Shown piece by piece: positions 1 to 33,207 of a stretch of DNA of 33,207 nt. The notes beneath the pieces were generated by a model. It saw nothing but the letters and a program-made list of their open reading frames with translations. It was not told the DNA's origin and made no database searches. A program made the translations under genes and the position numbers. Origin of the DNA: Cytophagaceae bacterium. Lineage in GTDB: Bacteria > Bacteroidota > Bacteroidia > Cytophagales > Cytophagaceae. The stretch spans positions 1 to 33,207 of the forward strand of contig JAIERY010000336.1 in the NCBI GenBank assembly GCA_019746425.1, given 5' to 3'. Every line of letters begins with the position of its first letter. Positions within the stretch are counted from its first letter, which is position 1.

Positions 1-623
1 TTCTTTCAGATGAAGGATATCTTTGCGAGTCGGCGGCAAACTATGAAGAAGGCATAGATAAAATCGGCGTATACAATTACGACTGCTTTGTCGTAGACAT
101 TATGCTGCCAGGAGGGAGCGGTCTGGATCTGATTAAAGAGATTAAAAATAAAAATTCAGAAGCTGGCATCATCATCGTTTCAGCAAAAAATTCTATAGAA
201 GACAGAATTGTAGGACTTGACCTGGGATCGGATGATTATTTAACCAAGCCCTTTCACCTGCCCGAACTGAATGCCCGGATCAAATCGATCATAAGGAGAA
301 GAAGTTTTAAAGGCAGCAATGAAATAGTTTTCAATGAAATAAGAATTAATGCCAACTCGAGGCAGACATTTGTCAATGATAAAGAAATCCTTCTTACCGG
401 AAAGGAATATGACCTTTTGCTTTTTTTTATAGCCAACAAAGGCCGTGTTATTGCCAAGGATTCCATTGCTGAACATTTGTGGGGAGATTATATGGACCAG
501 GCAGACTCTTTCGATTTTATTTATACCCATATTAAAAACCTCAGGAAAAAGCTTATTCAGAACGGGGCAAAAGATTATCTGAACACTGTATATGGAATAG
601 GTTATAAATTTGCCTCCGAATGA
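1..623 (+). CDS. OmpR/PhoB-family response regulator (5' end outside window)
   Basis: DNA-binding response regulator of a two-component system. The reading frame is open from position 3, so the gene starts upstream. By comparison with the family, about 20 N-terminal residues, including the first acidic pocket residues, are missing. The first ATG in view (102) is internal, because the preceding codons encode the receiver phosphoacceptor (VVDIMLPGGSG, Asp codon 96-98). The conserved Thr/Ser position (VSAKN) and Lys (LTKPF) of the receiver follow. The last ~95 residues form a winged-helix effector domain (LLTGKEYDLLLFF ... SDFIYTHIKNLRKKL-like, ending YGIGYKF), typical of OmpR/PhoB. The stop overlaps the ATG of the downstream histidine kinase by 4 bases, so the two are translationally coupled and almost certainly cognate. 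The signal and regulon cannot be read from the sequence. Confidence 0.95.
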   Translation, partial: LSDEGYLCESAANYEEGIDKIGVYNYDCFVVDIMLPGGSGLDLIKEIKNKNSEAGIIIVSAKNSIEDRIVGLDLGSDDYLTKPFHLPELNARIKSIIRRRSFKGSNEIVFNEIRINANSRQTFVNDKEILLTGKEYDLLLFFIANKGRVIAKDSIAEHLWGDYMDQADSFDFIYTHIKNLRKKLIQNGAKDYLNTVYGIGYKFASE

Positions 624-1873
624 AACTCATTCACAAAACATCACAGTATTACCTGGTATATACCTTATCCATTCTTTCAGCAGGTACTGTTGCTTTTTAT
701 TTACTTATCAAGATAGTACTGATGGATAGTATTGATGAAGCGCTGCATCAGGAGGAAATTCAGATTATACAAAACCTTGCTTATGAAAAAGATTTTGACA
801 GCTTGCGCCCCAGCGAAAATATTTATATCAGAAAGGTACGCAAGAAGGAAAGTGGTGATGAAAAATATACCACAATTCAGGTATACGATACGCTGCAGAA
901 TTTAATGGACTACCGGCAGTTGAAGAAGGTATATCAAAAAGATAATAAGTATTATGAAATTACTGTAAGGCAATCTATGGGAGAAGCAGAAGCGCTCTTA
1001 TCCAGCCTGATCCCGGCGGTAGTATTGCTTTTTTTGATAATTCTTACCGGCGTATTGTTTATGAACAACTACGTTTCCCGAAAAGTATGGAAACCCTTTT
1101 ATGACCTGATAGAAAAACTAAGAGACTACGACCCATTAAAAACGAAAGTCATTAAATACGAACATTCTGAAATTTCTGAATTCAATGAATTAAATCTCAG
1201 CGTAGAAAAAATGACTCATAAGATTTATCAGGACTTTCTCAATCAGAAAGAGTTTAATGAAAACTCTTCACATGAAATGCAAACCCCTGTGGCAATTATC
1301 CGAAATAAATTGGAACTGCTTATTCAATCGGGCAACCTGAAGGAAACGGAAATGCAGCTGATCGAGTCAATATTTGAGGCAGCGAAAAGATTATCATTAC
1401 TTAACAGGGGCTTATTGCTGATTTCTAAAATTGAAAACCAGCAATTTTCTGAAATTGAAAAAGTAGAAATGCAATTGATCGTTCAAAACTGCCTGAAAAA
1501 TTTTGACATGCAGATTGAAGATAAAAATATAAAAACAAAAATAAGCATCCTCAATCCCTGCAGCCTCAACTTTAATATTATCCTTGCCGACATACTGGTA
1601 AGCAATCTTGTATCCAATGCCATCAGGCATAATAAAAGAGACGGAAAGATTTATGTAGAACTTACAAAGTCATACCTGAAAATTGAAAATACAGGAACAC
1701 CATTGAAAGTATCTCCTGAAGTGCTTTTCGAAAGATTCCGCAAAAATTCAGACTCTGAATATTCAATCGGGCTGGGCTTGTCAATTGTAAAAAAGATATG
1801 TGATGCTTTCAATTTCAGGATCAACTATGTCAATGAGCATGACATTCATTCCATTGTGATAGAATTTCTGTGA
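620..1873 (+). CDS. Sensor histidine kinase, two transmembrane segments
   Basis: Membrane histidine kinase of 417 aa, partner of the overlapping OmpR-type regulator. It has one N-terminal membrane helix (about residues 10-35), a short extracytoplasmic region of about 85 residues and a second helix (about 130-150). The HisKA dimerisation helix follows with the H-box SSHEMQTP (phospho-His 218), then the catalytic ATPase domain with N-box LVSNAIRHN and G2 box GLGLSIVKKICD. The G1 region reads IENTGTP in place of the textbook DxGxG; an Asn here is a variant I believe is common in Bacteroidota kinases. The sensor region is too short for a recognised PAS or Cache fold, so the stimulus is unknown. 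Its stop codon directly abuts the convergent receiver gene, with no intergenic base. Confidence 0.94.
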   Translation: MKLIHKTSQYYLVYTLSILSAGTVAFYLLIKIVLMDSIDEALHQEEIQIIQNLAYEKDFDSLRPSENIYIRKVRKKESGDEKYTTIQVYDTLQNLMDYRQLKKVYQKDNKYYEITVRQSMGEAEALLSSLIPAVVLLFLIILTGVLFMNNYVSRKVWKPFYDLIEKLRDYDPLKTKVIKYEHSEISEFNELNLSVEKMTHKIYQDFLNQKEFNENSSHEMQTPVAIIRNKLELLIQSGNLKETEMQLIESIFEAAKRLSLLNRGLLLISKIENQQFSEIEKVEMQLIVQNCLKNFDMQIEDKNIKTKISILNPCSLNFNIILADILVSNLVSNAIRHNKRDGKIYVELTKSYLKIENTGTPLKVSPEVLFERFRKNSDSEYSIGLGLSIVKKICDAFNFRINYVNEHDIHSIVIEFL

Positions 1874-2263
1874 TTACAGAATGCTTAACAGCTTCTCTTC
1901 CGTAAGGGGTTTAGTAAGATAAGCTTCAACTCCCAGCTTCTCCAGTTTTTCTTTATCTCTTGGGTTTTCAGAAGCGGTTAGAACAACAATTTTTACTTTG
2001 TTATTGCTGTTGAAATTGATCTGGTTAAAAGACTCCATAAACTCTATTCCATTCATTTCCGGCATATTATTATCCAAGAGTATAAGTTCGGGATAGCCTT
2101 CCTGAAATGAGCAGCAGTTTTTTGCAAGATACAAAAGAGCTTCTTCGCCGTTTAGTGATGTTTTAATCTTACGGCATAAGCCGATCTTCTGAATAACCTT
2201 CTCTGTCAGAAAATTATTCACATTATCGTCATCTACCAGCAAAACACAATTCAGCGTCTTCAT
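1874..2263 (-). CDS. Single-domain CheY-like response regulator (receiver 1)
   Basis: Stand-alone receiver domain of 129 aa with no output domain. The acidic pocket is VDDD near the N terminus, the phosphoacceptor Asp lies in LILLDNNMPEMNG, the conserved Thr in VVLTAS and the Lys in LTKPLTEEKL. All residues needed for phosphorylation are therefore present. It is one of four paralogues in the next 2.2 kb, sharing the N-terminal (L)VDDDxVxNF and C-terminal KPLTEEKL signatures. Its stop is immediately adjacent to the stop of the histidine kinase on the other strand. A role as a phosphate shuttle or protein-interaction regulator is inferred; no partner is identified by sequence. Confidence 0.9.
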   Translation of the reverse strand: MKTLNCVLLVDDDNVNNFLTEKVIQKIGLCRKIKTSLNGEEALLYLAKNCCSFQEGYPELILLDNNMPEMNGIEFMESFNQINFNSNNKVKIVVLTASENPRDKEKLEKLGVEAYLTKPLTEEKLLSIL

Positions 2264-2305
2264 AGTGGCTCTTTGAACTTAAAACACTAAAAGAAAATAA
2301 TTAGT

Positions 2306-2677
2306 TTACTTTTTTCCTGAACCGGGCTGGTATCTCACGAAGAGATAGAGGTAAGTTACCCTTGCATACCTGAAAATTACCGGCCAAAGAATCAGTAAAA
2401 TTATACTGTTAATCACCAGAAAGCCGGCACCGGAAATATTCAACGCTTTTTCAATGATGAAATAATTCATAATGCTCATGGCAATGCAAATAAAATAACT
2501 GGCATACATAGCGCCATAGTAAAAGCCGGGTTCGGGAGTAGGAGGCTGTCCGCAGACAGCGCATTCTGCCGGCATTTTAGAAAGCATTTTAAAATTATAA
2601 GGATTTTTATCAATAAAAAGATCTCCCTTATGGCAGCGGGGGCATTTCATTTTCAATATAAAAATCAGTGCAGGCAT
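2306..2677 (-). CDS. DUF983 family small membrane protein with zinc-ribbon-like N terminus
   Basis: A 123-aa protein of the DUF983 family, function unknown. The N-terminal part has two CxxC pairs (CPRC at residues 12-15 and CAVC near 39-42), a probable zinc ribbon. This is followed by the family-typical GxxYGAMYASYF segment and two hydrophobic helices (about 57-77 and 81-102). The chosen start fits translational coupling: the upstream receiver gene ends in TAA and this ATG follows after one base (TAATATG on the minus strand). A second in-frame ATG at 2648-2650 (MKCPRC) would match the shorter family N terminus and cannot be excluded. Lying inside a receiver cluster, it may be co-transcribed with receiver 2, but no functional link is known. 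Confidence 0.85.
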   Translation of the reverse strand: MPALIFILKMKCPRCHKGDLFIDKNPYNFKMLSKMPAECAVCGQPPTPEPGFYYGAMYASYFICIAMSIMNYFIIEKALNISGAGFLVINSIILLILWPVIFRYARVTYLYLFVRYQPGSGKK

Positions 2678-2678
2678 A

Positions 2679-3098
2679 TTAAGCTGTTTGGCCGTAAGAA
2701 TGATTGTTAAAATATTTATCCAATATAGAAATAAACTTCTCTTCTGTCAGCGGCTTGGCAATAAGATGTGAATTTCCTGACTGGAATAGTTTGTCCATAT
2801 CCCTGATATGGGAAGAAGTGGTGAGCATTACGATAATCACTTTCTCACTCAGATTCAATTTTTGAAATTCTTCCAGGAATTCAAAACCATCCATTACAGG
2901 CATATTGATATCCAGTAATATCAGTTGTGGAACAGGAGCATTGCTGGCAAGGCAATTCTTCATATAATTCAGTCCTTCAAAACCATTAGGACAGTTATCT
3001 ACCTGATACAAAAGATTAATCCTGTTGATCAGCTTCTTATTTATATAGTTAGTAACCTGATCATCCTCAATCAACAGAATATTCTTCAATTTCCTCAT
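2679..3098 (-). CDS. Single-domain CheY-like response regulator (receiver 2)
   Basis: Stand-alone receiver of 139 aa. The acidic pocket is IEDD, the phosphoacceptor Asp lies in LILLDINMPVMDG, the switch Thr in VMLTTSS and the conserved Lys in IAKPLTEEKF. It keeps the family C-terminal signature but has a longer tail (KYFNNHSYGQTA) than its three neighbours. It lies directly upstream of the DUF983 gene with a one-base gap, which suggests a two-gene transcript. No output domain, HPt or kinase is fused to it. Confidence 0.9.
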   Translation of the reverse strand: MRKLKNILLIEDDQVTNYINKKLINRINLLYQVDNCPNGFEGLNYMKNCLASNAPVPQLILLDINMPVMDGFEFLEEFQKLNLSEKVIIVMLTTSSHIRDMDKLFQSGNSHLIAKPLTEEKFISILDKYFNNHSYGQTA

Positions 3099-3178
3099 TT
3101 TAAAAAAGAAACATTAAAGGAAGTCCTATATTAAAAACGAGTATTTCCTATCAAAAATTCTGATAAAATGAATAATGT

Positions 3179-3565
3179 TTAAACGGATTCTTTTTCTAAA
3201 ACGGATACTAATTTTTCATTGGTAAGAGGTTTCTGAATTACGTGAGAAAAACCCAGGTCGTCCAGAGACTTTTTCTGCTTTTGCCCTATATGGCCGGTAA
3301 GAAGCACCACTTTAATTTTCTTACCCAGTACCATTTTTTTGAAATGCTTTAAAAAGTTAATGCCATCCATCTCGGGCATGTTTATATCCAGAAAAATTAA
3401 TTCCGGACACGGATTTTTTTCTTCTGAAAGATAGGTGAGAGCCTCTTCCCCATTGCGTACAGATTTAATATTTTGTGCAATATTGGCTCTTTTGAGCATA
3501 CGTTCCGTAACAAAATTATTTACGTAATCGTCGTCGACAAGTAAAACGGTTTTGTATTGAGACAT
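3179..3565 (-). CDS. Single-domain CheY-like response regulator (receiver 3)
   Basis: Stand-alone receiver of 128 aa with acidic pocket VDDD, phosphoacceptor Asp in LIFLDINMPEMDG, switch Thr in VVLLTGH and Lys in IQKPLTNEKL. It is closest in architecture to receiver 1 (same length; VDDDYVNNFVTERM versus VDDDNVNNFLTEKV). About 80 bases separate it from receiver 2 and about 50 from receiver 4, so it may have its own promoter or be read through from receiver 4. All phosphotransfer residues are intact. Confidence 0.9.
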   Translation of the reverse strand: MSQYKTVLLVDDDYVNNFVTERMLKRANIAQNIKSVRNGEEALTYLSEEKNPCPELIFLDINMPEMDGINFLKHFKKMVLGKKIKVVLLTGHIGQKQKKSLDDLGFSHVIQKPLTNEKLVSVLEKESV

Positions 3566-3615
3566 TTGGTTCTAGATTTTATCCAAGGAGCTTTGGGAAT
3601 CCTTGTATATAGAAC

Positions 3616-4005
3616 CTAGTTCTCTTTGAAAAGTTTTAAAATGTTGATAAGCTTTTCTTCGGTAAGGGGTTTTACAATAAAATCTTGGAAGCCTATGCCT
3701 TTCAGCATTTCAACATCTTTCTGGGTAAAGGAAGCGGTGTATATAATGATACGGGTCTTATGTTTGTCCATGTTCAATTCCCTGAACGTTTCAATAAACT
3801 CAAAGCCATCCATTACAGGCATATTGATGTCAAGGAAAATAATCTCGGGGAAATCCTCGGTTTCTTTAAGGAATTTTAAAGCTTCGTCCCCATTACGGCA
3901 GAAGGAGACATTATTGCATACATTTAATTTATTAAGTAAATGATCGGCTATGAAATTACTTACATAATCATCATCTACCAGTAATACATGCTTGAATTTG
4001 TACAT
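3616..4005 (-). CDS. Single-domain CheY-like response regulator (receiver 4)
   Basis: Stand-alone receiver of about 129 aa. Acidic pocket VDDD, phosphoacceptor Asp in IIFLDINMPVMDG, switch Thr in IIYTASF and Lys in IVKPLTEEKL are all present. The ATG at 4003-4005 (MYKFKHVLLVDDD) is chosen because it reproduces the N-terminal length of its paralogues. An in-frame ATG at 4053 would add 16 hydrophobic residues (GLSTIIFIFASLYIP) but lies inside the hairpin that follows the acyl-CoA-binding protein gene, so it is probably not used. This is the first gene of the minus-strand receiver series. Confidence 0.88.
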   Translation of the reverse strand: MYKFKHVLLVDDDYVSNFIADHLLNKLNVCNNVSFCRNGDEALKFLKETEDFPEIIFLDINMPVMDGFEFIETFRELNMDKHKTRIIIYTASFTQKDVEMLKGIGFQDFIVKPLTEEKLINILKLFKEN

Positions 4006-4045
4006 GGGGATATATAATGAGGCAAAGATAAAAATAATAGTTGAT

Positions 4046-4072
4046 AGTCCCATAGTCTGTGGACCATGGACT
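4046..4072 (-). terminator. Hairpin between acyl-CoA-binding protein gene and receiver 4
   Basis: An imperfect stem: AGTCC at 4046-4050 pairs with GGACT at 4068-4072, with further pairing AT/AT and GTC/GAC around a TGTG loop, one bulge and one mismatch. On the minus strand it lies just after the stop of the acyl-CoA-binding protein gene and is followed by a T-rich run, so it may terminate that transcript. The stem is moderate and the T run imperfect. Confidence 0.4.
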
Positions 4073-4076
4073 TATA

Positions 4077-4331
4077 TTATTTGGCGAAATCCTGCACCGC
4101 CTGAATATACCGCTTCATCGCCTCTTCTTTTGAAATACCTTTTAAAGCTTCCCACGCATTGTGTTTTGCAATCCCCTTAAAGTCAAACATATTTGCAGGC
4201 TTTTCAATATTTACATCTCCTTCCGTTGCCTGTTTATACAAGCTGTACAGCTTTAAGAGATTTTCATTGGACTGCTCTGGAAGCTGTTTGGACTTAGCGA
4301 CCGCACTTTCAAATTCTTTCTGTAGATCCAT
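4077..4331 (-). CDS. Acyl-CoA-binding protein (ACBP)
   Basis: Small cytosolic protein of 84 aa that binds and buffers long-chain acyl-CoA esters. The four-helix ACBP fold is recognisable from its hallmark segments: LLKLYSLYKQATEGDVN (the YKQAT-GD signature, about residues 25-41), FDFKGIAKHNAWEALKGIS and SKEEAMKRYI. Length matches the family (85-90 aa). ACBPs are mainly eukaryotic but also occur in Bacteroidota. It stands alone, with about 25 bases to the next receiver start region and about 40 to the GH92 stop; no fatty-acid genes adjoin it. A hairpin follows its stop. Sure of the family; the physiological role here is inferred. Confidence 0.92.
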   Translation of the reverse strand: MDLQKEFESAVAKSKQLPEQSNENLLKLYSLYKQATEGDVNIEKPANMFDFKGIAKHNAWEALKGISKEEAMKRYIQAVQDFAK

Positions 4332-4372
4332 GTTTTTTTTATTTACAAATTAATTTAATCTTTATAATAATT

Positions 4373-6649
4373 CTAATGACTTTTACCCATCTCTATGATC
4401 AGTTTGCCCCCATTCACTATATCCCAATGACCAATCTGCTGTTTATCAAACTTTTTCCCGTTAAGCAAAGCATTCTGAATAAATTTATTTTCCGGAGAAT
4501 TGTTTTTCGTCTCAATTACAAACTCTTTCCCTTTGTAATATTTTGGATTTAACTGAATGGTAATTTTATCAAAAACCGGACTGCATATTTCATACCACTC
4601 GCTTGCAGGGCAAGAGGGGTAAAATCCAATAGCCCCCAGCACATAAAAAGCTGATATCGTCCCACAATCATCGTTACCGGGAATTCCGGAAGGAGTAATA
4701 TCAAAATTTGTTTCCATCTGGTTTCTTACTTGCTGTTGCGTGCGCCATCCTTCACCTTTCACGTAAGCATAGAGAAAAGGATAAGCCATGTCCGGTTCAT
4801 TCCATAAGTTGTATTGTTTTTTCTCAAAACACTCATCAAGCTTCTGTACGAATTTTTTTTCACCGCCCATCAGCGAAATCAATCCAGGAATATCATGCGG
4901 CACAAAAAAATTATAATGCCATGCGTTGCCTTCCACAAAACCCGGTCCGCCTGCGCCGGGAAAATCCAGGTCTGTTCCCTGCACGGTATCAGGATTAAAT
5001 GGACTATACCATGCGCCGTTTTTCATTTTAGGTCTTAAAAATCCTGTCCGCGGATCGTAAAGGTTTCTGTAAAACATAGATCGCCTTAAAAACTCTTCGT
5101 GTTCCTTTTCCTTTCCAAGAGCCTTTGCATATTGCGCCAGAGACCAGTCGGCAAAATTATATTCCAGCGTAGTAGACACTGCACCCCAAAGCCATTCACC
5201 TTTGTCGTCCATAGGAATGTAGCGGTATTTTAAATAAGACCGCAGCCCTGGCCTGATCACTGGATCTGTCTGGGTAGCATTTGTCATCATCGCTTCAAAA
5301 GCCTTCTCTGTACTAAAATCTTTTATCCCTTTGATATAAGTGTCGGCGATCACCGGAAAAGAAGGATCACCCACCATGGTGAATGTTTCTCCGCTTGCCA
5401 GTTCCCATTTAGGCAGCCTGCCCGACTCTTCATACATTCCAACCAGTGACTGTACCATATCTCTCTGCCTTTCCGGATATACCAGTGAAAAGAAAGGATG
5501 CACATTGCGGTAGGTATCCCAGAGTGAAAATACTGTATACCTTGTATATCCTTCTGCTTTCAGAATCTTCCCTCCCGCATGATTTGGATAAGTTCTCATG
5601 GACTGATATTCTCCATTGACATCGCTGAATATATTGGGATGCATGAGCATATGATACAAACCTGTATAAAATATTTGTTTCTGCTTTTGGCTGCCTCCCT
5701 CCACTTTTACTCTTGACAGATCTTTCTCCCATGCCTCCCGCGCTTTACTCCACACTTTTTCAAATTCAAATCCGTTTTGCTCAGCGTTCAGATTTTCCCT
5801 GGCATTTTTGATACTTACATAAGAGATTCCCACCTTCACTAAAATTGATTCGTCTTTGCCGGTTTTAAAAGTAAAGTATGCACCGAAATTATCCCCGCCG
5901 TTTTCTTTTTTATCGCTGAGTTTTTTATCCGTCCATGTTCCGGTTTTAATGGCAGGTTTGCTGAATTGCGCCACAAAATAAACTGCATGAAAACTTTTTC
6001 CGTAACAAAAGTCTCCGCTATAGTTAAAGCCTTCCACTTCAGTATCGGAGATTATTTTCACCATACCTTTTTGGGGCGGCATAGAAACCAGCTTAGGCAT
6101 TACTCCCTGCGTAAGGTCAAGCATAATATTGGATGAATCGCCGGCTGTGTGAAATGTATACCTGCTTAAGCCGCTCCTGGTAGTAGCCGTCATCTCGGCT
6201 GTAACATCCGGACCATTAAGATCCACTTTATAATATCCGGGTGACGCCACTTCATTACTGAAGCGTGATCTGTTGAATCCCAAATCGGGAATAATTTTAC
6301 CCCGGCCAGGCATAAGCACTATGTTGCCCAAATCCTGGCAGCCTACGCCACTCAGATGCACATGCCCAAAGCCATATATGTATTCTTTACCGTAATAGTA
6401 TCCGCTGGGCGCCATAGAATCTGTATGCGGGCTTACAGATACCATACCAAAGGGGAGCACCGCACCTGGATAAGTATTACCGCCGCTGGTTGTTCCAATC
6501 ATAGGATTTCCCACCGACGAGCTTCCGATAAATGGATTTACAAAATCACATACTGATTTAGCTGCAGAATCAGAAGAAACTGATATTGACTTCTCCTGTG
6601 TCTGACAGGAAAAGAACGATACTAAAATAATAAGGTAAAAATATTTCAT
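4373..6649 (-). CDS. GH92 family alpha-mannosidase, predicted lipoprotein
   Basis: Glycoside hydrolase of family 92, calcium-dependent exo-alpha-mannosidases that usually act on N-glycan or yeast mannans. The start at 6649 gives a compact lipoprotein signal (MKYFYLIILVSFFSC, Cys 15 as lipidation site); an in-frame ATG 39 bases upstream would only add a hydrophilic leader. The N-terminal beta-sandwich signature VNPFIG ... GNTYPGAVLPFGMVSVSP and YIYGFGHVHLSGVGCQDLG is present. The (alpha/alpha)6 barrel shows FSLWDTYRNVHPFFSL, the catalytic-acid region LWNEPDMAYPFLY and the base/calcium region GNDDCGTISAFYV. Length (about 758 aa) is normal. It is an isolated enzyme with no SusC/SusD pair, sulfatase or other glycosidase in view, so it is not part of a visible polysaccharide utilisation locus. 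Confidence 0.95.
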   Translation of the reverse strand: MKYFYLIILVSFFSCQTQEKSISVSSDSAAKSVCDFVNPFIGSSSVGNPMIGTTSGGNTYPGAVLPFGMVSVSPHTDSMAPSGYYYGKEYIYGFGHVHLSGVGCQDLGNIVLMPGRGKIIPDLGFNRSRFSNEVASPGYYKVDLNGPDVTAEMTATTRSGLSRYTFHTAGDSSNIMLDLTQGVMPKLVSMPPQKGMVKIISDTEVEGFNYSGDFCYGKSFHAVYFVAQFSKPAIKTGTWTDKKLSDKKENGGDNFGAYFTFKTGKDESILVKVGISYVSIKNARENLNAEQNGFEFEKVWSKAREAWEKDLSRVKVEGGSQKQKQIFYTGLYHMLMHPNIFSDVNGEYQSMRTYPNHAGGKILKAEGYTRYTVFSLWDTYRNVHPFFSLVYPERQRDMVQSLVGMYEESGRLPKWELASGETFTMVGDPSFPVIADTYIKGIKDFSTEKAFEAMMTNATQTDPVIRPGLRSYLKYRYIPMDDKGEWLWGAVSTTLEYNFADWSLAQYAKALGKEKEHEEFLRRSMFYRNLYDPRTGFLRPKMKNGAWYSPFNPDTVQGTDLDFPGAGGPGFVEGNAWHYNFFVPHDIPGLISLMGGEKKFVQKLDECFEKKQYNLWNEPDMAYPFLYAYVKGEGWRTQQQVRNQMETNFDITPSGIPGNDDCGTISAFYVLGAIGFYPSCPASEWYEICSPVFDKITIQLNPKYYKGKEFVIETKNNSPENKFIQNALLNGKKFDKQQIGHWDIVNGGKLIIEMGKSH

Positions 6650-6761
6650 AGAAGAATTGAGGCGTAATTGGTTATTTGTTATAGACAATATAGGAAATAA
6701 TAAATATTATATAAAAAAATAGCCTCCGGGAAAGAGGAGGGATTAATTCATTTAACCCCCC

Positions 6762-7163
6762 TTAAAAATAAAACTGATCTTCTTTGTCTTCCAGCACTGC
6801 GGTGATATCGAATATCTGGTCTTTAATTCTGGGCAGATCATTTTCAATGACATACCAGAGTGCATGCGGATCGATTTCAATTTCCTGATCCCAGGTAGCA
6901 AACTGAAGATTTGTGAGCACATTCCAGTCTATATCACCGTAAGCTTCCTTAAACTCATCTGACAGCAATCTTGCCGCTACCCCAATCTCTCTCAGATGGT
7001 AAGTAATACCATCAATCACATGGTTCTGCTTTACGAATGTTTCGAATCTCATCCCGCCAATTATTGCTTCAGCTTCTTCAATTGACCTTACAATATCATA
7101 TAACTTAGCCTTATCATCTGCAAACCTGTCCATAAAACTCTTAATGTCTTTATTGAATAACAT
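6762..7163 (-). CDS. HepT/DUF86-like HEPN protein with erased catalytic motif
   Basis: A 133-aa all-helical protein resembling HepT (DUF86), the HEPN RNase toxin normally paired with the MntA nucleotidyltransferase antitoxin. The similarity is by eye: an N-terminal helix with IVRSIEEAEAIIGGM, then FETFV, a middle helix YHLREIGVAARLLSDEF (family: NLEIIGEAARRLSEEF), then IDWNVL and a C-terminal ALWYVIENDLPRIKDQI (family: VWEIVTEDLPELKEQI). The segment that in HepT carries RxxxxH-x-Y reads QFATWDQE here (residues 87-94): Arg is Gln, His is Asp, and the modifiable Tyr is Glu. No MntA-like gene is adjacent. It is therefore unlikely to be an active RNase; a structural or regulatory role is possible but unknown. 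Confidence 0.6.
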   Translation of the reverse strand: MLFNKDIKSFMDRFADDKAKLYDIVRSIEEAEAIIGGMRFETFVKQNHVIDGITYHLREIGVAARLLSDEFKEAYGDIDWNVLTNLQFATWDQEIEIDPHALWYVIENDLPRIKDQIFDITAVLEDKEDQFYF

Positions 7164-7176
7164 TCGGAAAATTGGA

Positions 7177-7206
7177 TTTGTTACCCGGATTAATTCTTTA
7201 TTTTAG
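7177..7206 (+). promoter_or_regulatory. Bacteroidota-type promoter candidate for the RNA methyltransferase operon
   Basis: TTTG at 7177-7180 and TATTTTAG at 7199-7206 are separated by 18 bases. The known Bacteroidota housekeeping consensus is TTTG / TAnnTTTG with about 19 bases between, so the match has one mismatch in the -7 element. Transcription would begin about 10 bases before the ATG at 7223. The divergent gene at 7163 lies on the other side of this 59-base spacer. Confidence 0.4.
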
Positions 7207-7222
7207 CAGAAATTTTCATTGA

Positions 7223-8395
7223 ATGAATCCATTTACCACAGCAAGCAAAATACTTATCCCCTGTCCTTTGAGGATGGTCTCTTACCTGAGAAAAGAAACG
7301 GAAGAATTAAATTTCCCGATCATCAAAGAAACCCGCATGAGCGTAGAGACTCAGGGAACTTTAAGTGATTGCATGAAACTTAATCTCTACCTGAGAACAG
7401 GTCACAGAGTCTTGTATATGCTAAAAGAATTTAAAGCTACAGGCCCTGAAGATCTATATGAAAATATCGTTAAGATCCCGTGGGAAGAATACCTCGATGT
7501 AAATGGCTACTTCAGTGTGATTTCATCCGTTGAAAATGAATTCATTCTCGATACAAGATTTGCCAGCCTCAAATGCAAGGATGCGATTGCAGACAGAATG
7601 AATGAGAAGTTCGGCATGAGACCTGACTCCGGCCCGGAAAGAAATAAAGCCGTAATATACCTCTACTGGAAAGACAGAGATGCAGCAGTGTATCTTGACA
7701 GTTCGGGTGACACCATTGCTAAACATGGATACCGCAAACTACCATTCAAAGCCCCCTTACAGGAAACGCTTGCCTGTGCGATCATACTTGCCAGCAAATG
7801 GGATAAAAAATCAAATTTCGTGAACCCCATGTGCGGCAGCGGCACCCTTGCTATAGAAGCAGCGATGATTGCCGTAAACAAAGCGCCCGGATTGCTGAGA
7901 GGAAATTTCGGCTTCATGCATTTTAAAGGATATGATAAAGAAGTCTGGGAGAAGATGAGATGGGAAGCACGGCAGAAAACGCTCAGGCAGCCTGAAGGAA
8001 AAATCATTGCCACCGACATCAGTGAAGATGCGATAGATGCTGCGGTGAGAAACGCTACAACAGCCGGAGTAAATCACCTCATAGAATTTCAGGTTTGTGA
8101 TTTTAAAGACAGTCCGGTTCCGGAAAACGGAGGCGTAGTAGCGCTGAACCCCGAATACGGTGAAAGATTGGGGGAAGAGGAAGAACTTGAAGGGATTTAC
8201 AGAGAAATAGGAGATTTTTTTAAGAAAAAATGCAAAGGCTATACAGGCTACGTTTTTACAGGAAATTCTGCCTTAGGGAAGAAAATAGGCCTGAAAACCA
8301 AGCGGAAGATCGAATTTTTCAATGGAAAAATTGACTGCCGTTTGTTAGAATTTGAATTATATGAAGGAAGCAGGAGGCAAAAAGATGTTATATAA
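7223..8395 (+). CDS. THUMP-domain class I SAM-dependent RNA methyltransferase (RlmL N-terminal/YpsC type)
   Basis: A 390-aa enzyme that methylates a base in RNA, probably 23S rRNA by analogy with RlmL/YpsC. The N-terminal ~160 residues match the ferredoxin-like plus THUMP RNA-binding region (LRTGHRVLYML, WEEYLDVNGYF, KDAIADRMNEKFG). The Rossmann methyltransferase domain has the SAM loop NPMCGSGTLAIEAAMIA (about residues 199-215), the acidic strand ATDISEDAIDAAVRNA and motif IV. Motif IV is NPEYGERLG (about 309-317) where the usual family form is NPPYGER. The next gene begins 17 bases downstream, across a small A/T hairpin (8396-8412), so the two are probably co-transcribed. Exact target base unknown. 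Confidence 0.9.
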   Translation: MNPFTTASKILIPCPLRMVSYLRKETEELNFPIIKETRMSVETQGTLSDCMKLNLYLRTGHRVLYMLKEFKATGPEDLYENIVKIPWEEYLDVNGYFSVISSVENEFILDTRFASLKCKDAIADRMNEKFGMRPDSGPERNKAVIYLYWKDRDAAVYLDSSGDTIAKHGYRKLPFKAPLQETLACAIILASKWDKKSNFVNPMCGSGTLAIEAAMIAVNKAPGLLRGNFGFMHFKGYDKEVWEKMRWEARQKTLRQPEGKIIATDISEDAIDAAVRNATTAGVNHLIEFQVCDFKDSPVPENGGVVALNPEYGERLGEEEELEGIYREIGDFFKKKCKGYTGYVFTGNSALGKKIGLKTKRKIEFFNGKIDCRLLEFELYEGSRRQKDVI

Positions 8396-8412
8396 TAAAA
8401 GAGCATCTTTTA

Positions 8413-9303
8413 ATGACCAGGAATTTATTATTTGTAATGAATCTCCGGGCCGGCGGCAAGCTGAAAAACAAAGAAGCTTTGCAACTGGCATTGAAAGATT
8501 TTTGCCAGAAAAATTCCTGCAATTCTAAATTCTATGAGACTACAGGAGAAAATGATCAGGAAGTCATACGGAAAATTTCTCTGGAATATAAACCCAATGC
8601 AGTAATAGCAGTAGGAGGCGATGGAACGGTAAACATGGTCGGAGAACTTCTCGTCAACTCCGGCATACCAATGGGCATCGTCCCGACAGGTTCAGCCAAC
8701 GGCCTAGCCCATGATCTGAATATTCCCAAAAAAATTGACGCAGCCCTGGAAGTGATCAAAGATTTTCACACACATGCGATTGATACTTTGAAAGTAAATG
8801 GAAAAAACTGTTTTCATGTGAGCGATTTTGGTTTCAATGCCAGGGTGGTAAGAAGATTTTCAGAAAGCATCATGAGAGGGAAATTATCTTATCTGTGGTT
8901 TGGTTTGCAGGAATTTTTCACTTTCAATCCCTTTAACTACCAGATTGAGACTGACGGACAGACTATCCAGGGAGAAGCTTTCATGATGACGGCTACCAAT
9001 TCAAACAGGTTTGGAACCAATGTCAATATCAATCCATTAGGAGAGATCGATGATGGTTTATTTGAAATTAGCATTATCAAACCTTTTCCAAAATTCAGGT
9101 CTCTGGAAATTCTTTATCATCTTTTTAATAACACCATTCACAAAACCAGGTACAACCAGGTCGTGAAATGCCGTAAGGCTATTATTTATAATAAGCAAAA
9201 AGCTTCTTTCCATATAGACGGAGAACCTGTTGTGTTAGGAGAAAAAATTGAAATCAGTATAGTGCCTAAAGGAATAAGAATCATTTTGCCTTGCTGCAGA
9301 TAG
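8413..9303 (+). CDS. Diacylglycerol kinase/YegS/BmrU-family lipid kinase
   Basis: A 296-aa lipid kinase of the diacylglycerol/sphingosine kinase superfamily. The nucleotide-binding motif GGDGTVNMVGELL lies at about residues 68-80, followed by GIVPTGSANGLAHDLNIP, the conserved substrate/nucleotide segment of YegS and BmrU homologues. The C-terminal beta-rich domain carries NSNRFGTNVNINP and FHIDGEP, which also fit the family. Expected activity is phosphorylation of diacylglycerol or a related lipid at the membrane; the true substrate cannot be told from the sequence. It follows the RNA methyltransferase by 17 bases. Transcription probably ends at the perfect hairpin after the stop. Confidence 0.92.
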   Translation: MTRNLLFVMNLRAGGKLKNKEALQLALKDFCQKNSCNSKFYETTGENDQEVIRKISLEYKPNAVIAVGGDGTVNMVGELLVNSGIPMGIVPTGSANGLAHDLNIPKKIDAALEVIKDFHTHAIDTLKVNGKNCFHVSDFGFNARVVRRFSESIMRGKLSYLWFGLQEFFTFNPFNYQIETDGQTIQGEAFMMTATNSNRFGTNVNINPLGEIDDGLFEISIIKPFPKFRSLEILYHLFNNTIHKTRYNQVVKCRKAIIYNKQKASFHIDGEPVVLGEKIEISIVPKGIRIILPCCR

Positions 9304-9316
9304 TGCAGCGTAATGA

Positions 9317-9366
9317 GAGATGAGTGCAGAGAAAACTTTAAAATCTCAGCACTCTGCACTCATCTC
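9317..9366. terminator. Perfect 15-bp hairpin between convergent genes (bidirectional terminator candidate)
   Basis: GAGATGAGTGCAGAG (9317-9331) is perfectly complementary to CTCTGCACTCATCTC (9352-9366), with a 20-base A/T-rich loop. It sits between the convergent lipid kinase and metallophosphoesterase genes, and its right arm includes the stop codon of the latter. There is no long T run on either side, so it may protect 3' ends rather than terminate by itself. Confidence 0.6.
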
Positions 9367-10559
9367 ACAGCACTAATTATCTGTTTCCTGAATGCCAACC
9401 TTCCATATGGTGTACCATCGGGCTCCCAAACTTCCAACCATACATCATCGCTATAATAAAAATCTAATTTCATAAAGCCTTTATGGGCGTGCACAAATTG
9501 AGCATCCTTTTTTTTCTGCACATGTGTCACCTTGCATCCTGCACCGCTGACAATATAATGCTGCATCGCTTTCTGAATGTACTGCAGATTATGATCATGA
9601 CCGGCAGCATAAATAAGGTTATCGTATTTTTTAAAAATATTCAGCAGTCTCTTCCTCATACTTTTATACCTGGGATGAGACATGTCTTCTTTTGAGCCTA
9701 TATATTTTCTGTAAATGGGATATATGCTTCCTGCCACAGGCAGGGGGATGTATAATTTTTTGTGTACCTCTGTAAGAGGAAACAGATGCTGCTTCATACT
9801 AAAGTTACCGCCGTGATAAGCCATGCTGTACATCGGATGGTGTCCAATTACAAGGATCTTTTTTCCTTTATTTTTTTCAAGAGCCTCTTCCAGTTTCTGA
9901 AAAAATTCGTGCTCGCTGTCTACTTCACAGCCATTAATTTTTCCAAGGGGCCGGGTACCGCTATGCACCCACCATTGTGTATTGATTACCACGATCGTAA
10001 GATCATCGTTTATAGGTAATTCTACCGGGCCGGGACAACCATTTCTTGGAAGAAACACTTCCTGACTTCCAAAATAAGACTCAACATAAAACTGCTGACG
10101 CTTTACCGCTTCATAGCCCCCCTTTCTTCCTTTATTCCAGTCATGGTTTCCGGAAATAAAAACTTTTTTGCCGGTGTATGCATCCAAAGTTTTAAGCTGC
10201 CTGAGTAATCTTTTTTCCGCGCGCTCATGTCCGGGGTCATCGGGCCTTGGCATTCCTACCGGATAGATATTGTCTCCTAAAAAAAAGACAGCGCTTTTGC
10301 TTCCTGCCTTCAGGATCTTCAGTCTCAGCAAATCAAGGTTTTTATCCGGATGATTCAGCGAAGGCGCTCCGGCATCTCCGATCAGAAATACAGTGTATTT
10401 TACATACTCCATATCTGTGGGAGATGATTGTTTCCATTTTTTTTCCTTCTTATGATAAAAAGGACTCTTTCTTTTCTTACTGGTAAAAATATAATACAGC
10501 ACTGTAGCCAGCAGCAGTATAAAAAGTATCAAAAAAATCATCCAGTCTTGCATACGCAC
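9360..10559 (-). CDS. Membrane-anchored calcineurin-like metallophosphoesterase
   Basis: A 399-aa phosphoesterase tethered by one N-terminal helix (residues about 6-25, followed by the basic run TSKKRKSPFYHKKEKK), so the catalytic domain is probably cytoplasmic by the positive-inside rule. All five metallophosphoesterase blocks are visible: FLIGDAGAPS, VFFLGDNIYP, FISGNHDWNKG, LVIGHHPMYSMAYHG and YAAGHDHNLQY. They supply the two-metal site with Asp, Asn and His ligands. Substrate unknown; purple-acid-phosphatase-like or nucleotide/phospholipid phosphatase activity is possible. The stop codon is inside the hairpin shared with the convergent lipid kinase gene. Confidence 0.9.
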   Translation of the reverse strand: MRMQDWMIFLILFILLLATVLYYIFTSKKRKSPFYHKKEKKWKQSSPTDMEYVKYTVFLIGDAGAPSLNHPDKNLDLLRLKILKAGSKSAVFFLGDNIYPVGMPRPDDPGHERAEKRLLRQLKTLDAYTGKKVFISGNHDWNKGRKGGYEAVKRQQFYVESYFGSQEVFLPRNGCPGPVELPINDDLTIVVINTQWWVHSGTRPLGKINGCEVDSEHEFFQKLEEALEKNKGKKILVIGHHPMYSMAYHGGNFSMKQHLFPLTEVHKKLYIPLPVAGSIYPIYRKYIGSKEDMSHPRYKSMRKRLLNIFKKYDNLIYAAGHDHNLQYIQKAMQHYIVSGAGCKVTHVQKKKDAQFVHAHKGFMKLDFYYSDDVWLEVWEPDGTPYGRLAFRKQIISAVR

Positions 10560-10628
10560 TTTCAGATGTCAATACCTATTAAACATTAAAAAAGACGAAT
10601 GAGTTTATCGTATATTTACACTTAACAT

Positions 10629-11021
10629 ATGATCCGACAGATTAAAGAAACCTGCCTGTATGTACAAGACCTGGAAAGAACCAAGGATTTTTATCATGGC
10701 AAACTGGGCTTTGATATTATAGGCCATGTTAAGAACAGGCATATTTTTTTCCGTGCCGGCACGTCGGTGCTCCTGTGTTTTATTCCGGAAGCCACCAAAG
10801 CAGAATCTTCTCTGCCATCTCATTATGCTACAGGCCATATACACCTGGCATTTGAGGTAAATGCCGGTGACTATGCGGGATGGAAAGAAAAAATCTCAAA
10901 ATGGAATATTGAAATTATCCAAGAACAGGCCTGGCAAAAAGGTCTTCATTCATTTTACTTCAGGGACCCTGATGGTCATTTGCTTGAAATTGTTCCGGTA
11001 GGCATCTGGGATAAAGCTTAA
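10629..11021 (+). CDS. VOC superfamily (glyoxalase/bleomycin-resistance type) protein
   Basis: A 130-aa protein with the two beta-alpha-beta-beta-beta modules of the vicinal oxygen chelate fold. The N-terminal strand and helix ETCLYVQDLERTKDFYHGKLGFDI are typical. Likely metal ligands are Glu7 (at the position where many members have His), His72 in HLAFEV and Glu120 in FRDPDGHLLEIVP. This resembles the ligand set of glyoxalase I and fosfomycin-resistance enzymes, but the length and sequence do not decide among glyoxalase, thiol transferase or dioxygenase functions. The start follows a 60-base spacer from the divergent phosphoesterase. The next gene begins 75 bases downstream on the same strand. 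Confidence 0.87.
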   Translation: MIRQIKETCLYVQDLERTKDFYHGKLGFDIIGHVKNRHIFFRAGTSVLLCFIPEATKAESSLPSHYATGHIHLAFEVNAGDYAGWKEKISKWNIEIIQEQAWQKGLHSFYFRDPDGHLLEIVPVGIWDKA

Positions 11022-11096
11022 CTTTTTTTATTGTGGAAAACAATCTTTGTTTTTATGGGTTAATAGTATTAACTCTGTTAATCTAATCCTACCCTT

Positions 11097-11429
11097 ATGA
11101 AAGCAATCTGGAAAGGCACTGTGATCGCTAAAAGCGAAGACGTTGAAGAAATAGAAGGGAATTATTACTTCCCTCTTGACTCTATCAGCAAAGAATTTTT
11201 TCTGGAAAGTCATACGCAAAGTACCTGTCCGTGGAAAGGCACAGCATCTTATCTTCATGTAATGGTGGAGGGAGAGATCAATGAAGATGCCGCATGGTAC
11301 TATCGTGATCCGAAAGAAGGAGCTGAAGTACTAAAAGACAGGGTAGCTTTCTGGAAAGGAATAGCTATAAAAGAGTCTTCCAAAAAAATCAATTGGGAAA
11401 TGTTAAAAGTATTGAATACGTTTTTTTAA
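11097..11429 (+). CDS. DUF427 family protein
   Basis: A 110-aa cytosolic protein of the DUF427 family, biochemical role not established. It shows the full family pattern: KAIWKGTVIAKS at the N terminus, EGNYYFPLDSISKEFF, the invariant STCPWKGTASY, and then AAWYYRDPKEGAEVLKDRVAFWKGI near the C terminus. The conserved Cys-Pro-Trp and the aromatic pattern suggest a small ligand-binding beta barrel. It follows the VOC gene at a distance that allows co-transcription and is closed by an intrinsic terminator about 37 bases after its stop. Confidence 0.92.
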   Translation: MKAIWKGTVIAKSEDVEEIEGNYYFPLDSISKEFFLESHTQSTCPWKGTASYLHVMVEGEINEDAAWYYRDPKEGAEVLKDRVAFWKGIAIKESSKKINWEMLKVLNTFF

Positions 11430-11465
11430 TAATAGATCAGTAAAAGTTTACAAAGGATATTTTTT

Positions 11466-11492
11466 AAAGACCCCGGTTATCGGGGTTTTTTG
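11466..11492 (+). terminator. Rho-independent terminator after the DUF427 gene
   Basis: CCCCG (11471-11475) pairs with CGGGG (11481-11485) around a GTTAT loop. The stem is extended by A/T pairs from the preceding AAAGA and the following TTTTTT. The T run of six and its position 37 bases after the DUF427 stop make it a classic intrinsic terminator for the VOC-DUF427 pair. Confidence 0.85.
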
Positions 11493-11609
11493 TTTTCCTG
11501 ATTTCAAAAGACAAAGTGATTTTTTCTTTTGAGGTTTACGAACCCTTAAAGGCTTCGCAAACAATGCTTAACGGACAGTTTGTGAAACCTAAGATTCTTT
11601 TTAATTCAC

Positions 11610-11634
11610 AATTCAACATTCAGCCTTCATAATT
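11610..11634 (-). repeat. Short dispersed 25-base repeat, copy b
   Basis: Read on the minus strand this begins AATTATGAAGGCTGAATG and matches the sequence at 31419-31443 in 22 of 25 positions. It overlaps the stop codon of the gene at 11633-12568. AT-rich GAATTATGAA-type tracts are common in Bacteroidota intergenic DNA; no function is evident. Confidence 0.5.
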
Positions 11635-12568
11635 ATAAATTTATCTCCAGCATTAGCAATTCCGATCCGCCCATGTCATCATCAGTAATCGCAATGGCAA
11701 TGTATTTTGTATCAGAATCTTTCTCAAATAATGTAATACTTTCTACTTTCCCCAGGTAGATTTCCCCATTCTCTTCAATGATGGCAGAATCTTTTACTTC
11801 AGACAAAGCTTCTCTGTTTCCACCTCTTACAAAATCAAGGCGCTGCATATCCACCCAGCCGACCAGACTGCCCAATACCTCGCCATCGAGCACAGGATCG
11901 GAAGTGTCTTCTACTGCCGCGGTGAAAAATAATTTATTATCCATTACAGAAGCACCTGAAAAACCTGCCGGCACATTCTTGATAGAAGGAAGTTCAAAAG
12001 AATAGATTTTAGGAAAAGGAATCATTTCCGGATTTTCCAGCAGGTATACCTTAAACTCTTCCATGCTGAAATACAATATGACATTCTTGCCTGCCTTATT
12101 TCCCCGGTTGAATAAAATCAGATGATCGTCCGTACTTGCAGCTGCTTCCAGGTTTAGTTTTCCATCACCTACTATCTCAGGGTTGCTTTCCAGGAGTTCA
12201 TACAATGACTTTAAAGAAAGCTCCTGTACAAAATATTTTTTATTATACTTATTGGGAAGCTTTACCAGAAATCCTTTGTCCCTGTTCTTCGCAGATCCTG
12301 ATCCCATAACAATAATATGTTTATTATTATTGATGGTAATAGGCGCCATGCACTCAAGATCCGGTTTAATTTTTTTAGGAATTCTTCCTGTTGAAAAATC
12401 TTCGCTTTTAAATAGCTCTACCTTATCAATCACTTTCAGGGAATGGTCAAGACAATACAAATAAGGAGAGTCATCTCCTATGATATGAATAATACCATCT
12501 ATGATTTCCACGCCGGAGGCAGAAGGAAGATTTTCCAGGGTTACTCTTTTGATGATGGATGCCTTCAT
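11633..12568 (-). CDS. Hypothetical protein, beta-propeller-like
   Basis: A 311-aa protein I do not securely recognise; it may belong to one of the Bacteroidota DUF families with propeller folds (DUF6929-like). No signal peptide or membrane helix is present. The sequence alternates short beta strands and turns, with repeated strand motifs (IIDGIIHIIGDDSPYLYCLD, NKHIIVMGSGSAKNRDKG, DDHLILFNRGNKAGKN, DNKLFFTAAVED, NGEIYLGKVESITLFE, TKYIAIAITDDD), which suggests about five or six blades. LNLEAAAS and LFNRGN are the most motif-like stretches. It stands alone between a terminated plus-strand operon and the copA region, with a repeat remnant upstream. Function unknown. Confidence 0.75.
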   Translation of the reverse strand: MKASIIKRVTLENLPSASGVEIIDGIIHIIGDDSPYLYCLDHSLKVIDKVELFKSEDFSTGRIPKKIKPDLECMAPITINNNKHIIVMGSGSAKNRDKGFLVKLPNKYNKKYFVQELSLKSLYELLESNPEIVGDGKLNLEAAASTDDHLILFNRGNKAGKNVILYFSMEEFKVYLLENPEMIPFPKIYSFELPSIKNVPAGFSGASVMDNKLFFTAAVEDTSDPVLDGEVLGSLVGWVDMQRLDFVRGGNREALSEVKDSAIIEENGEIYLGKVESITLFEKDSDTKYIAIAITDDDMGGSELLMLEINL

Positions 12569-12652
12569 GTTCGTATCTATCGACTTACTGTCATTCAGAA
12601 GGAAACTTGTAATTTAATTGCAGTGCCATAAAAAATTATTCGGGCATTATTT

Positions 12653-12694
12653 AATGGCAGAACACATAAACAACAATATCCTTGCGGGATGACA
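12653..12694. repeat. Half copy of TTGTCATCC-terminated repeat family
   Basis: This stretch has the same length (42 bases) and layout as the right half of the element at 18983-19090: AATGGCAGAA at the left, then ATCCTT and GGATGACA at the right end. The left arm is missing. It lies in the spacer between copA and the propeller-like gene. Confidence 0.6.
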
Positions 12695-12721
12695 GGGAAA
12701 TATTGCACCGGTTATTTACAA

Positions 12722-14980
12722 TTATTTTAATTTCAACCTCAAACTATTCAAGACCACAGCAAGCGAGCTGAATGCCATGGCTGCCCCTGCGATCATAGGG
12801 CTAAGCAGGAAGCCATTTACCGGGTATAAAATTCCAGCAGCCAAAGGTATTCCTATAATGTTAAAAATAAATGCCCAGAAAAGATTCTGCCTGATCACAT
12901 TTAAAGTAGCTCGTGACAGTTTAATAGCATGAGCCACCTTGGTAATATCACCGTTTAACAAAACCATCTTCGAACTTTCAATCGCTATGTCTGTACCGTT
13001 TGCCATCGCAATACCCACATCTGCCTGTGCCAGAGCAGGAGCATCATTGATCCCATCGCCGGCCATGGCCACAAATTTCCCCTTCTCCTGAAGATTCTGG
13101 ATCATTACCGATTTGGAAAGCGGAAGCACTTCCGCGTACACTTCTTTAATCTTCAATTTATTGGCTACTACTTCTGCTGCTTCCCGCGAATCACCTGTCA
13201 TCATGATCACTTCAATACCCATTCTATTTAAAAGCTGCATACTTTCTTCAGCGCCATCCTTGATTACATCGGTTAGCCCCACCAAAGCAAAAACTGCTTT
13301 GTTATCTGCTGCAAACACAAGCGTCCTTCCTGCCTCACGAAGCTTTTTTATTTCTATTCTCAGATCTTCATCATCGAAAAAATATTCCATCCCGCTGACC
13401 TCATGAATAATATATTCTTCACTTTTTAAATACCTTCCGTGATTAACCGCCCTGATGAAATTTTCATTTCCCAGGTAATAATTTTCTCCGTCAACTTTCG
13501 CTCTTATTCCCATTCCCGGAAGCGTTTCAAAATTTTCTACAGGAAGCTCTTTGATGTTTTCTTTATGAAAGTACTCGATGATGGCTTCAGCCAGCGGGTG
13601 TTCGGATTTCTTTTCCAGGGAAAGTATAATAGATTTAAATTTATCTTTCCCTGCATGCTCGCCCTTCCATATCACATCTGTCACTTCAAATTTTCCTTTG
13701 GTCAGCGTACCTGTTTTATCTACTACGAGCGTATCTGTTTTTTTCAAAAGCTGCAGCGCTTCCCCATCTTTGATCAACACACCTTTATTTGCTGCTCTGC
13801 CTATACCTACCACAATGGCAGCCGGCGTAGCCAGACCCAGAGCACATGGGCAGGCGATTATCAAAACCGTAATGGAAGAGACAAAAGCATGAGTGAACGA
13901 AGGCTGAGGACCAAGTAAATACCATAATATAAATGTGATCACTGCGATCAGCACTACCATCGGCACAAATACAGCAGACATTTTATCTGCAAGTTTTTGC
14001 ATCGGTGCTTTTTTGCCCTGAGCCTCCTGCACTACCTGGATAATTTTAGCAAGCATGGTATCACTTCCCACTTTGGTAGCACGCATCTCGAAATACCCAA
14101 GCGTATTCATCGTAGATCCTATCACCATATCTCCGGGAATTTTTTTCACCGCCATGGCTTCGCCGGTAACCATACTTTCATCTATAAAAGAATTTCCTGC
14201 CATCACCTTTCCGTCGACCGGAATTTTTTCTCCCGGCTTAATAACCAATGTATCCCCGATCTTTACATTCTCCAGAGGAACTTTGACCTCTTTGCCTTCA
14301 TGCAGCATGGTTGCTTCCTTAGCCTGCAAGCCCATTAATTTTTCAATTTCAGCGCCTGCTTTTGCCTTTGCATTTTCTTCCAGGGATTTCCCTAAAAGGA
14401 TTAAAGTAATAATTACTGCGGCTGACTCATAATAAACATGAGGTTCCAGTCCGCGAACGATTAAGTACTCAGGAAAAAAAGTATTAAAGACACTGAATAA
14501 AAATGCGGATCCGGTTCCCAGCGCTATAAGCGTATCCATATTAAAAGTAAAATGCAAGGCGCGCTTTACGGCATTGATATAAAAATCTTTTCCGGAATAA
14601 AATATAACCGGCAAAGTAAGGACAAACATAATTTCTTTACTATAAGGCATCTCATGGAAAACCATAGAGAGCAACACAACAGGAATTGAAAATAAAGCGG
14701 CGACGATTAATCTAAGCCTGTAAGGGTTTCCCTGCGAAACAATATTTTCTCTTTTATCAATTATCAATTCATAACCTATGCTCCTTACTGCTTTATCCAA
14801 TTTCTCTGGAGGGGAAAGCGTTGGGTCATATTTCACAAAGACCCTTGATGTAGCAAAATTTACATTTGCCTGCTCTACTCCCTCTACCGACCTGATCATT
14901 GACTCAACGCTTTCCGCACAGGCGGCGCAGGTCATTCCTTTCACAGGGTAAGTTTCGCTTACAATTTCTTTATCACTCAT
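12722..14980 (-). CDS. copA: Cu(+)-exporting P1B-type ATPase
   Basis: Heavy-metal P-type ATPase of 752 aa that pumps monovalent copper out of the cytoplasm. One N-terminal HMA domain carries the copper-binding GMTCAAC (Cys18, Cys21). Eight membrane helices are expected. The intramembrane metal site CPC occurs in ACPCALGLATPAAIVVG (about residues 378-394), the phosphorylated Asp in DKTGTLTKG (about 423), the P1B-specific His-Pro in KKSEHPLAEAI, and the hinge GDGINDAPALAQADVGIAM (about 640-658). The CPC plus HMA Cys pair fits copper (or silver) rather than zinc. DsbD is encoded 76 bases upstream in the same direction, which suggests linked copper handling and periplasmic thiol reduction. No CopZ or CueR gene is visible. 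Confidence 0.96.
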   Translation of the reverse strand: MSDKEIVSETYPVKGMTCAACAESVESMIRSVEGVEQANVNFATSRVFVKYDPTLSPPEKLDKAVRSIGYELIIDKRENIVSQGNPYRLRLIVAALFSIPVVLLSMVFHEMPYSKEIMFVLTLPVIFYSGKDFYINAVKRALHFTFNMDTLIALGTGSAFLFSVFNTFFPEYLIVRGLEPHVYYESAAVIITLILLGKSLEENAKAKAGAEIEKLMGLQAKEATMLHEGKEVKVPLENVKIGDTLVIKPGEKIPVDGKVMAGNSFIDESMVTGEAMAVKKIPGDMVIGSTMNTLGYFEMRATKVGSDTMLAKIIQVVQEAQGKKAPMQKLADKMSAVFVPMVVLIAVITFILWYLLGPQPSFTHAFVSSITVLIIACPCALGLATPAAIVVGIGRAANKGVLIKDGEALQLLKKTDTLVVDKTGTLTKGKFEVTDVIWKGEHAGKDKFKSIILSLEKKSEHPLAEAIIEYFHKENIKELPVENFETLPGMGIRAKVDGENYYLGNENFIRAVNHGRYLKSEEYIIHEVSGMEYFFDDEDLRIEIKKLREAGRTLVFAADNKAVFALVGLTDVIKDGAEESMQLLNRMGIEVIMMTGDSREAAEVVANKLKIKEVYAEVLPLSKSVMIQNLQEKGKFVAMAGDGINDAPALAQADVGIAMANGTDIAIESSKMVLLNGDITKVAHAIKLSRATLNVIRQNLFWAFIFNIIGIPLAAGILYPVNGFLLSPMIAGAAMAFSSLAVVLNSLRLKLK

Positions 14981-14992
14981 AATTATTATTTA

Positions 14993-15027
14993 ACAGCAAC
15001 AGCCCGGGGAAATCTGTGGGCTGCTGT
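14993..15027 (-). terminator. Hairpin in the dsbD-copA spacer (attenuator or terminator candidate)
   Basis: ACAGC plus AGCCC (14993-15005, with a 3-base bulge) pairs with GGGCTGCTGT (15018-15027). On the minus strand the hairpin lies between the dsbD stop and the copA start and is followed by an A/T-rich but not purely T tract. It could partly separate expression of the two genes. Confidence 0.35.
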
Positions 15028-15056
15028 AATTATTATATCGAATTAAATATTTCAAT

Positions 15057-17168
15057 TTATTTGTCGGGATGTAATTTTTTGAATTTCCTGGTTCCTTTGT
15101 TGAGGTAATTTACATAATTAATCACACTCGGGGTAAAGCCCACTCCTTTTACCAGGGGCTTTTCTGTATAAGGGTCAAGTAAAATATAATAAGGGAGTGC
15201 ATTGCTGTTAAATTTAGCAATTTCTATATCCAGGTTTCTATCTCCTATGGTTGCTTTCTCTTCTTTATCATATACCGAAGTATATACTTCTTCTTTGCTT
15301 AAAGCAGTAGGATCGTCTGTATACAAAGAGACCAGCACATACTCTTCGTTTAAAATTTTGAGTACTTCCTGATCAGCCCAAACATTTTCTTCCATCCGTA
15401 TGCAATTGGCGCAATTCAACCCGGTGAAATCAATAAACAAGGGTTTGTTTTTTTCTTTAGCGCATTTCAAAGCCTGCTGATATTCAAAATACCCTTTCAA
15501 TCCATGAGGCATTTCATATTTCTTCCCATACTTAGGTTCATCACACAATACTTCTCCTTTCACTGAATACTTTCTGATAATCCCCGGCACATCAAAATCA
15601 TGGCTGGACATAGGAGGCAATACACCTGATAAACCTCTGAGAGGCGCACCCCACATTCCCGGTATCAGGTATATTACAAAAGTGAATGATACAATAGCAA
15701 GCATCAATCTTCCAACACTGATTTTAGAAACTTCATCATCATTGGGAAGTTTGATCCATCCGATAAGGTAAATGGTAAGTAAGGCCGCTACTGCTACCCA
15801 TATTCCTATGAAAATGTCCCTGTCAAGAATTCTTAAGTGATATACCCTGTCTACTGCGCTTAAAAATTTAAATGCCAGCGCAACTTCAATAAAACCTAAA
15901 GTAACTTTAATGACATTCATCCATCCGCCGGATTTTGGCAGCTTGGAAAGAAGGGTTGGGAAAAGCGCGAATATTGTAAAAGGCAAGGCGAATGCGGAAG
16001 AATATGCGAGCATGCCCAGCACCGGTCTGATCGCTTCCCCTTTGGAAGCTTCAATTAAAATCGGACTTACTATAGGTGCAGTACATGAAAAAGAGACCAG
16101 CACCAAAGTAAGGGCCATAAAAAATATTCCGAAGTTCCCTCCTTTGTCTGCCTTCGCATCTACCCTGTTAATGAAAGAGCTTGGCAAAGTGATCTCGAAC
16201 ATTCCCAGGAAAGAAAGTCCGAATATTATAAATATGAGAAAGAATAAAAGATTCGGTATCCAGTGATTGCTTAAAAATGTCGCAAAGCTTGGACCAACCG
16301 TCCAGGAAATAATTAAACCGATTACGGTAAAAATAAAAACAATAGATGTTCCATAAAGAAAAGCTTTCTTAAATGCCTGCGCCTTGTTCGTGCTCGCGTT
16401 TAAAAAGAAAGTTACGGTCAAAGGCACCATCGGAAATACACAGGGCGTGAGCAATGAAACAAGTCCGCCGCCAAATGCCAGCAATAGAAAAGTGATCAAA
16501 GACATATTGCCTTCATCGTCACCTTCATCATCATCTCCTCCTTCATTGATTACTTCTGTTTTGGTTGAAGTATCTCCCGGAGCTGTTACTTTTTCAGAAG
16601 TATCTACCTTAGGAGAATCTACTTTAGTCGTTTCAGGATTAGTAATTACTTTTTTTCCGGTATCAGTTTTTGTCGGGACACTGTTATCGCTTAATACTTT
16701 TATTCCTTCAATTTTATATTTGCCGCCCCGGAAAGGTACACATTGTCCATTGATATCAGAACATGACTGCCCGTCAATGTCCACTTCAATCAGGGGATTG
16801 GTTTTAAGGATTTTTATTTTCTGACGGAACTCCGCTGTCTTATAATACTTTCTGATATTTTTATCGAAGATGTCTGAATAAACCACCTTCACTCCTGGTC
16901 CTTCTTTTACCTTACCGATAATCTTTATGGAAGGGTCTTCTGTAAAAGTAAAATTTGTGCGGGGATCATCTACATCAATGGAATAAATATACCAGTCATC
17001 CTGCACCTCGGCGGTAATAATTACTTCCACCTCCTCATTTAATTTTACTTCAGATTTAGACAATGTCACCGTCCACCTGGTGGGCGCAAGAATGTTATTA
17101 TTCAACGTAGGCTGTGAACAGCCTAAAAAAGGAATACAAATCAATAATAAAATCAGCAATCTCTTCAT
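15057..17168 (-). CDS. dsbD: Protein-disulfide reductase DsbD family, predicted lipoprotein
   Basis: Transmembrane thiol reductase that moves electrons from cytoplasmic thioredoxin to the periplasm. An N-terminal lipoprotein signal (MKRLLILLLICIPFLGCSQ) is followed by an immunoglobulin-like DsbD alpha domain with its Cys pair in QSCSDINGQC, a Thr/Asp-rich linker ending in GGDDDEGDDEGN (about 205-220), and an eight-helix CcdA-like core with Cys in LTPCVFPMVPLTV (about 245) and SFSCTAPIVSP (about 361). A C-terminal thioredoxin domain has DFTGLNCANCIRMEENVW (about 585-602). All six redox Cys are present. The ATG at 17166-17168 is preferred over one two codons upstream. It lies upstream of copA, which points to copper-protein or cytochrome oxidase maturation (inference). 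Confidence 0.94.
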   Translation of the reverse strand: MKRLLILLLICIPFLGCSQPTLNNNILAPTRWTVTLSKSEVKLNEEVEVIITAEVQDDWYIYSIDVDDPRTNFTFTEDPSIKIIGKVKEGPGVKVVYSDIFDKNIRKYYKTAEFRQKIKILKTNPLIEVDIDGQSCSDINGQCVPFRGGKYKIEGIKVLSDNSVPTKTDTGKKVITNPETTKVDSPKVDTSEKVTAPGDTSTKTEVINEGGDDDEGDDEGNMSLITFLLLAFGGGLVSLLTPCVFPMVPLTVTFFLNASTNKAQAFKKAFLYGTSIVFIFTVIGLIISWTVGPSFATFLSNHWIPNLLFFLIFIIFGLSFLGMFEITLPSSFINRVDAKADKGGNFGIFFMALTLVLVSFSCTAPIVSPILIEASKGEAIRPVLGMLAYSSAFALPFTIFALFPTLLSKLPKSGGWMNVIKVTLGFIEVALAFKFLSAVDRVYHLRILDRDIFIGIWVAVAALLTIYLIGWIKLPNDDEVSKISVGRLMLAIVSFTFVIYLIPGMWGAPLRGLSGVLPPMSSHDFDVPGIIRKYSVKGEVLCDEPKYGKKYEMPHGLKGYFEYQQALKCAKEKNKPLFIDFTGLNCANCIRMEENVWADQEVLKILNEEYVLVSLYTDDPTALSKEEVYTSVYDKEEKATIGDRNLDIEIAKFNSNALPYYILLDPYTEKPLVKGVGFTPSVINYVNYLNKGTRKFKKLHPDK

Positions 17169-17174
17169 ACACAT

Positions 17175-17535
17175 AAAACGTCCTGAAAATTAAAAATTAT
17201 AAGCTTCATTTCAAATCTTTGACCATGATTTGCAACATTTCCCGCTAAAGACACATTGCCGCCAACTTAACGAGTAGAATTACTGTAGACTTTGTATCCT
17301 AAATTAAAACACAAATGTATCCGTCATTCCCCTGAAAAGGGGAATCTCTAACTCCTGCACAATCTTAACTGTATTATCAGATTTTGTGCAGAGGTCGGAG
17401 ATTCCCACGTACGTGGGAATGACGGCAAACTTTTCACCTATAACTTACTCCACAATGTCTGCTAAGATCACCTCATTAAAAAGCTTTAGTTTGACAATGC
17501 GCTAAAGACGGGACAAGTTATGGTTTTTCATCAAT
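17175..17535. other. Gene-free spacer carrying a composite repeat
   Basis: The 361 bases between the dsbD start and the dipeptidase stop contain no convincing reading frame. The main content is composite repeat copy 1 (17321-17425), described separately. The rest is AT-rich sequence that must include the dsbD promoter (near 17175-17320) and the 3' end of the dipeptidase transcript. Confidence 0.7.
17321..17425. repeat. Composite inverted repeat with dRS3-like palindromic arms, copy 1
   Basis: The two ends form a terminal inverted repeat of about 42 bases starting CCGTCATTCCC. Each arm contains its own palindrome: ATTCCCCTGAAAAGGGGAAT at 17326-17345 and ATTCCCACGTACGTGGGAAT at 17401-17420. 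Beyond the palindrome the arms continue to match (GGGAATCTC, then CTGCACAA). The loops of the two palindromes differ, while their stems agree. Total 105 bases. No transposase is inside. Confidence 0.85.
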
Positions 17536-18924
17536 CTATGAATGCAAGTCTTTTTCAAGATCTCCATTATTTAGCTTTCCATAATATTTATAAAAAAGAG
17601 TAATCGTTTCTATTCCTTTAAAGTAATTAAATACCCTGAAACTTTCATTGGGTGAATGTATGGCATCTTCATCCAATCCAAAGCCCATTAAGACCGTATT
17701 CAGGCCAAGTTCTTTTTTGAATAAATTCACAATCGGTATGCTTCCTCCTTCTCTCATAGGTATGGGTGTTTTTCCCCAGGCTTCCTCAAAAGCTTTGCTT
17801 GCCGCTTTATACGCTACTGAATCGGTCGGCGTAAGGGCAGGCTCTCCGCCATGGTGCGGCTTAACTTTTACTTTGACGCTTTTAGGCGCAATTGATTCAA
17901 AATGTTTTTTGAAAAGTTCGGTGATTTTTTTTGAGGACTGGTTCGGCACAAGTCGCATGGATAATTTTGCGAATGCTTTGGAAGGCAATACAGTTTTAGC
18001 GCCCTCTCCTGTATAACCTCCCCATATTCCATTTAAATCCAGTGTCGGTCTTATGGAAACTCTTTCCAGTGTATTATAGCCTGCTTCACCATGTACCTCT
18101 TCAATGTCAAGCGACTTTTTATATTCTTCCAGGTCAAAAGGCACCTCAGACATTTCCGCTCTTTCTTCTTTTGTCAGTTCAGCAACATCGTCATAAAATC
18201 CGGGAATGGTAATTTTATTATTCTTATCCTTTAAGGAAGCGATCATTTCGCAAAGTATATTGACAGGATTGGCAACAGCACCTCCGTACATTCCCGAATG
18301 CAAATCTCTTTTAGGACCAATGACTTCCACTTCTATATAGCTCAATCCACGCAAGCCCACTGTTATCGAGGGATACTCATTGGAAAACAATCCGGTATCG
18401 GAGATGAGCACCACATCTGCCTTCAGCTTCTCTTTGTTTACCACCAGAAATTTATCCAGGTTATCCGAACCAATTTCTTCCTCACCTTCTATCAAAAATT
18501 TGATATTGCACTTCAGTGCATTATGCTTCAGCATAGTCTCCAGCGCTTTGATGTGCATGTACATCTGCCCTTTATCATCGCAGGCGCCGCGGGCATAAAT
18601 GCGATCGTCTTTGATGACCGGCTCAAATGGCGGAGAATTCCAGAGCTCCAGTGGATCGGGAGGCTGTACATCGTAATGGCCATACACTAAAACGGTCGGC
18701 AATTTTTTATCCAGGATTTTTTCTGCATAGACAACAGGATGTCCGGCCGTCTCACATATCTCCGCTTTATCCGCACCGGCAGTCAGCAGTTTATCTTTGA
18801 TGAAATTAGCTGTCTTAATAACATCATTTTTGTATTTGCTGTCAGCGCTTACAGAAGGAATGCGAAGCAGGTCAAACAGCTCCTGTAAAAATCGTTCTCT
18901 GTTTTTTTCGATGTAGTCTTTCAT
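17536..18924 (-). CDS. M20 family dipeptidase (CNDP-like metallopeptidase)
   Basis: Zinc-dependent cytosolic dipeptidase/carnosinase-type enzyme of 462 aa. The catalytic domain shows the M20 metal-site blocks in order: LVYGHYDVQPPDP (His ligand, catalytic Asp), IYARGACDDKGQM (bridging Asp), FLIEGEEEIGSDN (catalytic Glu and Glu ligand), VLISDTGLF (Asp ligand) and, at the C terminus, LDEDAIHSPNESF (His ligand). The lid/dimerisation domain lies between (about residues 190-350), with DLHSGMYGGAVANP and GIWGGYTGEGAKTVLP. Length and order match PepV/CNDP dipeptidases. It is a single gene flanked by two repeat elements. The exact dipeptide preference is unknown. Confidence 0.94.
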   Translation of the reverse strand: MKDYIEKNRERFLQELFDLLRIPSVSADSKYKNDVIKTANFIKDKLLTAGADKAEICETAGHPVVYAEKILDKKLPTVLVYGHYDVQPPDPLELWNSPPFEPVIKDDRIYARGACDDKGQMYMHIKALETMLKHNALKCNIKFLIEGEEEIGSDNLDKFLVVNKEKLKADVVLISDTGLFSNEYPSITVGLRGLSYIEVEVIGPKRDLHSGMYGGAVANPVNILCEMIASLKDKNNKITIPGFYDDVAELTKEERAEMSEVPFDLEEYKKSLDIEEVHGEAGYNTLERVSIRPTLDLNGIWGGYTGEGAKTVLPSKAFAKLSMRLVPNQSSKKITELFKKHFESIAPKSVKVKVKPHHGGEPALTPTDSVAYKAASKAFEEAWGKTPIPMREGGSIPIVNLFKKELGLNTVLMGFGLDEDAIHSPNESFRVFNYFKGIETITLFYKYYGKLNNGDLEKDLHS

Positions 18925-18982
18925 AATATTAAAAATATTAAACCATTAACTCATTTCCCTGCATAGGGTTTGAATGCCCGGT

Positions 18983-19090
18983 TTGTCATCCAGAAGGGAT
19001 CTTGTTGGTTAATCTGGGTGCCACCCAATATTCTTCAAATATTTTTCAATGGCAGAATGTCCCATCAACGAGATCCTTACAGGATGACAA
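18983..19090. repeat. MITE-like repeat with TTGTCATCC termini, full copy A
   Basis: The left end 18983-19009 (TTGTCATCCAGAAGGGATCT and on) and the reverse complement of the right end 19064-19090 (TTGTCATCCTGTAAGGATCT and on) match in 22 of 27 positions. The element is 108 bases and has no coding capacity. It contains the internal motif AATGGCAGAA, also found in the half copy at 12653. It lies in the spacer between the PLP enzyme and the dipeptidase. Confidence 0.8.
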
Positions 19091-19112
19091 TATGATACTT
19101 ACCTATAAAAAT

Positions 19113-20024
19113 TTAAACTTTTCTCATTTTCTCCTTCATTCCCTCCAGTCCCTGCAAGCCTCTGGTATGCAAAGCTATAATTCTTGTTCCCATTTTAAAA
19201 AAGCCATTTTTAATGAGATCAAATAAGCCAAAAAACATTTTTGCAGTATATACAGGCTCAAGCTTTATTTTAAATTTTATTTCAAAATCATTCATGAACT
19301 GTACCAGTTCCCTGGTAAGTTTCGCATAGCCGCCGAAATGATAATCATAATTGATAGCCCAGTTATGAGCATAGTTGTCGGCGCCACCAATCAGCTCTTC
19401 AATCTTTCCATTTAAAAAATCTTTTCCTTTCAAAGCAGAAAAGCCCATTGCTTTTTTTTCACCCTTCAGTCCGGTAATGAGTCCGGCCAATGTACCACCT
19501 GAGCCACATGCAGTAGTGATATAATCAAACTCCATGTCTATCTCCTTTATAATTTCCGCACACCCTTTTACGCCAAGTTCATTTGAACCTCCTTCCGGCA
19601 AATAATAAAATTCGCCATGTATATTCCTCAAGTCTTCCAGAAAATCTTTCTCTTCCTTCTGCCTGTATTTATCTCTGTCGATATAATGTAACTGCATACC
19701 GCACTGGGTAGCATATTGCAAGGTAGGGTTCAAAGGCATGGTAAGCTCGCCTCTTATTACGCCAATGGTTTTAAAATGAAAAATACTGCCGGCAGCAGCC
19801 AAAGCATAGATATGATTGGAATATGCTCCGCCAAATGACAAAATCGTGTTCTGGTCTCTCTGTTTTGCTTCTATAAGATTGTACTTTAGCTTCCGCCATT
19901 TATTTCCTGATACCAGTGGGTGGATCAGGTCTTCCCTTTTGATAAATAATTCCACGCCCGCTTCTTCAAAAAAAGAATCGTTTAATTTTTCAAGAGGAGA
20001 ATATGGTTGAGTGAATTCGGAAAT
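19113..20024 (-). CDS. PLP-dependent enzyme, ACC deaminase/D-cysteine desulfhydrase family (start codon unclear)
   Basis: Fold-type II PLP enzyme related to 1-aminocyclopropane-1-carboxylate deaminase and D-cysteine desulfhydrase. LFIKREDLIHPLVSGNKWRKLKYN contains the PLP-binding Lys (SGNKWRK). ILSFGGAYSNHIYALAAAG, LPEGGSNELGVKGC, TACGSGGTLAGLITGL and ALHTRGLQGLEG are further family blocks. The only conventional start is GTG at 19955, which would begin at VELFIKRED and lose a conserved leader. The frame stays open upstream to 20030 and encodes PYSPLEKLNDSFFEEAG, which the family has at this place. No ATG, GTG or TTG is in frame there; ATT at 20022-20024 is the best-placed alternative and is used for the coordinate. 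The substrate is not decided. Confidence 0.82.
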   Translation of the reverse strand: MSEFTQPYSPLEKLNDSFFEEAGVELFIKREDLIHPLVSGNKWRKLKYNLIEAKQRDQNTILSFGGAYSNHIYALAAAGSIFHFKTIGVIRGELTMPLNPTLQYATQCGMQLHYIDRDKYRQKEEKDFLEDLRNIHGEFYYLPEGGSNELGVKGCAEIIKEIDMEFDYITTACGSGGTLAGLITGLKGEKKAMGFSALKGKDFLNGKIEELIGGADNYAHNWAINYDYHFGGYAKLTRELVQFMNDFEIKFKIKLEPVYTAKMFFGLFDLIKNGFFKMGTRIIALHTRGLQGLEGMKEKMRKV

Positions 20025-20093
20025 ATAGCTTTAGATTTTGAACAGGGATTAAAGGTAAATCTTTCTTTTTATAAAGAGAAGAAGCTGGATGTC

Positions 20094-20159
20094 AGAAGTT
20101 AGAAAAGTTAGCCAAGAATGCTTTTTAATATGATCTCTAACTTCTATCTTCCAACTTCT
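20094..20159. repeat. Imperfect inverted repeat of GAAGTTAGAA-type units before the pseudouridine synthase
   Basis: AGAAGTTAGAAAAGTTAG (20094-20111) faces CTAACTTCTATCTTCCAACT (from 20137), so the transcript could form an imperfect stem 12 bases before the ATG at 20171. Each arm holds two GAAGTT-like units. This looks like a low-complexity intergenic repeat; a 5' UTR regulatory role is possible but unsupported. Confidence 0.45.
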
Positions 20160-20170
20160 AAAATCTAATT

Positions 20171-21202
20171 ATGTCGGAAGAAATTGACAATGAATTACCG
20201 GAAGAAGCGGAACTGTATGAGCATTACCGGATTACTGTAGACAAAGGGCAGGAGCCCATAAGAATAGACAAGTTCCTGATGGATCGTATTGCCAATGCTA
20301 CCCGCACAAAAATACAGAGTGCTATCGAAGCAGAGGCAGTGCTTGTGAATGGGAAGGCTACCAAATCCAGTTATAAAACCAGGCCCCTGGATCTTATTAC
20401 CATTTCTCTGGCGCAACCGCCCAGAGAAGATGTGGTCGTTCCGGAAAATATTCCGCTGAACATAGTTTATGAAGACGATGAACTGCTGGTAGTGAATAAA
20501 GCTCCAGGGATGGTGGTACATCCCGCATACCAGAACTGGTCGGGCACATTGGTAAATGCCCTTACTTATCATTTTCAGAATTTACCGACCTCGAGAAACG
20601 GAGAAGGAAGACCCGGCCTTGTGCACCGGATTGACAAAGATACTTCGGGACTGCTGGTAATTGCCAAGACAGAATTGTCGATGGCACATCTTGCCAAACA
20701 GTTTTTTGAACACAGCATAGAGAGAACTTATCAGGCCATTGTCTGGGGAGAACCTGAACCAGAAGCCGGTACGATTCATGTAAATATCGGCCGGAGCCTG
20801 AAAGACAGAAAAGTAATGACTGCCTTTCCGGAGGGAGATTTCGGGAAAGATGCCATCACTCATTATAAAGTTTTACAAAGCTACCGTTATGTATCACTGG
20901 TAGAATGCAAGCTGGAAACCGGACGTACGCATCAGATCAGGGCGCATATGAAATACATTGGGCACCCTCTGTTTAATGACACAACTTATGGCGGAGATAA
21001 GATCCTTAAAGGAACTACTTTCAGCAAATACAAACAGTTCGTAGACAACTGCTTTAAAATGCTTCCGCGACAGGCGCTTCACGCAAAATCGCTTGGATTT
21101 ATTCATCCCATTACCAAAAAGAAATTACATTTTGATTCTGAACTTCCAGATGACATGAAAAATCTTCTGGAGAAATGGGATCATTATGTGAAGTATAATT
21201 GA
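20171..21202 (+). CDS. RluA/RluD-family 23S rRNA pseudouridine synthase
   Basis: A 343-aa enzyme that isomerises uridine to pseudouridine in rRNA. After an acidic N-terminal stretch, an S4 RNA-binding domain occupies about residues 30-85 (PIRIDKFLMDRIANATRTKI, EAVLVNGKATKSSYK). The catalytic domain begins with IVYEDDELLVVNKAPGMVVHP and has the active-site motif GLVHRIDKDTSGLLVIAK with catalytic Asp155. The C-terminal CKLETGRTHQIRAHMKYIGHPLFND is the conserved RluA/RluD segment, and Leu-Ala-rich ends close the fold. The S4 domain plus length point to RluD (helix 69 of 23S rRNA), but RluC-type specificity cannot be excluded. It is divergent from the PLP enzyme gene and followed by a composite repeat. 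Confidence 0.94.
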   Translation: MSEEIDNELPEEAELYEHYRITVDKGQEPIRIDKFLMDRIANATRTKIQSAIEAEAVLVNGKATKSSYKTRPLDLITISLAQPPREDVVVPENIPLNIVYEDDELLVVNKAPGMVVHPAYQNWSGTLVNALTYHFQNLPTSRNGEGRPGLVHRIDKDTSGLLVIAKTELSMAHLAKQFFEHSIERTYQAIVWGEPEPEAGTIHVNIGRSLKDRKVMTAFPEGDFGKDAITHYKVLQSYRYVSLVECKLETGRTHQIRAHMKYIGHPLFNDTTYGGDKILKGTTFSKYKQFVDNCFKMLPRQALHAKSLGFIHPITKKKLHFDSELPDDMKNLLEKWDHYVKYN

Positions 21203-21236
21203 AGGTTAGAAAGTTGCAGGCATGTCATGTTTTCTC

Positions 21237-21373
21237 CGTCATTCCCGCGCAGGCGGGAATCTCATACTTCTGTATTATGTTAAACTATTGAGAAATTGTA
21301 TGCATAATAAGAATTACTATGCAAGGTGAGAGTAATGCTACTATTGGAGATTCCCGCCTGCGCGGGAATGACG
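21237..21373. repeat. Composite inverted repeat with dRS3-like palindromic arms, copy 2
   Basis: The ends 21237-21263 and 21347-21373 are perfect inverted repeats of 27 bases starting CGTCATTCCCGCGCAGGCGG. Each arm contains the palindrome ATTCCCGC-N4-GCGGGAAT, so the element can fold either as two small hairpins or as one long one. The total is 137 bases. It lies between the pseudouridine synthase stop and the transporter start and ends 4 bases before the GTG start at 21378. Confidence 0.9.
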
Positions 21374-21377
21374 AAAA

Positions 21378-22208
21378 GTGAGCAGAGGAATTCAATACAT
21401 GATTGCCGCCACTATCTTCCTTGCAGGCATGCAGGTGATGGTAAAAGCTTTGCCGGCGATTCCTGTCTATGAAATTATTTTATTCAGGGGAATCATCTCT
21501 TGTATGCTTTCCTTTATTTTCATCAGGGCAAATCAGTTGGGTTTAAGAGGAGAAAATACTTTCCTGCTTCTGCAGAGAGGTGTCGTGGGCACAGCATCCC
21601 TGCTTACATTTTTTTATTCTATACAATCCATACCGCTTGCCACCGCAGTGACTATAGGTCATTTATCCCCGATATTCCTCGGATTGTTAGCTATGATATT
21701 TCTGAAAGAAAAATTTTCTTCCATTCAATGGATTTCATTGCTGATATGTTTTGCAGGAGTGGTAATTATAAAAGGGTTTGACTCAAGAATTACAGAGACA
21801 GAATTACTGGTGGCCGTACTCTCTGCCTTTCTTGCAGCGCTTGCTCATTTCCATGTGCGCATGCTGAAAAATGAAGAGCCGCTGGTAGTGCTGTTTTACT
21901 TTTCCATCGTGATGATTGCACTCACAATTCCCTTTTGCATTTTCAACTGGACCCAGCCTGATGGCACAGAACTTACCCTGCTGCTGCTTACCGGGATCAC
22001 CTCTCACCTGGCACAATACTTTTTAACCAAAGCGCTTAAAGCTGAAGAAGTTTCCCGAGTGGCCTGGGTGTATTATGTAGGAATTATCATTGCCATCTTG
22101 TTAGGCTATTTTGTGTACGGTGAAAGATTTAATGTATATGCCTGCGCAGGGATGGTATTGATTGCAGGAGGAGTTCTGATAAACCTCTGGAAAATTTCAT
22201 CTAAATAA
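21378..22208 (+). CDS. EamA/DMT-family transporter
   Basis: Inner-membrane protein of 276 aa with about ten helices arranged as two EamA (DUF6) repeats, of the drug/metabolite transporter superfamily. These carry small metabolites or amino acids; the substrate is not readable. Repeat 1 has FRGIISCMLSFIFI, GTASLLTFFYSIQSIPLATAVTIGHLSPIF and FAGVVIIKG. Repeat 2 has LAALAHFHVRML, GITSHLAQYFLTKALKAEEVSRVAWVYYVGII and YGERFNVYACAGMVLIAGGVLI. The GTG at 21378 is chosen because family members begin with a short polar leader (SRGIQYM); an in-frame stop at 21369-21371 blocks anything upstream, and ATG at 21399 is the alternative. The untranslated leader lies in the repeat element. Confidence 0.9.
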   Translation: MSRGIQYMIAATIFLAGMQVMVKALPAIPVYEIILFRGIISCMLSFIFIRANQLGLRGENTFLLLQRGVVGTASLLTFFYSIQSIPLATAVTIGHLSPIFLGLLAMIFLKEKFSSIQWISLLICFAGVVIIKGFDSRITETELLVAVLSAFLAALAHFHVRMLKNEEPLVVLFYFSIVMIALTIPFCIFNWTQPDGTELTLLLLTGITSHLAQYFLTKALKAEEVSRVAWVYYVGIIIAILLGYFVYGERFNVYACAGMVLIAGGVLINLWKISSK

Positions 22209-22564
22209 TTAGGGGACAAAAGCTGCAGAATTGTCTTATTAAATGAACCCCCACATCTGATTTTTTTTACCCTTCTGATTTTTAAAAATTGGACTTAACT
22301 GCCTTTTTTTAAATAATTACTATACTTTTATTTAGGATAAAATCCAGAAAAAGTTGAATTTCTAAACCTCCATTTTGCCCATAAATACTTTATTTTAATA
22401 AATAATATTAAAAAAATATAATTTTAACCAAACCTCCGGTAGCCTAAAAATAGGGGTTACTAATATTGTAAATCAGGTATTTACAACTGAAATTCCAGTA
22501 TTCCGTATAAAATATATCGTTTAGTTAATATTAATTCAAAACAAGGCCCTTTAATAGTTGAATT
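22209..22564. other. AT-rich spacer upstream of the first T9SS gene
   Basis: These 356 bases carry no convincing gene. The octamer AAACCTCC occurs twice (22364-22371 and 22430-22437). CCATTTTGCCCATAAA at 22370-22385 closely resembles CCATTTTACCCATTAA upstream of the second T9SS gene (25156-25171). TCTGATTTTT is also repeated near 22256 and 22275. The region presumably holds the promoter of the gene at 22565, but I cannot assign -33 and -7 elements with confidence. Confidence 0.5.
22370..22385 (+). promoter_or_regulatory. Motif shared upstream of both T9SS paralogues, copy 1
   Basis: CCATTTTGCCCATAAA here and CCATTTTACCCATTAA at 25156-25171 agree in 14 of 16 positions. This one lies about 180 bases before its start codon, the other about 94. 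It could be an operator common to the two genes or simply residual similarity from the duplication. Confidence 0.3.
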
Positions 22565-24994
22565 ATGAATACATTTTTACAGTACATCAAATTATTTTTT
22601 ATTTCAGGTTTGATGGCTTTAACATCAAACAGCTTGCGTGCACAGCCTATCCCTTCCTGCGGAACGAATGAGCCGATGGGGACCAATTTAATCTGCAATG
22701 GAGATTTTGAAAGAGGAGACAGTTGCTTTACCACTCAATACCTGAAGCGCTCAGCACAGCCTGACGTAGGCTGTGGAACCTGCAATAGAACCTGGTCAAA
22801 CCCCTTCGAATATGAAGTCGTAACCAATGTAGTTACTCAGTTCCATGACGGCTTTACAAATACCCCTAATGATAATACTCCGGGGCCCGGCAATCATTTC
22901 ATGGCAGTGGACGGCGCCTGTAATGTGGGACAAAAAGTGTGGAGTCAGACAGTAACGGTATTTCCCAGCACCAACTACTACTTTACTATGTGGTTTACTT
23001 CTCTATTCCCTAGCAATCCGGCATTATTGCAATTTGATATTAATGGAATAAACGTAGGCCTGCAACAGCAGTTGCCTGCAGTGGCGAATGGTGTATGGCA
23101 ACAATATACCTTTACCTGGGCTTCAGGAGCAACCAGCGGACCAGTGACCATCAGCATCGAGAACATGACTGTGACAGGTTGCAGTAACGGCAATGACTTT
23201 GCCATAGATGATATATCCTTTACTTCAGGCTGCCAGTTCGGCGCGGCAGGCCCTCAGCCGGATTTAGGTCCGGATAAATCATTGTGCCTTAACGGTGGTA
23301 CCGTTACACTTAACAGCGGAATAACTCCTACCGCAACTATGAACGCTACCTGGAGCACGGGTGCAACAGGTACAGGCTTAGCTGCGCCTTATACGATCAA
23401 TGTAAATACACCAGGCACTTATTCCGTTTGCGTACGCGACGGTGGTTCATGTATCAAATCTGATGTGATTGTAGTAACCAATACCTTTTCAGTGAATATA
23501 GGTCCGGATGTGACTTTGTGCAATCCGACCACAGCTACGCTGGATGCAGTATTATCTGTCCCGGGTATTACCTATGTCTGGCGCCGCAATGGAACACCTA
23601 TTACAGGAGCTACCAGCAGAACTTATACAGCGACAATGCCAGGCACTTACCAGGTAGATGTAACTGTACCAGGCTGCGGAACACGCTCAGATGCGATGGA
23701 TATCTTCAGTAATGCTGCTATTCCGAATAACGGAACATTCTGCCCTCCGGGCGCTGCGAACCTTTCTGTCACGGGAACAGGAACTTACGAATGGTACACA
23801 GCTTCCGCAGGCGGTACTCTTGTAAATACGGGAGCTAATTACAATCCTACGCCTGCTGCCACGACTACTTATTGGGTAAAAGATATATCCACTTTCTCTT
23901 ATACAGTAGGTCCCAAACAAACAACACCAGGAGTGAACGCTTCACCTTTTACCGCTGGTTTTGGCGGTGCGATTGCTGCTACTGAATATATTAGGTTCAA
24001 CGCAACAATTCCATTTACGCTGGATGCAGTTACTATCTACACCAAAATTTATAATCCTAATACTGCTATCACTGCAGTAGTAAACTTGAGAGATAATACA
24101 GGTACATTAATTGCAACTGTTTCCAGAAACTTAATAGGGCCTCCGACAGTTCCTGTGAATAATGATTGGGGGTTCGTCGTCCCGGTAGGCTTTAACGTTC
24201 CTGCAGGAGCAGGACTAAGACTGGATGCGGTTGGCACCAACACAGGCGGGAGCGGTTTGTATTGGGCACAGGGTGGCGCAAATAACGTTACATGGGCATC
24301 GTATAACGTACCTGGAGTAGTAAGCCTGGTAGGACTCGATCCAAGTTACGGCTGGTGCGGCACTCAATGCTATGGTTATTTCTATAACTGGGAAATCTCA
24401 GCAGGAGTAGATTGCGGACGTGTTCCTGTAATAGCTACTTTTAACTGCGGTCTGCCGGTACAATACATCAGCTTCAAGGCTACGCCGATGGCCAGCAAAG
24501 TATACCTTGACTGGCAAACATCGAGTGAGCAGAATGCTTCTCACTTTGCTGTACAGAGATCAGCGGACGGAATTAATTTTGTAACCATAGGCAATGTGCA
24601 GGCGGCAGGAAACTCCAGCACACCTACCACATATTCCTTTACCGATTATAATCCATTGAATGGTACATCTTATTATCGCCTGGTTCAATATGATAAAGAT
24701 GGTCCTGCTTTCAACAGTGAAACAGTCAGTGTCGGATTCAATAATCCCGGTGTCATTGTAAGCCCAAATCCTAATCAGGGAAAATTCAATGTATCGATGA
24801 AAGCAGAAGCAGGAGAACAGATAAGAATATCTCTGGTGAATGCATTAGGACAAGTAGTGGCACAGCAAACGCTGACTTCAGACTCAGGCGATTTCTCAAC
24901 AGAAGTAAATATTGCCGACTTACCTTCAGGAGTTTACTTCCTGCATGTCACAGGGAGCGACCTGGAATCTGTAGAGAAAATTGTGAAAGAATAA
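22565..24994 (+). CDS. Secreted multidomain protein with T9SS type A sorting domain (paralogue 1)
   Basis: An 809-aa exported protein. A signal peptide (cleavage likely after LRAQ-region Ala26) leads into a beta-sandwich resembling carbohydrate-binding modules (NLICNGDFERGD, VWSQTVTVFPSTNYYFTMWF, FAIDDISF). Two or three Ig-like/PKD-type modules follow (LGPDKSLCLNGGTVTLNSG, YSVCVRDGGSC; IGPDVTLCNPTTATLDA; FCPPGAANLSVTGTGTYEWY). A second beta-sandwich region follows (about 445-630). The last ~80 residues are a type A sorting domain (VSPNPNQGKFNVSMK ... LPSGVYFLHVTG). Such domains direct type IX secretion across the outer membrane, with release or anchoring at the surface. No enzyme motif is visible, so an adhesive or glycan-binding role is inferred. 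A terminator-like palindrome follows the stop. Confidence 0.9.
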   Translation: MNTFLQYIKLFFISGLMALTSNSLRAQPIPSCGTNEPMGTNLICNGDFERGDSCFTTQYLKRSAQPDVGCGTCNRTWSNPFEYEVVTNVVTQFHDGFTNTPNDNTPGPGNHFMAVDGACNVGQKVWSQTVTVFPSTNYYFTMWFTSLFPSNPALLQFDINGINVGLQQQLPAVANGVWQQYTFTWASGATSGPVTISIENMTVTGCSNGNDFAIDDISFTSGCQFGAAGPQPDLGPDKSLCLNGGTVTLNSGITPTATMNATWSTGATGTGLAAPYTINVNTPGTYSVCVRDGGSCIKSDVIVVTNTFSVNIGPDVTLCNPTTATLDAVLSVPGITYVWRRNGTPITGATSRTYTATMPGTYQVDVTVPGCGTRSDAMDIFSNAAIPNNGTFCPPGAANLSVTGTGTYEWYTASAGGTLVNTGANYNPTPAATTTYWVKDISTFSYTVGPKQTTPGVNASPFTAGFGGAIAATEYIRFNATIPFTLDAVTIYTKIYNPNTAITAVVNLRDNTGTLIATVSRNLIGPPTVPVNNDWGFVVPVGFNVPAGAGLRLDAVGTNTGGSGLYWAQGGANNVTWASYNVPGVVSLVGLDPSYGWCGTQCYGYFYNWEISAGVDCGRVPVIATFNCGLPVQYISFKATPMASKVYLDWQTSSEQNASHFAVQRSADGINFVTIGNVQAAGNSSTPTTYSFTDYNPLNGTSYYRLVQYDKDGPAFNSETVSVGFNNPGVIVSPNPNQGKFNVSMKAEAGEQIRISLVNALGQVVAQQTLTSDSGDFSTEVNIADLPSGVYFLHVTGSDLESVEKIVKE

Positions 24995-25015
24995 TTAAAA
25001 CCTAACTATATCTTT

Positions 25016-25059
25016 AGTCCGTAGAGAAGCGATTAATCGCTTCTCTACGGACTTTTTTT
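25016..25059 (+). terminator. Perfect 38-bp palindrome followed by T7
   Basis: The sequence 25016-25053 is a perfect palindrome: AGTCCGTAGAGAAGCGATT is followed directly by its reverse complement, with no loop. A run of seven T follows (25053-25059). It lies 22 bases after the stop of the first T9SS gene and should be a strong intrinsic terminator. The GTAGAGA...TCTCTAC core resembles palindromes dispersed in several bacterial genomes, so it may also be a repeat-family member. Confidence 0.85.
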
Positions 25060-25155
25060 ATATAAATTTTTATATAATCTGCTGTCTTTTACCTGTAATA
25101 ATTATAAGCCTTTCCCCTAAGCAACATCTCTTTAAAGGAATTCTATTGAAATAAT

Positions 25156-25171
25156 CCATTTTACCCATTAA
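25156..25171 (+). promoter_or_regulatory. Motif shared upstream of both T9SS paralogues, copy 2
   Basis: CCATTTTACCCATTAA, 14 of 16 matches to 22370-22385. It lies about 94 bases before the ATG at 25265, downstream of the palindromic terminator, so each paralogue probably has its own promoter. Confidence 0.3.
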
Positions 25172-25264
25172 AGCCTGAAAATAAACATTTTAAGGCTAAA
25201 TGCATTTATGATAAAATATTATTATTTTTACATTTAGTTGTAATATTTCTACTATAAAAAGAAT

Positions 25265-27754
25265 ATGAAAACAAAATATCCAATTATACTTTGGGCAGGT
25301 ATAATTTATCTTTCATTATTTACTATTAATGCACATTCTCAAACCTGCCAGCTGCCTACCTCAGGCCAGAATATGATTCCAAATGGAAACTTCAGCCAGG
25401 GCAATACGGGCTTTGTGAATGATTATGTAAACCATGCCACAGCTCCGGATGTTCTGGGGAATTGTCCCGGCTGTTACAGAAACTGGTCAAACCCCGACGA
25501 GTACATGGTGACTGATATACCTGCAGATTTTCACTTTCAGTTTTTAAATGTTACCGATGTAAGTCCGACAGCAGACAATAATTTCCTGATGGTTGACGGA
25601 TCATGTACAGCAGGAAAAGATGCATGGAGAACAAACGTCAATGTAGTAAATGGAGTGTCTTATTATTTTGAAGCATACTTAACAACTCTGGCATCCTCTG
25701 CATCTGTTCCTGCAGCAAACGTAGCAACCGTTCGCTTCCTGATAAACGGCGTACAATTGGGAGCTAATATGGTTGCTCCTACCGCCACAGGAAGCTGGCT
25801 GAAATTTACTCAGAACTGGACTTCTACTACTACTGGATCTGTAACTATCACTATAGAAAATCTTTCTACAGGATCATGTGGATCAGGAAATGATTATGGC
25901 CTGGATGATATCAGCTTTACTCCCGGCTGCCAGCAGGGATCAGCAGGACCTGTTCCAAATCTTGGAGCCGACAGAACCATTTGCGGTACAGGAGGTACAA
26001 TTAACCTGCCTGCCAATGCGCCGGGAGCCACCAGGTATTTATGGAGCACAGGCGCAACTACTTCTTCTATCAATATTACGACTGCAGGCACTTATTCTGT
26101 ATGTGTAGATAATGGCACATCCTGTCCTCAGGCAGATCAGATAGTAATCAGCAATACATATTCTTTTGATCTTGGCGGACCATATACACTATGTAATCCC
26201 ATATCCATAACATTAGATGCTCAGCATTCAGGAACCGGAGTTACTTACCGCTGGTACAAAGAAAGCAATGGTACAGCAGGCTGGCAGACTGCAGATACTT
26301 TACCAGGTCCTGCGTCTCGTGCCAAAACATATACGGCTAATTCTGCAGGCACATACAGGGTAGTAGTAACTGACCCGAGCTGTATGCCTGCGCAGGAAGA
26401 TCAGGTAACCATTACCAACCTTGCCACAGCAACGCCTGTTGATGTACATTTTTGTCCGCCTAATAAAAACGTTACGCTCAGCGTAATAGGAAGCGGAACA
26501 TACGACTGGTATGCTGCTCCCATAGGAGGCGCGGTATTGGCAGGAGGATCTAATACATCAAGCTATACCACTGTGCCTATTTCGGCAACCACTACTTATT
26601 ATGTAGAAGACTCAAGAGTATATAATACTTCTGTAGGATCAAATGCTTTAAATGAAGCAGCGCGAAACCAGACACAGCTAACTGATAAATACATGGTCTT
26701 TGAAGCGAAGCAAGCTCTTACCATTGATAGCGTGACTGTGTATTTCTGGCTCAATAATAACAATGCCAATGATCCTATCAGTATTCAATTCCGGTTATTT
26801 GATAACCCATCCAATTACAATACTCCTCCTGCGACTATCGCAACGGGACCAGCTTTCAGCATGACAAACACTACGGCCAATGCAGCCGGGTTGATCACTC
26901 CTGCCTGGGGTACAAAACCCGATGGAGTTTATGCCGTGAGAGTACCTGTCAAATTAAACGTTGCTGCTGCAGGTATGTACAGACTTGGCGTTGCTTCACA
27001 GAATCCTACCAACACACAGATACAAACTTCCGGAGGAGCATATCTTTATAACGATGCGGCAACCGCAGGCAATGTTATTACGATCAATCAAAGCAAGCTG
27101 GGCAATAATCCTCCCACCGCCACTGAATATCACGGAATGTTCAGATGGAAAATTTTATACAACAGCAGTTGCGGAAGAACGCCGGTAAGGGCGATAGCGG
27201 ATTGTGTATTGCCGGTGGAATTATTATCTTTCACTGCTTTCCCGCTTCCCACATACAATGCAGTATACTGGTCAACAGGATCGGAAGAGAACAGCAGCTT
27301 CTTCGAAGTGCAGAAATCATCTGACGGAATTAATTTTGAAAGCATAGGGAAAATTCAGGCGATGGGAAATTCATCTTCACTCGCTGAATACACATTTAAA
27401 GATGCCAATATCAGCGGGAGCATAACATATTACCGACTGGTGCAACATGATATGGACGGTAAAAAATATTACAGCGAAGCGATAAGCATCAAGCGTGATG
27501 GTGAAGCAGAGATAAATATTTATCCCAATCCAGCACACGATAAATTTTCAATTTCCATTAATGGATTGAAGTCTTCTTCGGTAAAAATTGCGGTGCTGAA
27601 TTCAGTCGGACAAGCGCTTTATTCCCAATCCATACCTGCCGGAGGAGAGCTCTTTGAAAAAGAACTAAGCGCCGCCGGGTTAGCTCCGGGGATTTATTTC
27701 ATCAATGTGATTACAGAAGAGAGTTCTTATCTGAAGAAATTGGTGGTGGAGTAA
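25265..27754 (+). CDS. Secreted multidomain protein with T9SS type A sorting domain (paralogue 2)
   Basis: An 829-aa paralogue of the preceding gene with the same layout throughout. Signal peptide (residues 1 to about 25, ending NAHSQ). N-terminal CBM-like sandwich (NMIPNGNFSQGNTGF, AWRTNVNVVNGVSYYFEAYL, YGLDDISF). Ig-like modules (LGADRTICGTGGTINLPANA with YLWSTGATTSSINITTAGTY; LGGPYTLCNPISITLDAQ; FCPPNKNVTLSVIGSGTYDWY). A second sandwich follows (YMVFEAKQALTIDSVTVYFW). Near the C terminus is VELLSFTAFPLPTYNAVYWS and the type A sorting domain (IYPNPAHDKFSISING ... GIYFINVITEE). The conserved Cys pairs suggest disulfides outside the cell. No catalytic motif is seen. The pair arose by tandem duplication and probably encodes surface glycan-binding or adhesive proteins (inference). 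Confidence 0.9.
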   Translation: MKTKYPIILWAGIIYLSLFTINAHSQTCQLPTSGQNMIPNGNFSQGNTGFVNDYVNHATAPDVLGNCPGCYRNWSNPDEYMVTDIPADFHFQFLNVTDVSPTADNNFLMVDGSCTAGKDAWRTNVNVVNGVSYYFEAYLTTLASSASVPAANVATVRFLINGVQLGANMVAPTATGSWLKFTQNWTSTTTGSVTITIENLSTGSCGSGNDYGLDDISFTPGCQQGSAGPVPNLGADRTICGTGGTINLPANAPGATRYLWSTGATTSSINITTAGTYSVCVDNGTSCPQADQIVISNTYSFDLGGPYTLCNPISITLDAQHSGTGVTYRWYKESNGTAGWQTADTLPGPASRAKTYTANSAGTYRVVVTDPSCMPAQEDQVTITNLATATPVDVHFCPPNKNVTLSVIGSGTYDWYAAPIGGAVLAGGSNTSSYTTVPISATTTYYVEDSRVYNTSVGSNALNEAARNQTQLTDKYMVFEAKQALTIDSVTVYFWLNNNNANDPISIQFRLFDNPSNYNTPPATIATGPAFSMTNTTANAAGLITPAWGTKPDGVYAVRVPVKLNVAAAGMYRLGVASQNPTNTQIQTSGGAYLYNDAATAGNVITINQSKLGNNPPTATEYHGMFRWKILYNSSCGRTPVRAIADCVLPVELLSFTAFPLPTYNAVYWSTGSEENSSFFEVQKSSDGINFESIGKIQAMGNSSSLAEYTFKDANISGSITYYRLVQHDMDGKKYYSEAISIKRDGEAEINIYPNPAHDKFSISINGLKSSSVKIAVLNSVGQALYSQSIPAGGELFEKELSAAGLAPGIYFINVITEESSYLKKLVVE

Positions 27755-27779
27755 ATCGTTATTGGCAGAACTGTTTACT

Positions 27780-27887
27780 TTGTCATTCAGGAGGAACCTT
27801 GTTAATTAATCCGCGATGCCTCAAATTATATTAAATAATTATTAATGGTAGCATTAATTAACTGACAAGATCCCTTCTGGATGACAA
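27780..27887. repeat. MITE-like repeat with TTGTCATCC termini, full copy B
   Basis: The left end starts TTGTCATTCAGGAGGAACCT and the reverse complement of the right end starts TTGTCATCCAGAAGGGATCT. Both arms continue into CTTGT and ATTAAT. The outer 20 bases of the right end are identical to the left end of copy A (18983). The element is 108 bases and lies between the T9SS gene and mazG, which converge here, so it may also act in transcript termination. Confidence 0.8.
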
Positions 27888-27900
27888 TAAGGCGGGTAGT

Positions 27901-28707
27901 TCAAAGCCTCTTCGCTTTCTCCCAATACTCATCCATTTCTTTCAGGGTCATATCTCCCAGATTTTTGCCGGCCTTCTTCGCTTCTTCTTCCAGGTAATTA
28001 AAACGCTTGATGAATTTTTTGTTGGTACGCTCCAACGCATCTTCCGGATTGATGTCTAAAAATCTGGCGTAATTGATCAATGAAAAAACAAGATCCCCAA
28101 ATTCGTTCTCTGCTTTTTGTTTATCTATGGTTTGTGTTCCCACAATGTTAAATTCATTTTTGAATTCGTTCATTTCTTCTTCTACTTTTTCCCAGACCTG
28201 CTCTTTTTTCTCCCAGTCAAATCCAACTCCTCTGGCCTTTTCCTGGATTCTCATTGCTTTTACCATAGCAGGCAAAGATTTGGGAACCCCGGATAAGGTA
28301 GTTTTATTTCCACCTTTTTCTTTTAGCTTGATCTGCTCCCAGTTTTTTTTCACCTGCTCTTCATCTTCGGCTTTGACATCGCCATAAATGTGAGGATGAC
28401 GATGAATTAATTTTTCACAAAGACTATCCAGCACATCGGCTATATCAAAATCATTTGTCTCTGAAGCGATACGCGCATAGAAAACGATATGAAGAATCAG
28501 GTCGCCTAATTCCTTTTTTATTTCATTCATATTTTTCTCCATAATCGCATCGGAAAGCTCAAACATTTCTTCAATTGTCAGATACCTTAAACTATCCAGT
28601 GTCTGTTTTTTATCCCACGGGCATTTTTCACGCAGCTCATCCATAATTGTTAATAAACGGTCGAAAGCTTTCAACTGCTGTTCTCTTCTATTTTGAACTT
28701 TATCCAT
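27901..28707 (-). CDS. mazG: Nucleoside triphosphate pyrophosphohydrolase MazG
   Basis: Cytosolic all-alpha NTP pyrophosphohydrolase of 268 aa that hydrolyses NTPs and dNTPs to monophosphates, a housecleaning enzyme. It has the two MazG domains of the full-length form. The first has KCPWDKKQTLDSLRYLTIEE with the metal-binding IEEMFEL ... IKKELGDLILHIVFYAR. The second has EEEMNEFKNEF ... ENEFGDLVFSLINYARFL. Both EExxE...ExxD acidic sets are present. Length matches E. coli MazG (263 aa). No MazEF toxin genes accompany it. It converges with the T9SS gene across a repeat element and is divergent from glmM. Confidence 0.96.
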   Translation of the reverse strand: MDKVQNRREQQLKAFDRLLTIMDELREKCPWDKKQTLDSLRYLTIEEMFELSDAIMEKNMNEIKKELGDLILHIVFYARIASETNDFDIADVLDSLCEKLIHRHPHIYGDVKAEDEEQVKKNWEQIKLKEKGGNKTTLSGVPKSLPAMVKAMRIQEKARGVGFDWEKKEQVWEKVEEEMNEFKNEFNIVGTQTIDKQKAENEFGDLVFSLINYARFLDINPEDALERTNKKFIKRFNYLEEEAKKAGKNLGDMTLKEMDEYWEKAKRL

Positions 28708-28898
28708 ATCTTGTATGTAGAAAATTTAGGATTAGGCTTTTAAGTTAGTATTTTTAAATTTGCGTTCTAAATTTGACTGCCATTTAGAGATAATGAAAAT
28801 AAATGGCATAAAATTTTCTGCAAAATATGAAGATTAGAGGGGTTTCCGGTTACTTTTGAAGCCCAATCCGTAACAATAGAATATAAAGATTTAGCATA

Positions 28899-30302
28899 GT
28901 GTCACTTATAAAATCAATATCAGGAATCCGCGGTACAATTGGTGGAAAAAGCGGAGATTCTTTAAGCCCTCTGGATGTTGTAAAATTTACAGCAGCTTAT
29001 GGTACATGGATCAAAAATTCTTCAAAAAACAATAAAATTATTATCGGACGTGATGCGCGGATCTCCGGTGAAATGATCTCAAAAATTGTTGCCTCCACTT
29101 TACAATCTGTAGGCCTCGATGTAATTGACCTGGGACTATCTACTACTCCAACCGTTGAAATGGCTGTAATGATGGAAAAAGCAGACGGCGGAATTATTAT
29201 TACTGCCAGTCATAATCCGATCCAATGGAATGCGCTCAAGCTTCTTAACAGCAAAGGTGAATTTCTCACAGAAGAGGATGGGAAAAAAATCCTTGCGATA
29301 GCGGAAAAAGATGAAATTGATTTTTCAGAAGTAAAAAAATTAGGTTCGTATACTACAGACAATACTTATTTTCAAAAACACATTGATGCCATTTTAAAGC
29401 TTCCTCTTGTCGATAAAAAAGCTATAGAGAAAAGGAATTTTAAAATCTCCATTGACTGTGTGAACTCTACCGGCGGGATCGTTGTGCCTATGCTTCTTGA
29501 AGCACTTGGAGTAAAAGAGATCCATAAAATTTACTGTGAGCCTGACGGGCATTTTGCGCACAACCCTGAACCACTTCCTGAAAATCTTACCCAGATATCT
29601 TCTGAAATGCAGAGAGGAAATTTTGACCTGGGAATTGTAGTGGATCCGGATGTGGACAGGCTTTGCTTTATCAATGAAGACGGCAGCATGTTCGGCGAAG
29701 AATATACCCTGGTAGCAGTTTCTGATTATGTATTGCAGCACAAAAAAGGAAATACCGTTTCAAATCTTTCTTCCACCCGAGCGCTGAGAGATATCACCGA
29801 AAAAGCCGGTTTTGAATATTTTGCTTCTGCAGTAGGAGAAGTGAACGTAGTAACGGCCATGAAAGAACACAAAGCCGTAATAGGCGGTGAAGGCAATGGA
29901 GGAATTATTTTCCCTGAACTGCATTATGGCAGAGATGCCCTGGTTGGAATCGCTTTATTCCTCACGCACCTGGCAAAGTTTGAAAAATCTATTTCATTGT
30001 TAAGATCTAAATATCCTGCCTATTTTATCGCCAAGAAAAAAATAGAGCTTATCCCGGGAGTGGATGTTGACTGTGTGATAGAAGAAATAAAAAATAAATA
30101 CAGCAAACATCCTATCAATACAGTGGATGGTGTAAAAATAGAGTTTGATAAGGAGTGGGTTCATTTGAGAAAATCCAACACTGAACCTATCATAAGAATT
30201 TACGCTGAATCAGATACTCTTGCAACTGCAGAGCATCTGGCAAACAAGATCATCACAGACATCAAAGAGATTATAGAAAGAAATGCATGTATACTTAGAT
30301 AA
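28899..30302 (+). CDS. glmM: Phosphoglucosamine mutase (alpha-D-phosphohexomutase family)
   Basis: Converts glucosamine-6-phosphate to glucosamine-1-phosphate for UDP-GlcNAc, peptidoglycan and LPS synthesis. The 467-aa product has the four phosphohexomutase domains: the N terminus SLIKSISGIRGTIGGKSGDSL, the phosphoserine loop TASHNPIQWNALKLL (Ser104), the Mg site VDPDVDRLCFI, the sugar-binding loop GGEGNGGII and the phosphate-binding RKSNTEPIIRIYAES. Bacteroidota proteins of this form are annotated as GlmM; phosphomannomutase activity is the alternative. The start is GTG at 28899, matching the family N terminus. Two TAAATTTG sites (28755 and 28768) and TACTTTTG (28851) resemble the -7 element of Bacteroidota promoters, without a clear -33. 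It overlaps the next gene by 20 bases. Confidence 0.92.
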   Translation: MSLIKSISGIRGTIGGKSGDSLSPLDVVKFTAAYGTWIKNSSKNNKIIIGRDARISGEMISKIVASTLQSVGLDVIDLGLSTTPTVEMAVMMEKADGGIIITASHNPIQWNALKLLNSKGEFLTEEDGKKILAIAEKDEIDFSEVKKLGSYTTDNTYFQKHIDAILKLPLVDKKAIEKRNFKISIDCVNSTGGIVVPMLLEALGVKEIHKIYCEPDGHFAHNPEPLPENLTQISSEMQRGNFDLGIVVDPDVDRLCFINEDGSMFGEEYTLVAVSDYVLQHKKGNTVSNLSSTRALRDITEKAGFEYFASAVGEVNVVTAMKEHKAVIGGEGNGGIIFPELHYGRDALVGIALFLTHLAKFEKSISLLRSKYPAYFIAKKKIELIPGVDVDCVIEEIKNKYSKHPINTVDGVKIEFDKEWVHLRKSNTEPIIRIYAESDTLATAEHLANKIITDIKEIIERNACILR

Positions 30303-31413
30303 TGCGGCCACCACTCCACTTGACAAACAAGTGCTGGAGGCTATGTTACCATACATGCAAAATCATTTCGGCAATCCTTCCTCCATTCATACTCATGGCA
30401 GGGAAGCGCGCAGCGCGATAGAAAAATCACGAAAGACCATTGCTTCTTTGCTGAACACTTCTCCTTCGGAAATATTTTTTACTTCAGGAGGTACGGAAGC
30501 AGACAATACAGCTATTATTTCCGGTATAAGATCGCTGGGCATTAAACATGCCATTACATCTCCTATCGAACATCATGCAGTGCTTCATGCACTGGAATAC
30601 CTGGAAAAGAATGGTGAAATAAAAATCACCTATGTGCAACTGGATGAAAAAGGACATATCGCAGAAGAGGCTTTCGAAGAGCTGGTTTCAAAGAATCCGG
30701 GCTCCTTCGTTTCCATTATGCATGCCAATAATGAAGTAGGAAATATCAATAACATTGAATGGATAGGAAATGTATGCACTGAGCATCAATGTATTTTTCA
30801 TTCCGACACCGTACAGACCGTTGGACATTTTCCCATTGACCTGCAGAAACTGAAATTGCATTTCATTGCGGGTTCAGCACATAAATTTCATGGCCCAAAA
30901 GGGACAGGTTTCCTTTACATGAATCATAATTCTACTGTAAAGCCACTTCTATACGGAGGCGCACAGGAAAGGAATATGAGAGGCGGAACGGAAAATGTAT
31001 ATGGAATAGTCGGCCTCGCCAAAGCGATGGAGCTTGCTTATCAGAATCTGGAAAAAGATAAAAATCACATCAGGGCTTTAAAGCAAAGTCTTATTCAGAA
31101 ATTAAAACTTGCTATACCAGAAATTGATTTCAACGGTGACTGCTGCAATCCTGAGAAAAGTCTTTATACGGTAGTAAATGCAGCGCTTCCGCAGCATGAC
31201 ATCAATGAAATGCTGTTATTCAATTTAGACATCCATAAAATTTCTGTTTCTGCCGGTAGCGCCTGCGCCAGTGGAACAGATATTGGTTCACATGTTTTGC
31301 AAAGTCTCAAAGCCGACGAAAATAAAGCGCATGTGCGTTTTTCTTTCAGCAAATACAATACGATGGAGGAAGCAGATTACGTGGTAGAGAAGTTACAGAG
31401 GATGTATAAGTAA
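30283..31413 (+). CDS. Cysteine desulfurase (NifS/IscS type)
   Basis: PLP enzyme of 376 aa that removes sulfur from cysteine as a persulfide for Fe-S clusters or thiolated tRNA. The family N terminus VYLDNAATTPLD begins right after the start, which confirms the ATG inside the end of glmM. FTSGGTEADNTAI is the cofactor phosphate region, HHAVLHALEYLE follows, AGSAHKFHGPKGTGFLY carries the Schiff-base Lys201, and SVSAGSACASGTDIGSHVL carries the catalytic Cys328 on the flexible loop. Group I (NifS/IscS) is indicated by the long loop. The 20-base overlap with glmM implies coupled translation. No iscU, iscA or suf genes are in view. Confidence 0.94.
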   Translation: MHVYLDNAATTPLDKQVLEAMLPYMQNHFGNPSSIHTHGREARSAIEKSRKTIASLLNTSPSEIFFTSGGTEADNTAIISGIRSLGIKHAITSPIEHHAVLHALEYLEKNGEIKITYVQLDEKGHIAEEAFEELVSKNPGSFVSIMHANNEVGNINNIEWIGNVCTEHQCIFHSDTVQTVGHFPIDLQKLKLHFIAGSAHKFHGPKGTGFLYMNHNSTVKPLLYGGAQERNMRGGTENVYGIVGLAKAMELAYQNLEKDKNHIRALKQSLIQKLKLAIPEIDFNGDCCNPEKSLYTVVNAALPQHDINEMLLFNLDIHKISVSAGSACASGTDIGSHVLQSLKADENKAHVRFSFSKYNTMEEADYVVEKLQRMYK

Positions 31414-31418
31414 TTTTG

Positions 31419-31443
31419 AATTATGAATGCTGAATTTTGAATA
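31419..31443 (+). repeat. Short dispersed 25-base repeat, copy a
   Basis: It starts AATTATGAATGCTGAATT and matches the minus strand of 11610-11634 in 22 of 25 positions. It lies 6 bases after the cysteine desulfurase stop; the other copy also touches a stop codon. Confidence 0.5.
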
Positions 31444-31506
31444 AATATTAAGTTCATATCCTCTGCAATAAATTGACTTTACAAGCCTAACCCACGGGCA
31501 ATGCTT

Positions 31507-31633
31507 CCGTCATTCCCCCGCAGGCGGGAATCTCCGCTAAGAAATTATAAAATATAATTTAATAGAGGATGTATCTATGATGTACCCCATTATTCCGAAT
31601 GTGTACAGAAGGACGAGATCCCCGCCTGCGGGC
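31507..31633. repeat. Composite inverted repeat with dRS3-like arms, degenerate copy 3
   Basis: The left arm reads CCGTCATTCCCCCGCAGGCG then GGAATCTC (31507-31534). The right arm is GAGATCCCCGCCTGCGGGC (31615-31633), in which the terminal GGGAATGACG has decayed to GGGCAAAAT. The GCAGGCGGG core is shared with copy 2. The middle is unrelated AT-rich sequence. Confidence 0.75.
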
Positions 31634-31649
31634 AAAATAAATAAAGAAC

Positions 31650-31696
31650 TTGGCGCGAACTTAAGGGGAGCAAGCGGGTTCGCGCCAGTTTTTTTG
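31650..31696 (+). terminator. Strong GC-rich hairpin with T run, not next to any stop codon
   Basis: GGCGCGAAC (31652-31660) is perfectly complementary to GTTCGCGCC (31678-31686), with a 17-base loop, followed by AGTTTTTTTG. It looks like an intrinsic terminator on the plus strand but lies about 240 bases after the nearest plus-strand stop (cysteine desulfurase). It could end a long 3' UTR, an unannotated small RNA, or minus-strand transcription from the glycine-rich gene. Confidence 0.6.
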
Positions 31697-31720
31697 TTAA
31701 TTAAATGTGTTCGCGCTATT

Positions 31721-31817
31721 GGAGCTGTCTCAAAAGTCCACTTTGCTAAATTTCATCTTTGTTTTTGAGCAAATTTCGAATATATTTTTTCAAAAATCAG
31801 ACTTTTGAGACAGCCTC
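31721..31817. mobile_element. 97-bp MITE-like element or IS remnant with GCTGTCTCAAAAGTC ends
   Basis: GCTGTCTCAAAAGTC at 31724-31738 is the exact reverse complement of 31800-31814. The outer bases are GGA on the left and CTC on the right. The 61 bases between are AT-rich and non-coding. TGTCTCAAAA-type ends occur on transposase-bearing insertion sequences (IS1182-like, from memory), so this is probably a non-autonomous derivative or end-to-end deletion product. No clear target duplication was seen. Confidence 0.65.
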
Positions 31818-31892
31818 TTTTTTACATCTAATCATAATCTGGTTTTTATAATATTAACGCCTGTAGTATAATCGAATTAAAATTACTATTGA

Positions 31893-32747
31893 TTATTTTT
31901 TAATTACTCTAATTTGTCCATCTCTACCGTCACTTGCACTAGGAAAACCATAGCCCCCTAATCCACCTCTTCCACCGAAAACTTTAAGAATTATTTTCTC
32001 CTCATAAGAACTTGCCTTCTCGCCGCGAAAAGTAATCGTAATATTTCCTCCATCTCCTCCGGGTTTAGGAGCATATGGTTTTTGAACACTTCCGCTTGTG
32101 ATCCCTGCTTCTTCACCATTTCTACCTTCTGTAGAAAATGTAATGCTTTCAACCTCCGGATTTATGTTGATGGTTTTATTTAATTCAGGAAAAGATGAAC
32201 ATTTAATTTTAATGCTCAATGGATATGCAGAACCCTTTATATAAGAAACATCCAATTCTAAATCATAAGGTGATGCTGAATTAATACCAAAATAATATTC
32301 ATTTGATGCCGGTCGCTTCATTTTGACAAAACATGTATATTTTTTATCTGGACTATCTTTATGAGAAACAATCATTTGAATACACGCAAAACCATCTACA
32401 AAAGGCATATTCATGTATGTATTACTGGTAACAAACTTGCCTGTAGAAGCTCCATAAATCGTTTCCTCGGTTCCTCCTTTAATTTCAATATCAAATTGAT
32501 TTTTTGCCAAGCCTTCTTTTCCTTTGATAGGAGTTCTCATTACTGAGCCATCTTTTTTATATGCAATAATTTGAATTTTAAATCTTTGATTAAGCTCCAT
32601 TTCAAGATTGTTCTTATCAACCACCTGATCATTAATAACAAAATCAACCCCCAAGGAATCTATTTCGGAAGGAGTAAGCTTAATATTGTTCTGGGCATAG
32701 CTTGATACCACTAAAAAAATGGTTAAAATCATTAAAAAATTTTTCAT
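31893..32747 (-). CDS. Secreted hypothetical protein with glycine-rich C terminus
   Basis: A 284-aa exported protein I cannot assign to a family. A clear signal peptide (MKNFLMILTIFLVVSSYAQ) is followed by a beta-rich region of about 190 residues without recognised motifs (LTPSEIDSLGVDFVINDQ, FDIEIKGGTEETIYGAS, KKYTCFVKMKRPASNEYYFG). From about residue 205 comes a glycine-rich module: FSTEGRNGEEAG, PKPGGDGGNITITFRG and VFGGRGGLGGYGFPSASDGR, then DGQIRVIKK at the end. This GGxGGxGG pattern with interspersed beta strands resembles glycine-rich surface repeats in other bacteria. No sorting domain or lipobox is present, so it is probably periplasmic or outer-membrane associated. It has its own transcription unit. 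Confidence 0.8.
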   Translation of the reverse strand: MKNFLMILTIFLVVSSYAQNNIKLTPSEIDSLGVDFVINDQVVDKNNLEMELNQRFKIQIIAYKKDGSVMRTPIKGKEGLAKNQFDIEIKGGTEETIYGASTGKFVTSNTYMNMPFVDGFACIQMIVSHKDSPDKKYTCFVKMKRPASNEYYFGINSASPYDLELDVSYIKGSAYPLSIKIKCSSFPELNKTININPEVESITFSTEGRNGEEAGITSGSVQKPYAPKPGGDGGNITITFRGEKASSYEEKIILKVFGGRGGLGGYGFPSASDGRDGQIRVIKK

Positions 32748-32940
32748 AACAATTCGGGTTAAAGTTTAATTGATAAAAATGTGAGGTAACTTTAAAAAAA
32801 CAAAAGAGTCTAAAAAATTGTAAAAATATTTCTGAATGCATAATTATCTTCAATTGGCTGCCACTCATTGAGCTGATTGATTTTTATAGTGAAATATCAA
32901 TAGCGTCCTAAACCATCTAAAAAGAAAGGGAGCGTTTTCC

Positions 32941-32964
32941 TTTGCAGGCGTGCACGCCTGCAAA
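32941..32964. repeat. Perfect 24-bp palindrome
   Basis: TTTGCAGGCGTG is followed directly by its reverse complement CACGCCTGCAAA. It marks the point where sequence character changes from AT-rich to mixed. It is not followed by a T run, so a simple terminator is unlikely; it could be a protein-binding site or the end of a repeat element. Confidence 0.7.
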
Positions 32965-33109
32965 CTACGAATTTCACAAACAAACAGCTAAAATTTCTAT
33001 CTTTGTTTCGGCTATTCCGCCTAGGTTGGCGAAAGTTATCAGTGTGGATGCCGAGGTTTCGCCTTGGTTAGTACACTCTCATTATGTGAAGGAAATTTAT
33101 AAAGCTTCA

Positions 33110-33137
33110 GGTGGTTGGCCAAAAAGGCGCAACCACC
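33110..33137. other. Two-part stem-loop near window end
   Basis: GGTGGTTG (33110-33117) pairs with CAACCACC (33130-33137), and inside it GCC (33118-33120) pairs with GGC (33126-33128) around an AAAAA loop with one bulged G. This gives 11 pairs, mostly G-C. No T run follows, so this looks like structured RNA or a repeat unit rather than a terminator. Confidence 0.5.
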
Positions 33138-33207
33138 CTTTAGATTTACACCATATAAATAATCTAAGACTATTATTACTATAAAGATTTTCTTTTTTGC
33201 TTCTTTT

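Follow-up and report, generated by a model that had tools for sequence, protein, structure and literature searches.

The repeat at positions 17321-17425 of the window (the whole stretch of DNA analyzed, 33,207 nucleotides from a Cytophagaceae bacterium), here called copy 1, is probably, at about 0.64, a non-autonomous deleted copy of a small hairpin-ended mobile element whose GIY-YIG nuclease would cut the hairpins and spread it. Its assignment as a dimer of CGTC-tagged REPs and as a deletion derivative of a nuclease cassette like that at locus C411 is well supported by sequence comparison. The action of the nuclease on the hairpins, the joining of strands and the spread that the nuclease would drive are steps that we infer.

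The core of copy 1 is an inward-facing, head-to-head pair of CGTC-tagged hairpins separated by a 53-nt spacer, with the left edge CC-GTCATTCCC starting at 17321/17323 and the right edge GGGAATGAC-GG ending at 17423/17425, in agreement with the limits given by the sequence-only reading that preceded this analysis. The left arm, GTCATTCCCCTGAAAAGGGGAATC (17323-17346, forward strand), is composed of an 8-bp stem and a 4-nt loop, and the right arm, GTCATTCCCACGTACGTGGGAATC, occupies 17400-17423 on the reverse strand. The terminal inverted repeats, estimated earlier at about 42 bases, are 42 nt each (17321-17362 and 17384-17425) and are unlike at 10 of 42 positions, six of these lying within the N8 of the ATTCCC-N8-GGGAAT core. 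Homology with the cassette ends and outer flanks of C411 (L088) and with five short copies defines an extended copy 1 at 17285-17465, in which an outer motif TAGAC (17286-17290, forward strand) is placed 37 nt before the left GTCAT tag and a corresponding CAGAC (17457-17461, reverse strand) 38 nt outside the right arm. A GCCGTCAACTTAAGG-like sequence at 17258-17272 recurs outside several elements of the copy 1 class (C450, C432 and C401) and is inverted in some copies, as though the elements sit within another repeat.

The exact ATTCCC-N8-GGGAAT core occurs five times in the window compared with 0.12 expected, a number reached by none of 100 shuffles (the count allowed up to one mismatch and all five occurrences are exact). 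The proposed likeness of this core to the neisserial dRS3 repeat is borne out, and dRS3 has itself been placed in superfamily CGTC-1 (PMC3733652). As single strands the whole copies fold as long hairpins, with z = -7.05 for copy 1 (0 of 200 shuffles as good) and z = -10.7 for copy 2, the commonest short class, which spans 21236-21374 with 135 bp between tags and arms at 21238-21261 (forward) and 21349-21372 (reverse); the nested palindromes and the long-hairpin fold suggested from the sequence are both supported. Copy 3 retains a single intact arm at 31509-31532 (forward), its truncated opposite arm at 31615-31632 having been spotted by eye. A search of the window against Rfam returned nothing at gathering scores.

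In the genome as a whole the arm pattern GTCATTCCC-N(4-12)-GGGAATC has 39 exact matches (21 forward and 18 reverse) and none for the same pattern read backwards; with three mismatches allowed there are 116 matches compared with 15 for the reversed pattern. The fetched loci of the genome contain 27 distinct inward-facing pairs, five of 97-101 bp, 15 of 133-138 bp, two of 155-156 bp, four of 419-430 bp and one of 390 bp belonging to another class, so that the paired architecture for which a genome-wide search had been suggested is present. From these loci, mostly brought in via searches for the stem sequence, 68 distinct arms were gathered, of which 63 remained after a stem and flank filter. The tag is preceded by C in 90% of the 68 arms (C before GTC) and the tail is CTC (T 0.79, C 0.88), not CCA.

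The sequence-only reading held that loops vary and stems are kept, as expected if the small hairpins are selected. The constraint on the small hairpins stands, as it is seen in covariation, but the N8 is not loop throughout: each arm is an 8-bp stem with a 4-nt loop, and the CT..AG, AC..GT and GC..GC combinations are therefore compensating stem pairs. In 23 distinct arms (5 of 30 were dropped and then 2 of 25 left out as poor hairpins or members of another class) 97.8% of stem cells pair, and double-change cells number 27 compared with an average of 7.8 in shuffles (none of 500 has as many) and with 0-5 in slid versions of the alignment, the slid control retaining the relatedness between rows that inflates the shuffle tests. 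The number of pairs with a double change (four; 316 of 500 shuffles reach it) and of further pair types (six; 500 of 500) are not above shuffles. Picking arms by CGTCAT-N16-ATC[TC]C, which leaves the six inner pairs unconstrained, gives the same 23 arms, with 132 of 138 inner pairs Watson-Crick.

The four pairs of 419-430 bp (C408, C411, C367 and C210) each enclose an open frame of about 100 amino acids that encodes a GIY-YIG nuclease. Two of the cassette ORFs match PF01541 with E values of 3.7e-15 and 3.7e-16 when compared with Pfam, and in the genome search all four match it with E values from 1.2e-11 to 1.4e-15. Both motif tyrosines and an Arg, a His, a Glu and an Asn are invariant in an alignment of eight nucleases, and these are residues of the catalytic type. 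The closest solved structures by sequence are the UPF0213 proteins 1zg2 and 1ywl. Copy 1 and C411 are alike across the arms and outer flanks, with 72 of 86 positions identical at the left end and 62 of 88 at the right, and further close short relatives of copy 1 are present at C181, C232, C432, C450 and C321. Because copy 1 is homologous to C411 at both ends, the simplest view is that it arose by internal deletion and is non-autonomous; it has the make-up of a MITE, a short non-coding copy with ends common to a coding element.

The cassettes are dispersed at unrelated places in the genome. C210 and C408 share 88% identity over 444 bp and their homology ends no more than 8 bp from the tags, and the similarity of C408 and C367 extends about 55 nt beyond one arm. 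Over the first 40 nt outside the four cassettes some similarity persists (the first left 20-nt bin, for instance, has 9-16 matches of 20, compared with a random mean of 7.5 and a 95th percentile of 10), and farther out the flanks are mostly near random.

Of the 14 PF01541 matches in the genome, 11 are COG2827-like as grouped by sequence, COG2827 being the family name of this nuclease sub-family. All 11 genes have an inward GTCAT on each side at a distance of up to 300 nt, as do 4.4% of random window places, and the two other small GIY-YIG genes of the genome are without inward GTCAT on both sides. At least five classes can be told apart among the nuclease arms (GTCATTCC..., GTCATCCTGAGC..., GTCATTCAGRAGG..., GTCATTGCGAG... 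and GTCATTTCGA...), and dispersed copies are found for others besides that of copy 1: the second nuclease-arm class has nine sites, four of them at a nuclease gene, and the third has 34 sites with the nuclease-flanking ones counted in. One locus (L099) is a decayed nuclease copy. A two-sided hairpin grammar is passed by only 4 of the 11 own loci in its relaxed form and 3 of 11 in its strict form, the outer stems of several classes being short or degenerate.

The same arrangement is found around nuclease genes far from this genome. GTDB contigs were scanned with the nuclease alignment and the best 80 of 555 loci were taken, of which three were dropped for short flanks, leaving 77. Under the grammar relaxed to a 5-bp outer stem, a choice made because other classes were seen to have short outer stems, GTCAY-tagged hairpins bracket the gene at 49 of the 77 loci; 15 loci have them on a single side and 13 lack them. 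The controls gave 2 two-sided and 75 one-sided cases in 1798 windows taken from these loci, and none when the 77 loci were read in reversed sequence (Fisher p = 5e-74, the control windows within one locus not being fully independent). The strict grammar gives 28 of 77 on both sides, 10 on one and 39 on none, with 1 of 1798 controls. The bracketed loci belong to at least nine phyla as read from record titles: Bacteroidota, Pseudomonadota, Omnitrophota, Nitrospirota, Chloroflexota, Calditrichota, Patescibacteria, Planctomycetota and Desulfobacterota. An inverted-repeat score calculated around the gene has a median of 20 over the 80 loci compared with 11 over 1428 control windows. Outward-facing arms on both sides are seen at 19 of the 77 loci, indicating that some nuclease genes sit in arrays.

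Since the GTDB loci had been picked by similarity to bracketed genes, a second sample was taken without regard to the flanks. PF01541 matches were collected from 31 genomes spread over the phylum, this genome (G000) included, and were used as the negative set in place of YhbQ because few convincing YhbQ matches were found in relatives. The sample has 143 matches (14 own and 129 other). For the 129 outside this genome, 89 stretches were examined, 29 from the search, 40 with short frames and 20 with long frames, selected by frame length and never by flank. Short flanks removed 5 of 56 small rows and 17 of 33 long rows. Of 10 COG2827-like genes, nine have the two-sided bracket and one has no arm on either side, the sub-family being delimited by a score cut of 90 that was fixed after the scores were seen (the gap runs from 94.8 to 77.5) on a model built from the bracketed genes of the window's genome. 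None of the 41 other small GIY-YIG rows, which contain two genes twice (L245/L274 and L280/L288), is bracketed and two are one-sided (L276 and L277); none of the 16 long rows is bracketed and one is one-sided (L312). The bracket is thus specific to one GIY-YIG sub-family in this sample.

The two arms of a locus also resemble each other, and the arms follow the protein. Left-right similarity over nine stem positions is 0.85 compared with 0.56 for shuffled partners (0 of 2000 reach it; n = 56), and arm similarity follows protein identity over these 56 loci (Mantel rho 0.23, p = 0.001). This tracking fits a co-evolution of enzyme and site, and vertical descent of whole cassettes would give the same pattern.

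Named relatives were examined in a plasmid collection, in which 33 records have a nuclease match and regions were taken from eight, three of them the same Sphingobium site. Three of these records (NZ_CP119140, NZ_CP119142 and CP090106) are filed as plasmids and are chromosome-like in size, CP090106 also in gene content. The relaxed grammar finds both sides at 3 of the 6 distinct sites. In Sphingobium, Rhizobium CIAT894 and Sinorhizobium meliloti the nuclease gene is flanked by a matching pair of tagged hairpins, with one extra base in the tag of the S. meliloti right arm, and a homologue in Neisseria gonorrhoeae, on a chromosome-sized record filed as a plasmid, sits among dRS3 arms. By eye, a CCTC-tagged hairpin is seen only downstream of the Rhizobium tumorigenes gene, and CTCAT-tagged hairpins are seen near that of Sinorhizobium K101.

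Comparison of strains shows that these sites are fluid, and does not show clean insertion. Both flanks of the Sphingobium site are present in 11 records, with the cassette placed between fnrL and a response regulator in seven and absent from four, two of which have a solo palindromic hairpin and two other DNA. On the Sphingobium plasmids (L191-L193 and L198-L202) one intergenic site is therefore seen as a full cassette, a solo hairpin or different DNA. The number of dimers varies among strains of the R. tumorigenes group, with a replaced stretch, and among Sinorhizobium strains, apparently by tandem duplication; the query strain is 434 bp longer than most of the S. meliloti records listed, the aligned stretch stopping short of that junction. 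Another Rhizobium query gave no informative second record and a 36-base repeat query matched its own record only. A clean empty site or target-site duplication was found in none of the Sphingobium, R. tumorigenes group and Sinorhizobium comparisons.

A nuclease that moves its own ends is the best reading of these observations. The full-length form would consist of one gene, for a COG2827-like GIY-YIG nuclease of about 100 amino acids, between two inward-facing CGTC/TGTC-tagged hairpins of the form [C/T]GTCAY-stem-loop-stem-RTC[T/C]. The nuclease would recognize the tagged hairpin in its extruded or single-stranded state, such as arises at replication forks, and would cut beside the tag, allowing the cassette and any DNA with matching ends, such as the short copies, to be copied or excised; joining elsewhere would proceed through host replication and repair. 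GIY-YIG nucleases are hydrolytic and we know of no strand-transfer activity among them, which counts against the model. The failure to find a clean empty site or target-site duplication, the 28 of 77 GTDB loci that do not have hairpins on both sides and the loci with outward-facing arms weigh in the same direction. A candidate for a further signal is the outer motif of copy 1. YAGAC is present within -46 to -30 of the tag in 33 of 63 arms compared with a 1.5% background, placed 36-38 nt outside GTCAT, and is end-specific: all 14 ends of type C carry it, as do 16 of the 29 of type A, 2 of the 12 of type B and 1 of 8 others, types A, B and C having been sorted by a hand-made rule. The DNA between YAGAC and the tag is little conserved in the commonest class, and the motif may be a target or a cutting-distance signal.

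The closest competitor to this model, and an unlikely one, holds that the GIY-YIG protein is a domesticated nuclease serving the host, for example by limiting incoming single-stranded DNA or resolving hairpins, with the dispersed hairpins as its sites and the nearby repeats regulating its gene; spreading repeats would then not be its job. The Ssn family, reportedly comprising site-specific single-strand GIY-YIG nucleases of Neisseria that affect transformation, lends it weight, being likewise made up of small GIY-YIG nucleases with sequence-specific targets in many genomic copies; the Ssn work may already cover part of the link between nuclease and repeat. The genes that sit in arrays rather than simple cassettes point the same way. 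A mobile element is a better fit to the similar cassettes at unrelated places of one genome, to the five nuclease-arm classes accompanied by a decayed copy, and to presence and absence between strains.

Still less probable is that another transposase (RAYT/IS200, IS110/Piv or other) moves the pairs, which would then be REPINs or MITEs, with the nuclease as a passenger. A head-to-head palindrome pair does resemble a REPIN, and the genome has five Y1_Tnp and two IS110-type matches, the only families searched. These were the enzymes put forward by the sequence-only reading, and neither is supported as the mover: none of the five Y1/RAYT-type loci contains any such arm and neither of the two IS110/Piv loci has inward arms on both sides. 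The small GIY-YIG nuclease, which is the protein found between arms, was absent from those candidates. RAYT and other tyrosine transposase genes are likewise present in CGTC-bearing species and none is flanked by CGTC units (PMC3733652), and arms that match the enzyme across phyla are not what one would expect of a passenger. Phage-type integration at the arms, suggested by the parallel with dRS3, was not seen in the one test made, a tblastn search of the nuclease against 50,697 phage records, which gave no match. Very improbable is the last alternative, in which the repeats are old, immobile intergenic hairpins acting as RNA or DNA signals (mRNA stability or termination) and the nuclease association is a by-product. 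Stems kept by covariation would suit such a role, as would the placement of 35 of the 39 exact arms outside ORFs of at least 120 amino acids, although such ORFs, not all of them real genes, cover 86% of the window. It accords poorly with a lineage-specific expansion, a search of 59 genomes having found the exact arm pattern in two, one of them this genome, and with an association limited to one nuclease sub-family.

The repeat itself is a variant of the CGTC-REP/dRS3 superfamily. CGTC-tagged REPs, in families CGTC-1 to 4, have been reported from five phyla including Bacteroidetes (Di Nocera et al. 2013, PMC3733652). The features of these REPs are found here, namely a terminal CGTC/TGTC tag (CCTC also being among the REP tags), an 8-bp stem starting with AT and closed by a loop of 4 nt, in keeping with the 8-9 bp and 4-5 nt of these REPs, and mostly head-to-head dimers in intergenic positions. 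The tail differs, being CTC here, where most of those in the survey fit CCA (PMC3733652), which makes this repeat a variant. The survey reported no dedicated transposase or other enzyme for CGTC REPs, and its main text has no occurrence of "giy" (PMC3733652). The GIY-YIG genes flanked by repeats here are a difference that bears on that conclusion and not on the identity of the repeat, and the enzyme link potentially answers the open question. No paper joining a GIY-YIG nuclease to CGTC, dRS3 or REP repeats was found among the matches listed, most subscription papers and some open ones lying outside the search. The dRS3 repeat shares the ATTCCC-N8-GGGAAT core and the nuclease homologue among its gonococcal arms; it is the neisserial CGTC-1 member (PMC3733652), whereas the present repeat forms a separate, lineage-specific family, mostly of 97-138-bp pairs.

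Two better known systems offer partial parallels. In REPIN/RAYT (IS200-like TnpA-REP) an inverted palindrome pair is likewise a non-autonomous replicator and the matching enzyme gene is flanked by the same palindromes, but the enzyme here is a GIY-YIG nuclease in place of an HUH tyrosine transposase and the tag is GTCAY in place of GTAG. Homing endonucleases of the I-TevI type are GIY-YIG enzymes tied to a mobile element and make their cut a fixed distance away from where they bind, which offers a lead for the YAGAC at -37; unlike these, the cassettes show no intron, end in hairpins and encode a protein of about 100 amino acids, too small for a separate DNA-binding domain.

Taken more broadly, the chances are about even that these cassettes represent a widespread class of mobile element in which a single GIY-YIG nuclease of about 100 amino acids replaces the transposase, with GTCAY hairpin stems that diverge freely and stay matched to their nuclease; such a class would be the missing engine of the CGTC REPs, of dRS3 and of the GTCATCCTGAGC..., GTCATTGCGAG... 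and GTCATTTCGA... repeats around nuclease genes of several phyla. To our knowledge this nuclease type is not used by known bacterial insertion sequences, and it would be added to them if the model is true, which would also provide many natural enzyme-hairpin pairs with a specificity readable from sequence. The spread of CGTC repeats, described as enzyme-less (PMC3733652), would be explained by such a pairing of enzyme and site, recurring as it does in at least nine phyla.

The window also holds repeats of other kinds. Arms of a class other than that of copy 1 are found at 12590-12602 (GTCATTCAGAAGG, forward) and at 27782-27794 (GTCATTCAGGAGG, forward), the latter with its opposite arm GTCATCCAGAAGGGATCT at 27868-27885. 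The stretches 12590-12694 and 27782-27885 are two copies of the GTCAT-tagged class GTCATTCAGRAGG, which has 34 sites genome-wide and whose nuclease-bearing versions are L091, L093 and L094. About half of 33 copies of the third class have no outer mark of the YAGAC kind but a GACATTGGCAG-like stretch on the inner side, from +23. Adjoining copy 3, an inverted repeat GCTGTCTCAAAAGTC ... GACTTTTGAGACAGC at 31724-31814 has by eye the look of a separate small transposon remnant.
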